From NCBI RefSeq assembly GCF_016097415.1, contig NZ_JAEHGE010000001.1, forward strand, positions 2,281,157 through 2,345,156: a stretch of 64,000 nt of DNA, in the 5' to 3' direction. Position 1 is the stretch's first letter. Each line of letters opens with the position of its first letter. The translations under genes and the position numbers were made by a program. The notes under the pieces are model-generated. The model had not been told where the DNA came from and ran no database searches. It saw only the letters and a program-made list of their open reading frames with translations. Origin of the DNA: a sulfur-oxidizing endosymbiont of Gigantopelta aegis. Lineage in GTDB: Bacteria > Pseudomonadota > Gammaproteobacteria > GRL18. This document shows, in pieces, positions 1 to 64,000 of this stretch.

Positions 1-977
1 TTATGGCCACCAATGGCCGTGGTTTGATTTGTCTGACCTTGACACAACAACGTTGTAAGCAATTACAAATACCGTTGATGGTTGATAGCAATACCGCAGA
101 ATACGGTACTAACTTCACCGTATCCATTGAGGCAGCGGCAGGTGTAACGACAGGTATTTCTGCCGGTGATAGGGCTGTGACGGTGCAGGCTGCCGTTGCC
201 CCCGGTGCAAAACCTTCAGATATCGTGCAACCGGGACATATTTTTCCCTTAGAAGCGCAACCTGGCGGTGTTTTGACCCGTGCGGGTCATACTGAAGCGG
301 GCTGTGATTTAGCACGTATAGCTGGCTTGGAACCATCAGCGATGATTGTTGAAATCCTCAATGAAGATGGCAGCATGGCCAGAAGACCAGATTTAGAAGC
401 CTTTGCTGACAAGTTTGATTTAAAGATTGGTACCATTGCCGATTTGATTGAATATCGTCTGAAAAATGAACATTCAGTGGAAAAAGTCAGTGATTGTATT
501 CTGCCGACAGATGCCGGTGATTTCCGTTTAGAAGCCTATCATGATGCTATTTCAGGTCAGGTACACCTTGCCATGATTAAGGGTGAGATTAATCCCGATG
601 AGCCGGTTTTAGTCCGGGTACACATGGAGAATTCCTTCTGTGATATGTTGGGCGCAAAAATGGATGACTGTGGATGGCCTCTCAGTGATGTAATGCAACG
701 CATGGACAAAGAAGGCAGCGGTGTCATTGTTATTTTACGCAGCAATGAAACCAGTTCAGAACTCACTCATCGCATGGATCATTATCAGAAATTACAACAG
801 GGAAAACTGTCTTCTCACCCTGGCAAAACCAAAGATTTACGTACCTATGGCTTAGGTGCACAAATATTGAAATCTATCGGGGTTAAGCACATGAAAGTCA
901 TGTCAGCACCGAAAAAAATACATGGTCTATCCGGTTTTGGATTGGAAGTAGTGGAATACTACAACTCAAAAGTTTAG
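1..977 (+). CDS. ribBA: RibBA-type protein: DHBP synthase with degenerate GTP cyclohydrolase II domain (5' end cut by window)
   Basis: The first domain makes 3,4-dihydroxy-2-butanone 4-phosphate from ribulose 5-phosphate for riboflavin synthesis. The 5' end lies outside the window; the frame is open from base 3, and roughly 40 N-terminal residues should be missing. DHBP synthase signatures are ATNGRGLI near the start and RAGHTEAGCDL at residues 93-103 of the visible part. The second half is GTP cyclohydrolase II-like but poor: where active enzymes have a zinc-binding Cys triad (VRVHSECLTGD..LRCDCG), this reads VRVHMENSFCDML..MDDCG, so two of three cysteines are gone. The GCHII half is therefore probably non-catalytic, as in RibBX-type proteins. 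It lies 39 nt upstream of ribH, in the same pathway. Confidence 0.93.
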   Translation, partial: MATNGRGLICLTLTQQRCKQLQIPLMVDSNTAEYGTNFTVSIEAAAGVTTGISAGDRAVTVQAAVAPGAKPSDIVQPGHIFPLEAQPGGVLTRAGHTEAGCDLARIAGLEPSAMIVEILNEDGSMARRPDLEAFADKFDLKIGTIADLIEYRLKNEHSVEKVSDCILPTDAGDFRLEAYHDAISGQVHLAMIKGEINPDEPVLVRVHMENSFCDMLGAKMDDCGWPLSDVMQRMDKEGSGVIVILRSNETSSELTHRMDHYQKLQQGKLSSHPGKTKDLRTYGLGAQILKSIGVKHMKVMSAPKKIHGLSGFGLEVVEYYNSKV

Positions 978-1016
978 AATTTAAAGACTAGAAAAGAATT
1001 AAATCAGGATTGAAGA

Positions 1017-1487
1017 ATGAATATAAAAACATACGAAGGTGAAATGGTTGTAGAGGGTGCTAAATTTGGTATCGTCATCAGTCGTTTTAATAGTTTTCTC
1101 GTGGAGTCTTTACTTGATGGTGCATTGGATACTATCCTAAGACATGGTGGTAAAGAAGATGATATCGAAATTGTTCGTGTCCCCGGTGCGGTAGAAATAC
1201 CGCTGGCGGCCAAACGTATGGCGGCTAGTAAGAAATACGATGCAATCATTGCACTGGGTGCTGTTATTCGTGGTGGCACACCGCATTTTGAATTTGTTGC
1301 CAGTGAAAACTCAAAAGGTTTAGCGCAGGTTTGTATGGACTATGACTTACCCGTGGCCTTTGGTGTATTAACCGTTGATACCATTGAACAAGCCATTGAA
1401 CGCTCTGGTACTAAAGCGGGTAACAAGGGCACCGAAGCTGCCTTATCAGCCATTGAGATGGTTAACCTTCTGAAAAACTTTGCTTAA
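1017..1487 (+). CDS. ribH: 6,7-dimethyl-8-ribityllumazine synthase
   Basis: Condenses DHBP with 5-amino-6-ribitylaminouracil to give the lumazine precursor of riboflavin; cytoplasmic, usually a large oligomer. At 156 residues it has normal length. Visible motifs are SRFNSFLVE (22-30), PGAVEIP (56-62), [14 protein letters not shown] (81-94, with His90 at the catalytic position) and [16 protein letters not shown]. The start is ATG with AGGA about 10 nt upstream. Located between ribBA and nusB, the classic proteobacterial order, and probably cotranscribed. Confidence 0.97.
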
Positions 1488-1508
1488 ATTTTAACTAGGA
1501 AAGTCATA

Positions 1509-1955
1509 GTGAAAAATCGAACCAAATCACGTCAATTTGCCGTTCAGGCACTTTATTCGTGGCTACTGACGGAACAGAATGTCTCTGATGTTGAAGTTCA
1601 TTTTATTAATGATCACGATATGGAAGATGCTGATGTGGCCTATTTTCAGGAAATTTTGCATTTTGTGACGACACATAAAATGGCTTTGATTGACCATATG
1701 GAAAGTTTTTTGAGTCGTGCCTTTGCCAGTGTTGATCCGGTTGAACAGGCTATTTTATTGGTCGGTGTTTTTGAATTGGAACAGCGCTTGGACATTCCTT
1801 ATCGCGTGTCCATTAATGAATCGGTTGAATGTGCAAAAGTTTTTGGTGCAGAAGATGGCCATAAATTCATCAATGGTATTATGGATAAGGTTGCCGGAAA
1901 ATTACGTGCAGCAGAAATGAATGCACCGCGTAAAAAGAAAGCAAGAAAGAAATAA
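1509..1955 (+). CDS. nusB: Transcription antitermination factor NusB
   Basis: RNA-binding partner of NusE (ribosomal protein S10) in antitermination of rRNA operons. The 148-residue all-helical protein begins with RTKSRQFAVQALYSW and contains the conserved IPYRVSINESVECAKVFG and KFINGIMDKVA segments. The start is GTG, chosen because AGGAA sits 8-9 nt upstream and no better start is in frame. The last 11 residues are a lysine/arginine-rich tail. It lies 21 nt after ribH and 19 nt before thiL. Confidence 0.96.
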   Translation: MKNRTKSRQFAVQALYSWLLTEQNVSDVEVHFINDHDMEDADVAYFQEILHFVTTHKMALIDHMESFLSRAFASVDPVEQAILLVGVFELEQRLDIPYRVSINESVECAKVFGAEDGHKFINGIMDKVAGKLRAAEMNAPRKKKARKK

Positions 1956-1974
1956 ATAATACGCTAAGGGTCAA

Positions 1975-2958
1975 ATGTCGAAATCAGAATTTCAACTTAT
2001 AGAAGCTTATTTTTCTGATCCGACTCCTGTGTCTCGTGATGATGTCATACTCGGCATCGGTGACGACTGCGCCATTGTTGCGCCACGTAAACAATCTCAA
2101 TTAGCAGTATCTATTGATACCCTAATCAGTGGTGTGCATTTTCCTCACAATACCTCTCCTGATGCGATTGCTTATAAAGCACTGGCGGTAAATCTGAGTG
2201 ACTTAGCCGCCATGGGAGCAGATCCCGCATGGTTTACCCTGAGTTTGAGTTTACCTGAAACGCTACCTTCGTTTTCACGTGAAGCATGGCTGGCACAATT
2301 TTCCAGTGCATTATTTTCCCTGGCACAACAGTATAATATTCAATTAATTGGTGGCGATACAACCAAAGGCTCTCTATCAATTACGATTCAGGTGACGGGT
2401 TATTTACCCCCCGACGCTCAAATGAAACGGGCTGGTGCTCAAGTCGATGATTTAATTGTGCTGACGGGGGTTTTGGGAGCTGCTGCTATCGGTCTGGATA
2501 TCGCGTTACAACAGAATGAGTCGTCCTATGCTTGTTTGAGTGAAGCCGAGAAGGCATCGGCGCTTAAGGCGCTGAATTACCCAATACCAAGAGTTGAAGA
2601 AGGCTTAAGTCTGCAAGGCATCGCCCATGCTGCATTGGATTTGTCAGATGGTTTATTATCTGATCTGGGGCATATTTTAACAGCGAGTCATGTAGGGGCA
2701 GAGATAAGCCTGGAAAAAATCCCTCTGGCAACCTCTTTGGGCTGTTTAGATAAAAACACTGCCTGGGAAAAGGCTTTGACGGGTGGTGATGATTATGAAT
2801 TGTGTTTTACCATCGCAGCAGCAGACTGGCCTGAACTAGAAAATAAATACCCGCATTTTACTGTGATTGGCCTTATTTGTGCCGAACAAGGCCTGCGCCT
2901 GCTGGATCAAGAAAAAGAAATTAAACTATCAATACGAGGCTATGACCATTTTGGATAA
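1975..2958 (+). CDS. thiL: Thiamine-monophosphate kinase
   Basis: Phosphorylates thiamine monophosphate to thiamine pyrophosphate, the last step of cofactor synthesis. The 327-residue protein of the AIR-synthase/PurM-like fold shows GIGDDCAIV (27-35), SIDTLISGVHF, a glycine-rich AVNLSDLAAMGADP, IGGDTTKG and ALDLSDGLLSDLG, all conserved in ThiL. Its 3' end overlaps the start of pgpA by 17 nt, which suggests translational coupling. Confidence 0.96.
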   Translation: MSKSEFQLIEAYFSDPTPVSRDDVILGIGDDCAIVAPRKQSQLAVSIDTLISGVHFPHNTSPDAIAYKALAVNLSDLAAMGADPAWFTLSLSLPETLPSFSREAWLAQFSSALFSLAQQYNIQLIGGDTTKGSLSITIQVTGYLPPDAQMKRAGAQVDDLIVLTGVLGAAAIGLDIALQQNESSYACLSEAEKASALKALNYPIPRVEEGLSLQGIAHAALDLSDGLLSDLGHILTASHVGAEISLEKIPLATSLGCLDKNTAWEKALTGGDDYELCFTIAAADWPELENKYPHFTVIGLICAEQGLRLLDQEKEIKLSIRGYDHFG

Positions 2959-3436
2959 GGATGAAATACGCAGTCGTCATCAGGTCTGGACAAATCCCTG
3001 GCATTTTCTCGGCTTTGGCTTTGGTTCAGGCTTAGCTAAGTTTGCTCCCGGCACCTTCGGTACCTTGGCGGCCATTCCGCTCTATCTTTTATTGGTGCAA
3101 TTACCCTGGCTTGCCTATGCTTTAATCACTATCATTGCGTTTTTTATTGGCATCAAAATTTGCCAGATCACATCGGATGATTTAAAAGTGCATGATTTCT
3201 CAGGTATCGTCTGGGATGAGTTTGTAGGTTTTTGGATCACCATGTTTCTTATTCCCTTGGATTGGAAATGGGTACTAATCGGCTTTATTCTCTTTCGTTT
3301 CTTTGATATTGTGAAGCCGTGGCCCATTCGTTATCTGGATAAGCACGTTGAAGGTGGCTTTGGGATCATGATTGATGATGTATTGGCAGGGATATTTGCC
3401 TGGATTTGCCTGTATTTGATCGTTAGTTATTGGTAA
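2942..3436 (+). CDS. pgpA: Phosphatidylglycerophosphatase A
   Basis: Membrane phosphatase that converts phosphatidylglycerophosphate to phosphatidylglycerol. The frame is open further upstream (from 2867), but ATG 2942 is preferred: it follows an ACGAGG ribosome-binding site, starts 17 nt inside the thiL end and gives a normal 164-residue protein. FGFGSGLAKFAPGTFGTLAAIPLY is the family N-terminal signature, and DDLKVHDFSGIVWDEFVG contains the conserved acidic cluster. Four hydrophobic segments follow. It is the last gene of the rib-nus-thi-pgp group; a palindromic repeat lies just downstream. Confidence 0.94.
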   Translation: MTILDKDEIRSRHQVWTNPWHFLGFGFGSGLAKFAPGTFGTLAAIPLYLLLVQLPWLAYALITIIAFFIGIKICQITSDDLKVHDFSGIVWDEFVGFWITMFLIPLDWKWVLIGFILFRFFDIVKPWPIRYLDKHVEGGFGIMIDDVLAGIFAWICLYLIVSYW

Positions 3437-3473
3437 ATTGAGTATAACTCCATACTAATTTTACACTTAAAAT

Positions 3474-3570
3474 GTAGGATGTGGTGAGGTACGAACCGCA
3501 TCAATGGTTTAAATAGGAAATTGGTTTAAACAAACATCTATGATGCGGTTCGTGCCTCACCACATCCTAC
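3474..3570. repeat. REP-like palindromic repeat, family A, copy 1
   Basis: Two nearly perfect 30-nt arms (left 3474-3503, starting GTAGGATGTGGTGAGG; right 3541-3570) flank a 37-nt centre. The same arms recur at 5181-5263 with a different centre, so this is a dispersed intergenic element and not simply a pgpA terminator. The transcript could fold into a long hairpin. Confidence 0.85.
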
Positions 3571-3603
3571 GAATGAAAAGATAAATTGGCTAAAGGATTG
3601 TGT

Positions 3604-4269
3604 GTGAAACGAGTAAAATGGAAACACTTTAACAACTGCAGCTTGGCGGCTCTACTTTTCTTCCTTTGGACTGGAAATAGTTTTGCCAGTCATAAAATAA
3701 AAGTCATGGCTTTGTTTACCGATAAGGCGATGGTCATGATTGATGGTCAGACAAAGGTACTAAAAAAAGGTAAAACCTTTAATGGCATTACCCTGATCAG
3801 CTCAGATAGTGATGCAGTGGTTTTGCAACTGCATGGGCAAAAAAAATCATTTAAACTAGGCTCTGAAATTTCTACCAGCTTTAAGAAAACTGACCCCTCT
3901 AAGGAACTGATTGTCTGGAAAGATTCCCGCAATATGTTCCGTATCGATGGCAGTATCAATAATAAGGCCATGCAGTTTTTGGTTGATACGGGGGCATCAT
4001 CTATCGCGATGAGTTCTCATGCCGCTAATCGTATTGGTTTGAGTTATAAGCAGGGGGCTTTGATGCAAGCAAGCACTGCATCAGGTGTTGCAACCGGCTA
4101 TCGTGTTAAACTGGATAAAGTGAAAATAGGCCATATCCTGCTCTATAATGTTGATGCAGTGGTGTTAAGTGGTGCTTATCCTAATGAGGTGTTGCTAGGA
4201 CAAACCTTTCTCAGTCGTATTCACATGATACGTGATGGTGATAAAGTGCGCTTGAGAAAGAAATTTTAG
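3604..4269 (+). CDS. Exported retropepsin-like aspartic protease (clan AA, TIGR02281 type)
   Basis: Probably a periplasmic or membrane-attached single-domain aspartyl protease. The start is taken as GTG 3604 because AAAGGA lies 6 nt upstream; an in-frame TTG at 3586 is the alternative. The 221-residue protein has a basic N-terminus, a hydrophobic stretch ending NSFA-SHK like a cleavable signal peptide, then an SH3-like region. The protease domain carries the active-site motif FLVDTGASSIAMS (Asp about residue 128) and a C-terminal hydrophobic LLGQTFLSRI. One catalytic Asp per chain implies a dimer, as in retropepsins. Substrate unknown. Converges on yaaA. Confidence 0.82.
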   Translation: MKRVKWKHFNNCSLAALLFFLWTGNSFASHKIKVMALFTDKAMVMIDGQTKVLKKGKTFNGITLISSDSDAVVLQLHGQKKSFKLGSEISTSFKKTDPSKELIVWKDSRNMFRIDGSINNKAMQFLVDTGASSIAMSSHAANRIGLSYKQGALMQASTASGVATGYRVKLDKVKIGHILLYNVDAVVLSGAYPNEVLLGQTFLSRIHMIRDGDKVRLRKKF

Positions 4270-4334
4270 TGATATTTATAACGGCTCAGGATTCTGGCCT
4301 CGTGACCTTTTGATACAAGCACTCCGCCTTTAAA

Positions 4335-5102
4335 TTAGCGCAAAAACACCCAATCATTGGCCGTCGATAATTCAGCATTATAGGCATAACCCGCTTCGCT
4401 GAATTCTTTGATTTTCTCAACATCAATGATGTGATTTTTCAAAATATAAGCACTCATCATCCCACGGGCTTTTTTTGCATAAATGCCAATGATTTTATAA
4501 CTGCCATCATCGCGTGTTTCTTTAAAGACAGGGGTGATGAGCTGACCCTGTATTTCTTTAGTTTTAACGGATTTAAAGTATTCATTTGAGGCCAGATTCA
4601 CTAAGGTATCACTGCCTGCTTTTTTGAGTTGCTTGTTCAGCAATTGGGTGATTTGACTACCCCAGAATTCATAAAGGTTTTTCCCCCGCTCATTCTCCAG
4701 ACGAGTACCCATTTCTAAGCGATAGGGTTGCATCAGATCTAAAGGGCGTAGTAGACCATATAAGCCGGATAAAATACGCAGGTGATCTTGCGTGAAGGCG
4801 AGATCATCATCAGAAAAACTTTCAATGTTAATGCCCGCATAGACATCACCTTTAAAAGTTAAAATTGCTTGTTTCGCATTTTGCGGATTAAAGGGCTGAC
4901 TCCAATCATGGTAGCGATCAAAGTTCAGCTTGGCCAAATTACTGCTCAGGTGCATGAGCTTTTCTAATTGCTTGGCAGAGTAGGGCTTCAAGGTTTCGAT
5001 GAGTTCACTCGCATCTGACAGGCAATCAGGCAGGGTAAAATCATCAGTTTGAGGCAAGCTATCAAAATCCAGTTTCTTAGCGGGTGAAATCACAATAAGC
5101 AT
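4335..5102 (-). CDS. yaaA: Peroxide stress protein YaaA (DUF328 family)
   Basis: In E. coli YaaA limits DNA and protein damage under peroxide stress by keeping free iron low. The protein here is 255 residues, the normal length. It begins with the signature MLIVISPAKKLDF and contains FNPQNAKQAILTFKGDVY, LSGLYGLLRPLD, NLASNEYFK and FKETRDDGSYK. Single gene, convergent with the protease gene; a family-A palindrome lies about 80 nt upstream. Confidence 0.95.
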   Translation of the reverse strand: MLIVISPAKKLDFDSLPQTDDFTLPDCLSDASELIETLKPYSAKQLEKLMHLSSNLAKLNFDRYHDWSQPFNPQNAKQAILTFKGDVYAGINIESFSDDDLAFTQDHLRILSGLYGLLRPLDLMQPYRLEMGTRLENERGKNLYEFWGSQITQLLNKQLKKAGSDTLVNLASNEYFKSVKTKEIQGQLITPVFKETRDDGSYKIIGIYAKKARGMMSAYILKNHIIDVEKIKEFSEAGYAYNAELSTANDWVFLR

Positions 5103-5180
5103 TATAAATAACCTGTTAAATACTTTAAAAATAGAAGACTATAAAGGACAGATCAAATAAGCCCATTTATCTTTACACTT

Positions 5181-5263
5181 GTAGGATGTGGTGAGGAACG
5201 AACCGCATCAAAAACGTTTGTTTAAAGCCCCATTGATGCGGTTCGTTCCTCACCACATCCTAC
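5181..5263. repeat. REP-like palindromic repeat, family A, copy 2
   Basis: Left arm 5181-5210 and right arm 5234-5263 are inverted copies of each other, and both match the 3474-3570 element except at one or two positions. The centre (23 nt) differs from copy 1. It lies in the yaaA-ppc intergenic space (5103-5491), where I see no gene. Confidence 0.85.
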
Positions 5264-5491
5264 ATTTGAAGTGCAAAGCAGGTTGATCTGTTCTCACTAT
5301 AGCTATTATCCTAAAATAATCAGTTGAATCGTAGCGAGAGCGACTTAGGTGTTGAAGATTAAGGGTTTTACAGGTTATTTTGGCTTTATTCGTAGTCACC
5401 CTACGGGTGAAGTCAAAATATTCTGGAAAATCCTTAAGATTCAGTGCATAAGGCGGTCGCAGTAGGTTCAACTGATTTTTTTAGGATTATA

Positions 5492-8284
5492 CTAACCAGT
5501 GTTTCTCATACCACCAGCAATGGCATTAATTGAGCGCAATAAGGGGCTGAGCCAGATATCTTGTTCTTCGTTGGTTAGCAATTCATTTCGATAGCGTTTG
5601 AGCAAAGTGAGCTGCACATGTACTAATGAATCTAAATAGGGCTGACGGCGACCCAATGAAAGCCCTAGTGTTGGATTATGTTCCAATAATTCATTAATTT
5701 GAGCAACTTTAAATATACTCTCAACAGTTTGCTGATATTCATCACGAATAAGAGGGTAAATCGTATCACGGGTATTATCATCCAGACACAATTCAGAATA
5801 CTCTTTGGCAATGTTCATATCTGCTTTATAAAGCGCCATCTGGGTATTATCCAGCAATGAATTGAAATAAGGCCAATTCTGATACATTTCACGTAGCCGT
5901 TGTAAGTTAGCTTCATCCTGTTGAATATACTGACTCAAGGCCGCACCAATGCCATACCAGGCAGGCAATGTATGGCGAGATTGTGCCCAGCCAAAGACCC
6001 AGCCGATAGCACGGACAGAGGTTTTCGAGCGATCGCCGGTTTTTCTATGGGATGGACGTGAACCAATGTTCATCAGGCCAATTTCGCTCACCGGTGTGGC
6101 TTCATAAAAATAATCTAAAAAGCCCGGGGTGTTATCGGTGAGTGTGCGGTACTGATGTTCACCAATTTTTGTTAATTGCGCCATGGTTTCCAGATAGTCA
6201 GGATTGTCATCCCGCTCAGCCTTAATCAGGCAACTACTGGATTTCATGAGGCCACTAATGCCCATGGTCAATTCGTAGACTGCTGTTTCACTATTACTGT
6301 ATTTATTGGACAATACTTCACCCTGTTCGGTGAATTTAATTTGTCCATGTACTGAGCCAAATGGCTGTGCCAAAATAGCTTCATGGGTTGGGCCGCCACC
6401 GCGACCAATGGTACCACCACGGCCATGAAACAGTCGAATATCAATGCTCTTTTCTTTGGCTAATTCAGTGATGCGACGTTGCGCACCATACAAATTCCAG
6501 CTGGAAGCGAGGATACCGCCATCTTTACAGGAATCAGAATAGCCCAGCATGACTTCTTGTAGGTTTCCGGCAGAGCGCAGGTATTTGATGTAAGTATCAT
6601 TATCAAACAAGGCCAGCATCACCGGCTCGATATGCTCCAGATCTTCTACGGTTTCAAATAAGGGTGATACGGTGATATAGCAAAATGGCTGTCCGTCTTT
6701 ATCTTTGCCTAAGAGACCGCTGAGGCGAGATAACAACATGACTTCCATGACATGACTGGCAGTATGGGTCATGGAAATAACATATTGATTAAAGAGTTTC
6801 GGGCTGATTTCACGACGCAGACGCAATACGACATCAAATACTTGAATAATATTGGCCGTGGCTTCTGATAGCTCACCCTGATTAAAGTGTGGTAATTCAT
6901 CTTGATCGATCAGGCGAGCTAAAAGTGCCATGCGTTCATCTTCATTGAGACTAGGGTAGTCAGCCTCTAGGCTCATGCATTGTAATAATTCAGCTACCGC
7001 ATCGCTGTGATAATTTGATTCTTGACGAATATCCAGTTGTTCCAGAAAGAAACCAAAGGTTTCTGCGAGTCGAATGACATTTTTTAACGGCCCAAAGGCT
7101 AATTCACAATCATTATGAGAGCATAGTGAGTCTTGAATTAGAATCAAATCCTGATAGAAATCAGCTTCATTTTCATATCCGCTATAATTGGATTGAGCAC
7201 GTTGTCCCTTAATTTTTGCTTGCACCTGAGCCATACGGTATTCGAGTTTATTGCGCATAATAAATAATTTACGGCGATAGGGCTCAGTTGAAAAAAGATT
7301 GGGACGGTTTTCAAATAAATGCTTATAGGTTTTATTATCGTGTTCTAAAGAAGCTGAAAATGCATCGTTTGGGGTACATAAAGCACTGGAATGTGTTAAT
7401 TGGTGTGATAGCTTATCAACATCACTGATATAACGCTTAAGTATTTCCCGGCTTTGGTAACGTGCAGTGGTTTCGGTAATTTTTGCGGTAACAAAGGGGT
7501 TGCCATCGCGATCACCGCCAATCCAAGAGCCAAATTGTAGAAAAGCCGGTATTTTAAAGTTAGCCGCTTCTTCAGGATAGACACGTTGAATTGCACGCTC
7601 TAAATATTGATATATAACAGGAATGGCATCAAATAAGGATTCACGGAAATAATATAGGCCATTTTTAACTTCATCAATGACTTGTGGCTTCTCACTGCGT
7701 ACTTCATCGGTTTTCCATAATACCTGAATCTCGTTATTGAGTTCCTGAGTAAGGCTTTCTTTTTGGTAGGGCCCTAAACGTGGATCATCGAGCTTTTTAA
7801 TATCAATAAAAATACGTCGCAGACACTCTAAAATAGTACGGCGCTTAGCTTCCGTTGGATGAGCAGTGAATACCGGCATATAGGACAGGCTGTTTAAGAG
7901 TTCTTGAAATTGTTCGGCAGAAATACCCTGTTGTTTGAATTCTCTTAGCGTTTCGCTAAATGAGCCTTCCCATAAGGCTTCACCACCATTGGCCTGGCGA
8001 CGGCGTTCTTTATGTTGTTGAGTTTCTTCCACCACACTGACAAGGTTAAAATAAGTACTGAAAGCACGAATAACCTGTTCAAGTGTCTGTGAGTCAAGTT
8101 GCTCGATGAGTTGCATCAATTGTTGACGCTTGTTTTCATCGGGTTCTTTTCTTAGCTCAATGTGACCGGTGCGTAGCTCTTCAACCACATCAAAAACAGT
8201 TTCGCGGGTGTGATTTTTTAAAATATCACCCAAGGCCGAGCCAATTTGTTTCACTTTTGAGCGTAGTTCTTTATCGCCGTACAT
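5492..8284 (-). CDS. ppc: Phosphoenolpyruvate carboxylase
   Basis: Carboxylates PEP with bicarbonate to oxaloacetate, replenishing the TCA cycle. The 930-residue protein is intact. It shows the catalytic-His motif VFTAHPTEAKRRT (His142), GSWIGGDRDGNPFVT, VMLGYSDSCKDGG, the glycine-rich FHGRGGTIGRGGGP (about residues 617-630), the conserved QSRHTLPAWYGIG and the invariant C-terminal NTG. Monocistronic, with about 380 bp of non-coding DNA upstream. Confidence 0.98.
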   Translation of the reverse strand: MYGDKELRSKVKQIGSALGDILKNHTRETVFDVVEELRTGHIELRKEPDENKRQQLMQLIEQLDSQTLEQVIRAFSTYFNLVSVVEETQQHKERRRQANGGEALWEGSFSETLREFKQQGISAEQFQELLNSLSYMPVFTAHPTEAKRRTILECLRRIFIDIKKLDDPRLGPYQKESLTQELNNEIQVLWKTDEVRSEKPQVIDEVKNGLYYFRESLFDAIPVIYQYLERAIQRVYPEEAANFKIPAFLQFGSWIGGDRDGNPFVTAKITETTARYQSREILKRYISDVDKLSHQLTHSSALCTPNDAFSASLEHDNKTYKHLFENRPNLFSTEPYRRKLFIMRNKLEYRMAQVQAKIKGQRAQSNYSGYENEADFYQDLILIQDSLCSHNDCELAFGPLKNVIRLAETFGFFLEQLDIRQESNYHSDAVAELLQCMSLEADYPSLNEDERMALLARLIDQDELPHFNQGELSEATANIIQVFDVVLRLRREISPKLFNQYVISMTHTASHVMEVMLLSRLSGLLGKDKDGQPFCYITVSPLFETVEDLEHIEPVMLALFDNDTYIKYLRSAGNLQEVMLGYSDSCKDGGILASSWNLYGAQRRITELAKEKSIDIRLFHGRGGTIGRGGGPTHEAILAQPFGSVHGQIKFTEQGEVLSNKYSNSETAVYELTMGISGLMKSSSCLIKAERDDNPDYLETMAQLTKIGEHQYRTLTDNTPGFLDYFYEATPVSEIGLMNIGSRPSHRKTGDRSKTSVRAIGWVFGWAQSRHTLPAWYGIGAALSQYIQQDEANLQRLREMYQNWPYFNSLLDNTQMALYKADMNIAKEYSELCLDDNTRDTIYPLIRDEYQQTVESIFKVAQINELLEHNPTLGLSLGRRQPYLDSLVHVQLTLLKRYRNELLTNEEQDIWLSPLLRSINAIAGGMRNTG

Positions 8285-8663
8285 AATTTATCGCCTTAAG
8301 ACTCGATTGTTAGTGAGAGTCTTCTCTTCGGTTAATAGTATAATTATTGGGTTAAATCGTTGGAATATTTTTGCGGAATGATATGAATGAAATTAATTTA
8401 ACCCGAGTCAAAATAGGAATAATGGCGGGTATTATACTCTATTTTTATTATAAAGGGTTAATGACAATACGCTTCGCTAAGCAGCGATATCCTATATCAG
8501 AGACGTATTAAAAAGTAGGATGCTGCTGAGGTACGAAGCGCATCAAGTATGCAGGGATATTAGTTATGGGGTTCAGGAGGAGGATATTACTATTTTACAG
8601 CTAAGCGAATGCTTTTCAAAGAGCGGAATAAACTATACCGCTCTTAAAAATAAATATTGCTAT
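8285..8663. other. Non-coding gap with degenerate REP-like half elements
   Basis: No convincing gene. Bases 8515-8545 read GTAGGATGCTGCTGAGGTACG and onward, a diverged left arm of the family-A palindrome. Bases 8468-8495 resemble the reverse complement of the same arm. The ppc promoter must lie in 8285-8460, but I do not see a confident -35/-10 pair. Confidence 0.4.
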
Positions 8664-9270
8664 TCAGTTAATAAAACCATTTTCATTATCGTCGTCATCT
8701 TCTTCTTCAGAACCACCTGATACCTGAGTAAACGCTTTGTAGTATGCCGTTGGTGTAGAAAATAACTTACCAAAACCATGTTTACCAAACATTTTCAAAT
8801 CGTAGAAATAAGCCGCAATTCTAAAACGAGCATGTAAGGCAATGATTTTATTATCAGTTACCATGATTTCATAAGGTAAAATAAGCAGTACGTTTAAGCG
8901 GTAAATAGTCAACAATATCCATGGTTTTACGGGTATTGAGTGCTTCTTCACCGGTTTCTCTATCATTCATAGATACGCCATAAATAACCTGATTTTTACC
9001 CGGTATCTTTATTTTATATACTTTATTGATGCCACTATTGTCTTTCTTAAAGCCTTCTTCCAGCGCTTTTATCGCTGCTGAATGCGTTTTATACTCAGGT
9101 AATTCGTAAAAAGAGTGGAAGCCTTCAAGGCCAAAGCTATACTTATAGCGTTTCAATTTTCTAGCAGTTAAGCCTTCACCACCGAAGAATTGTTCAAAAC
9201 CAAAGGCGCGGGACATTTGATCCAGGATGGGTTGGAGATCAATGTTTTTCATGCGATAAGCATGCTGCAT
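8664..9270 (-). pseudogene. Unknown protein, split by a frameshift
   Basis: Two overlapping minus-strand frames form one protein of about 200 residues. The N-terminal part (9270 down to 8869) ends KTMDIVDYLPLKR; the C-terminal part resumes one frame over as LILPYEIMVTDNKIIALHARF and runs to 8664. A single-base indel near 8880-8900 joins them. The product ends in an acidic tail (SGGSEEEDDDDNENG). I do not recognise the family. It could be an authentic frameshift or a sequencing error. Adjacent to a decayed IS4 element. Confidence 0.6.
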
Positions 9271-9376
9271 ATCATAGGCTGGACCTTAAGGAATTATGAA
9301 TTTTTAACATCATAAATTTACGCTCCATATAGAGGGTTTAGCCCCAGTTTTGATCGCCCAGATTTTTTATCTCGCT

Positions 9377-10578
9377 TTATACTATCACGCCGAGTATTGT
9401 TTTTAAAAATAGAATCGCTTTTTCAAGAGCCATTCTGATTTTATCGGGGTCATGTATTATTGAATTCATAATATCACCCATAAAGTAACAAGCAGATTTA
9501 GCCACTTTGTGTGTTGAAATGGCAACGCCTGTCGCCTTTTGAGCAACATGGGCAATAAACCTTTTAAAATGGCCGCACATAAGGAAGCCCAAATCAGCCC
9601 CTCAACAATGGCTTCTTTTTCAGTGACAAATGTCCTCAGATTGGCAAATGATTTCCATTCTTTAAACATCAACTCAATTTGCCAGCGAAGTCGGTACGCT
9701 TCAATAATATGTTCTGGTGAAAATGTATCTCGTGGCAAATTTGTCGTTAAATATTGAAAGTAATTGGCCTGGGGTTCCAACTAACAATCATTCGGCAATT
9801 AATTATTTTATCTTTTTCTTCCCATTGAATATCCATATCAATTACATCAGTTTTAGATAATTTTTTCTTTTATGTCTTTGAGCTTTTTATTTGAAAATTT
9901 CTTAAGCTGTTTATCATCGATCAGTACTTTTTTAACATTAGGGTTTATTGCTGAAGTCGCTTTAATGATGCAATAAACACTGCTTTGTTGTAATACACGA
10001 TACATGTAATCCTTTTTAAAATAGCCTCTGTCTCCCATAATTAAAGTGTCTTCTAATTGCTCAGGCTTTGGTAAATATTGGGCTTCAGCATTTGTGTCGG
10101 GAGTTAATATAATCGTCTCAGGTGTTTCTGAATATAAATCCAATGCAACATGCAACTCAACTGCCGCTGGGTTATAGTGGCTGAAACGACCAGGAAGCTT
10201 GTCTTTTAATTTGGGATTAACAGCAAAAGAAGAACCATCCTGTAATAGGATTTTCTTAAATATTTCAAATGGACTACCTTTGTTAAATGCCAGTGATTGA
10301 TAGGCAAACTCATTGAGTAAATGTTCTAACATATGACGCATAAAAACAGGGAATTGCTTCTTTCGTAGTTGGTTATGAAATGGCTTATAAGCAATATTGA
10401 TCCCAAACAGATTATTAAATCCTCGATGAAGATCTGCTATTGTTTTTATCTCATGTTGTGAAAGAACCGTTATAAAAGCCATGCCCAATCGGTAAGGTGT
10501 TATTTGCCTACAGCGTGATGCCAGTTTTAAGGATTTCCCCAAATCATTTAATGTCTTTTCTGAAAAAACTTTTTGCAT
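9377..10578 (-). mobile_element. Decayed IS4-family insertion sequence (transposase pseudogene)
   Basis: The N-terminal 241 residues (10578 to 9853) include the first DDE Asp (LLQDGSSFAV) and the second (MGDRGYF). After a frame change the region 9780-9466 carries the IS4 YREK signature YRLRWQIELMFKEWK, with the catalytic Glu. The last ~70 residues (to 9377) are in a third frame. At least two indels make the transposase non-functional. Terminal repeats are not resolved. On the right, 10608-10620 and 10650-10662 form an imperfect inverted pair (GTTCATTTGATCA and TGATCATTTGAAC). Confidence 0.8.
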
Positions 10579-10734
10579 TTATTTCCAAGTTGTTTAATAT
10601 AGATTTTGTTCATTTGATCAGTTCGCTATAAGTATTGGTCTACTTGATCTGATCATTTGAACGCCTAATAGTTCAACTTAAATGCTTAAATATAGCTGTT
10701 TTTTTACTCTTTTTTATATTTTTAAAATAATAGC

Positions 10735-11139
10735 TTATAAATCAATAGCTTTAAAGATCCAGCCTATGTGCTGCATATATACCGGATTAGTATAGGCGAT
10801 TTGTATTTGGTTATTAACCAGAGTAATACTGATACGTTGTGGCGCTGCAAAACCACCATACTGCGCTTCCGAGGCGAGAGATTTTAGCTCATCACTGGTA
10901 ATAACGTAGATATGAGCATCGTCATAGGGTGAATATTCAGCAACTAAAGTGAAGGGAGATTGTTGAATTTGTTGGGCAACTTTTTCCTGTGCATCAGCCA
11001 TTGATATATTGGTTTGTTCGGCAAGCACAAAAGGTTTGAATGTTTCTTTATTAGCGGCTTGCGAAGAAACGCTAAGAGAACATAAAAAGAGGAAAAGCAG
11101 TGTTATTACAGAATGGTGAATATTTCGCAAAAACAACAT
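10735..11139 (-). CDS. Secreted protein of unknown function
   Basis: 134 residues with a typical signal peptide (hydrophobic ITLLFLFLCSLSVSSQA, probable cleavage after SQA). The mature part of about 105 residues alternates beta-like segments (FTLVAEYSPYDDAHIYVIT, RISITLVNNQIQIAYTNPVYM). I cannot assign a family. No cysteines remain after the signal, so disulfide chemistry is unlikely. Probably periplasmic. Divergent from the gene at 11452. Confidence 0.65.
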   Translation of the reverse strand: MLFLRNIHHSVITLLFLFLCSLSVSSQAANKETFKPFVLAEQTNISMADAQEKVAQQIQQSPFTLVAEYSPYDDAHIYVITSDELKSLASEAQYGGFAAPQRISITLVNNQIQIAYTNPVYMQHIGWIFKAIDL

Positions 11140-11451
11140 AAATGAACTCCAGGCCTATTTAAGTATTATTATTATTTTAAAATGGATAGAATTGCTCATT
11201 ACCTTCCATGATTGATTCTTTTTGTACTGACTTCCATTTGTTATGTAAATAATAGATAAGTATATGCTTATAGAGTGGTTTTCTAACTTACCGTGTTTAT
11301 TATTTATTCCTGTAATTTAACTCAAGTTTTAAAATATTCAAAGCTTATTCAAGAAAAAATGCGCTTTTTATACTATAAATTGTAAAATAGCGTTCAGAAA
11401 TAAGAAAACAACTTTATCCAGTAAATATTAGCATTTAAAAATAGGGAATAA
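11140..11451. other. Intergenic region between divergent genes, nothing identified
   Basis: About 310 AT-rich bases separate the secreted protein (minus) from the gene at 11452 (plus). Both promoters should lie here, but I see no clear paired -35/-10 elements, repeats or RNA gene. Confidence 0.4.
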
Positions 11452-11991
11452 ATGGGGAACTTAACGAAACAACATCAGTTTCTAGATAAACTGATTGCCT
11501 ATCAAATAAAGGGGCAACTCAATACTGAACAGGCTGAAAATTTATATGAGCTTGTTGAGTCTTTTCTAAAGTCGCCACAGGCCTCGGATTATACTCTAGA
11601 GATAATTGCAATTCGTATCGTAAAAATGAGTGTCGATTATGAGGCCTATGTGTCGGCATTGATTTTTAAAATGTTGCCAGATGAATTTACCAAAAAAGAA
11701 TTGGTGAAGCTGGAAGAGGAATTGTATCACTATATTGAAAAAGAACTCTATGGCAAGGGACTGGATAAACGCATTACCGCGAAGCTAATTGAGCAAATCA
11801 GTAAGCAAAACCCAAAACTGAATGAAGCAATGGCTGAAAAAAAGGCGATGGGGAACTGGGGCTGGTTGCTTCCCCATGCTTTGACACAATTAGTTATTGA
11901 CCAAATTGTTGCAGCCATTGATGAAGCAAAAATAGAGGCTAATCGTGGTAAAAAGAAGGGCAGAAAGATTCGTATTAAAAAAATGGATTGA
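11452..11991 (+). CDS. Conserved-looking cytoplasmic protein of unknown function
   Basis: 179 residues, mostly helical by composition, no signal peptide. It contains GNWGWLLPHALTQLVIDQIV, a short hydrophobic helix, and a strongly basic tail (RGKKKGRKIRIKKMD) that suggests nucleic-acid or membrane-surface contact. ATG preceded by TAGGGAAT. Codon use matches the housekeeping genes. I do not recognise a family. Confidence 0.6.
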   Translation: MGNLTKQHQFLDKLIAYQIKGQLNTEQAENLYELVESFLKSPQASDYTLEIIAIRIVKMSVDYEAYVSALIFKMLPDEFTKKELVKLEEELYHYIEKELYGKGLDKRITAKLIEQISKQNPKLNEAMAEKKAMGNWGWLLPHALTQLVIDQIVAAIDEAKIEANRGKKKGRKIRIKKMD

Positions 11992-12113
11992 GGGGGTATT
12001 CAACGGACAAATTAATTATCGTCTAATCAGGGGGCGTAAGTTAATCGCTGTGTCATTTCACACATCTATTCAGAGCTAGTTTATCTTTTGCTTAAATAGA
12101 CTAAAATTAAGTC

Positions 12114-12584
12114 ATGAAGAAACAAACATTGCTTATGTTCCTGCTCTCAGGCGCATTAATACTGACTTTGCTTTTTGCTGGTTATGCCAATGTCGGCAAG
12201 CCAACGACGGATACCCTGATTACTTGGCTGGGCTCCGATCCATCCTGTGATTTACAACAAAAAAACTGTAGTTTACTGACGCCAGATGGTGCTCAGATCA
12301 GCTTGCTTATTGCCAATCGTCCAATTCCCATGGTCAAACCTTTTCAGATTAAGGTGCAAGTGAGTAATATGGATGTGCAGGAAGTTGCTGTTGATTTTAA
12401 GGGTATTGGCATGGATATGGGGCCGAATAATATTACTCTTGAGCAATTAACGCCGGGTGAGTTTTCTGGTACAGGCATTTTACCGGTTTGTGTCCGAAAC
12501 CACATGGAATGGCGTGCAGATGTTTATATTAAAACCGCCAAGGGTATTGTGGTCGCCCCCTTTCTATTTGCCAGCTCACATTAG
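12114..12584 (+). CDS. Membrane-anchored or exported protein, possibly YtkA/FixH-like beta-sandwich
   Basis: 156 residues with an N-terminal hydrophobic segment (LLMFLLSGALILTLLFAGYA) acting as a signal or anchor. The periplasmic part has two cysteines close together (DPSCDLQQKNCSLL) and a later one (LPVCVRNHMEWRADVYI). VQEVAVDFKGIGMDMGPNNI followed by a Met/His-containing strand recalls the metal-site region of YtkA/FixH-like domains. That assignment is inference from pattern only. Confidence 0.55.
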   Translation: MKKQTLLMFLLSGALILTLLFAGYANVGKPTTDTLITWLGSDPSCDLQQKNCSLLTPDGAQISLLIANRPIPMVKPFQIKVQVSNMDVQEVAVDFKGIGMDMGPNNITLEQLTPGEFSGTGILPVCVRNHMEWRADVYIKTAKGIVVAPFLFASSH

Positions 12585-12601
12585 CTCACATTTAGAGCAG
12601 T

Positions 12602-12757
12602 CTAATCTCTGCGAATATTTTTGACGTTATCATAAAATACATTGTCTTCACGCTCTTCATAAGTTTTTCGTTCCAACTGACGTTTTTTGTAGAGCTTAAT
12701 ACCAAGAAAAATGAATACAATGATGATTATAGCTAAATAGAAAAGTTGACCTGCCAT
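12602..12757 (-). CDS. Small single-span membrane protein (51 aa)
   Basis: A short frame starting MAGQLFYLAIIIIVFIFLG and continuing with a positively charged, mainly polar C-terminal half (KLYKKRQLERKTYEERED...NIRRD). One transmembrane helix followed by a charged cytoplasmic tail is typical of real small membrane proteins. It fills the gap after the 12114 gene, in convergent orientation. No strong ribosome-binding site is visible. Confidence 0.5.
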   Translation of the reverse strand: MAGQLFYLAIIIIVFIFLGIKLYKKRQLERKTYEEREDNVFYDNVKNIRRD

Positions 12758-13103
12758 AGAAAAAATTAACCCCGTTATTTTTTATCTTATCCTATCTTTT
12801 ACTTTATTCCATATTGCGCAACAGACAAATAATATGCCTCGAACAAGATAATTAACTGTAAGAGGAGCGGGGCGCTTCGATAGATGAGAAAAATTAACTT
12901 TTGTTATCGAATTACAATTTTTGGACTTCATACCTGAACAATACTAGAAGTAACGCCTCAAAAGATAGGAAATTGTCAGTGACAGTAAAAAATAAAATTG
13001 TTTTATAGTGATTTGGCTTCGACTCAGGTTTCTTCGCTAAGACTTACTTTTGAACTACTTTATTGATTGCGTTTGGATTGATTGTAGCTGGTTGAAAAAT
13101 AAA
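12758..13103. other. Non-coding gap, nothing identified
   Basis: About 345 bases between the small membrane protein and tRNA-Leu. No open frame with coding character, no repeat and no clear terminator. A promoter for the minus-strand small gene would fall at the left edge. Confidence 0.35.
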
Positions 13104-13190
13104 TGGTACCGATGGGCGGACTCGAACCGCCACGCTATTGCTAGCGGGGGATTTTGAATCCCCTATGTCTACCAATTCCATCACATCGGC
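13104..13190 (-). tRNA. tRNA-Leu (anticodon CAA)
   Basis: 87-nt tRNA read on the minus strand: acceptor stem GCCGATG with CATCGGT (terminal G-U), D-arm GGAATTGGTAGAC, anticodon arm GGGGA-TTCAAAA-TCCCC giving CAA, long variable arm GCTAGCAATAGC as in leucine tRNAs, T-arm GCGGTTCGAGTCCGC and an encoded CCA end. Confidence 0.96.
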
Positions 13191-13333
13191 ATTTAATTGG
13201 AAGCACTATTATAGGGAATTATATTTATCTGACAAGTTTTATCTCTGGTTTTTAGTAGAATATCTCGTTTAGATGGTGGTTATTAGGCCGTTATGAATGC
13301 TCTTCGCGTTTATATTTGTTAAAATGCCGTCCT

Positions 13334-14410
13334 ATGAATTTATCTGAATTTAATTTTGACCTACCTGAAGAGTTAATTGCCCAATATCCCTTGGCTGAGA
13401 GGACGGATAGCCGTTTGCTCTGTTTGGAGGGTGATATGGGGCATTTGACGGATCGTATCTTTAAATCATTGCCGGAATTATTACACGCCGGTGACTTGTT
13501 AGTTTTTAATAATACCGAGGTTATTCCGGCGCGCTTGTTTGGCCGTAAAAGCACAGGTGGTAAATTAGAAGTGTTGGTTGAGCGAGTATTGGATGAGCAA
13601 TCCTTTTTAGCACAAATACGCGCCAGTAAGTCACCGAAAGTAGGTGCTGTGCTGGAACTAGGCATTGATGCTGAAAATGGGGATAGCTTTCAGGTGACGA
13701 TGCTTGCCCGTGAAGGGGACTTATTTCATCTGCAATTGCTGGATGCAAAAGAACAAACGGTATTTTCTGTGCTGGATCAATTCGGTCACATGCCTCTACC
13801 ACCTTATGTGGAGAGGGATGATGATAAAAATGACTTGCAGCGTTACCAAACGGTTTATGCGAAAGAAAAGGGGGCTGTGGCAGCACCGACAGCAGGTTTG
13901 CATTTTGACGAAGCCTTATTGGCATTACTTGCTGAACAGGGCATAGAATCTGCCTGGGTAACCTTACATGTCGGGGCAGGTACATTTCAGCCGGTTAGAG
14001 TAGACAATATTCTGGATCATAAAATGCACTCTGAATATGTTGATGTACCTGCTGAAACAGTTGCTAAAATAACACAAACCCATGCCAATGGTGGGCGAGT
14101 CATTGCCGTAGGGACAACCGCAATGAGAAGTCTTGAAAGTGCCTCAATGAATGGCAGTATTGCTGAATTTCATAGTGATACTGATATTTTTATCTATCCG
14201 GGCTATGAATTCAAAACGGTGGATGCCATGGTGACCAATTTTCATTTGCCGCAAAGCACTTTGATTATGTTGATCAGTGCTTTCGCTGGGCTGGAGAATG
14301 TTAAAAAGGCTTACCAGCATGCTATTGCCGAAAAATATCGTTTTTTCAGTTACGGTGATGCCATGTTTATTACTCCAAAGAGTGCTCGATTGGATAAGCA
14401 TAAGGTTTAG
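13334..14410 (+). CDS. queA: S-adenosylmethionine:tRNA ribosyltransferase-isomerase
   Basis: Transfers and isomerises the ribosyl part of SAM onto 7-aminomethyl-7-deazaguanine in tRNA, making epoxyqueuosine. Start ATG 13334 ([19 protein letters not shown]) matches the family N-terminus and gives 358 residues; an upstream TTG in frame is less likely. Signatures: [57 protein letters not shown] and [17 protein letters not shown]. First gene of the queA-tgt-yajC-secDF cluster. Confidence 0.97.
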
Positions 14411-15589
<1,179 letters not shown>

Positions 15590-15615
15590 ATAGAATGTGT
15601 AAAATGTGCTAGGTG

Positions 15616-15636
15616 CTTTCCCTAAGTTAGGGAAAG
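15616..15636 (+). terminator. Short hairpin between tgt and yajC
   Basis: CTTTCCCTA and TAGGGAAAG form a 9-bp stem with a 3-nt loop 27 nt after the tgt stop. The sequence after it is only mildly U-rich, so it may attenuate rather than stop transcription. Confidence 0.4.
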
Positions 15637-15744
15637 TCCCTTGAATTTGTGACATAATAGCGCCACTTTATAGGCTGTAAAGCTGTATAACAAAATAAAA
15701 TTAAGCAAAAATTTAGTAATAATTAAGTAAATTGAGGATATACA

Positions 15745-16086
15745 ATGAGTTTTTTTATCGAAGATGCCATAGCAGAAGGTGGCGCGGCCGCCTCAGGTGC
15801 GCCTGATTTAATTTCACAACTAATGGTTTTTGGCGGAATTTTTCTAATTTTCTATTTGCTGTTCATTCGTCCTCAAAACAAGAAAATGAAAGAACACAAG
15901 CAAATGGTAGAAGCGCTGGTCAAGGGTGATGAAGTTGTGACCAATGGTGGTATCTTGGGTAAAGTTGTTGCCCTGCATGATAGTTTTGTGACTTTAGAAG
16001 TTTCTCGTGATGTGATGGTGAATGTACAACGTTCAGCTGTAGGCGCTATTCAGCCTAAAGGCACTATTAAGAGCATTAAAGACTAA
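15745..16086 (+). CDS. yajC: Preprotein translocase subunit YajC
   Basis: Small inner-membrane partner of the SecDF complex. 113 residues: a short acidic/Ala-Gly N-terminus, one transmembrane helix (LMVFGGIFLIFYLLFI), then the signature RPQNKKMKEHKQMVEALVKGDEVVTNGGILGKV. GAGGA lies 9 nt before the ATG. Immediately upstream of secD. Confidence 0.96.
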   Translation: MSFFIEDAIAEGGAAASGAPDLISQLMVFGGIFLIFYLLFIRPQNKKMKEHKQMVEALVKGDEVVTNGGILGKVVALHDSFVTLEVSRDVMVNVQRSAVGAIQPKGTIKSIKD

Positions 16087-16157
16087 TTAATCTGCTTTGC
16101 AAAATGTGCAGCAAATGATTTGTTGCACATTATTATCGATCAAATAAAGAAAACAAT

Positions 16158-18077
16158 ATGCTAAATCATTACCCTATTTGGAAATACCTGTTAATCCTTC
16201 TGGTGATTGTGGCCAGTGCTTTTTACGCTTTACCGAATCTTTATGGTGAAGATCCTGCCTTACAAGTGGCTGCTTCAGCCCGAGGCGTTGAAGTTGATGG
16301 TCAAACCCTGAGCCGTGTGGCAAAGAAATTTGAAAGCGAGGGCATACAATATCGCAATGCCAAGCTATTAAGTACCGGCTTGTTATTCCGTTTTGCCAAT
16401 AAGGCCGAACAGGAGAAAGCAAAAAAGGTGGCAGAAAAAGAGCTGGGTGATGATTACGCAGTAGCACTCAATTTAGCGACAGCCACACCCCAGTGGTTGT
16501 TGGATATGAACGCTGAACCCATGTATCTAGGATTGGATTTACGTGGTGGTGTTTACTTCCTGATGCAGGTAGATATGGAAGCTGCCGTCATCAAATCAGT
16601 CAATACTTATGTGAGCGACTCGCGCTCGATTTTGCGTAAGGCTAAGGTACGTTATTTAGGTAGCAAGCGAGTGGCGAATGATATTGTCATTCGTTTTAAA
16701 TCCGCTGACTTACGTGAAAAAGGCTATGAAATTCTGCGCCGTGATATGCGTGACCTGAGTTTCACTGAAAAAGAAAGTGGCAGCACATTTATGTTGCAAG
16801 GTCGTCTGAGCGAAGCGAAGCTGAAAGAATTAAAACTGTTTGCCCTGAAACAAAATATCACCACGCTAAGAAAACGTATTGATGAAAAATTTCATGGCCT
16901 AGTCGAGCCAATTATTCAACAACAGGGTGATGATCGTATTGTCATTCAATTGCCGGGCATTCAGGATACTGCGGGTGCTAAGGATATTCTGGGCGCAACT
17001 GCGACCTTAGAATACCGTGCCGTTGATGAAGAGCATACGGTAGAACAAGCTTTAAATGGTCGTGTGCCTGCGGGCTCAAAAATCTACTATACCCGTGAAC
17101 GTCATGAAGGCAGTCGGGTGATTCCTTCTGTGCCGGTATTACTGAAAAAACGTGTCATTGTTACGGGTGAACATGTTACCAATGCGCAAGCTGGTATCGA
17201 TCCGGATTCGGGTGGTGCGAAAGTAAATGTTTCTTTGGATGGCTATGGTGGTAAGCGTATGGGTGCTTTCACCAAGGAAAGCGTTGGCAAGCGTATGGCG
17301 GTCGTTTATCTGGAAACAAAACAAGAAACCATGTTGGATAAGCAGGGCAATATTGTTAGAGATGAAAATGGTAAGGCGAAAGTTAAGCGCCATACCACTG
17401 AGGAAGTGATCAGTAATGCGGTTATTCGTGGACACTTCTCTAATCGCTTTGAAACCACTGGACTTGATAGTGTCCAGGAAGCGAATGACCTTTCACTCTT
17501 ACTCAGAGCGGGCGCATTGGCCGCGCCGGTTTATATCATTGAAGAACGTACGATTGGTCCAAGTTTGGGACAGGACAATATTGATAAAGGTTTTAGCTCG
17601 GTCATTATTGGTTTTATAGCGGTCTTATTCTTTATGGCATTTTGGTATCGCAAATTTGGCATGATTGCTAATCTGGCGCTGGGCTTGAATCTAATTATTA
17701 TCGTTGCAGTATTATCTTTATTACAAGCCACTCTGACCTTGCCGGGTATTGCCGGTATCGTACTAACAGTCGGTATGGCGGTTGATGCCAATGTCTTAAT
17801 TTTTGAGCGTATTCGAGAAGAATTGCGTAATGGTAATTCACCTCAGAACAGTATTCATTCAGGCTATGAAAAAGCTCTGATGACAATTGCTGATGCTAAT
17901 ATTACGACATTGATCGCGGCCTTTGTCCTTTTTGTTGTCGGCACAGGCCCCATCAAAGGCTTCGCTGTCACTTTATCCATCGGTATTATGACCTCTATGT
18001 TTACCGCTATTATGGTGACGCGCGCAGTGGTTAATTTATCCTATGGTGGCAAGCGTATTAAAGATATTTCTATTTAA
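16158..18077 (+). CDS. secD: Protein translocase subunit SecD
   Basis: Proton-driven helper of SecYEG that pulls exported proteins into the periplasm. 639 residues: N-terminal transmembrane helix, LGLDLRGGVYFLMQVD signature, a large periplasmic P1 region with the IVIQLPGIQDTAGAKDILGATATLEYR segment, then five C-terminal helices including AGIVLTVGMAVDANVLIFERIREELRNG, which holds the conserved Asp-Arg proton-path residues. An RND-like pair with SecF. Confidence 0.97.
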   Translation: MLNHYPIWKYLLILLVIVASAFYALPNLYGEDPALQVAASARGVEVDGQTLSRVAKKFESEGIQYRNAKLLSTGLLFRFANKAEQEKAKKVAEKELGDDYAVALNLATATPQWLLDMNAEPMYLGLDLRGGVYFLMQVDMEAAVIKSVNTYVSDSRSILRKAKVRYLGSKRVANDIVIRFKSADLREKGYEILRRDMRDLSFTEKESGSTFMLQGRLSEAKLKELKLFALKQNITTLRKRIDEKFHGLVEPIIQQQGDDRIVIQLPGIQDTAGAKDILGATATLEYRAVDEEHTVEQALNGRVPAGSKIYYTRERHEGSRVIPSVPVLLKKRVIVTGEHVTNAQAGIDPDSGGAKVNVSLDGYGGKRMGAFTKESVGKRMAVVYLETKQETMLDKQGNIVRDENGKAKVKRHTTEEVISNAVIRGHFSNRFETTGLDSVQEANDLSLLLRAGALAAPVYIIEERTIGPSLGQDNIDKGFSSVIIGFIAVLFFMAFWYRKFGMIANLALGLNLIIIVAVLSLLQATLTLPGIAGIVLTVGMAVDANVLIFERIREELRNGNSPQNSIHSGYEKALMTIADANITTLIAAFVLFVVGTGPIKGFAVTLSIGIMTSMFTAIMVTRAVVNLSYGGKRIKDISI

Positions 18078-18144
18078 TATCTTTCTAATTAATACCTTTG
18101 CTATTCGAATCTTACATAAAACATAAACGTAAAAATATAAAACT

Positions 18145-19086
18145 ATGCAAATATTGACAGATACACATATTAATTTCATGGCACAGCGTAAAGTCGCCAT
18201 GCTTATTTCTGCTGTTTTAATCGTGATTTCATTGGTATCATTAGCCACTCGCGGCCTGCAGTTTGGCTTGGACTTTACAGGGGGCACTTTACTAGAAGTT
18301 GCTTATCCTGCTGATGTGAAACTTGCGCCCATTCGAGATGCTCTGCACAGCAACGATTTTAAAGATGCTATTGTGCAGCATTTTGGTACTGAACATGAAG
18401 TGCTGGTACGAGTTGCACCCAGAGAAGGCCTATCCAATGCTGATATTTCAACGCATTTGTTTGAGCTGCTTCGAGAGCAAAATTCAGCGGTAGAAAATCG
18501 TCGGGTAGAATTTGTCGGACCTCAAGTGGGTGAAGAACTGACTGAAACAGGTGGCATTGCGATGCTGGCGGCTTTAGTGTGTATCTTAATTTATGTTGCC
18601 CTGCGTTTTGAATACCGTTTTGCTTTGGGCTCGGTGGCTGCTTTGGCACACGATGTTATCATTGTGCTCGGTTTGTTTTCTGTCTTTGGTATTGAATTTG
18701 ATTTAACGGTTTTGGCTGCTGTGTTGGCGGTGATTGGTTATTCCTTGAATGATACCATTGTGGTCTTTGACCGTATCCGTGAAAACTTTCGTAAAATTCG
18801 CAAGGGTGATGCGATTGATGTGATTGATGCCTCATTAAATCAGACCTTGTCTCGGACATTAATTACTTCCTTAACGACCCTCTTAGTATTGTTTGCTTTG
18901 TTTGTTTTCGGTGGGGAATTAATTCATGGTTTTGCAACGGCATTACTTGCCGGTGTTTTAATTGGAACCTACTCATCGGTTTATGTTGCCAGTACCGTAT
19001 TAGTGGCAATGAATGTCAGTAAAGAAGATCTTGCACCAGTGAAAAAAGAAGGTGAGCAGGAAGAAGAGGTTTACGAAGAAGTATAA
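18145..19086 (+). CDS. secF: Protein translocase subunit SecF
   Basis: Partner of SecD in the translocation motor. 313 residues: N-terminal helix, GLQFGLDFTGGTLLEVAYP signature, a short periplasmic domain with RRVEFVGPQVGEEL, then AVIGYSLNDTIVVFDRIRENFRK and TLITSLTTLLVLFALFVFGG. The acidic C-terminal tail (EGEQEEEVYEEV) is slightly unusual. Separated from secD by 67 nt. Confidence 0.97.
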   Translation: MQILTDTHINFMAQRKVAMLISAVLIVISLVSLATRGLQFGLDFTGGTLLEVAYPADVKLAPIRDALHSNDFKDAIVQHFGTEHEVLVRVAPREGLSNADISTHLFELLREQNSAVENRRVEFVGPQVGEELTETGGIAMLAALVCILIYVALRFEYRFALGSVAALAHDVIIVLGLFSVFGIEFDLTVLAAVLAVIGYSLNDTIVVFDRIRENFRKIRKGDAIDVIDASLNQTLSRTLITSLTTLLVLFALFVFGGELIHGFATALLAGVLIGTYSSVYVASTVLVAMNVSKEDLAPVKKEGEQEEEVYEEV

Positions 19087-19118
19087 GTCATTTCAATATA
19101 GCTAAATGCCTCACTGAG

Positions 19119-19152
19119 CCTTGAAAAAATTACCCTTGGGGTATTTTCAAGG
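19119..19152 (+). terminator. Hairpin after secF
   Basis: CCTTGAAAA (19119-19127) pairs with TTTTCAAGG (19144-19152), with a CCC/GGG pair inside the loop. It lies 33 nt after secF. The following bases are AT-rich but not a clean U-tract, so terminator function is likely but not certain. Confidence 0.5.
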
Positions 19153-19262
19153 ATTATTCTAGGATTATAGGTATATCACATTATTTTCTTGGTATGTTGG
19201 TTAGAATGGTATTTTAACCACTCCAGAATAGATTTTATTCTGCTCTGAAAAGAGGACATGCT

Positions 19263-19685
19263 ATGAAACCATCAGCACTGAACGCCATAAAATATCTCTC
19301 ATACAGCTTGTTTGTTAGCCTGAGTGCCAGCCACTTTGTTGTTGCTCAAAGCGTATCTCAAGGTGAGCAAATACAAGAAAAAATACATCAACAAGAAAAA
19401 TCCTATCATTCTCAGCAGCAAAAATTAATGGCACTGGATAACAAGCAAGATACCTTGCAAGAAAAACAAAGCCAAAGAGAAAATGAACTTCGGAAGAAAG
19501 AGCAGAAACGGTTGTCGCAAGAAAAAAATGCTTATTTAAGCACTGTTGCTGATCAAGAAGCTGACGAATTGGCAGAAAAAGAAGCACTAGAAACAATGTC
19601 CCAGCCGGAAATGGAGACCGCTTATGAAAAAGAGCAGAAGTTTAAGCAGTATGATGATAGGTTAGAGATGCAGGGGAGCTATTAG
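19263..19685 (+). CDS. Exported Gln/Glu/Lys-rich coiled-coil protein of unknown function
   Basis: 140 residues. A signal peptide (YLSYSLFVSLSASHFVVA-QS) is followed by a long, highly charged, Gln-rich helix (residues about 35-130; repeats of QEK, QQK, ENE). AGAGGA lies 8 nt before the ATG. Composition predicts a periplasmic coiled coil; low-complexity sequence prevents a family call. The IS66 copy begins 54 nt downstream. Confidence 0.6.
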   Translation: MKPSALNAIKYLSYSLFVSLSASHFVVAQSVSQGEQIQEKIHQQEKSYHSQQQKLMALDNKQDTLQEKQSQRENELRKKEQKRLSQEKNAYLSTVADQEADELAEKEALETMSQPEMETAYEKEQKFKQYDDRLEMQGSY

Positions 19686-19821
19686 AAAGGAGAGTTATTA
19701 GAAGTCGTTATTTAAGCGTTATCTTAATGGGTTTTAATGTAAACGTCAATTAAAACCCACGTTCACAATAAGCTTCAGTTAGCTCAAACTATGATCTTCA
19801 ATTCGTAATTTGGAGATACAA

Positions 19822-20145
19822 ATGAGCAACCATTCAAAAGATGCTTCGATGAAGCAACACATAGAGGCCTGCCAAGCCAGTAACTTAAGCCAGGCAGTTT
19901 ATTGTCAACAACATAAGATACCCTCTCATATTTTTAGCTATTATCGAAAGAAGTTGGGTTATGTTAGCTCATCAAAACAGGTCAACACCAACAATCAACT
20001 CATTCCCATTAATTTACTGGCCAATTCCCCCACAAGCAATGCAATTAAAGTAAGCCATACCAATGGTTTCAGTTTGGAAATCAATTCTGATACGAACCTG
20101 AATCAGCTCAAGTCCATTCTGGATTTGCTCAGGACTGTTTCATGA
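19822..20145 (+). CDS. tnpA: IS66 accessory protein TnpA (copy 1)
   Basis: 107-residue IS66 Orf1: HIEACQASNLSQAVYCQQHKI is the helix-turn-helix-like start, then FSYYRKKLGYV. ATG 19822 is preferred over the upstream TTG 19810 because GGAG sits 7 nt before it. Overlaps tnpB by ATGA. Intact. Confidence 0.88.
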   Translation: MSNHSKDASMKQHIEACQASNLSQAVYCQQHKIPSHIFSYYRKKLGYVSSSKQVNTNNQLIPINLLANSPTSNAIKVSHTNGFSLEINSDTNLNQLKSILDLLRTVS

Positions 20146-20497
20146 TAACGGGCATCACAGTCAATCAGGTTTATCTGGTTTCTGGTGTTACCGATATGAG
20201 AAAAGCAACCAATGGGCTATCACTGATTGTCTCAGAGCAATTGGAACACAATCCCTTTGATGGCAGTGTCTTTGTTTTTTGTAATCGTCAGCGAGATAAA
20301 CTTAAAATACTGTACTGGGAGCGTAATGGTTTCTGGCTTTACTATCGTACACTTGAAAAGGGAAATTCCAGTGGCCGATGGAAAAAGAACAACCCACTCT
20401 TTCGTTAACACTGAGAGAATTACAGTGGTTACTGGATGGTTTATCTTGCACACAACACCATGCTCACCCTGAAATTCATGGTCTGGAAAACAACTAA
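20142..20497 (+). pseudogene. tnpB: IS66 Orf2 (TnpB), frameshifted (copy 1)
   Basis: The IS66 Orf2 signature YLVSGVTDMRKATNGLSLIV and [25 protein letters not shown] are present. One base is missing near 20364 (GGAAATTCC), so the frame ends early at 20408; the true C-terminus ([21 protein letters not shown]) is readable one frame over to 20497. Copy B carries the same loss, so the lesion predates duplication or is a shared sequence error. Confidence 0.8.
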
Positions 20498-20571
20498 AAA
20501 AGTCCCTTTAGATGCGCATTAAACAGAATAAATACAAGCATTTAACGCTCATTTTTAGTATAATATAACGC

Positions 20572-22097
20572 ATGAGTTCAACAGACAAAATACTACCAGA
20601 AGAGATACCAACGCTCAAAAACAGGGTGCTTGAACTCCAGTCAAAAGTGGACTGGTATGAGGAACAATTTCGTCTGTTGCAACATAAACGGTTTGGTACT
20701 TCCAGTGAAAAAGTTCACCCCGACTTCTTTAATGAGGCAGAAACGTTCGCCGAAGAAGCACCGGAAGTCCGTGAAACCATTACTTATGAGCGTAAAAAGC
20801 CCGGTCGTAAGCCTTTACCTAAAGACCTACCTCGTAAAGTTGTTCGTCATGAGTTATCTGAAGCAGAACAAGTCTGTGACTGCGGTCATCACTTGCATGA
20901 AATTGGTGAAGAGACCTCAGAGCAACTGGAAATTGTTCCTGCTCAGGTATATGTTGTAGAACATGTTCAGGTTAAATATGCCTGTCGTGCTTGTGAGGAA
21001 GGCGTTAAAACTGCTCCTAAGCCTGCACAGCCCATTCCTAGAAGTTTTGCATCACCCAGCCTGCTGGCCTATATCATTGTTTCTAAATTCCTAGACAGCT
21101 TGCCTCTCTATCGACAGGAAGCGATATTTAAACGCTATAAGATAACACTTTCCAGAGCCAGTATGTCCAACTGGGTGCTTAAATCAGCTGAATTACTCAA
21201 ACCCTTTTATAATCGGTTGTTGTATTATCTCATTAGGCAGAAAATCATCCAGGCCGATGAAACAACGATGCGAGTGATCCATGATGGACGTGAGAATTGC
21301 CCTAAATCTTATATGTGGCTCTATCAAAGTGGCGGCTATCATTCCAAGTGTCCCATTGTTTTGTATGAGTATCAGCCTACTCGTGCAGGCCAACATGCCA
21401 AAACCTTTTTAACGGGGTTTTCAGGTTACCTGCAAACGGATGGCTTTCCGGTTATCATATATTCGAAAATGAGAACAGTGAAGTCACTTTATTAGGCTGC
21501 ATGGCACATGCTCGTCGCAAGTTCCATGATGCCTTAAAAGCATTACCCAAGAACAGTCAGAAAAAGCCTGGCATGGTACAAATGGCGATCAGTAAAATTG
21601 CTAAATTGTATGCGATTGAAAAACAAATCAAACCGCTCAATGCTGAACAACGTTACCTGATCCGTCAGGAAAAAAGCAAACCACTACTGGATGACTTTAA
21701 AAAGTGGTGTGATGATAAAGTGACTAAAACAACAAAAGACAGTAAGTTGGGTGTCGCTATTCGTTATGTGATCAATCAATGGAAGTATCTGACTGTCTAT
21801 CTTGAAGAGGGCAACCTCCAGATTGATAATAATATGGCAGAGCGGCGGATCAAACCCTTTGTGATTGGGCGCAAAAACTGGGTCATGAACCAAAATCCTC
21901 GTGGTGCTGAGGCCAGTGCTATTTTATATTCAATCGTGCAAACAGCGAAAGCAAACAACCTAGAGCCCTTTGCCTTTTTAACACACATTCTGACTGAGTT
22001 ACCTAAGCTGGGCAGGCATTATGATGATGAGGCTTTAGAGCAATTGTTGCCATGGAATTTGACTGAAAAAATTCAGCCTTTAAATAAAGTGGAATGA
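20572..22097 (+). pseudogene. tnpC: IS66 transposase TnpC, one frameshift (copy 1)
   Basis: DDE transposase of about 510 residues: leucine-zipper-like start, HKRFGTSSEK, zinc-binding CDCGHHL...CRACEEG, first Asp IIQADETTM, second Asp LQTDGF, Glu NMAERRIKPFVIGRKNW. A single C is missing near 21450 compared with copies A and B, splitting it into 307- and 198-residue frames. Otherwise complete. Confidence 0.88.
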
Positions 22098-22127
22098 TAC
22101 GTCAACGTGGGAAGTTTTGACGTATAC

Positions 22128-22440
22128 TAATAATCTATATATCAATTCATTGATTCCATTATTGTCGTTGGGACGTAACCTAGATGAAATACGTGAAATG
22201 TTAGATGGAGATAGTGATAACTCCTCCTTGATTAGGGACTTAATGAATTTTTCAGAGAGAGTGAACAAGCCAGAACTATCAGAGAATTATTACGATTTTG
22301 ATGGCACGATTGAAACCTTTCCAGAAATTGCTAAGAAGATTAATAATGGTACTTTTTTTGAAACTAATTTGAGTGCTTACTATTTGCTCAGGAAATTAGA
22401 CATAGATTATGCTCGTTATCGGGAATATCCAAGACCTTAG
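22128..22440 (+). CDS. Unknown protein, 5' end replaced by IS66
   Basis: An open frame of about 104 codons runs out of the IS66 end (INSLIPLLSLGRNLDEIREMLDGD...YREYPRP). The sequence looks like a genuine soluble acidic protein, but its native start is not visible because IS66 lies directly upstream. Family not recognised. The LRR gene starts 2 nt after its stop, suggesting a former operon. Confidence 0.4.
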
Positions 22441-22442
22441 GT

Positions 22443-23225
22443 ATGAAAATGAATAAATTATTAATTAATATTTTTCTTGTGTTTTTAATGGCTGTAAATA
22501 TTAGTTTTGCCAAAATTGTGACAGATGATCCAATTGAGCAGGCAGCTATTGAAGCACTTTTGAAAGATGCAAAACTTGGCTGGAATGAAATAAAGCTGAC
22601 TAAAAACTTAATTGTTGAAGGCCGAAGAAATGGCATACTTTTAGTGCATAGAAAAGGACGGGATAAAAGATGGAAGATAACGAATATTAGTGATAAAAGA
22701 ATTTATTTTGATATTAAGGGGAATGTAATTGCTATAAATCTAAATAATACTAAATTTAAGAATCTCTCATTAATTAATTCTTTTAAATCTCTGATTCATT
22801 TTTCTTGTAAATGTAGAAGTCTTAAGGAATTTAAAAAAATTGAAGGGTTAGTTTCTTTAGAAGGTCTTGATTTTCATCTTTCGAAAATAACTAAAATAGG
22901 TGTGCTTAAAAATCTACCCAAATTGATACTTTTAGATTTGGAAAGAACTTATATTTCAAAAATAGAAAATCTTGATGGTATTCCTTCTTTGAAATTTCTT
23001 ATGTTGAAAGGTACCGACATAAGAAAGCTTGAGGGATTAGACAGCTTAATAAACTTGGAAGTCTTGAGTTTAGATGCAAGTAATGATAGTGACAGAAAAA
23101 TAATAAAAATTGAAAATATTGGAAATCTTGAAAATTTAAAAAACTGGAAATTAGATTTCATAAAGTTGAAAAGTTAGAAGGATTGGAAACCTTGGTTTCA
23201 CTCGAAGATTTAACCTTACTTGATT
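22443..23225 (+). pseudogene. Exported leucine-rich-repeat protein, frameshifted and 3' truncated
   Basis: Signal peptide (LLINIFLVFLMAVNISFA) followed by leucine-rich repeats of about 22 residues: LVSLEGLDFHLSKITKIGVL, LPKLILLDLERTYISKIENL, IPSLKFLMLKGTDIRKLEGL, LINLEVLSLDASN. The first frame stops at 23177, but the repeat pattern goes on in another frame (KVEKLEGLETLVSLEDLTLL) until it meets an IS1595 fragment at 23226. The AT content is higher than in the housekeeping genes, a hint of transfer. Confidence 0.7.
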
Positions 23226-23421
23226 ACAGTGCCGACAAGCCTTATTTAAATGGAAATTTCCTGATGGATTTGTTTGCCCAGAGTGTGGCAATAAGACTTA
23301 TTGCACTCTAGAACATCGCCATCTTTATCAGTGCCACCATTGTCATCATCAGACATCAGCAACCTGTGGGACAATATTTGATAGTACCAAACTGCCTTTA
23401 TCTAAGTGGTTTTTAGCGATT
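23226..23421 (+). mobile_element. IS1595-family transposase fragment
   Basis: 196 bp identical by eye to 35464-35659 inside the IS1595 element, covering the zinc-ribbon part (FVCPECGNKTYC...CHHCHHQTSATCGT). It is cut off sharply on both sides with no terminal repeats, so it is a remnant, not an insertion. Confidence 0.85.
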
Positions 23422-23486
23422 TGTCAAGACAGCTTTCTCAAATATTAAGATATAATTCTGTTGGTTATTTATAGTATTATTTCTTA

Positions 23487-23570
23487 TCCACATATCCACA
23501 GGTCTGCCAGTAGTCCAGAGACGCTTGCGATATATCTCAGGGCTACTGGCTTGGCCTGTGGATATGTGGA
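23487..23570. repeat. Inverted repeat of ~30-nt arms
   Basis: TCCACATATCCACAGG... (23487-23516) is mirrored by ...CCTGTGGATATGTGGA (23541-23570) with few mismatches and a 24-nt centre. The right arm overlaps the likely left end of the adjacent IS3-type element. Origin unknown. Confidence 0.6.
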
Positions 23571-24822
23571 CAAGGCGGTTGCCAGTAAAGTTGATTATCC
23601 TCTCATCATGCTGCCCGTTTTAAGTCTGGAACAACTTCTTTCATCACGCCATAGATCTCGCAGGCGTTTTTCCACCGTGTGTACTGTGTGGTCGTTCATG
23701 GTTGTAAAACTCAAAATATTCCTTTAATGAGCTCTTTAGCTCATCAATACTTTGGTAATCCTTGAGGTAAATTTCCTCATATTTTACACTTCGCCAGAGT
23801 CGTTCAATCATAATGTTATCCATTGCTCTGCCTTTGCCGTCCATGCTGATTTTTATATCATTGGCCTTTAGAACACCTGTAAATGCTCTGCTAGTATATT
23901 GAGCACCTTGATCCGTATTGAAGATTTCTGGCTTTCCATATCGTCGCAGTGCTGTTTCCAGACTACTGATACAAAAGCTTTCTTCCATGCTGGTTGACAC
24001 TTCCCAGGACAGCACAAAACGGCTACTCCAGTCCATAACAGCACTTAGGTAGACAAATCCATGTGGCATCCGTAAATACGTGATATCTGTGCACCAAACC
24101 TGGTTATTCCTATTAATATCAATTCCTTTGAGCAAATATGGATAGAGGTTATTTACTTTGCAAGGCTTGCTGGTATTGGGTTTTGGTGCCACTGAAACCA
24201 ATCCCATGATCCGCATAAGCCGTTGAACTTTTTACGATTAATTTTATAACATTTCAATCTTAATGCATTACGAATTTGACGACTGCCATAGAATGGATGT
24301 TTTATGTACAACTCATCAATCAAATTCATTAATGTTAAATCTTTATTTTGCAGAGGCTTTTTAGGTTGATAGTAATAGCTTGAACGGTTCAGGCCGATAA
24401 GCTCACATTGTTTTTGATGCTCAACTGAGGGTGCTCTTTTTCTATGCAACACCGCTTTTCTGCTCTACTCAGTTGAACATCTTCAACTTTTTTGACAGCC
24501 AGTCAGCCTCTACTTTTAGTTGACCTATTTGGCTGTACAGGTGTTCTTTTTCCTTTTCATGTTCAGCATCTTTATTCTCTAATTTTTTTTTGAAAAAGTA
24601 TCGGCTGCACCATCAAGCATCTGCTTTTTCCAGCTATTGACCTGGGTGGTGTGCACTTCAAATTCTGACGCAATTTCTGCGACTGTTTTTTGACCTTTCA
24701 AAGCCTCAATGGCTACTTTTGCTTTAAATTTGTTGTTGAATGTTTTTCTTTTTGTGCTCATTTTTTGTTCCCCGTTAGGTTAGCTCTTATATCTTAACCT
24801 ATTGTCCAGTTTTCGGGGTCCA
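23552..24822 (-). mobile_element. Decayed IS3-family element (distinct from IS-C)
   Basis: The right end carries the IS3-type terminal sequence TGTCCAGTTTTCGGGGTCCA (24803-24822). The left end is uncertain; TGGCCTGTGGATATGTGGAC at 23552 is a plausible partner. OrfA begins MSTKRKTFNNKFKAKVAIEA (24761) and breaks in a poly-A run near 24580. OrfB is split near 24180: YGSRQIRNALRL, then CTDITYLRMPHG, FNTDQGAQYTS and MIERLWRSVKYEEIY supply the DDE residues. Confidence 0.8.
23644..24761 (-). pseudogene. Transposase OrfA/OrfB of the IS3-type element, multiply frameshifted
   Basis: Fragments at 24579-24761 (OrfA, helix-turn-helix), 24153-24452 (OrfB N-terminus) and 23644-24216 (OrfB integrase core). 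All three DDE residues survive, but the chain is interrupted at least twice. The C-terminus (FEFYNHERPHSTHGGKTPA) is the usual IS3 end. Confidence 0.8.
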
Positions 24823-24910
24823 CTATATTAAATGGGAAATGATTGACTGTAAACAATCACCTTCATCTTTTATGTCTGGCAGTGTCAGAATAAGCCCAAT
24901 TATTCTATCG

Positions 24911-25001
24911 TTATTTGGCCATCAAATTGGCTAGGTCGCGTCTGACAGATTGTGCTAGCTCATTATCATTGGGCGCAATCATATTGGTAATGGTAATAAT
25001 C
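24911..25001 (-). pseudogene. 3' fragment of an unknown gene cut by IS66 copy A
   Basis: About 29 codons open up to the IS66 boundary, ending ...MIAPNDNELAQSVRRDLANLMAK and a stop at 24911. The composition is protein-like, but the fragment is short; treat as tentative. Confidence 0.25.
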
Positions 25002-25968
25002 GTATACGTCAAAACTTCCCACGTTGACGTATCATTCCACTTTATTTAAAGGCTGAATTTTTTCAGTCAAATTCCATGGCAACAATTGCTCTAAAGCCTC
25101 ATCATCATAATGCCTGCCCAGCTTAGGTAACTCAGTCAGAATGTGTGTTAAAAAGGCAAAGGGCTCTAGGTTGTTTGCTTTCGCTGTTTGCACGATTGAA
25201 TATAAAATAGCACTGGCCTCAGCACCACGAGGATTTTGGTTCATGACCCAGTTTTTGCGCCCAATCACAAAGGGTTTGATCCGCCGCTCTGCCATATTAT
25301 TATCAATCTGGAGGTTGCCCTCTTCAAGATAGACAGTCAGATACTTCCATTGATTGATCACATAACGAATAGCGACACCCAACTTACTGTCTTTTGTTGT
25401 TTTAGTCACTTTATCATCACACCACTTTTTAAAGTCATCCAGTAGTGGTTTGCTTTTTTTCCTGACGGATCAGGTAACGTTGTTCAGCATTGAGCGGTTT
25501 GATTTGTTTTCAATCGCATACAATTTAGCAATTTTACTGATCGCCATTTGTACCATGCCAGGCTTTTTCTGACTGTTCTGGTAATGCTTTTAAGGCATCA
25601 TGGAACTTGCGACGAGCATGTGCCATGCAGCCTAATAAAGTGACTTCACTGTTCTCATTTTCGAATATATGATAACCGGGAAAGCCATCCGTTTGCAGGT
25701 AACCTGAAAACCCCGTTAAAAAGGTTTTGGCATGTTGGCCTGCACGAGTAGGCTGATACTCATACAAAACAATGGGACACTTGGAATGATAGCCGCCACT
25801 TTGATAGAGCCACATATAAGATTTAGGGCAATTCTCACGTCCATCATGGATCACTCGCATCGTTGTTTCATCGGCCTGGATGATTTTCTGCCTAATGAGA
25901 TAATACAACAACCGATTATAAAAGGGTTTGAGTAATTCGTATACGTCAAAACTTCCCACGTTGACGTA

Positions 25969-27499
25969 TCATTCCACTTTATTTAAAGGCTGAATTTTTT
26001 CAGTCAAATTCCATGGCAACAATTGCTCTAAAGCCTCATCATCATAATGCCTGCCCAGCTTAGGTAACTCAGTCAGAATGTGTGTTAAAAAGGCAAAGGG
26101 CTCTAGGTTGTTTGCTTTCGCTGTTTGCACGATTGAATATAAAATAGCACTGGCCTCAGCACCACGAGGATTTTGGTTCATGACCCAGTTTTTGCGCCCA
26201 ATCACAAAGGGTTTGATCCGCCGCTCTGCCATATTATTATCAATCTGGAGGTTGCCCTCTTCAAGATAGACAGTCAGATACTTCCATTGATTGATCACAT
26301 AACGAATAGCGACACCCAACTTACTGTCTTTTGTTGTTTTAGTCACTTTATCATCACACCACTTTTTAAAGTCATCCAGTAGTGGTTTGCTTTTTTTCCT
26401 GACGGATCAGGTAACGTTGTTCAGCATTGAGCGGTTTGATTTGTTTTTCAATCGCATACAATTTAGCAATTTTACTGATCGCCATTTGTACCATGCCAGG
26501 CTTTTTTCTGACTGTTCTTGGGTAATGCTTTTAAGGCATCATGGAACTTGCGACGAGCATGTGCCATGCAGCCTAATAAAGTGACTTCACTGTTCTCATT
26601 TTCGAATATATGATAACCGGGAAAGCCATCCGTTTGCAGGTAACCTGAAAACCCCGTTAAAAAGGTTTTGGCATGTTGGCCTGCACGAGTAGGCTGATAC
26701 TCATACAAAACAATGGGACACTTGGAATGATAGCCGCCACTTTGATAGAGCCACATATAAGATTTAGGGCAATTCTCACGTCCATCATGGATCACTGCAT
26801 CGTTGTTTCATCGGCCTGGATGATTTTCTGCCTAATGAGATAATACAACAACCGATTATAAAAGGGTTTGAGTAATTCAGCTGATTTAAGCACCCAGTTG
26901 GACATACTGGCTCTGGAAAGTGTTATCTTATAGCGTTTAAATATCGCTTCCTGTCGATAGAGAGGCAAGCTGTCTAGGAATTTAGAAACAATGATATAGG
27001 CCAGCAGGCTGGGTGATGCAAAACTTCTAGGAATGGGCTGTGCAGGCTTAGGAGCAGTTTTAACGCCTTCCTCACAAGCACGACAGGCATATTTAACCTG
27101 AACATGTTCTACAACATATACCTGAGCAGGAACAATTTCCAGTTGCTCTGAGGTCTCTTCACCAATTTCATGCAAGTGATGACCGCAGTCACAGACTTGT
27201 TCTGCTTCAGATAACTCATGACGAACAACTTTACGAGGTAGGTCTTTAGGTAAAGGCTTACGACCGGGCTTTTTACGCTCATAAGTAATGGTTTCACGGA
27301 CTTCCGGTGCTTCTTCGGCGAACGTTTCTGCCTCATTAAAGAAGTCGGGGTGGGCTTCTTTTTCACTGGAAGTACCAAACCGTTTGTGTTGCAACAGACG
27401 AAATTGTTCCTCATACCAGTCCACTTTTGACTGGAGTTCAAGCACCCTGTTTTTGAGCGTTGGTATCTCTTCTGGTAGTATTTTGTCTGTTGAACTCAT
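25969..27499 (-). pseudogene. tnpC: IS66 transposase TnpC, frameshifted (copy B)
   Basis: Same protein as copy 1 but broken at different places: one base lost near 26797 (ATCACTGCATCG versus ATCACTCGCATCG) and again near 26390-26470. The DDE residues are all readable across the fragments. No IS66 copy in the window has an intact transposase. Confidence 0.85.
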
Positions 27500-27573
27500 G
27501 CGTTATATTATACTAAAAATGAGCGTTAAATGCTTGTATTTATTCTGTTTAATGCGCATCTAAAGGGACTTTT

Positions 27574-27928
27574 TTAGTTGTTTTCCAGACCATGAATTTC
27601 AGGGTGAGCATGGTGTTGTGTGCAAGATAAACCATCCAGTAACCACTGTAATTCTCTCAGTGTTAACGAAAGAGTGGGTTGTTCTTTTTCCATCGGCCAC
27701 TGGAATTTCCCTTTTCAAGTGTACGATAGTAAAGCCAGAAACCATTACGCTCCCAGTACAGTATTTTAAGTTTATCTCGCTGACGATTACAAAAACAAAG
27801 ACACTGCCATCAAAGGGATTGTGTTCCAATTGCTCTGAGACAATCAGTGATAGCCCATTGGTTGCTTTTCTCATATCGGTAACACCAGAAACCAGATAAA
27901 CCTGATTGACTGTGATGCCCGTTATCAT
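27574..27928 (-). pseudogene. tnpB: IS66 Orf2 (TnpB), two frameshifts (copy B)
   Basis: A run of six T in copy 1 is five here (near 27797), breaking the frame after GSVFVF. The GGAAATTCC lesion of copy 1 is also present. The N-terminal Orf2 signature is intact. Confidence 0.75.
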
Positions 27929-28248
27929 GAAACAGTCCTGAGCAAATCCAGAATGGACTTGAGCTGATTCAGGTTCGTATCAGAATTGATTTCCAAACTG
28001 AAACCATTGGTATGGCTTACTTTAATTGCATTGCTTGTGGGGGAATTGGCCAGTAAATTAATGGGAATGAGTTGATTGTTGGTGTTGACCTGTTTTGATG
28101 AGCTAACATAACCCAACTTCTTTCGATAATAGCTAAAAATATGAGAGGGTATCTTATGTTGTTGACAATAAACTGCCTGGCTTAAGTTACTGGCTTGGCA
28201 GGCCTCTATGTGTTGCTTCATCGAAGCATCTTTTGAATGGTTGCTCAT
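27925..28248 (-). CDS. tnpA: IS66 accessory protein TnpA (copy B)
   Basis: Identical by eye to the copy 1 TnpA (107 residues, HIEACQASNLSQAVYCQQHKI). Overlaps the tnpB start by ATGA. Intact. Confidence 0.88.
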   Translation of the reverse strand: MSNHSKDASMKQHIEACQASNLSQAVYCQQHKIPSHIFSYYRKKLGYVSSSKQVNTNNQLIPINLLANSPTSNAIKVSHTNGFSLEINSDTNLNQLKSILDLLRTVS

Positions 28249-28620
28249 TTGTATCTCCAAATTACGAATTGAAGATCATAGTTTGAGCTAACTGAAGCTT
28301 ATTGTGAACGTGGGTTTTAATTGACGTTTACAGTAATTCAGCTGATTTAAGCACCCAGTTGGACATACTGGCTCTGGAAAGTGTTATCTTATAGCGTTTA
28401 AATATCGCTTCCTGTCGATAGAGAGGCAAGCTGTCTAGGAATTTAGAAACAATGATATAGGCCAGCAGGCTGGGTGATGCAAAACTTCTAGGAATGGGCT
28501 GTGCAGGCTTAGGAGCAGTTTTAACGCCTTCCTCACAAGCACGACAGGCATATTTAACCTGAACATGTTCTACAACATATACCTGAGCAGGAACAATTTC
28601 CAGTTGCTCTGAGGTCTCTT

Positions 28621-29763
28621 TAATGTGGCTATACTTAACCGGACACACAACTTAAAATAACTAAAAGATAAAAAGTGTGACCTAAAATGAATGATCAAAC
28701 AAAAAACCGATCTCCTAAAACGGATAGAGAGAAAGAAAATGAAGCGCTTACTGAGCAGCTAAAAAACTGTTTGAAGACAGTCGCAAGACTTATGGAACCC
28801 GTCGTCTTAAAAAGAAAACTGGCTGAAAAAGGCGTTCATATAAGCCGCCGGAGAATTGGTCGATTAATGAAAAAAGCCGGTTTGTTTTGTAAAACGAAGA
28901 GACGCTTTAAAGCGACGACTAATTCCAAGCATAATAAGCGTATATCTCCAAATTTACTGGAAAGAGAGTTTACTGTCTCTCAACCTGATCGCTACTATGT
29001 GGGTGATATTACCTATATTGCCACCAAGGAAGGCTGGTTATATTTAGCGGTTGTCATTGACTTATTCTCTAGGCAAATTGTTGGCTGGTCGATGGATGAG
29101 CGAATGAAAGCCAAGCTAGTCAATGATGCTTTACTGATGGCCATATGGAAGCGTAAACCAATGGATGGATTGCTTTGGCATACTGACCGAGGTAGCCAAT
29201 ATGCCTCTGATAGTCATAGAAAAATATTGTCGGATCATAACATAATTCAGTCTATGAGCCGCAAAGGAAATTGCTGGGACAATGCTGTATCAGAGAGCTT
29301 CTTTCATAGTTTGAAAACTGAATTGACGCACCATTGTCGATTCAAAACCAGAGTAGAAGCAAAGCAGGCAATATTTGAATATATTGAGGTATTTTATAAT
29401 CGGGAGCGACTTCATTCGGCTAATGATTATTTGTCACCAGTCGATTATGAAATACAGCAGGAAATAGCTTAAATCGATTGATTGAAGAGGGGTAAAAGGC
29501 GACATAAATGCCGCCCATTACCGTTGACGGCCATCGGCTCCTCAGCCTGTGCCGTGAAGATATTGTAACAGGATCATTACCGTTGTGAAAATACCTTGGG
29601 TGAATGGAACGGCTCTATCGTTCCAGAGGGCAAAGCCCTTTCTCTTCATCTGTTTAAAGTTAACATGAGAAACTAAAATGATAGGAAATACAAAATGACA
29701 AAAATCACTTGAAACAGCCAAAAAAATATTTAGAAAACTGTCCGGAAAAGTGTTGACACATCA
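28621..29763 (+). mobile_element. IS-C (IS3 family), copy I, internal-deletion derivative
   Basis: Ends TAATGTGGCTATACTTAACC (left) and, reverse-complemented, TGATGTGTCAACACTTTTCC (right). At 1143 bp it is about 370 bp shorter than copies II, IV and V, mostly from one deletion inside orfA/orfB. Left flank is IS66 copy A, right flank the DUF255 gene. No matching 3-bp duplication (CTT versus AAG), so the flanks were rearranged after insertion. Confidence 0.88.
28687..29472 (+). CDS. IS-C transposase, OrfA start fused in frame to OrfB
   Basis: 261 residues. The first eight (MNDQTKNR) are the OrfA start; the deletion joins them to [13 protein letters not shown] of OrfB. The integrase core is complete: [31 protein letters not shown] supply D, D, E. 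A 24-residue stretch ([17 protein letters not shown]) is read out of frame between two compensating A-run indels. Probably inactive without OrfA's DNA-binding part. Confidence 0.75.
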
Positions 29764-32114
29764 AAGCTTTGTGTGGTCTTAGTTCGTTCTATTATTGCCG
29801 TAATCCTAGTCTTTCCCTGATACAAACTTAAAGGCTTATCACTAAAATCAAGTTTAACAGTTTCAGGCATGGGGTAGTGTATTTTTTTGAGCTGCCATTG
29901 ACTATTGTCAGATAATTCAATTTTACTGGCGATGAGATTATCTTCTAATGGTTGGTTTGAGTTAATATGCCAGGGTTTTTTTATATTAATGTCAATGACT
30001 AATAAATACTCATCATTTGGTTGTTCTTTTAGCGAGGCAGTAACGACTAGCTTACCCCTAGCACCATAAACAGGTAGTTGATGCTCACCCTGACGTAATT
30101 CATGGGCGGCGATATGGAGACTGGAAAAAGCACTGGGTGTTTGCTTTGCATCACTGGCAAAGGCTGATAATATACGTTTGGCATCGTCCTTATATTTTTG
30201 TTCACCCGTTCTGCGGGCTAGTCGAAGCAACATTTTTGCTGCAATGGCATTGCCCGATGGCAGAATTTTATCAAAAGCGGATTTGTTACGAATGGGTAAG
30301 GGGGCTTTCTTATCAATCGCAGTCTTATAAAAACCGCCTTTTTTAGCATCCCATAGTTGTTGTCGCATCACCTCTAATAATTGTTGTGCACGTTGAAGCC
30401 AGAGTGTATTTTGAGTTGCGTCATAGAGGCCGATTAAGGCCTGCAAATAGAAAGCATAATCTTCTAATTGTGCCGGTTCTGAATTATTATGCTTAAAATT
30501 TACCCGATACCATGATTGTTGATCATCCTGAGCCATTTTCTGCCAAATGAAGTCAGCGGCTTTTTTCGCCACTGATAGGTATTCTGGGTGCTCTAAGGTT
30601 TGGCTAGCCTGTGTCAGAGCACTGATCATTAGCGCATTCCAACTCATAATGATTTTTTCGTCCCGATGGGGTTTGCTACGCTGATTGCGAGCCAGTAATA
30701 AGATGGAGCGCAGTTTATCCACATAAGGATAGAACTTTTCCTCCGGTATTTTGAAATCTTGAGCAAAACCAGCGAGTGATTGTGACAGATATAAAATATT
30801 ATCCTGTTGTAACTCACCATAGGTATCGACAGCAAAAATTTCACGGGAAATTTCTTTATCTATTTGTTGCTCATTATTTTTCTCACTATTTTGCTTATAG
30901 TTGTAATCATTTAATACTTGTTCAAATTCACCCAATGTCCAAAGGTAATATTTACCTTCTTCACCTTCAGTATCTGCATCCAAAGCGGAATAAAAAACCC
31001 CTTCAGGTGAGTGTAATTCGCTTAAAACAAAGTCAAGTGTTTGCTTGGCCACGCGTAAGTAATTTTTATTGGCTGTGAGCTGGTGAGCTGATAAATACAA
31101 GGGCACTAATAAAGCCTGGTTATACAGCATTTTTTCAAAGTGAGGAATTTTCCAATAAGGGTCAGTGCTATAACGATGAAAGCCTCCACCTAATTGATCA
31201 TAAATACCACCACGTGCCATATAGTCCAAACTGGTCGTCAAAGCAGTCAACGAATCATTGTTTTTTACATAATCATAGCGATAGCTATCATCTAAAAATA
31301 AGTCTAACCAAGGTTCACGAGGAAATTTCTGACTTTCACCAAAGCCACCATGATAACCATCAGTAAAACTCAATAAATCTTTAATTGCACGTCTTCTGAG
31401 TGGTTCATCTAATGAGCTACTCTGCTGATTGCTTTGACTGTGTTGATGCAAATCCTTAATTAATTGTTGAGCTTGCTGAGTTAATTCCTGTTGTTTGTTT
31501 TGCCAGTCATTGTTTTGTGTTTGTAACAATTGCTTAAACTCAGTGAAAGAATAATAACCCCCACCAAAAAAAGGTTCAGCATTGGGCGTTAAAAATAAAC
31601 TCATTGGCCAGCCTTGCTGCCCCTGAAAATACTGCACCGCCATGGCATACAATTCATCAATATCAGGACGTCGCTCACGATCCACTTTAATGGCAATAAA
31701 ATGTTGATTAATGAATTGCGCAATTTCAGGATTATCAAAACTTTCTTTTTCCATACGATGACACCAATGGCAGGTGGCATAGCCAATGGATAGAAAAATA
31801 GGCTTGTTTTCTCGTTGGGCTTTTTGTAAAGCCTCTTCACCCCAGGCAAACCAATTGATGGGATTATGGGCGTGTTGTAATAAGTAGGGCGAGTCTTCAA
31901 AGATCAAACGATTGATATAACAGGGCTGCTTTGTCCCACAAAAATGCTCAGTGTGAGCCTGATAATCGGAATTTTTAGCTTTATAGGCTTGTATCAGCTT
32001 ATTTTCAAGTTGTGGTGTGATATCGGCTGCAAAGGGAAGTTTTTGTGCTAATGATTGAGAGAATATACCAATTAAAAAAATCACTAGACTGATAGAACAA
32101 ATATTGTGGTTCAT
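29730..32114 (-). CDS. Exported thioredoxin-domain (DUF255/YyaL-like) protein with DsbD-alpha-like C-terminus; 3' end overwritten by IS-C
   Basis: 794 residues. Signal peptide ([15 protein letters not shown]), then the thioredoxin-like DUF255 domain starting [21 protein letters not shown], with the redox motif [14 protein letters not shown] and the cis-Pro segment [14 protein letters not shown] long alpha/alpha-barrel (six-hairpin-like) domain follows ([32 protein letters not shown]). Residues near 690-780 resemble the DsbD N-terminal domain (KPWHINSN). The last 11 codons (VSTLFRTVF and stop) are IS-C sequence, so the native C-terminus is missing, perhaps only a few residues. Confidence 0.85.
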
Positions 32115-32215
32115 GGGTAGCTTCTTAAATAACGCTTCTTAAATAACGAGTGTTGAGATAACTATAACAAAATAAAAAGCGTTTTTAAAATTTCATAGAC
32201 TGATACCGTTCGGGG

Positions 32216-32250
32216 CGTAGAGTGGGCACAAAAGACGTGCCCACGCTACG
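32216..32250. repeat. REP-like palindrome, family B, copy 1
   Basis: CGTAGAGTGGGCAC and GTGCCCACGCTACG form a 14-nt hairpin stem around a 7-nt loop in the 32115-32356 intergenic region. The same element occurs at 63593-63624. No gene is seen in the remainder of this gap. Confidence 0.75.
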
Positions 32251-32356
32251 AAGCTAGCTTGGTTAAATGTTCATTTTTTGTACTTTATCTCATAAATGTT
32301 TTCTTAATCGCTTATGATATTAAAAAATAGCATGAATGTTTACTGGGGTAGTCGTT

Positions 32357-34390
32357 ATGAAATACAAAAAAAAGCATCAGCATATCGTTGCAGCACTATT
32401 ATTAGTCCCGTTCTTTATTGTTTTGAGCGGTACACAAGCAATTGCTGCAACGGCTGTATCAAACACGGGCATGACCAGTCATTTAAAACTGTCTATCATG
32501 ACCACTGCCAATGACGTCATTGCCCCCTCAATTCCTAAGCAGCTCAAGTCAATATCGGCCAATAATAGCTCTCAAGTTATCATTCAATGGAATGCCGCCA
32601 GTGACAATATTGCGGTATCAGCCTATCGTGTTTACCGCAATGGACGCTTGTTAAGTAATGTCAGCAATGGTCAGCAATTGATTGATACCGATATTAGCCC
32701 CGGTCAAAGTTATGAATATCAGGTTTCAGCTATAGATGCGAAAAACAATGAATCTAAATTATCTGCGGCACTAAAAATCACAGTCAACTTTGATACGAAA
32801 CTTTTAATTCCCTCAGAAGGTGGTGAAGGTAAAGCCTTTAATGATGGCGCATCATGGACACATTTTAATAAAGGTGCTGGCTTAATTTGGAAAAATAAAG
32901 GCGGTGATTATATCGATGCCAATGGCGTGGCTCAAGGCACAAGCCCTTGGGCTGAGCAAACCATTATTGATACCAATTCGACCAAGCCTATCATGTGGAA
33001 TGTAACGACGTTAGTGCAAGCATGGAACAATCAAGACTACCCCAATCGAGGTTTTCATCTGCGTCAGGTGTCGGGTTCAACCGGCCCTGTTGATTATGTA
33101 ACACAAGAGCATAGTGATAGTGCTTTACGCCCCTTGCTGACAGTCACGACAAAAAATTCAGGCACACTGACTTTTTCTCCGCAAGTGGATACTCACCTTA
33201 CCTCCTATACTTCTACGCTGACAGCGGGTCAAGATACCGGTATGCGGGTGCGTAATAATACCAATAATATCATCTTATGGTTTGATCTAGAGTCACTGAA
33301 AGGCAAGCTCATCAGCAGCGCTGAATTAAAACTAACCACCACCGCACAATATACCAATAGTGATTCCGTGCATGGCCTATTCGCCGTGACCACGACACAA
33401 TGGGATAATACTGCTCCGGTTCAGGGGTTGGCTGCACAGTATCCCAATGATAAAGGCATTGCCAATCATCCTGATGTGTATTTGCACGATTCATTTGATA
33501 GCAATGATGTCGTGGATGGAGGACAATATTTATCGCCTACGGCAACCGGTGGTCATGCCAAAAACTATTGGTCATGTGATGATTTATCCCCCGTTGGCCG
33601 ACAAAAAGATGGCAGTCAATCGACTCCTGCACCCGGCATTCCCGGCTATAAAGCAATGGATAATGGCAATGCGCTCTGCCTGCGAATCAAATATGAAGAC
33701 GGGCCTCCCAATACTCAGGGTTTGGGAAATTATGGGGTCAGTATTGGCGAGAAAGTAGGTAATTTTTCCAACCAGCAGCAAACCGACGAATTGTTTGTGC
33801 GGATCTACATCTTTCTCGGTGAAACCTGGGGTGAAAACATTAAACAACAAGGTGGCAAACGTCCTGGTGGTATCTCTGGACGACAAGTTAACACAGCCTA
33901 TGCCGCAGGCTGGGGCGGTCGAACCACTAACGGCGCTAATGGTTGGTCTGCCCGTGGCGGTTATGCCGAAGAAGTTCCCTTTGGCAATAATCCATTAGAG
34001 GGCTATACCCCATTCACCACCTATTTATATCATGCCGATCAAAGTGGTGCTTATGGTGATGCTATCCGGTGGAACAAAACCCCCAATGGTTTGATCAAAA
34101 AAGGTCAATGGCATAGCATTGAGCAACAAGTCACCATGAATACCCGCGATGGCAAAAACATCAAAGGTTCATCCGGTGCCAAAGATGGCATAGTCCGAGG
34201 CTGGGTTGATGGTCGTTTGGTGTTTGAAAAAACCAATGTGCGTTTCACTGACATGGACTACATTAATATTGATGTCGCCGACTTTGGTTTATATTATGGC
34301 GGTGTTAAAAACACCCCCTATGATCAACACATGGCCATTGATAATATCGTGATTTCCAAATCCTATATCGGCCCGATGAAAAGGCAATAA
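32357..34390 (+). CDS. Secreted FN3 / DNRLRE-like / polysaccharide-lyase-14-like protein
   Basis: 677 residues from ATG 32357, chosen for the GGGG ribosome-binding site 8 nt upstream; an ATG at 32336 is in frame. After a signal peptide (VPFFIVLSGTQAIA) comes a fibronectin-III domain (about 60-145: APSIPKQLKSISAN, AYRVYRNGRLL, YEYQVSAIDAKNNES). Next are two beta-sandwich regions of the DNRLRE carbohydrate-binding type (about 145-370) and a C-terminal ~300-residue domain resembling PL14 alginate-lyase-like proteins (ELFVRIYIFLGETWG, GQWHSIEQQVTMNT, VRGWVDGRLVFEKTNVRF, HMAIDNIVISKSYIGP). Likely extracellular binding or depolymerisation of a uronate polysaccharide. The FN3 call is firm; lyase activity is inference. 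Confidence 0.75.
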   Translation: MKYKKKHQHIVAALLLVPFFIVLSGTQAIAATAVSNTGMTSHLKLSIMTTANDVIAPSIPKQLKSISANNSSQVIIQWNAASDNIAVSAYRVYRNGRLLSNVSNGQQLIDTDISPGQSYEYQVSAIDAKNNESKLSAALKITVNFDTKLLIPSEGGEGKAFNDGASWTHFNKGAGLIWKNKGGDYIDANGVAQGTSPWAEQTIIDTNSTKPIMWNVTTLVQAWNNQDYPNRGFHLRQVSGSTGPVDYVTQEHSDSALRPLLTVTTKNSGTLTFSPQVDTHLTSYTSTLTAGQDTGMRVRNNTNNIILWFDLESLKGKLISSAELKLTTTAQYTNSDSVHGLFAVTTTQWDNTAPVQGLAAQYPNDKGIANHPDVYLHDSFDSNDVVDGGQYLSPTATGGHAKNYWSCDDLSPVGRQKDGSQSTPAPGIPGYKAMDNGNALCLRIKYEDGPPNTQGLGNYGVSIGEKVGNFSNQQQTDELFVRIYIFLGETWGENIKQQGGKRPGGISGRQVNTAYAAGWGGRTTNGANGWSARGGYAEEVPFGNNPLEGYTPFTTYLYHADQSGAYGDAIRWNKTPNGLIKKGQWHSIEQQVTMNTRDGKNIKGSSGAKDGIVRGWVDGRLVFEKTNVRFTDMDYINIDVADFGLYYGGVKNTPYDQHMAIDNIVISKSYIGPMKRQ

Positions 34391-34397
34391 GCTCAGG

Positions 34398-35258
34398 CTA
34401 ATATAAATACTGTTTTACTTGCTCATAGTTTTCCAATACCAGTTGCTGTGCTTCGGGAGACTGTTCGGGGAGGCTGGGTGTCATGCGCAAATATTGCAAA
34501 TAATAGTTGGCCAGTGCTGCCCGAGTCGTGATTTCTAAGGTTTGCTTCTTCATATTATAATCACGAGCAATAATACTTTGTTGAAATTCAGACAAACGTG
34601 GATCGGGAATAATGTTTAAGATAATGTGTGTGTTCCATGCGATATCACCCTCAACCCCATGCTCCGAAGGCAATACTACTTCGGGCACCGAACTAATACG
34701 AGACAAAACAAAATCACGATAATCATTGTTTTTTTCACAATGCGCACGTACATGCCAGCGATAACCCGAATACACCAATGAATGAGGAGTGATAACACGC
34801 CCTTCATCTGTGCCAGAGGTAAAAGATGAATACTGAATATCAAGTCGGTCAATCTGATAGATTGCAGCAATAATCGGGCGAATATTTTCAGGTACAATAT
34901 GTCTTGCAGGTGAAAAAATGACTTCTGTATTAGCTGCCTCCATTTTCAAATAGCTGAGATGAGCGCTTAAATCATTGTTACTATTAAGCAATTGCATATA
35001 TTCATCAAAAGAGCCCTTTGTCACAACGGGCTTAAAATTGTCAGTGGGCTTAAAACCTTTGAGGTGTTTGTCATAAACCAAATTCTCATCTGATATTTCA
35101 GTTCTATAACGTTCAATAATTTTCGAGCCCTGTTGACGTCCAATCGCAAACGCATTGACTAAATGAGTCGCTGTTAAACGACCTTCCCATAATGCCATGA
35201 TTTCTATCAATTGATATTTGAGTAACAAACTTAAACTATAGGTTTCTTGATTACCCAC
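34398..35258 (-). CDS. WYL-domain transcriptional regulator (BrxR/CapW-like), 5' end replaced by IS1595
   Basis: 286 residues as now readable. N-terminal winged helix (LKYQLIEIMALWEGRLTATHLVNAF...GSKIIERYRTEI), central WYL domain with the defence-type signature VYSGYRWHVRAHCEKNNDYRDFVLSRI (split here: SGYRWHVRAHC and DYRDFVLSRI), and a C-terminal WCX-like region. The architecture matches BrxR/CapW regulators of phage-defence loci, which act as dimeric repressors. The present GTG start and its GGAG site lie inside the IS1595 terminal repeat. The native N-terminus MTGKNNINKTYSLSLLL is recovered by joining 36345-36377. Divergent from HIRAN and cas. Confidence 0.85.
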   Translation of the reverse strand: MGNQETYSLSLLLKYQLIEIMALWEGRLTATHLVNAFAIGRQQGSKIIERYRTEISDENLVYDKHLKGFKPTDNFKPVVTKGSFDEYMQLLNSNNDLSAHLSYLKMEAANTEVIFSPARHIVPENIRPIIAAIYQIDRLDIQYSSFTSGTDEGRVITPHSLVYSGYRWHVRAHCEKNNDYRDFVLSRISSVPEVVLPSEHGVEGDIAWNTHIILNIIPDPRLSEFQQSIIARDYNMKKQTLEITTRAALANYYLQYLRMTPSLPEQSPEAQQLVLENYEQVKQYLY

Positions 35259-35280
35259 AAAGCTCCGCCATATTTCGATA

Positions 35281-35368
35281 ATTATACTATAATTATACTA
35301 TAATTATACTATAATTATACTATAATTATACTATAATTATACTATAATTATACTATAATTAAAGTATA
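35281..35368. repeat. 11-bp tandem repeat array (ATTATACTATA x7 plus one degenerate)
   Basis: Seven perfect head-to-tail copies of ATTATACTATA (35281-35357) and an eighth diverged unit (ATTAAAGTATA). Each junction creates TATAAT on both strands, so -10-like hexamers recur every 11 bp. It lies between the IS1595 terminal repeat and the transposase gene, 23 nt upstream of the GTG that now starts the WYL frame. Confidence 0.95.
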
Positions 35369-35386
35369 GATTATGTGTGGAGTAGA

Positions 35387-36339
35387 ATGATGTCAAAAAA
35401 TAAAATTCAGTTTCAAGAAGGTTATAGTTTATTTGAGCTTTTTAATGATTATGGCACTGACAAACAGTGCCGACAAGCCTTATTTAAATGGAAATTTCCT
35501 GATGGATTTGTTTGCCCAGAGTGTGGCAATAAGACTTATTGCACTCTAGAACATCGCCATCTTTATCAGTGCCACCATTGTCATCATCAGACATCAGCAA
35601 CCTGTGGGACAATATTTGATAGTACCAAACTGCCTTTATCTAAGTGGTTTTTAGCGATTCATCTTATGACTCAATTGAAGACAGCGGTTTCAGCATTAGA
35701 ATTAAAGAGACAGCTTAAGGTAAGCTACAATACAGCCTGGAGTATGAAACAAAAGATCATGCAGGTTATGAAAGAACGTGATGACAGTAAACCTTTATCA
35801 GGCATCATTCAAATTGATGATGCCTACTGGGGGGTGGTGAGCACAGAGGCGGCTCCAGAGGTCGTGGTTCAGAAAATAAAACACCGTTCGTTGCAGCCGT
35901 TTCTACTAATGAAGATGGACACCCGATTGCAATGAATTTAAATGTGCTTAAAGGGTTTAAATCCAGTGAAATAAAACGATGGGCACAAACTCATTTAACA
36001 CCTGGAAGTACTGTTTACTCAGATGGGTTAAATTGTTTTCCTGCGGTTAAAGAAGCTGACTGTAAGCATGTTCCAATCGTCACGGGTGGTGGTGCGGCAA
36101 GTGTTGATAAAATTGAGTTTATCTGGGTTAACACTATGATAGGTAATATTAAAAACTCTATGAAGGGAAGCTATCATTCCATTAACTCAAAACATTTACC
36201 TCGGTATCTTGCTGAATTTTGTTATCGGTTTAATAGACGCTTTAACTTAAAAGACATGATGCCAAGGTTTTTATGCGTGGCGATGAAAACGCCACCTATG
36301 AATGGAAAGCTCCTAAAAATGGCGGAGCTTTATGGGTAA
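35387..36339 (+). pseudogene. IS1595-family transposase, one frameshift
   Basis: Zinc-ribbon N-terminus (VCPECGNKTYC...CHHCHHQTSATCGT), then IIQIDDAYWGG with the first catalytic Asp. The frame breaks near 35830 in a G-rich run. The correct frame (HRGGSRGRG, PFVAAVSTNEDGHPIAMNL) continues to STVYSDGLNCF and FIWVNTMIGNIKNSMKGSYHSI. ATG 35387 has GGAG 5 nt upstream. Confidence 0.85.
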
Positions 36340-36344
36340 TCAAG

Positions 36345-36377
36345 ATAGGTTTTGTTGATATTATTTTTACCTGTCAT
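36345..36377 (-). pseudogene. Displaced native 5' end of the WYL regulator
   Basis: Reading from ATG at 36377 gives MTGKNNINKTY up to the IS boundary. Removing the IS and one copy of ATAGGTTT joins it in frame to TYSLSLLLKYQ of the main body. GGGAAG lies 6-11 nt before the ATG, a good ribosome-binding site. Confidence 0.85.
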
Positions 36378-36437
36378 TGCGCTTCCCGCTTAAATCGCTA
36401 TTCCATAACAATACCCCACAATAATGGCATGTGCCTG

Positions 36438-36459
36438 AAAAAGCGACATGTCACTTTTT
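36438..36459. promoter_or_regulatory. 22-bp near-perfect palindrome, candidate operator of the WYL regulator
   Basis: Half-site AAAAAGYGACA followed by its reverse complement, with one mismatched pair (C/A). It is centred in the divergent space between the native WYL start (36377) and HIRAN (36543), 60 nt and 84 nt from them. Position and symmetry fit a dimeric repressor site. It is too short and lacks the U-tract expected of a terminator for either gene. Confidence 0.6.
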
Positions 36460-36542
36460 GCATCGTATACACCGACAATAAATAAGGATACTCTATCTTA
36501 TAGCCTTATTAAATGAAAAAGGAAAAGAAAAAGGACAACATC

Positions 36543-36941
36543 ATGCAAAATAGACGTTCACTACTAAAGAACTTTCTTAGTCTACCGCTGTTGTTTGGTT
36601 TCCAACAACAAAGTCAGGCATTACCGGTACAGAAAAAAACCGTATTAATTAACCGTTTTTCTATTGCGGGCTTTCAATACTATGATGGCCAATCATGCCT
36701 TAAAGAAATAAAGCAAAATGACGTCCTATTATTGTCAGAAGAACCGGATAATCAGTATGATAAATATGCGGTTGAAGTGTCATTCCAGAGTAAAAAGCTG
36801 GGTTATGTCCCCAGAACTGATAACAAACATATCAGTCGAATCCTACAGTCAGGAGGAAAATTAACTGTTAAGGTAGATGAGATTGATTCAGAAAAATATG
36901 CTTGGGATGCGGTCAGGGTGTTGGTTTATATGGAAGTTTGA
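36543..36941 (+). CDS. HIRAN-domain protein with twin-arginine-like N-terminus
   Basis: 132 residues. Start ATG 36543 has AAGGA 8 nt upstream; a frame-compatible ATG at 36513 would add a Lys-rich leader. Residues 1-30 (MQNRRSLLKNFLSLPLLFGF...QALP) look like a Tat or lipoprotein-like signal. The rest is a HIRAN domain: FSIAGFQYYDG, LLLSEEPDNQYDKYAVEV, KLGYVPRTDNKHISRIL. HIRAN domains bind DNA 3' ends in HLTF/Rad5 and occur alone in bacteria. An exported HIRAN protein is unusual. It is the first gene after the palindrome and 104 nt upstream of cas3, in the same direction. Confidence 0.8.
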   Translation: MQNRRSLLKNFLSLPLLFGFQQQSQALPVQKKTVLINRFSIAGFQYYDGQSCLKEIKQNDVLLLSEEPDNQYDKYAVEVSFQSKKLGYVPRTDNKHISRILQSGGKLTVKVDEIDSEKYAWDAVRVLVYMEV

Positions 36942-37045
36942 ATGGTTCAAGTTGCTGATTAAAAAGATAAAATTTAATGTTGAAGGCTGCAGATAAAATA
37001 GTGTGATATCTAAAAACTAATTTAGGATTAGAGAGACTGTAAAAT

Positions 37046-39331
37046 TTGTCAAATTACAAAATAGATAGAATTAAAGTTGCACATGTAAAATTAAAAGAAA
37101 ATGATGAATGGGATGAGCCACATATACTGGATGATCATTTGCGTTGTGTAAAAAAGTTAGCTGCAGAATTTGCCAAGGATATTGATCCTGATTGGGCAGT
37201 TTTGTCAGGGATTTGGCATGATTTGGGCAAATATCGAAAAAGATTTCAGGATTATATTCGCTTACAATCAGGCTATGAGCAAGAAAATGCGCATATTGAA
37301 AATGGTAAAAGAGCACCTCATTCAACGGCAGGGGCAATTCATTCGACTAAAATGTTACCTCTAGGCTTAGGCCATATTATTTCTTATTTGATTGCAGGTC
37401 ACCATGCAGGTTTGCCTGATTGGGATGGTGGTAAAGGCAGTCTTAAATACCGGCTTGTAGATGGAATTGAAGAATATCAAGAAGCTCTGGCAGAAAATAT
37501 ACCTGTGGATATCCTGCATGGAGAATGTCCCGAACTACCTGAAGTAGCAAAATCAGTTGAAAGTATCTCTTTATGGATGAGAATATTGTTTTCCTGCTTG
37601 GTTGATGCGGATTTTCTGGATACAGAATTATATATGCAACCGAAAAAATCGGCACAAAGAAATACTGGTGCAAGCCTTGAGTTACTTCAAACTCGTTTTA
37701 CATCTGAAATGGAAGTATTAAAGAAAAACAGTATTAAGTCTGAATTAAATAACATTCGAAATAATATTTTGCGTGAAAGTATGCTTGCCGCGCACTGGCA
37801 ACCGGGGTTGTTTAGTTTAACGGTGCCGACAGGGGGAGGTAAAACACTATCTAGCCTGGCTTTTGCATTGGAACACGCTCGAATTCATAATAAGAAACGT
37901 GTTATTTATGCTATTCCATTTACCAGTATTATTGAACAAAATGCAGATGTATTTAGACGTTTTATCGGTGATGATGCCGTGTTGGAACATCATAGCAGCT
38001 TGGATGTTGCGCCTAACAAAGAAAATAACAAATCAAGATTGGCTGCCGAGAATTGGGATGTACCTTTAGTTGTGACCACTAATGTTCAATTATTTGAATC
38101 TTTATTTGCATCACGTACCAGCCGTTGTCGTAAACTACATAATTTGGTTAATAGTGTCATTATATTGGATGAGGCGCAACAAATTCCACGGGACTTTCAC
38201 GCGCCTATTACACAGGTGATGCAGCAGTTATCTGAACACTTTGGTGTGACATGGGTGTTATGTACGGCAACACAACCTGTACTAACTGAGTCAAAAAATA
38301 CCTTCGGACAGGTTTTATTAAAAGGTTTAAATAATGTTCGTGAAATTGTATCGAATCCGATTGAGCTTTCCATGCAATTAAAGCGCGTTGAAGTGAAGCT
38401 TCCAGCAGCGGATGAGCCAAAATTAAGTTGGGATGAATTGGCTCTTAAACTTAAAACAGAGGATAGTGTACTTACTATCGTAAATACCAGAAAGCAGGCT
38501 AGGAAACTTTTTGAATTACTGCCTGATGATAAAAATAATCTACACCTATCTGCAAATATGTGCGCACAGCATAGAACAGAAATAATTGAGCAAATTAAAG
38601 AACGATTAGAAGAAAGAAGAAATGGAGGTCAAAGGCCATTAAGAGTTATTAGTACGCAACTAATTGAAGCTGGGGTTGATGTGGATTTTCCTGTCGTTTA
38701 TCGTGCAATGGCTGGGCTTGATTCAATTGCACAATCAGCAGGTCGTTGTAATCGAGAAGGTAAATTAAAAGAATTGGGTAAAGTGATTGTTTTTAAAGCT
38801 GAGCATCCATCTCCACCAGGTTTTTTGAAACAGGGTGAGGAAATAACCAGTGAATTAATAGCATCGGGTCAACTCGATGAACCATTGTCACCCAATAGTT
38901 TTGCAAAATATTTTTCATTGATGAATGCAAAAGGTGATAGAGATAAACATGGTATTTTGGATTTATTGAGGGCTAGTCAAAGCAGTGACGCACCTCTTGC
39001 TATTCAGTTTCGAACTGCGGCAGAAAAGTTTAGGTTAATTGATAACAATGGCGTGTCAATTATTGTGCCGTTCAAACCCGATGGCTCTGATTTAAGTCCG
39101 GTAGAGGGATGGATTGGTCAGCTTGAGGCAGATCCTTTGCAAAAATGGGTTTATAAAAAGCTACAACGCTATACTGTTTCAATAACAGAAAATATGGCTA
39201 AGCAATTTCAGGTAAATGGCTGTATTGATGTCAGAGCTGGATTGTTTGTACTACTTGATAGTTTTTATCATGTACTTTGGGGTGTTGATACACCGGATAT
39301 ATTGATTTCACCAGAAGATAGTGTGTTTTAA
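37046..39331 (+). CDS. cas3: Type I CRISPR-associated helicase/nuclease Cas3
   Basis: Degrades DNA unwound by Cascade. 761 residues. N-terminal HD nuclease: His31, WHDLGKY with His58-Asp59, HSTAG (92-96), GHHAGLPDW (His119-His120). SF2 helicase: Walker A VPTGGGKTLSS (about 261-271), DEAQQIP (about 374), TATQP, QSAGRCNREG (motif VI). TTG start at 37046, with GAGAG 10 nt before; no ATG is available nearby. First gene of the I-C operon. Its 3' end is followed by cas5 after 13 nt. Confidence 0.95.
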   Translation: MSNYKIDRIKVAHVKLKENDEWDEPHILDDHLRCVKKLAAEFAKDIDPDWAVLSGIWHDLGKYRKRFQDYIRLQSGYEQENAHIENGKRAPHSTAGAIHSTKMLPLGLGHIISYLIAGHHAGLPDWDGGKGSLKYRLVDGIEEYQEALAENIPVDILHGECPELPEVAKSVESISLWMRILFSCLVDADFLDTELYMQPKKSAQRNTGASLELLQTRFTSEMEVLKKNSIKSELNNIRNNILRESMLAAHWQPGLFSLTVPTGGGKTLSSLAFALEHARIHNKKRVIYAIPFTSIIEQNADVFRRFIGDDAVLEHHSSLDVAPNKENNKSRLAAENWDVPLVVTTNVQLFESLFASRTSRCRKLHNLVNSVIILDEAQQIPRDFHAPITQVMQQLSEHFGVTWVLCTATQPVLTESKNTFGQVLLKGLNNVREIVSNPIELSMQLKRVEVKLPAADEPKLSWDELALKLKTEDSVLTIVNTRKQARKLFELLPDDKNNLHLSANMCAQHRTEIIEQIKERLEERRNGGQRPLRVISTQLIEAGVDVDFPVVYRAMAGLDSIAQSAGRCNREGKLKELGKVIVFKAEHPSPPGFLKQGEEITSELIASGQLDEPLSPNSFAKYFSLMNAKGDRDKHGILDLLRASQSSDAPLAIQFRTAAEKFRLIDNNGVSIIVPFKPDGSDLSPVEGWIGQLEADPLQKWVYKKLQRYTVSITENMAKQFQVNGCIDVRAGLFVLLDSFYHVLWGVDTPDILISPEDSVF

Positions 39332-39344
39332 ATTAGGGGGGGCT

Positions 39345-40004
39345 ATGGGGTTTTGCTTAGAAGTGACAGGGGATTATGCCTGCTTTACTCGGCCAGAAAT
39401 GAAAGTAGAGCGAGTTAGTTATGATGTGATTACACCGTCTGCTGCTCGGGCTATATTCGAAGCTGTTTTATGGAAGCCTGCGATTGAATGGCATATCCAT
39501 AAAATTGAAGTCTTAAAACCGATTCGTTGGGTCAGTATTCGACGTAATGAGGTTGGTGCTGTATTACCTGTTGGCAATATTAATAAAGCCATGAAAGGAG
39601 GGGCATTACCTGCTTTATATGTTGAAGATGCTAGGCAACAAAGGGCGGGATTATTTCTAAAAAACGTGGCTTATCGACTTCATGGTAGCTTTTCATTAAC
39701 AAAAAATGCAGGCGATTCTGATAACGTCGGTAAATTTGTGGAAATGTTTAAACGCAGAGCAAAGAAGGGGCAGTGTTTTAATCAACCTTACTTAGGTTGT
39801 AGAGAATTTTCCTGTGATTTCCGACTAATTGAGGAGCTTGAAAATGAAAACTCCACAATTGAGGAAAGCAGGGCACTAGGCTGGATGCTATATGATATGG
39901 ATTATCAGCAATCAAATAATCCCATGCCATTATTTTTTAATGCTGTTATGAACAATGGTGTAATAGATGTGCCAGAAAAACAAAGTGATGAGGTTCGAGG
40001 ATGA
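39345..40004 (+). CDS. cas5c: Cas5c (Cas5d) pre-crRNA endonuclease
   Basis: In type I-C, which lacks Cas6, this RAMP protein cuts the repeat hairpin and caps the crRNA 5' handle. 219 residues from ATG 39345, behind a run AGGGGGGG. Signature: CLEVTGDYACFTRPEMKVERVSYDVITPSAARAI (N-terminal beta strand and conserved PSAAR) and WHIHKIEVLKPIRWVSIRRNE, typical of Cas5c. Overlaps cas8c by 4 nt (ATGA). Confidence 0.94.
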   Translation: MGFCLEVTGDYACFTRPEMKVERVSYDVITPSAARAIFEAVLWKPAIEWHIHKIEVLKPIRWVSIRRNEVGAVLPVGNINKAMKGGALPALYVEDARQQRAGLFLKNVAYRLHGSFSLTKNAGDSDNVGKFVEMFKRRAKKGQCFNQPYLGCREFSCDFRLIEELENENSTIEESRALGWMLYDMDYQQSNNPMPLFFNAVMNNGVIDVPEKQSDEVRG

Positions 40005-41743
40005 TATTGCAAGCCTTATGTGATTACTATGATCGTAAGCAGGATGATTTACCTCCATTCGGCTTTGAAGAAAAAGCGATCCCCTTTATCGTTGTTATTG
40101 ATGAAGCCGGTCAATTTATTCAACTAGATGATAATCGAGAAATAGAGGACGGTAAAACCACCATAAAGCCAGTCCGAGTACCAAAAGCATCAGGTAGAAG
40201 CGGTGCTAAATCTTATGAAACGGCATATTGTTTGTGGGATCACTATGGTTATATTGCTGCGCAACCCAAACTAGCAAAACCTGCAGATACGCCTAAAGAA
40301 AAAGAAATAGAAGATGCAAAAAAACAGCATAGAAGTTTTAAAAATCTAGTTTCTAATTTAAGTAGTGAACTATCTGAAGATTCTGGCGTTAAAGCCGTCG
40401 ATTTATTTTTAAATTCAGAAAATGAAGTTGAAAAACTGAAAGCACACGAAACATGGAAGGAATGTTTGAAAATAAAAGGGTGCAATTTAACTTTTAGATT
40501 ATCAGGGAATTCTCATTTAGTTTGTCAATCTCAACAGGTTATTAATTGGGTTGAGCGGCAAGCATTGCCTGAGTCTAGTGTGCACGATGGCTTTTGTTTA
40601 ATTACAGGAAAAAAGAGTAAGATTGTTCGGTTGCATGATTCTGTGAGTGGTGTTAATCAAAAACCTGCACCCCTAGCGGCTATTAATGAGCCTGCATATA
40701 CTTCATTTGGAAAAGATAAGGGGTTTAATTTTCCCGTTAGTGCAGAATCTTCTTTTAAATATGCAGCTACATTAAATTACTTGTTACGTAAATCATCACA
40801 AACAAAATTTCGTATCGGTGAAACCTCATATGTGTGCTGGTCTGATAAAAATAATGCTTTGGAGAATACCTTAGTTTCAATATTTACAGATGCAAAAGAT
40901 GATCCCGATGCAACTACTCAGGCTGTAAAGAGTTTATTTTCTACTATTCATAATGGGGCTTATATTGAAAATGATGGTAATGATAAGTTTTTTGTATTGG
41001 GGCTAGCGCCAAATTCAGCTCGCATTGTCGTAAGGTACTGGCAAGTAGATACTATAGCAGAGTTTTCTGAAAAAATTGCACAATGGTTTAATGATATTGA
41101 TATTAGTGGACGCGATCATTCTGGCTATCCACCATTAAAGAAATTACTTCGTACCACTGCACTTCAATATAAAGATGACAATATATCTCCTAATTTACCA
41201 GCAGATGTTATTCGAAGTATTTTAACAGGAACAAGGCTACCTGATACATTTCTTCAAGCAACATTACGAAGAGTTAGAGCCGAGCAAGGCAAAGTCAGTT
41301 TTAATCGTGCTTGCATAATAAAAGCCTGTCTAAATCGTAAATACCGTTTCTCAACTACTAAGCAGAGGGAATTAACCGTGTCACTCAATAAAGAAGAAAA
41401 ACGACCAGGCTATTGCTTAGGTCGTTTGTTTGCCGTGTTAGAAAAATTACAGGCAGATGCACAGCCAGGTATCAATGCTACTATTCGAGATCGTTACTAT
41501 AGCAGCGCAAGTTGTACGCCAAAATCTGTGTTTGGCACATTAATGCGCTTATCAACTCATCATCTTAAAAAATTGGAAAACCCGGGCTGGAGAATTAATG
41601 CAGAGAAGCGCATTGGCGAAGTCATGGGCTGTATTTCTGAATTTCCATCGCATCTTAATCTGGAAAATCAGGGGCTGTTTGCCATTGGTTACTATCACCA
41701 AAAACAAGATTTTTATACTAAGAATTTGGATAAAGGGGAATAA
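40001..41743 (+). CDS. cas8c: Cas8c (Csd1), large Cascade subunit
   Basis: PAM-recognising large subunit of type I-C Cascade. 580 residues, normal for Csd1. Start [33 protein letters not shown] is the family N-terminus; later [42 protein letters not shown] and [22 protein letters not shown] are conserved Cas8c segments. In I-C an internal start usually yields Cas11c from the C-terminal ~120 residues; I cannot confirm the start here. cas7c follows after 2 nt. Confidence 0.93.
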
Positions 41744-41745
41744 TT

Positions 41746-42606
41746 ATGGGTCTTAATAATCGCTATGAATTTGTTTTGTTATTTGATGTAAAAGATGGAA
41801 ATCCAAATGGAGATCCGGATGCCGGAAATTTACCACGTATGGATGCAGAAACAGGTATGGGGTTGGTTACGGATGTTTGTTTGAAAAGAAAAGTGAGAAA
41901 CTTTGTTCAAATGACGCAAACTGATAATGCAAACAGAAAAATATTTGTTCGTGAAAAAGCAATATTGAATAATATGATTGATGAATCACATGAGCAAGAA
42001 GGGGTAAAAGATAAAGAGAAAGGTGATAAAACAGAAGCTGCAAAAAATTGGATGTGTAAAAATTATTATGATGTTCGTACTTTTGGTGCTGTTATGAGTA
42101 CGGGAAAAAATGCCGGACAGGTTCGAGGGCCAATACAAATGACTTTTTCTCGATCAATTGATCCAGTTGTTGCATCTGAGCATACTATTACACGCATGGC
42201 CGTCACTACATCTAAAGAAGCAGAGGCTCAAAGTGGTGAAAACCGTACCATGGGTCGAAAATTCACCGTCCCCTATGGTTTGTACCGTTGCCATGGGTTT
42301 ATCTCTGCTCATCTGGCAAAACAAACAGGCTTTGATGAAGATGATTTGGAATTATTCTGGCAATCATTAATGCAAATGTTTGATCACGATCGTTCTGCCA
42401 GCCGTGGTGAAATGAGTGCTAGAGGCTTGTATGTATTTAAACACAGTAATGCGCTTGGCCATGCACCAGCAACAGTATTGCTTGATCGAGTTCAGGTACA
42501 GAGAAAAGAAGAATGTGATATTGCCAGAAATTTCAATGACTATCAGGTGGAAATTGATGATTCAAACTTACCTGAGGGTATAGAACTGATTAAATTGTTA
42601 GGTTAA
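41746..42606 (+). CDS. cas7c: Cas7c (Csd2), Cascade backbone subunit
   Basis: Multiple copies polymerise along the crRNA. 286 residues: [27 protein letters not shown] (classic Cas7c N-terminus), [69 protein letters not shown] before the ATG. After it the operon has a 62-nt gap before the RhuM gene. Confidence 0.95.
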
Positions 42607-42668
42607 AAATAAATGTTTAAGTGACCCATCTCTAAATTAATTATCTACAAAACTCAAGACAAGCCCGA

Positions 42669-43703
42669 ATGAGCAGAAAAAAAATCACAAGCAACCCTAC
42701 AAATTTATTTACGGAGTTTATTCTCTATACCACGCCAGATAATAAAGTAAAGGTTGAGATATTTTTAAAAGATGAGAATATTTGGCTGACTCAGGATAAA
42801 ATTGCCGAACTTTTTGGGGTGCAGAGACCGGCAATCACTAAGCACCTGAAAAATATTTTTGCATCTAGTGAGTTAGTTAAGGATTCAGTTAGTTCCAAAA
42901 TGGAACTAACTGCCCAAGATGGTAAAAACTACAAGACTAATTGTTACAATCTTGATGCAATTATCTCTGTGGGCTATCGTGTCAACTCAATACAGGCAAC
43001 ACATTTTCGCATTTGGGCAACGGAGCGCCTTAAAGAGTACATTATCAAGGGTTTTACCATGGATGATGAACGACTTAAGAACCCTGAGCGTGTCTTTGGC
43101 GAAGATTACTTTGAAGAACAGCTGGAACGTATTCGCGATATTCGTTCTAGTGAACGTCGTTTTTATCAGAAAATTACAGATATCTTCGCTCAGTGTAGTG
43201 TGGACTACAGGAAGAACACGGAAGAAACAAAACGATTTTTTGCAACAGTTCAAAATAAACTACATTGGGCTATTACCCAACAGACGGCTGCAGAAATTGT
43301 TCATGAACGGGCTGATAGTCGAAAACAGAACATGGGGCTTAATTCATGGAAAAATGCTCCCGCAGGCCGAGTTCGAAAACCTGACGTTTGGATTGCGAAA
43401 AATTACTTGAATAAAATAGAGCTGGATGAGTTAAACCGTATTGTAACAATGTATTTGGATTATGCTGAAATGCAAGCCAAGAAGATGCAAGTCATGAGCA
43501 TGCATGATTGGTCTAAAAAATTGGATGCATTTCTTCATTTTAATGAAAGGGAAATTCTGGAAAATGCAGGGAAAATCACTGCTGAAGTAGCTAAAAATTT
43601 TGCTGAGTTAGAATTTGAAAAATATCGCATTGTTCAAGATAGATCATTTAAATCAGACTTTGATGAACTGCTAGAGTCACAGAATAAAGATAAGAATAAA
43701 TGA
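42669..43703 (+). CDS. RhuM-family protein inside the cas operon
   Basis: 344 residues. N-terminal wHTH-like part (IWLTQDKIAELFGVQRPAITKHLKNIF), YNLDAIISVGYRVNS and THFRIWATERLKEYIIKGFTMDDERL are the RhuM/Fic-N signature. The C-terminal half is helical and charged. RhuM proteins have no agreed function and are often found beside restriction systems and other defence loci. Its stop overlaps the cas4 start (ATGA at 43700-43703), so it is translationally coupled to the adaptation genes, while a 62-nt gap separates it from cas7c. Codon use resembles the cas genes. Confidence 0.88.
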   Translation: MSRKKITSNPTNLFTEFILYTTPDNKVKVEIFLKDENIWLTQDKIAELFGVQRPAITKHLKNIFASSELVKDSVSSKMELTAQDGKNYKTNCYNLDAIISVGYRVNSIQATHFRIWATERLKEYIIKGFTMDDERLKNPERVFGEDYFEEQLERIRDIRSSERRFYQKITDIFAQCSVDYRKNTEETKRFFATVQNKLHWAITQQTAAEIVHERADSRKQNMGLNSWKNAPAGRVRKPDVWIAKNYLNKIELDELNRIVTMYLDYAEMQAKKMQVMSMHDWSKKLDAFLHFNEREILENAGKITAEVAKNFAELEFEKYRIVQDRSFKSDFDELLESQNKDKNK

Positions 43704-44332
43704 GCGATGATGCACAAACTATTATGCTCTCCGCCCTACAACATTACGCTTACTGTCCACGGCAGTTTGCTTTAATTCATATTGAGCAGGTTTGGGCTGA
43801 TAACTATTTTACGGCTCACGGCAATCTATTACATGAGCGTGTTGACAGTTGTGAGCCTGAACAACGCGGTAATGTGCGCTATGAACGAAGTGTTGCGGTA
43901 AAATCAAAGCACTTACGTATTACTGGAAAACTCGATCTGTTGGAAATTGAAGGTAATCCTCCGGTGCGATACTTTCCGGTGGAATATAAGCGTGGTAAAC
44001 CAAAAATTGAAAGCTGGGATAAAATTCAACTATGTGCTCAAGCCCTTTGTCTTGAAGAAATGCGTAACATTACGATTGATAAGGGTGCACTATGGTATTG
44101 GCAAGTAAGAAAGCGTGAGCAGGTATCATTGGATGATAAATTGCGTTCTGAAACAATAGCTGCCATTGATGATGCTCATTTGATTTTAAGTTCAGGGAAA
44201 ACACCATCGCCAACTAACCAAACAAAACGTTGTAGAGCTTGTTCTCTCGTTGATTTGTGCGAGCCTGATACCTTTAGAGAAGATCATTCCAAAAGTTATA
44301 TTAATGAATTATTTGAACAAGTAAGAAAATAA
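43700..44332 (+). CDS. cas4: CRISPR adaptation exonuclease Cas4
   Basis: Trims prespacers and helps choose the PAM during acquisition. 210 residues: YCPRQFALIHIEQVW with the first Fe-S Cys, GKLDLLEI and VEYKRGKPK (RecB-type nuclease Asp, Glu, Lys), QLCAQALCLEEM, and the C-terminal cluster CRACSLVDLC. Start overlaps the RhuM stop. cas1 follows after 21 nt. Confidence 0.95.
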   Translation: MSDDAQTIMLSALQHYAYCPRQFALIHIEQVWADNYFTAHGNLLHERVDSCEPEQRGNVRYERSVAVKSKHLRITGKLDLLEIEGNPPVRYFPVEYKRGKPKIESWDKIQLCAQALCLEEMRNITIDKGALWYWQVRKREQVSLDDKLRSETIAAIDDAHLILSSGKTPSPTNQTKRCRACSLVDLCEPDTFREDHSKSYINELFEQVRK

Positions 44333-44353
44333 GGAATACTGTATCAGAATATT

Positions 44354-45370
44354 ATGAAAAAATTACTGAACACTCTTTATATTACGCGCCAAGAAAGCTA
44401 TCTTCATAAAGAGCGTGAAACTATTATTATAAAAAAGGGCAAGGATAAACTCGGTCAGTTTCCGGCTATCAATATTGCTAACATTCTTTGCTTTGGACAA
44501 GTATCTGTATCCCCTTTTCTTATGGGCTTTTGTGGAGAGCAGGGAATTAATCTCTCTTTTTATAGCGAATATGGTAAATTTCTTGCCCGAGTACAAGGTA
44601 AACAGTCAGGTAATGTTTTACTGAGGCGAGCCCAATATCGTTGGGCAGATGATACTGAGAAATCAGTCTCTATTGCTCGTTTGATAGTAGCGGCTAAAAT
44701 TGCCAATAGTCGTGCAGTGCTATTGCGTGAAATACGTAATCATGGCGAAAACATGAAATTATCCGAAGTTTCTACACATTTAGCTGCAAGTATACGTCAT
44801 GCTCAGCATGCAGATAGTATCGGTGAATTGATGGGAATAGAAGGTGATGCGGCAAGTGCTTATTTTTCAGTTTTTAATGAGTTATTAATTGCTAGTGATT
44901 TTAATTTTAGTGTTAGGGTTCGCCGTCCTCCCACAGATGCTGTCAATGCATTGTTATCGTTTGCCTATACTCTGATTGGTAATGAATGTGCATCAGCCTT
45001 GCAAGGTGTTGGATTGGATCCTTATGTTGGCTATTTACATCAGGATAGGCCAGGGCGAACCAGTCTCGCTCAGGATTTGTTGGAGGAATTCCGAGCTTCT
45101 TGGGCAGATCGTTTTGTGTTGACGCTAATTAACCGTAAACAGATTAAAGCTAATGATTTTATCACTGAAGCGAGTGGTGCTGTTCGCTTAAAAGATGATG
45201 CTAGGAAAATATTTTTGACCGCATGGCAAAAACGTAAGCAAACAGAAATACTGCATCCCTATTTGAATGAACAAATTCCTATTGGACTGTTACCTCACTG
45301 TCAGGCAATGCTCTTAGCTAGACATATTCGGGGTGACACTGAATTTTATACCCCCTATTTGGTTAAATAA
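44354..45370 (+). CDS. cas1: CRISPR integrase Cas1 (type I-C)
   Basis: Integrase subunit of the adaptation complex. 338 residues, starting KKLLNTLYITRQESYLHKE, the I-C type start. Catalytic residues in LMGIEGDAASAYF (Glu163), YLHQDRPGRTSL (His229) and QDLLEEFR (Asp241/Glu244). Two nt separate it from cas2. Confidence 0.96.
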   Translation: MKKLLNTLYITRQESYLHKERETIIIKKGKDKLGQFPAINIANILCFGQVSVSPFLMGFCGEQGINLSFYSEYGKFLARVQGKQSGNVLLRRAQYRWADDTEKSVSIARLIVAAKIANSRAVLLREIRNHGENMKLSEVSTHLAASIRHAQHADSIGELMGIEGDAASAYFSVFNELLIASDFNFSVRVRRPPTDAVNALLSFAYTLIGNECASALQGVGLDPYVGYLHQDRPGRTSLAQDLLEEFRASWADRFVLTLINRKQIKANDFITEASGAVRLKDDARKIFLTAWQKRKQTEILHPYLNEQIPIGLLPHCQAMLLARHIRGDTEFYTPYLVK

Positions 45371-45372
45371 TT

Positions 45373-45666
45373 ATGCTTGTACTTGTTACTTATGATGTTA
45401 GTGTGATTTCTACCGGAGGACAGCGTCGCTTACGACGAATTGCTAAAACGTGTTTAGATCATGGCATGAGGGTGCAAAATTCTGTTTTTGAATGTGAAGT
45501 CACACCTGCACAATTTGTTCAACTTAAAAGCGAGTTAGTAGATATTTTTGATTCAAAAAAAGATAGTTTGCGTTTTTATATGCTTGGGAAAAAAGGACGT
45601 CAGAAGGTTGAACATCTTGGAGCAAAGCCTGTTTTAGATCCCATCAATGATGCTTTAATTCTTTAA
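45373..45666 (+). CDS. cas2: CRISPR-associated Cas2
   Basis: Dimeric scaffold for Cas1 in spacer integration. 97 residues, ferredoxin-like: LVLVTYDVSVISTGGQRRLRRIAK (Asp8), GMRVQNSVFECEV, LRFYMLGKKGR. Last cas gene; the leader begins right after its stop. Confidence 0.96.
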   Translation: MLVLVTYDVSVISTGGQRRLRRIAKTCLDHGMRVQNSVFECEVTPAQFVQLKSELVDIFDSKKDSLRFYMLGKKGRQKVEHLGAKPVLDPINDALIL

Positions 45667-45841
45667 TCGCTAACCCTTCGTTCTCATTCATTCCCCGACA
45701 GTTTAGCGGAGCAATAAGTGACTGTTTTTTAAATGAATTTAAATGTAAATCATTTTATGATTAATTTCCTCTGTTTAAGTTTTAAGGTTAGCGGATCCTA
45801 TCGATTTGTTTTTTTAATTTCAATAGGTTAGACTCGAATAT
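45667..45841 (+). promoter_or_regulatory. CRISPR leader
   Basis: 175 bp, very AT-rich, between cas2 and the first repeat. CGCTAACCCTT (45668-45678) and AAGGTTAGCG (45784-45793) form an inverted pair bracketing an AT-rich core (TTTAAATGAATTTAAATG). The array promoter and integration anchor should lie here. The base touching the first repeat is T, relevant to the repeat-boundary pattern described in the findings. Confidence 0.8.
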
Positions 45842-48800
45842 GTCGCGCCTTCACGGGCGCGTGGATTGAAACCCGATTTTCCTTTTTTAAATGGCATTTT
45901 TTTAGTGTCGCGCCTTCACGGGCGCGTGGATTGAAACATCTTCGATAACTGTTTGTAATGTTCTTTTCATGTGTCGCGCCTTCACGGGCGCGTGGATTGA
46001 AACTCTTGCAATATCAAATTTTCCAGAGGTTGCATTATAGTGTCGCGCCTTCACGGGCGCGTGGATTGAAAACATCGTTATACATTTGAAATGACATTGC
46101 TATTAGTGTCGCGCCTTCACGGGCGCGTGGATTGAAACACATTCTGGCAAAAAACACAATCGATGAAATTGTTGTCGCGCCTTCACGGGCGCGTGGATTG
46201 AAACAATAAGCGTATTATTAGACTTGTTGTAAAACAATTGTCGCGCCTTCACGGGCGCGTGGATTGAAACTTGAAATAACGCCCGCAAATACCTCAAAAA
46301 TGATGTCGCGCCTTCACGGGCGCGTGGATTGAAACAAGGCACAACGAGCCTCAAGGTATATTATATCAATGTCGCGCCTTCACGGGCGCGTGGATTGAAA
46401 CTTCTTAAAGGCGAAGATTTAGGTTTCGGCGTTGGTGTCGCGCCTTCACGGGCGCGTGGATTGAAACTAATACGGATATCTCCCCGCTCCCAAAAATTAT
46501 TGTCGCGCCTTCACGGGCGCGTGGATTGAAAAACAACATGAACGGGGCAATTGTTGATCTGTTCTCTAATGTCGCGCCTTCACGGGCGCGTGGATTGAAA
46601 CATTAAATTTTGTAAATTCAGCAATAGATTGTGTCTGTCGCGCCTTCACGGGCGCGTGGATTGAAACACTAAATCCCGCCAACGATCCTAAAATCTCATT
46701 TTGTCGCGCCTTCACGGGCGCGTGGATTGAAACATAAAAAATCTGTATCAATCATTAATACAGACTGTGTCGCGCCTTCACGGGCGCGTGGATTGAAACA
46801 TTACGTCGATTTGCGAGTGCTGTGATATTATCAATGTCGCGCCTTCACGGGCGCGTGGATTGAAACAAGGGAAAAAATTAGTTAATCTTTATCAAGCACC
46901 AATGTCGCGCCTTCACGGGCGCGTGGATTGAAACAGAACAAGAAATAGAACATTATTTGCAAACAGAGGTCGCGCCTTCACGGGCGCGTGGATTGAAACT
47001 CAAGTCGAACGTCGATTTTTTGATTTATGGAACTGTCGCGCCTTCACGGGCGCGTGGATTGAAACTTAAATTCACCTAACGTTATCGTTCCGCTATTTTG
47101 TCGCGCCTTCACGGGCGCGTGGATTGAAACGAGACGATAAACGGTCACATCCCACGCATCAGGGATGTCGCGCCTTCACGGGCGCGTGGATTGAAACCGG
47201 ACCGGGCAAGAAGTGCATGGAAATCGGAAATGTCGCGCCTTCACGGGCGCGTGGATTGAAACCCGAATTGACAGTAACGACTGCACCTAAAGTTTTTGTC
47301 GCGCCTTCACGGGCGCGTGGATTGAAACAACAATTCGGCAATACGTTTTTCTTCATTTTCTGGTCGCGCCTTCACGGGCGCGTGGATTGAAACTGGAGAT
47401 ATAAAAATGATAGAACAAAAAAAATCATGTCGCGCCTTCACGGGCGCGTGGATTGAAACTATTGTTTTTAATAATGACTCTAATCGTATCAATTTGTCGC
47501 GCCTTCACGGGCGCGTGGATTGAAACGAGTGAAAATGGGGCAAGTCAAAAAAACATTAGTGTCGCGCCTTCACGGGCGCGTGGATTGAAACAATTACGCG
47601 CTGATTTATCAGACTTATATCAAACGTCGCGCCTTCACGGGCGCGTGGATTGAAACAAATTAAGTGAGCCCCGAGGGGATATAAAAATTGTGTCGCGCCT
47701 TCACGGGCGCGTGGATTGAAAACACCTGCTAAACCCCGCAATAATTTTCTAAAATTATTGTCGCGCCTTCACGGGCGCGTGGATTGAAACTGATCACAAT
47801 CTTGCCAATAATGTAAAAGTTACAAGTCGCGCCTTCACGGGCGCGTGGATTGAAACAAATAACAATTAATTCCGCCATCGCCAATAGTATTGTCGCGCCT
47901 TCACGGGCGCGTGGATTGAAACATCAGTCAAATTGACGGGTTTGTATTTTTTAAAATTGTCGCGCCTTCACGGGCGCGTGGATTGAAACTGTTGTTATAT
48001 CTGGTCATCATGTTGATCCATCTTGTCGCGCCTTCACGGGCGCGTGGATTGAAACCATGCACTTCTTGCCCGGGAAGGAAGCCCATTGGTGTCGCGCCTT
48101 CACGGGCGCGTGGATTGAAACACCACTCCCGCCACGTAGTAAATGGCCTGAAAGATGTCGCGCCTTCACGGGCGCGTGGATTGAAACAACTCAACAAATA
48201 AAAAAGAAATAGATAATATCGTCGCGCCTTCACGGGCGCGTGGATTGAAACAATTAATCAATGATATTGATTATGATTTTTTATATGTCGCGCCTTCACG
48301 GGCGCGTGGATTGAAACAAGAAATTATTACTTTTTTCAGGCAAACAACTCAGTGTCGCGCCTTCACGGGCGCGTGGATTGAAACTTTTGGGTGAGCGTAG
48401 CGAGGGGCAAAGCCCCTTGTCGCGCCTTCACGGGCGCGTGGATTGAAACACCACTTCCTCCGCGTAGCAAATGACCTGAAAGAGTCGCGCCTTCACGGGC
48501 GCGTGGATTGAAACAACTATTTGATAGGGATCATTTTTCAATCGATAAGTCGCGCCTTCACGGGCGCGTGGATTGAAACCCAATACCTTTGCTTTCCTAA
48601 ATGTTTTCTACAAGTCGCGCCTTCACGGGCGCGTGGATTGAAACAGAAGATTTAGCGACAAAATTTAGTACTGTTAAGTCGCGCCTTCACGGGCGCGTGG
48701 ATTGAAACAAAAAATGATATTGATAAATTTATAGAAAAAATGTCGCGCCTTCACGGGCGCGTGGATTGAAACCGAAATTGTTTGTGCTCTTGATTTTAAT

Positions 48801-51732
48801 TTTTTTGTCGCGCCTTCACGGGCGCGTGGATTGAAACCTTTTCCGGTTTTTACTTCAATAAAAAAATACGGTCGCGCCTTCACGGGCGCGTGGATTGAAA
48901 CTGTTGTTGTATCCGGTCATCATGTTGATCCATCGTCGCGCCTTCACGGGCGCGTGGATTGAAACCATGCCCCATTGATCCGGGATGCCCAATTAATAAG
49001 TCGCGCCTTCACGGGCGCGTGGATTGAAACCTCCATCGCCAATAGTATAAGCGACAAATTCCCCGTCGCGCCTTCACGGGCGCGTGGATTGAAACAGTCA
49101 TTTCTCCTTTGTTCGCATATGAAATGGGATGTCGCGCCTTCACGGGCGCGTGGATTGAAACAGTGATATCATTAATAAAACTATTAAATTCATTAATGTC
49201 GCGCCTTCACGGGCGCGTGGATTGAAACTTTGCTGATGAAACCGACGTTGGCATCAATATCGAGTCGCGCCTTCACGGGCGCGTGGATTGAAACTTGAAA
49301 TAACGCCCGCAAATACTTCAAAGAATGGTCGCGCCTTCACGGGCGCGTGGATTGAAACATATCCAGATCAGGTTCATATCCAGATCTAGGTTCGTCGCGC
49401 CTTCACGGGCGCGTGGATTGAAACCAGCGCTGCAGTGTAAACTCGATAATTGCTTCTTGTCGCGCCTTCACGGGCGCGTGGATTGAAACAACTCAACAAA
49501 TAAAAAAGAAATAGATAATATCGAGTCGCGCCTTCACGGGCGCGTGGATTGAAACATTTTTAAATTATGTTGATACAGCGAGCCAAGCGCGTCGCGCCTT
49601 CACGGGCGCGTGGATTGAAACGTCCCATTCCGCCGCAGTTAATGTACTGCTCGTCGTCGCGCCTTCACGGGCGCGTGGATTGAAACAGTGGGGTGAGGGA
49701 ACTGGAACTAGGTCGGAAGTGTCGCGCCTTCACGGGCGCGTGGATTGAAACCTATCTTTTTTGACTTAAATATAAGTCAAGATCGTCGCGCCTTCACGGG
49801 CGCGTGGATTGAAACCGGGCACAGAAAATGGAAAAGTTTTTAATATTGTGTCGCGCCTTCACGGGCGCGTGGATTGAAACGGGAAATTGAACTTGAGACG
49901 GACGCCCTTTGGGGTCGCGCCTTCACGGGCGCGTGGATTGAAACACTTTGCGCAAACGATTCTGCAGAATCATTTCATTGTCGCGCCTTCACGGGCGCGT
50001 GGATTGAAACTGGCTAATAATACAATCGATGAAATTGTATTATTAGTCGCGCCTTCACGGGCGCGTGGATTGAAACATTATTTTTAATAATGACTCTGAT
50101 CGTATCAATTGTCGCGCCTTCACGGGCGCGTGGATTGAAACTAACTGCAAGATACGTCCCGAAAAATGATTTACCTGTCGCGCCTTCACGGGCGCGTGGA
50201 TTGAAACTGGAACTGCAAACGCTTATGTTTTGACAAAAATGTCGCGCCTTCACGGGCGCGTGGATTGAAACAATATCGTTAATATCTTTGACTGCAAACC
50301 CGATGTCGCGCCTTCACGGGCGCGTGGATTGAAACCGATGTAAAATCCAGGGATATATTTATCATTTTGTCGCGCCTTCACGGGCGCGTGGATTGAAACA
50401 CCATCGCTGGCAAGTTTTTCCGTCGATATAAGTCGCGCCTTCACGGGCGCGTGGATTGAAACATACATTTTTTGATAAATTGTACAAAATTCAATACGTC
50501 GCGCCTTCACGGGCGCGTGGATTGAAACTATTATCAAGTAATTGATCCAAGTTCTGTGCCGTGTCGCGCCTTCACGGGCGCGTGGATTGAAACCATATTG
50601 AACGCTGAATCCATGAGCATATCTTGGTCGCGCCTTCACGGGCGCGTGGATTGAAACACTAATAGATAAAAAAGAAGGCAGTGAAGTAGTAAAGGTCGCG
50701 CCTTCACGGGCGCGTGGATTGAAACATATTGAATACAAAACAGTTCACAAGGTATTTTGCGTCGCGCCTTCACGGGCGCGTGGATTGAAAAACACAGATT
50801 TGTTCTGCAATAATAATTTTCTTATCGTCGCGCCTTCACGGGCGCGTATTGAAACTGATCGCACAGGCTGGGTATGGACACTCACACAAAAAGGTCGCGC
50901 CTTCACGGGCGCGTGGATTGAAACTAAAAAAATCATAGAACAAGTAGTTGCACACTGTCGCGCCTTCACGGGCGCGTGGATTGAAACTTGGCAATCGATA
51001 ATGGACAAAGATTAGAAAATATGTCGCGCCTTCACGGGCGCGTGGATTGAAACAATTACGCACTGATTTATCAGACTTATATCAAACGTCGCGCCTTCAC
51101 GGGCGCGTGGATTGAAACCAACTTGGTTGGGGGCTTTATCATTCAGTGGGGTCGCGCCTTCACGGGCGCGTGGATTGAAACAAAATCAGTACGTTCGTGA
51201 TCAACTTCTTTACAGGTCGCGCCTTCACGGGCGCGTGGATTGAAACAATTTTAAATCATGTATTTTAGTCCATGATTGTGGTCGCGCCTTCACGGGCGCG
51301 TGGATTGAAACAGATCTTAAAAATACATTAAATAAAATCAAAAAAACGTCGCGCCTTCACGGGCGCGTGGATTGAAACTTGAAATAACGCCCGCAAATAC
51401 TTCAAAAAATGAGTCGCGCCTTCACGGGCGCGTGGATTGAAACATCTGCAAATACAATTCTAGCGACCACGGCAAACGTCGCGCCTTCACGGGCGCGTGG
51501 ATTGAAACAACAATTCAGCAATACGTTTTTCTTCATTTTCTGTGTCGCGCCTTCACGGGCGCGTGGATTGAAACCTCCATCCCCAATAGTATAAGCGACA
51601 AATTCCCCGTCGCGCCTTCACGGGCGCGTGGATTGAAACATAACACTTGTACTGCAATCACTACAAAAATCAACGTCGCGCCTTCACGGGCGCGTGGATT
51701 GAAACAATATGAACGGGGCAATTGTTGATCTG
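45842..51732 (+). CRISPR. Type I-C CRISPR array, block 1 (leader-proximal, about 90 repeats)
   Basis: 31-nt repeat starting GTCGCGCCTTC and ending GGATTGAAAC, with an internal hairpin (CGCGCC / GGCGCG) suitable for Cas5c cleavage. Spacers are about 33-38 nt. About 90 repeats by hand count, the last starting at 51675; its spacer is interrupted by IS-C copy II at 51733. Variants: four repeats with a longer A-run before the final C (46042, 46502, 47692, 50761) and one lacking GG (50827). Apparent proteins here with SIHAPVKAR, FNPRAREGAT or VAPSRARGLK are translated repeats. Confidence 0.98.
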
Positions 51733-53247
51733 TGATGTGTCAACACTTTTCCGGACAGTTTTCTAAATATTTTTTGGCTGTTTCAAGTGATTTTTGTCAT
51801 TTTGTATTTCCTATCATTTTAGTTTCTCATGTTAACTTTAAACAGATGAAGAGAAAGGGCTTTTGCCCTCTGGAACGATAGAGCCGTTCCATTCACCCAA
51901 GGTATTTTCACAACGGTAATGATCCTGTTACAATATCTTCACGGCACAGGCTGAGGAGCCGATGGCCGTCAACGGTAATGGGCGGCATTTATGTCGCCTT
52001 TACCCCTCTTCAATCAATCGATTTAAGCTATTTCCTGCTGTATTTCATAATCGACTGGTGACAAATAATCATTAGCCGAATGAAGTCGCTCCCGATTATA
52101 AAATACCTCAATATATTCAAATATTGCCTGCTTTGCTTCTACTCTGGTTTTGAATCGACAATGGTGCGTCAATTCAGTTTTCAAACTATGAAAGAAGCTC
52201 TCTGATACAGCATTGTCCCAGCAATTTCCTTTGCGGCTCATAGACTGAATTATGTTATGATCCGACAATATTTTTCTATGACTATCAGAGGCATATTGGC
52301 TACCTCGGTCAGTATGCCAAAGCAATCCATCCATTGGTTTACGCTTCCATATGGCCATCAGTAAAGCATCATTGACTAGCTTGGCTTTCATTCGCTCATC
52401 CATCGACCAGCCAACAATTTGCCTAGAGAATAAGTCAATGACAACCGCTAAATATAACCAGCCTTCCTTGGTGGCAATATAGGTAATATCACCCACATAG
52501 TAGCGATCAGGTTGAGAGACAGTAAACTCTCTTTCCAGTAAATTTGGAGATATACGCTTATTATGCTTGGAATTAGTCGTCGCTTTAAAGCGTCTCTTCG
52601 TTTTACAAAACAAACCGGCTTTTTTCATTAATCGACCAATTCTCCGGCGGCTTATATGAACGCCTTTTTCAGCCAGTTTTCTTTTAAGACGACGGGTTCC
52701 ATAAGTCTTGCGACTGTCTTCAAACAGTTTTTTTAGCTGCTCAGTAAGCGCTTCATTTTCTTTCTCTCTATCCGTTTTAGGAGAGCTAACCCAATCATAA
52801 TAGCAACTACGGAAACATCCATAAAACGGCACAGAATCGTTACCGGGTACTTTAGCCTGATCAGTTATCCATGCGTACTTCACAAAGTTTCCCTTGCAAA
52901 GTACGCTGTGGCCTTTTTAATAAATCACGCTCCTGAATCACTTTTGCCAATTCTTTTTTCAGACGTTTTACTTCATCATAAATGTGTTCATCACTTCTAT
53001 TGGCTACCGTCTTCACCGGTTTGGAATATTTACTGATCCAGGTATGTAGAGTATTTACATTAACACCTAGCTCCCTGGCAGTCTGAGAAACAGGTTGATC
53101 CGTCTCATTAGCTAATTTGACAGCTGATTCTTTAAATTCTGATGTATAGCTTTTATTCGGTTTTTTGTTTGATCATTCATTTTAGGTCACACTTTTTATC
53201 TTTTAGTTATTTTTAAGTTGTGTGTCCGGTTAAGTATAGCCACATTA
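51733..53247 (-). mobile_element. IS-C (IS3 family), copy II, inside a CRISPR spacer
   Basis: 1515 bp with complete ends and a 3-bp target duplication CTG (51730-51732, 53248-53250). OrfB (52883-52023, 286 residues) is nearly complete: [31 protein letters not shown]. Two compensating indels alter its N-terminus. OrfA is broken by a short T-run near 53163. About 285 bp of non-coding DNA lies between the OrfB stop and the element end, unusually long for IS3. Confidence 0.93.
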
Positions 53248-53578
53248 CTGGTCTCTAAGTCGCGCCTTCACGGGCGCGTGGATTGAAACTCGGGCTTGTC
53301 TACCTTGTCTGCTTTGCAGGCCAAGTCGCGCCTTCACGGGCGCGTGGATTAAAACATTGTTTTTTGCTCTTTTTATATTGCGCTATTGCGTCGCGCCTTC
53401 ACGGGCGCGTGGATTGAAACATTATATTGTCACAAAAACCCAAGATCGCCCGCGTCGCGCCTTCACGGGCGCGTGGATTGAAACACAAAAAATCTCATTA
53501 GAGTGCTAAACGATAATGGGTCGCGCCTTCACGGGCGCGTGGATTGAAACAAATTTGAAACATTTGAAAAATGGTGAG
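53248..53578 (+). CRISPR. Type I-C CRISPR array, block 2 (5 repeats)
   Basis: Repeats at 53259, 53325, 53390, 53454 and 53520, same orientation as block 1. The 53325 repeat ends GGATTAAAAC. The block starts with the rest of the spacer split by copy II and ends inside a spacer taken by copy III. Confidence 0.97.
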
Positions 53579-54970
53579 TAATGTGGCTATACTTAACCGG
53601 ACACACAACTTAAAATAACTAAAAGATAAAAAGTGTGACCTAAAATGAATGATCAAACAAAAAACCGAATAAAAGCTATACATCAGAATTTAAAGAATCA
53701 GCTGTCAAATTAGCTAATGAGACGGATCAACCCGTTTCTCAGACTGCCAGGGAGCTAGGTGTTAATGTAAATACTCTACATACCTGGATCAGTAAATATT
53801 CCAAACCGGTGAAGACGGTAGCCAATAGAAGTGATGAACACATTTATGATGAAGTAAAACGTCCAAAAGTGATTCAGGAGCGTGATTTATTAAAAAGGCC
53901 ACAGCGTACTTTGCAAGGGAAACTTTGTGAAGTACGCATGGATAACTGATCAGGCTAAAGATTACCCGGTAACGATTCTGTGCCGTTTTATGGATGTTTC
54001 CCGTAGTTGCTATTATGATTGGGTTAGCTCTCCTAAAACGGATAGAGAGAAAGAAAATGAAGCGCTTACTGAGCAGCTAAAAAACTGTTTGAAGACAGTC
54101 GCAAGACTTATGGAACCCGTCGTCTTAAAAGAAAACTGGCTGAAAAAGGCGTTCATATAAGCCGCCGGAGAATTGGTCGATTAATGAAAAAAGCCGGTTT
54201 GTTTTGTAAAACGAAGAGACGCTTTAAAGCGACGACTAATTCCAAGCATAATAAGCGTATATCTCCAAATTTACTGGAAAGAGAGTTTACTGTCTCTCAA
54301 CCTGATCGCTACTATGTGGGTGATATTACCTATATTGCCACCAAGGAAGGCTGGTTATATTTAGCGGTTGTCATTGACTTATTCTCTAGGCAAATTGTTG
54401 GCTGGTCGATGGATGAGCGAATGAAAGCCAAGCTAGTCAATGATGCTTTACTGATGGCCATATGGAAGCGTAAACCAATGGATGGATTGCTTTGGCATAC
54501 TGACCGAGGTAGCCAATATGCCTCTGATAGTCATAGAAAAATATTGTCGGATCATAACATAATTCAGTCTATGAGCCGCAAAGGAAATTGCTGGGACAAT
54601 GCTGTATCAGAGAGCTTCTTTCATAGTTTGAAAACTGAATTGACGCACCATTGTCGATTCAAAACCAGAGTAGAAGCAAAGCAGGCAATATTTGAATATA
54701 TTGAGGTATTTTATAATCGGGAGCGACTTCATTCGGCTAATGATTATTTGTCACCAGTCGATTATGAAATACAGCAGGAAATAGCTTAAATCGATTGATT
54801 GAAGAGGGGTAAAAGGCGACATAAATGCCGCCCATTACCGTTGACGGCCATCGGCTCCTCAGCCTGTGCCGTGAAGATATTGTAACAGGATCATTACCGT
54901 TGTGAAAATACCTTGGGTGAATGGAACGGCTCTATCGTTCCAGAGGGCAAAGCCCTTTCTTGACACATCA
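53579..54970 (+). mobile_element. IS-C (IS3 family), copy III, inside a CRISPR spacer
   Basis: Opposite orientation to copies II, IV and V. 1392 bp; about 120 bp near the right end are deleted (AGCCCTTTCT joins directly to TGACACATCA). Flanking triplets GAG/GGG differ at one base; removing one restores a 35-nt spacer. OrfA and OrfB are both frameshifted; the OrfB core (54184-54789) retains all DDE residues. Confidence 0.9.
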
Positions 54971-55738
54971 GGGAGATCATGTCGCGCCTTCACGGGCGCG
55001 TGGATTGAAACCTTTTCTTGCCTTGCCTGCGTTGCTTATTTGTGTCGCGCCTTCACGGGCGCGTGGATTGAAACCTGCATTTTAGCAGCAAAGTTTAACA
55101 TGTTATGGTCGCGCCTTCACGGGCGCGTGGATTGAAACGTCGATGACTTTTTAATGCGAGCTCATGTTTGTCGTCGCGCCTTCACGGGCGCGTGGATTGA
55201 AACAATAGTAATACACCAAACAGAATTTTAGATCAGTCGCGCCTTCACGGGCGCGTGGATTGAAACATCAAAATTTCTTCAAACACTAACACTTTTTAGT
55301 CGCGCCTTCACGGGCGCGTGGATTGAAACATACTGCATTGTATTAATCATTAGATTCAGCGGTCGCGCCTTCACGGGCGCGTGGATTGAAACTCTACTAA
55401 AAGTGGTCGGATCAAATACACTCCATGTCGCGCCTTCACGGGCGCGTGGATTGAAACCATTTTCATATTTTGATCGCAAATGGCAATAGCAGTCGCGCCT
55501 TCACGGGCGCGTGGATTGAAACTACCGCCAATCGCGAAGATATTGTCTCATTAAAATGTCGCGCCTTCACGGGCGCGTGGATTGAAACCATTATCTAAAA
55601 TCCGACCTGAATTGCTCGGGGCGTCGCGCCTTCACGGGCGCGTGGATTGAAACAATAATTGACCCCCGACCGAAAAGGGTTTGTTTTGTCGCGCCTTCAC
55701 GGGCGCGTGGATTGAAACTCTTGTTGTTTTTGCCATTG
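54971..55738 (+). CRISPR. Type I-C CRISPR array, block 3 (about 12 repeats)
   Basis: Repeats from 54981 to 55688, all canonical and in the same orientation. The last spacer (TCTTGTTGTTTTTGCCATTG) is split by IS-C copy IV. Confidence 0.97.
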
Positions 55739-57252
55739 TGATGTGTCAACACTTTTCCGGACAGTTTTCTAAATATTTTTTGGCTGTTTCAAGTGATTTT
55801 TGTCATTTTGTATTTCCTATCATTTTAGTTTCTCATGTTAACTTTAAACGATGAAGAGAAAGGGCTTTGCCCTCTGGAACGATAGAGCCGTTCCATTCAC
55901 CCAAGGTATTTTCACAACGGTAATGATCCTGTTACAATATCTTCACGGCACAGGCTGAGGAGCCGATGGCCGTCAACGGTAATGGGCGGCATTTATGTCG
56001 CCTTTACCCCTCTTCAATCAATCGATTTAAGCTATTTCCTGCTGTATTTCATAATCGACTGGTGACAAATAATCATTAGCCGAATGAAGTCGCTCCCGAT
56101 TATAAAATACCTCAATATATTCAAATATTGCCTGCTTTGCTTCTACTCTGGTTTTGAATCGACAATGGTGCGTCAATTCAGTTTTCAAACTATGAAAGAA
56201 GCTCTCTGATACAGCATTGTCCCAGCAATTTCCTTTGCGGCTCATAGACTGAATTATGTTATGATCCGACAATATTTTTCTATGACTATCAGAGGCATAT
56301 TGGCTACCTCGGTCAGTATGCCAAAGCAATCCATCCATTGGTTTACGCTCATCCATATGGCCATCAGTAAAGCATCATTGACTAGCTTGGCTTTCATTCG
56401 CTCATCCATCGACCAGCCAACAATTTGCCTAGAGAATAAGTCAATGACAACCGCTAAATATAACCAGCCTTCCTTGGTGGCAATATAGGTAATATCACCC
56501 ACATAGTAGCGATCAGGTTGAGAGACAGTAAACTCTCTTTCCAGTAAATTTGGAGATATACGCTTATTATGCTTGGAATTAGTCGTCGCTTTAAAGCGTC
56601 TCTTCGTTTTACAAAACAAACCGGCTTTTTTCATTAATCGACCAATTCTCCGGCGGCTTATATGAACGCCTTTTTCAGCCAGTTTTCTTTTTAAGACGAC
56701 GGGTTCCATAAGTCTTGCGACTGTCTTCAAACAGTTTTTTAGCTGCTCAGTAAGCGCTTCATTTTCTTTCTCTCTATCCGTTTTAGGAGAGCTAACCCAA
56801 TCATAATAGCAACTACGGAAACATCCATAAAACGGCACAGAATCGTTACCGTAATCTTTAGCCTGATCAGTTATCCATGCGTACTTCACAAAGTTTCCCT
56901 TGCAAAGTACGCTGTGGCCTTTTTAATAAATCACGCTCCTGAATCACTTTTGCCAATTCTTTTTCAGACGTTTTACTTCATCATAAATGTGTTCATCACT
57001 TCTATTGGCTACCGTCTTCACCGGTTTGGAATATTTACTGATCCAGGTATGTAGAGTATTTACATTAACACCTAGCTCCCTGGCAGTCTGAGAAACGGGT
57101 TGATCCGTCTCATTAGCTAATTTGACAGCTGATTCTTTAAATTCTGATGTATAGCTTTTATTCGGTTTTTTTGTTTGATCATTCATTTTAGGTCACACTT
57201 TTTATCTTTTAGTTATTTTAAGTTGTGTGTCCGGTTAAGTATAGCCACATTA
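55739..57252 (-). mobile_element. IS-C (IS3 family), copy IV, inside a CRISPR spacer
   Basis: 1514 bp, complete ends, perfect 3-bp duplication TTG (55736-55738, 57253-57255); excision would restore a 35-nt spacer. OrfA (MNDQTKKPNKSYTSEFKESA...) is frameshifted after 78 residues. OrfB is split near 56350 by a small insertion. DDE residues are readable. Confidence 0.93.
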
Positions 57253-59536
57253 TTGGCTCTCTCCAATATAGTCGCGCCTTCACGGGCGCGTGGATTGAAA
57301 CAATTTCTTGTACTGTTTTACTCCAAACATTTCTGTCGCGCCTTCACGGGCGCGTGGATTGAAACTCACATGGGGAAAAGCGCGCACGGGGAATCAATGT
57401 CGCGCCTTCACGGGCGCGTGGATTGAAACGTAAAAACAAAAAATCATGGGACGTTCTGAATTGTCGCGCCTTCACGGGCGCGTGGATTGAAACCCCCAAA
57501 TACAATTTTAAATAACTCGCAGATAGAGTCGCGCCTTCACGGGCGCGTGGATTGAAACTAACTGCAAGATACGTCCCGAAAAATGATTGACCGTCGCGCC
57601 TTCACGGGCGCGTGGATTGAAACCTTGCTTGCCTTGCTTACCCGCGCCAGTTTTAGCTGTCGCGCCTTCACGGGCGCGTGGATTGAAACGATAAAAAAAT
57701 ACGACCGTTAACAATAGCAATGTCGCGCCTTCACGGGCGCGTGGATTGAAACATATCGGGCGCAGCATTGTTAGACGGAGAGCAAAAAGTCGCGCCTTCA
57801 CGGGCGCGTGGATTGAAACTTTTAATATCAATTTAGTTATATTTTGTTACCATGTCGCGCCTTCACGGGCGCGTGGATTGAAACTTATCTATTAGCGAAC
57901 TAATCAATGATTTTTGTGTCGCGCCTTCACGGGCGCGTGGATTGAAACAATTTTATAATGTTTAATATCTGATTTTAAACAGTCGCGCCTTCACGGGCGC
58001 GTGGATTGAAACGCTTAAATTGTTGATTTTTGTAGTGATTGCAGTAGTCGCGCCTTCACGGGCGCGTGGATTGAAACCCCCATCCCATTTCTCTGCGGAT
58101 TTTGTTATGACGTCGCGCCTTCACGGGCGCGTGGATTGAAACTTTATATTCGATAAAAATTCTAATAATTCGACGTCGCGCCTTCACGGGCGCGTGGATT
58201 GAAACATCGCGCTTGATTGGGTTTTGCATATATTGAGCTGTCGCGCCTTCACGGGCGCGTGGATTGAAACCGCCATCCCCAATAGTATAAGCGACAAATT
58301 TCGAGTCGCGCCTTCACGGGCGCGTGGATTGAAACTACAAATCCGTCTTTATAATCGATTATTTTCAGCGTCGCGCCTTCACGGGCGCGTGGATTGAAAC
58401 AGTTGTTGGTTTTCCATCGTAAATAATACGTTGTCGCGCCTTCACGGGCGCGTGGATTGAAACTAATCTCTATAAGCCACTCTTTAATTTTTTGTTTTGT
58501 CGCGCCTTCACGGGCGCGTGGATTGAAACGTACTGCATTGTATTAATCATTAGATTCAGCGGGTCGCGCCTTCACGGGCGCGTGGATTGAAACAATTCCT
58601 ATAAATTATATTGCCGAGGCTTTTTGCATGTCGCGCCTTCACGGGCGCGTGGATTGAAACGTTTTGCGGGGAGCGTCAAATATGTCAAAGATGAGTCGCG
58701 CCTTCACGGGCGCGTGGATTGAAACTATAATTTTTTAGTAATGGCGTTATCTATTTTCTGAGTCGCGCCTTCACGGGCGCGTGGATTGAAACACCGCAAG
58801 CACTGGCACATTTGCAGAATTAAAAAGGTCGCGCCTTCACGGGCGCGTGGATAACATAAGCTGCAATAACACAATCTGCCCAGTTTTGGTCGCGCCTTCA
58901 CGGGCGCGTGGATTGAAACATTAGTAGGCTTTGGGTTTACTGGCGATCAGGCGTCGCGCCTTCACGGGCGCGTGGATTGAAACATAAAATATTATCTGCA
59001 ATTTTATTTGTTGATATGTCGCGCCTTCACGGGCGCGTGGATTGAAACAGAAACACTTGCTAAAAATTATTTAATTACCGGTGTCGCGCCTTCACGGGCG
59101 CGTGGATTGAAACTCCCAAATATAGATCTATTATATACTGTTACGCGTCGCGCCTTCACGGGCGCGTGGATTGAAACCATGTTCGACTTACATCCCCAAT
59201 TGATTTACGTCGCGCCTTCACGGGCGCGTGGATTGAAACCCTTGAGTGTTTGAAATTGCAGGATCAACTGCAATGTCGCGCCTTCACGGGCGCGTGGATT
59301 GAAACCCGGAACGTATCTTGCAGTTAAAAAGCGAATAAGTCGCGCCTTCACGGGCGCGTGGATTGAAACATTGAAAAGTGCAGATTGTTCATCGCGTTTG
59401 ATGGGTCGCGCCTTCACGGGCGCGTGGATTGAAACTATTGTCAAGTGTCATGTTGACAAATGTATTTGTCGCGCCTTCACGGGCGCGTGGATTGAAACAT
59501 TGCGTCGATTTGCGAGTGCTGTGATATTGTCAGTCG
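57253..59536 (+). CRISPR. Type I-C CRISPR array, block 4 (about 35 repeats, distal end truncated)
   Basis: Repeats from 57271 to 59468. The repeat at 58828 lacks its last six bases. After the last spacer only GTCG of the next repeat (59533-59536) remains before IS-C copy V; no further repeat follows on the other side. The true trailer end of the array is absent from the window. Confidence 0.97.
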
Positions 59537-61051
59537 TGATGTGTCAACACTTTTCCGGACAGTTTTCTAAATATTTTTTGGCTGTTTCAAGTGATTTTTG
59601 TCATTTTGTATTTCCTATCATTTTAGTTTCTCATGTTAACTTTAAACAGATGAAGAGAAAGGGCTTTGCCCTCTGGAACGATAGAGCCGTTCCATTCACC
59701 CAAGGTGTTTTCACAACGGTAATGATCCTGTTACAATATCTTCACGGCACAGGCTGAGGAGCCGATGGCCGTCAACGGTAATGGGCGGCATTTATGTCGC
59801 CTTTTACCCCTCTTCAATCAATCGATTTAAGCTATTTCCTGCTGTATTTCATAATCGACTGGTGACAAATAATCATTAGCCGAATGAAGTCGCTCCCGAT
59901 TATAAAATACCTCAATATATTCAAATATTGCCTGCTTTGCTTCTACTCTGGTTTTGAATCGACAATGGTGCGTCAATTCAGTTTTCAAACTATGAAAGAA
60001 GCTCTCTGATACAGCATTGTCCCAGCAATTTCCTTTGCGGCTCATAGACTGAATTATGTTATGATCCGACAATATTTTTCTATGACTATCAGAGGCATAT
60101 TGGCTACCTCGGTCAGTATGCCAAAGCAATCCATCCATTGGTTTACGCTTCCATATGGCCATCAGTAAAGCATCATTGACTAGCTTGGCTTTCATTCGCT
60201 CATCCATCGACCAGCCAACAATTTGCCTAGAGAATAAGTCAATGACAACCGCTAAATATAACCAGCCTTCCTTGGTGGCAATATAGGTAATATCACCCAC
60301 ATAGTAGCGATCAGGTTGAGAGACAGTAAACTCTCTTTCCAGTAAATTTGGAGATATACGCTTATTATGCTTGGAATTAGTCGTCGCTTTAAAGCGTCTC
60401 TTCGTTTTACAAAACAAACCGGCTTTTTTCATTAATCGACCACCTCCGGCGGCTTATATGAACGCCTTTTTCAGCCAGTTTTCTTTTTAAGACGACGGGT
60501 TCCATAAGTCTTGCGACTGTCTTCAAACAGTTTTTTAGCTGCTCAGTAAGCGCTTCATTTTCTTTCTCTCTATCCGTTTTAGGAGAGCTAACCCAATCAT
60601 AATAGCAACTACGGAAACATCCATAAAACGGCACAGAATCGTTACCGGGTAATCTTTAGCCTGATCAGTTATCCATGCGTACTTCACAAAGTTTCCCTTG
60701 CAAAGTACGCTGTGGCCTTTTTAATAAATCACGCTCCTGAATCACTTTTGCCAATTCTTTTTTCAGACGTTTTACTTCATCATAAATGTGTTCATCACTT
60801 CTATTGGCTACCGTCTTCACCGGTTTGGAATATTTACTGATCCAGGTATGTAGAGTATTTACATTAACACCTAGCTCCCTGGCAGTCTGAGAAACGGGTT
60901 GATCCGTCTCATTAGCTAATTTGACAGCTGATTCTTTAAATTCTGATGTATAGCTTTTATTCGGTTTTTTTGTTTGATCATTCATTTTAGGTCACACTTT
61001 TTATCTTTTAGTTATTTTAAGTTGTGTGTCCGGTTAAGTATAGCCACATTA
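59537..61051 (-). mobile_element. IS-C (IS3 family), copy V, bridging CRISPR and an HD-GYP pseudogene
   Basis: 1515 bp with complete ends. Left flank is the start of a CRISPR repeat (TCG), right flank chromosomal GTT; no matching target duplication, so DNA was lost or exchanged. OrfA (60985-60665, 106 residues, helix-turn-helix TSEFKESAVKLANE...TLHTWISKY) is intact. OrfB is broken near 60440, where GACCACCTCC replaces GACCAATTCTCC. Confidence 0.93.
60665..60985 (-). CDS. IS-C OrfA (copy V)
   Basis: 106 residues, the only intact OrfA in the window. Helix-turn-helix (VSQTARELGVNVNTLHTWI) and leucine-rich helix ([23 protein letters not shown]). The last ~20 residues are read in a frame unlike usual OrfA (LLKKATAYF is one frame over at TTAAAAAGGCC), a candidate site of programmed frameshifting to OrfB. 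Confidence 0.75.
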   Translation of the reverse strand: MNDQTKKPNKSYTSEFKESAVKLANETDQPVSQTARELGVNVNTLHTWISKYSKPVKTVANRSDEHIYDEVKRLKKELAKVIQERDLLKRPQRTLQGKLCEVRMDN

Positions 61052-62475
61052 GTTTGAATTTGCCCAACCTAAAGCGTCGTCTGATGATGACGATGAAATA
61101 ACAGATACTCCCTGGAAAATTGCTATTATTGATGATGATGAACAAGTGCATATTGTCACTCAAATGGTCTTAAAGCACTTTTCCTTTGATAATAAACCGG
61201 TTCAGTTTTTAAATGCCTATAGTGCAGCCGAAGGCTTGGAATTATTTAAAAATAATGATGATATCGGTGTCTGCTTACTGGATGTGGTAATGGAAACGGA
61301 ACATGCGGGGCTTGACTTGGCCAGACAAATCCGTGAAGGATTAAAAAATACCTTTACACGTATTGTCTTGCGTACTGGACAGCCAGGAAGTGCGCCAGAA
61401 GATGAGGTGATCATTAATTATGATATCAATGACTACAAAGAAAAAACGGAGCTAACACGCTCGAAACTCAATACTCTGATGTATTCCTGTTTGCGTTCTT
61501 ATCGAGACATTGTGTCTCTTGATCAAACGCGTAAGGGACTTGAACAAGTCATCAGTTCGACGACACAAGTCTTTAGTTTGCAATTTATTGAGGAGTTTTC
61601 TAAGGGAATTTTACAACAAGTAACCTCTGTTTTAAATTTTAAAGACAGTGCTTTTTTATGGTAACACCAATGGACTTGCAGCCCATGGTGAGCAGAATAA
61701 TGATAATGCTAACATCAAAATTATTGCCGGTATTGGTAGTTTTGAGGATAAAATTGGAAATGAAATTTCCCAGGCAATTCCTCAAGAATTATTTAATTTA
61801 TTAGAGCAGCATAATGAGTTCTTTTATTCCGTTCATGTGAAAGACTCCTACTTGGCCTGTCATCAAAGTCATGGAGCGCCCAAAAATGTATTGTTTTTTC
61901 AGGGCATTGGCAAACGTAGCGCCTTACAGCAAAAATTGCTGGATATTTATAGTCGCAATGTTTTGGTGGCCTTTGAAAATATTTGCCTCAAGGTGGAAGG
62001 TGAGGAGTCACAACGAGAAATTGTCTATATGCTCGGTGAAGCGGTAGAATCTCGTTCCAATGAAACCGGCTTTCATTTGAAGCGAGTGGCGCAACTATCG
62101 GGTATTTTAGCCAGAAAACTTAAATTGCCTGATACCCATGTTGATTTAATCATTCAGGCTTCACCGCTACATGATTTAGGAAAAATTGGTATTCCTGATC
62201 ATATTTTACATAAGCCGGGTAAATTGATGCTGAAGAATGGGAAGTAATGAAGAGTCATGTCAAAATCGGTCATGATATGATGAAAAATTCGCATAAAAAA
62301 GTGTTTCGTATTGGTTCGTTAATTGCTTTAGCGAGTAAGCGATGTTACAAAAGTCCTTGAATATGGATGACGTTTTTGATTATCTAAAAACAGTGCAGGG
62401 AGTCAATTTGATCCGAATATGATTGCTTTATTATTAGAGGAAAACAAACGATTGAAAATCTTTATAGGCATTTAA
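61052..62475 (+). pseudogene. HD-GYP response regulator (receiver + DUF3369 + HD-GYP), truncated and frameshifted
   Basis: Begins directly at IS-C copy V, so the 5' end is missing. Receiver: WKIAIIDDDEQVHIVTQ, LLDVVMETEHAGL (phospho-Asp), VLRTGQPGSAP. DUF3369-like middle to about 61650, where the frame shifts. Then HD-GYP: HDLGKIGIPDHILHKPGKL. Further breaks near 62225 and 62340, and a deletion removes the region between SLIALASK and DVFDYLKT; the end VNFDPNMIALLLEENKRL is still recognisable. Ancestral role: c-di-GMP phosphodiesterase regulator. Confidence 0.85.
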
Positions 62476-62531
62476 AGTAGAGCTTTTTAGAAATAATACC
62501 TTAGTAGTAAAAAGCAGGGGTAAACTTATTA

Positions 62532-62630
62532 TTAAATAGTGATATTGAAAATCAAACCAATAGCCAGTAGAGCGATCAAAGCTGCTGCCGATAGGGTAAC
62601 AGTTTTAACGATATTCAGTGTTGTTGTCAT
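62532..62630 (-). CDS. Small membrane peptide (32 aa)
   Basis: MTTTLNIVKTVTLSAAALIALLAIGLIFNITI: one hydrophobic helix with almost no soluble part. GGAAGGAAG lies about 10 nt upstream of the ATG, a strong ribosome-binding site for so small a frame. It lies between the HD-GYP pseudogene and tRNA-Asn. Function unknown. Confidence 0.5.
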   Translation of the reverse strand: MTTTLNIVKTVTLSAAALIALLAIGLIFNITI

Positions 62631-62691
62631 TTTAGGCTTCCTTCCAATTTTTTAATCAAATCAATCAATGTTTTTTACTACAAAAAGATAT

Positions 62692-62743
62692 AAAAAAGGC
62701 TCTGAGGGCATACTTAATAGTGTATGTCTCTCAAAGCCTTTAT
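62692..62743 (-). terminator. Intrinsic terminator of tRNA-Asn
   Basis: On the minus strand AAAGGCTTTGAGAGACATAC pairs with GTATGCCCTCAGAGCC followed by TTTTTT, a few bases after the CCA end of tRNA-Asn. A long stem plus U-tract is a good rho-independent terminator. Confidence 0.75.
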
Positions 62744-62748
62744 ATGTA

Positions 62749-62823
62749 TGGCTCCCCAAGCATGATTCGAACATGCGACCAAGTGATTAACAGTCACCTA
62801 CTCTACCGCTGAGCTATTGGGGA
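62749..62823 (-). tRNA. tRNA-Asn (anticodon GTT)
   Basis: 75 nt including encoded CCA. Acceptor TCCCCAA / TTGGGGA, D-arm TAGCTCAGCGGTAGAGTA, anticodon arm GGTGA-CTGTTAA-TCACT giving GTT, T-arm GCATGTTCGAATCATGC. Confidence 0.96.
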
Positions 62824-62948
62824 ATTGTTGCAAACTTCTGTCAGTCATCAGAAGCAACGAAGGCTATTCTATGCATTTTGATTTTAATGTCAAGAAACAT
62901 TGTAAATAAAATTCATTTTTTTTATAACTGCCATATAAAATCAGTCAC

Positions 62949-63497
62949 TTAACTGCAAGCAGATGTTTTGTTGCTTGTTTTTCCTGTTGCCATTCTAGCG
63001 CGTCCTGTACGCGAAATAATGACACGTTGAACAAACTGAGTGCCATTACGACTACAAAGTGTAAATGTGCCATTGGTGCTGCTATGACCATCGGAATAAT
63101 AGCGCACATAGTTAGAGGAGCCAAAGCCTTTGTATTGCAGTGATAAGCTCTTTGAGAGGGCTTGCTGAACATAAAAACTTCTTCATAAGCATTGCGCTTA
63201 TTATTGCCATCCTGATCAGAAAAATAAGCCAGCCATCAGACCATTTTGCGCTAGGTGTGCATTGTTGGCCATTATTGCTCTTACACAGCAGCACTCTACT
63301 CTTATGTTTAATGGCTTCTGAACGGGCTAGCTGATGATGGTGGAATAAAATATTCAACTGAGCTGATTGGTGATTATGGCTGAGGATGTCAGCAAAGGCA
63401 GGCACTGCTGTTGTGAGTAAAATACTGGCATGGCCAGAGTGATGAGCAGTTCAATTAAAGTAAAGCCTCGAAGCTGTTGTTCGTTATGTCGTATCAT
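62949..63497 (-). pseudogene. Type IV pilin-like protein (FimT/GspH type), frameshifted
   Basis: MIRHNEQQLRGFTLIELLITLA is the prepilin peptidase site (G-FTLIE) and start of the hydrophobic helix. The frame then breaks and continues as VPAFADILSHNHQSAQLNILFHHHQLARSEAIKHKSRVLLC, breaks again near 63200 and ends NGTFTLCSRNGTQFVQRVIISRTGRARM, the usual FimT C-terminal pattern. At least three indels. Former minor pilin of a type IV pilus or secretion system. Confidence 0.8.
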
Positions 63498-63592
63498 TGG
63501 AAATCCTTTTCAAGTAATGGTGGTAATTAAAGTGAACAAATAAAGTAACTAGTGTCCATCCGTTTATTCTAGAATTATTTGATAATTGTGAC

Positions 63593-63624
63593 CGTAGGGT
63601 GGGCACGCTTTTGTGCCCACGCTG
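63593..63624. repeat. REP-like palindrome, family B, copy 2
   Basis: CGTAGGGTGGGCAC / GTGCCCACGCTG, the same element as at 32216-32250 with small changes. It lies upstream of the pilin pseudogene. Confidence 0.7.
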
Positions 63625-63917
63625 AAAATGTGCATATAAAGAACCCTATTTACGGATAAACACTCACTAGATGAAGTTTATAGCAATGGAATTGCTGTCT
63701 GAAGAGGTAAAGCGTGGTTAAAGCTGTAAGAAAAGTGTGATTTTTTGTGTCAGACTTAACGTACAATGATATTTTTGCTGTTTTTGTTAATAAACTGTGA
63801 AGCTAGGCAAAAAAAAGAACTAAAAATAGACTAAACTAATAGTTCATCGTATAAAAGGATGCAGTGCGAGAAATTAAACACTTTTTGGGGAGAAGTGGAA
63901 AGTAGTGATGAGTCATT

Positions 63918-64000
63918 TTGAACAAAAAAAATACCATGCAGCAATCAGTGGATGAAAATAGTCAGCTCAAAGCACAGCTTAAGCAATTATTGAGCAATGC
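63918..64000 (+). CDS. Start of an unknown protein cut by the window edge
   Basis: Open frame MNKKNTMQQSVDENSQLKAQLKQLL from TTG 63918 or ATG 63936 to the end. Leu/Gln/Lys heptads suggest a coiled-coil start. Only about 27 codons are visible; start and identity are uncertain. Bases 63625-63917 upstream show no gene. Confidence 0.35.
   Translation, partial: MNKKNTMQQSVDENSQLKAQLKQLLSN

Follow-up and report, generated by a model that had tools for sequence, protein, structure and literature searches.

A candidate operator for a BrxR-type WYL regulator located beside type I CRISPR-Cas operons

The region between the WYL and HIRAN genes of the window, which is the whole stretch of 64,000 nucleotides analysed here, probably contains the operator of a BrxR-family WYL repressor that controls the HIRAN-cas genes. 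The comparative evidence provides a testable operator for a BrxR-type regulator located beside CRISPR-Cas systems, common to three subtypes. To our knowledge, operators have been defined for only a small number of regulators dedicated to cas operons. An operator between the WYL gene and the HIRAN-cas side had been proposed in the preliminary description of this DNA. Its place and the family of the regulator stand, while the exact palindrome chosen as the operator does not, the conserved unit being a 48-bp block instead (Table 1).

Table 1. Features of the WYL-HIRAN-cas locus, in window positions
Feature	Position	Strand	Details
BrxR-type wHTH-WYL regulator ORF, 286 aa	34398..35258	-	start is a GTG within the IS end
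IS1595-family element	35246..36344	+	within the 5′ end of the WYL gene
ATG where intact orthologues predict the WYL start	36375..36377	-	now separated from the WYL ORF by the IS
48-bp conserved block, candidate operator	36427..36474	+	weight matrix and alignment
O2, predicted distal BrxR-type dimer site, 25 bp	36428..36452	+	ATGTGC + ACATGT; putative assignment
22-bp palindrome	36438..36459	.	AAAAAGCGACA followed by TGTCACTTTTT; 10/11 pairs, arms 91% complementary, no gap
O1, predicted promoter-proximal dimer site, 25 bp	36451..36475	+	outer half ACACCG 36469-36474; putative assignment
Predicted HIRAN/cas promoter	36466..36494	+	-35 TATACA 36466-36471, 17-bp spacer, -10 TACTCT 36489-36494
HIRAN-domain protein, Tat-like leader MQNRRSLLK...	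36543..36941	+	PF08797, E 3.5e-15
Type I-C operon: cas3, cas5c, cas8c, cas7c, rhuM-like insert, cas4, cas1, cas2	37046..45666	+

The locus and its regulator

The window contains a WYL-domain ORF, a HIRAN gene and the complete I-C set cas3-5-8c-7-4-1-2. The PF08797 match of the HIRAN gene reaches 56 bits at a cut-off of 24.7, and together with the complete set of cas genes it confirms the HIRAN gene and I-C cas unit of the preliminary description. Between cas7 and cas4 of the operon, a gene of the RhuM family is present (42669-43703; PF13310; PADLOC PDC-S05). The divergent orientation of the WYL and HIRAN genes, also described before, was borne out, though the WYL gene is interrupted at its 5′ end by an IS1595-family element. 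The element is flanked by the 8-bp target duplication ATAGGTTT (35238-35245 and 36345-36352) and has cut the original first codons from the ORF, the remainder of which starts at the GTG in the IS end. The WYL gene of the window is not intact, as the element lies between the ORF on one side and the start region with the block on the other. Due to this split from the intergenic region, autoregulation in the window is probably lost, and the WYL gene may no longer control its own locus or may do so differently. The GTG may still serve as a start codon for the ORF.

The end of the element facing the WYL ORF contains an 11-bp tandem repeat, ATAATTATACT, present in 8.7 copies (35278-35374). TATAAT-like hexamers are abundant in this repeat and could drive the downstream ORF. 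Two further loci of the same genome (L042 on G000:C2 and L043 on G000:C1) carry parts of the window, comprising the WYL gene and IS1595, as nearly identical, decayed duplicates, and their alignments to the window contain many small gaps. The operator and the HIRAN gene were not seen in either of them, the alignment of the former stopping at 36190 and that of the latter skipping 36150-37332.

The WYL protein has the fold composed of a wHTH, a WYL and a C-terminal domain, as found by Pfam, by sequence matching to the PDB and by an AlphaFold model. Pfam detects the WYL domain with an E value of 4e-13, and a WCX match is not reported. The best sequence relative in the PDB is BrxR (7T8K/7T8L; E 8.2e-54, residues 10-277), followed by CapW. 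The model (mean pLDDT 71.4) likewise places 7T8K first (Z 20.8, 245 aligned residues, rmsd 6.9), then 7T8L (Z 20.3) and the CapW and 7QFZ BrxR entries (Z 16.4-19.7), with PafBC (Z 12.5) and DriD (Z 11.6) lower in the list. The DNA-reading motif, (S/G)RQQ and KG(Y/F), is present in the protein. Its R40-Q41-Q42 aligns with R38-Q39-Q40 of BrxR, residues which contact DNA (PMC9122589; this and the other PMC articles are cited from excerpts of their text). This triplet is invariant in 15 of 15 homologues, in which G67 is invariant as well and K66 nearly so. The PDB match, the score of the model and the invariant RQQ all uphold the initial assignment of the protein to the BrxR/CapW-like WYL regulators.

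The conserved block and its predicted dimer sites

The search covered 24 genomes of the order, including that of the window, and WYL orthologues (about 58% identity or more) were found in 10 of them. On the operator side of these ten loci, I-C genes are located in two (the window and G005) and I-F2 genes, recognised by cas1fv, in seven; in G006, cas1fv is followed by cas3fv, cas7fv, cas5fv and cas6f. The tenth locus (G022) reaches the contig end on this side, with no recognised gene. A HIRAN gene lies between the WYL gene and the cas side in half of the loci (5/10). The ten intergenic regions, which share descent and do not represent independent events, align nearly gap-free across a 48-column block with a mean pairwise identity of 0.68. 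The identity is 0.34 for the flank on the WYL side (0.42 if the count is restricted to pairs sharing at least 8 columns), 0.40 for the spacer of the promoter, 0.74 for the -10 hexamer and 0.43 for the downstream part. The block overlaps the predicted -35, which puts a conserved site into the promoter of the neighbouring defence operon. With a weight matrix built on the nine relatives, position 36427 of the window reaches 51.6 bits, and the next best place in the 64 kb scores -8.9. When each relative was left out in turn, the expected site ranked first in 9 of 9 cases, with 2.4 bits in G022, which carries a deletion, and 31.7-57.7 bits in the others.

The block ends with TATACA, followed by exactly 17 bp and TAYNNT, in all 12 sites, that is, the 10 WYL loci and two orphan sites described below. 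Judged by its sequence, this arrangement is a plausible sigma-70 promoter for the HIRAN/cas side. Three half-sites are present in the block of the window: ATGTGC (36429-36434), ACATGT (36446-36451) and ACACCG (36469-36474). The first two, positioned 11 bases apart as G-7/C+7 around an A-tract (AAAAA, 36438-36442), would form the distal site O2. The third would be the outer half of the proximal site O1, which extends from -50 to -26 relative to the predicted start at 36501. The inner half of O1 is degenerate in the window; it is intact in G004, G005 and G006 (3/12 sites) and has one mismatch in G009, and the other eight sites show the outer half alone. Compared by hand with AYRTGT-N11-ACAYRT, O2 has at most one mismatch in 6 of the 12 sites, two in 3 and three in 3, and for several relatives the best N11 match sits elsewhere than O2.

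The distance between the half-sites was analysed by a spacing scan with AYRTGT and ACAYRT. In the 10 regions of the order, a spacing of k=11 gives a sum of 11 mismatches (mean of shuffles 32.8, minimum 28), and k=17, which joins ACATGT to the ACA at the -35, ties with it at 11; in an unguided dyad scan, the k=17 centre ranks first. In 7 homologues outside the order, k=11 is the best spacing, with a sum of 11 (mean of shuffles 23.8, minimum 18), followed by k=9 with 14 and k=17 with 15. The N11 pair occurs with at most one mismatch in 6 of 11 homologues outside the order (L045, L046, L047, L058, L072 and L073) and was not found at this setting in the other five (L048, L059, L060, L074 and L075); among these, the sequences of L045-L048 and L058-L060 were known before the spacing scan, and L072-L075 were fetched after the half-site had been fixed. 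The pair thus recurs upstream of WYL homologues of 40-46% identity from Pseudomonas, Enterobacter, Aeromonas and G184. An example of such recurrence is provided by two Aeromonas records, which read ACATGT-CGCATTTTGGA-GCACAT and ACATGT-CGCATTTTGGA-GCACGT, compared with ACATGT-CGCTTTTTCAG-GCACAT on the minus strand of the window. The Aeromonas WYL proteins with these near-O2 sites are just 40-43% identical to that of the window. The scans suggest two abutting BrxR-type sites, for which the exact pairing, k=11 or k=17, is not unique.

Proposed control of the HIRAN-cas side

In the proposed mechanism, WYL dimers would bind two abutting 25-bp sites, O2 through ATGTGC-N11-ACATGT and O1 through ACACCG over the -35. 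The bound dimers would block RNA polymerase, and the expression of the HIRAN-cas genes would be held low. Single-stranded DNA arising from damage or infection would then release the repressor, as the published work on CapW and BrxR leads us to infer. Occlusion of the -35 is the most likely reading because of the position of O1 and the behavior of BrxR and CapW. A point against this mechanism comes from Acinetobacter, where restriction was little affected by a stop codon in brxR (PMC9122589).

Alternatively, the WYL protein could be an activator that occupies positions near -38 and -61 and brings RNA polymerase to a poor -35 in the manner of PafBC and DriD. All 12 sites have TATACA, a departure from the consensus, as their -35, and the centres of the predicted sites, near -38 and -61 from the predicted start, would suit an activator. 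PafBC and DriD, both found in the fold list (Z 12.5 and 11.6), are WYL activators according to the titles of their PDB entries. The closest characterised relatives, however, are described as repressors, namely BrxR of E. fergusonii (PMC9122601) and CapW (PMC9122588). In Acinetobacter, deletion of brxR raises the expression of BrxC, and the BrxR site over the -35 coincides in position with the predicted O1 (PMC9122589). Activation is therefore an unlikely mode of action for this protein.

The block also recurs at sites without an adjoining WYL gene. A first pattern, allowing at most one mismatch, matched 9 places in the 24 genomes, 7 of them at WYL loci and 2 elsewhere. The full-block pattern at the same setting matched 11 places, which are 9 of the 10 WYL loci (G022 was missed) and two orphan sites; the patterns were built from the WYL loci, and the orphans are their independent yield. 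All 11 matches are located upstream of a HIRAN gene, a HIRAN remnant or a cas gene. The first orphan (G003:C93) precedes cas3, 71% identical to that of the window, followed by cas5, cas8c and cas7 of subtype I-C. The WYL gene of this genome is located on a different contig, where it adjoins an I-F2 system. One WYL gene would in this case control I-F2 in cis and I-C in trans, and G003 is a natural case that suggests control in trans. The I-F2 locus of G003 also contains a 296-aa ORF with no Pfam or PADLOC match, situated between cas1fv and a cas3fv-like gene (L041, 12724-13614). Downstream of the second orphan (G009:C35) are the remnant of a HIRAN gene and an I-E cas3 in truncated form (L085, 102-1540). 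No WYL homologue was found in G009 at E 1e-10, and this well-kept operator is a relic site.

Several wider searches accompanied these scans. Two matches of the full-block pattern with three mismatches (G001 and G015) were taken as chance because their loci show no I-C cas, cas1fv, WYL or HIRAN homologue; the reversed control of the pattern at the three-mismatch setting also gives 2 matches. Across 369 genomes of the class, the O2 pattern with at most one mismatch is found in the window and G009 only, and its reversed control in one other genome. The O2 pattern has no exact match in the viral contigs. The search of 36340-36700 against Rfam returned a single match, so far below the gathering score that no RNA element is claimed.

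A different origin of the conservation would be that the block is the site of an unrelated host regulator, or merely a strong promoter common to these loci. The block overlaps the predicted promoter, and a copy of it persists in G009 in spite of the missing WYL homologue. The loci of cas1fv, present in 10 of the 24 genomes, speak against such an origin. The WYL gene adjoins cas1fv in seven of these genomes and not in G009, G012 and G007, the cas1fv proteins of which are 86-91% identical to that of G006. In the fetched loci of these three, the block is absent, with best scores of -17.5, -18.3 and -28.7, where the G007 control comes from a genome 64% complete with a partial cas1fv match and G012 carries, at another place in the genome, a WYL gene of 30% identity that is only distantly related. 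The element thus seems to follow the regulator and not the cas gene. Furthermore, the block is longer than a promoter, and the N11 half-site pair recurs upstream of the WYL homologues of 40-46% identity named above. Taken together, a host regulator or a shared promoter is an improbable source of the block.

The 22-bp palindrome with one mismatch, reported initially between the WYL and HIRAN genes, does exist. Searched with up to three mismatches, the palindrome of the half-site AAAAAGYGACA occurs once in the 64-kb window (shuffle expectation 0.01) and at one place only in the whole genome of 4.9 Mb. When the 165-bp intergenic region is shuffled with its dinucleotides preserved, 6 of 5000 shuffles yield a 22-bp palindrome pairing at 10 or more of its 11 positions; the window as a whole contains 9 such palindromes, six inside the IS tandem repeat, and ten shuffles of it contain 0-2 each. 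Conservation of the palindrome upstream of orthologous genes had been set beforehand as a check, which the palindrome fails and the longer 48-bp block at this place passes. In the 10 aligned intergenic regions, 10 of 11 positions pair in the window and 7, 6, 6, 6, 5, 6, 6, 7 and 6 in the nine relatives. The lower numbers stem from variation in the right half (CACTTTTT). The palindrome is locally unusual yet not conserved, and the alignment rules it out as the conserved unit. That it is itself the operator, with AAAAAGYGACA read by the dimer, is highly improbable in spite of its 10/11 pairs and rarity by chance, given the 5-7 pairs in the orthologous regions and an even centre which misfits the odd-centred 10+5+10 site of BrxR.

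HIRAN proteins and a possible cassette

The five HIRAN proteins that adjoin WYL genes in the order begin with leaders such as NRRSLLK, GRRHFLK and NKRTFLK, which are called Tat-like here by comparison with the Tat consensus. A sixth, more distant HIRAN match of the order (33%) is present in G016. Across the class, a HIRAN relative at E <=1e-12 occurs in 10 of 368 other genomes. Outside the order, HIRAN is located near WYL and cas genes in seven of ten HIRAN-bearing genomes. The subtypes found there are I-G (L110, L118), I-E (L112, L115), I-F2 (L111) and I-C (L117), and L116 has a weak cas5 fragment at the contig end, near HIRAN and WYL. In these seven loci the WYL and HIRAN genes point the same way, and the WYL proteins near HIRAN outside the order carry the Pfam domains WYL and WCX, most of them also HTH_11. 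At L119, queries for I-C, cas1fv and I-F2, together with the ORF list and a Pfam search of the WYL protein, showed a WYL gene and no cas gene; at L113 and L114, neither WYL nor cas was seen with the same queries and the ORF list. HIRAN genes with Tat-like leaders near WYL and type I cas genes are those of the window and of L053-L056, L100, L101, L103 and L106-L109.

These elements might, as a tentative and broader reading, form a transferable cassette. It would comprise a WYL repressor sensing single-stranded DNA, the double operator of this repressor and a HIRAN protein exported by Tat, and would have become attached to several subtypes of type I CRISPR-Cas. DNA damage, or single strands made by Cas3, would induce immunity, and one regulator would serve two systems per cell. 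The subtypes involved would be I-C, I-F2 and a relic I-E here, and I-C, I-E, I-F2 and I-G elsewhere, with another type of WYL protein. If so, HIRAN would act after its export as a CRISPR accessory not recognised so far, meeting the incoming DNA outside the cytoplasm. The recurrent HIRAN gene with a Tat-like leader is the second gene linked to CRISPR here and is unexplained. No such connection between HIRAN and CRISPR was found in the literature searched, with most subscription journals outside its scope.

Comparison with known systems

The characterised regulator most similar to that of the window is BrxR of Acinetobacter sp. NEB394 (7T8K, 7T8L), a member of the same family with 35% identity over 97%, which shares the recognition residues RQQ and KG(Y/F). 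The excerpts of PMC9122589 describe its site as a 25-bp pseudo-palindrome with a 5-nt spacing, at -51 to -27, in which R38 contacts positions 6 and 7. Placed in L048 by the coordinates of the article, this site reads ATACCGTAAA-AATAA-TTTACTGTAT. Like the predicted O2, it has the GT-N11-AC geometry, with the contacted G and C of the half-sites 14 bp apart, and like the predicted O1, it lies over the -35. The NEB394 protein differs in that it regulates BREX, is encoded upstream in the same operon and, as excerpted, has the half-site GTAAA, whereas the WYL gene of the window is divergent, its operator looks double and its neighbours are CRISPR-Cas operons.

CapW of CBASS (PMC9122588; 7TB5, 7TB6, 9C5G) is alike in that a WYL dimer represses a defence operon through a palindrome in the shared promoter region. 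Its palindrome, however, lies over the -10, and its target is CBASS (PMC9122588, in the portions seen). The entry 9C5G is titled as CapW bound to single-stranded DNA, and the release of CapW/BrxR by single-stranded DNA is stated in the excerpts of PMC13373217. If the WYL protein senses single-stranded DNA as reported for CapW/BrxR, the CRISPR systems under its control would be damage-inducible. A WYL protein repressing a CRISPR-Cas locus, of subtype I-D, is also known in Synechocystis, namely Sll7009 (PMC9122601, PMC4012209, both excerpted). Between Sll7009 and the E. fergusonii BrxR, no significant sequence similarity is noted in the excerpts of PMC9122601.

The preliminary description regarded a BrxR/CapW-like gene beside a I-C system as an arrangement not known to be described. 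As a class, BrxR homologues near CRISPR-Cas are published, making up 21 of 210 BrxR-associated defence systems in the part of PMC9122601 consulted, and this family association is common to both works. That survey differs in having looked 50 kb downstream, and its excerpts give no operator common to subtypes. The specific pairing of I-C, I-F2 or I-E with a BrxR-type regulator and a shared operator was not found described in the literature searched. Novelty appears to lie in the operator that three subtypes have in common, in the orphan sites and in the HIRAN cassette. The shared operator sequence suggests that several kinds of CRISPR immunity are turned on and off by regulators of a single kind.
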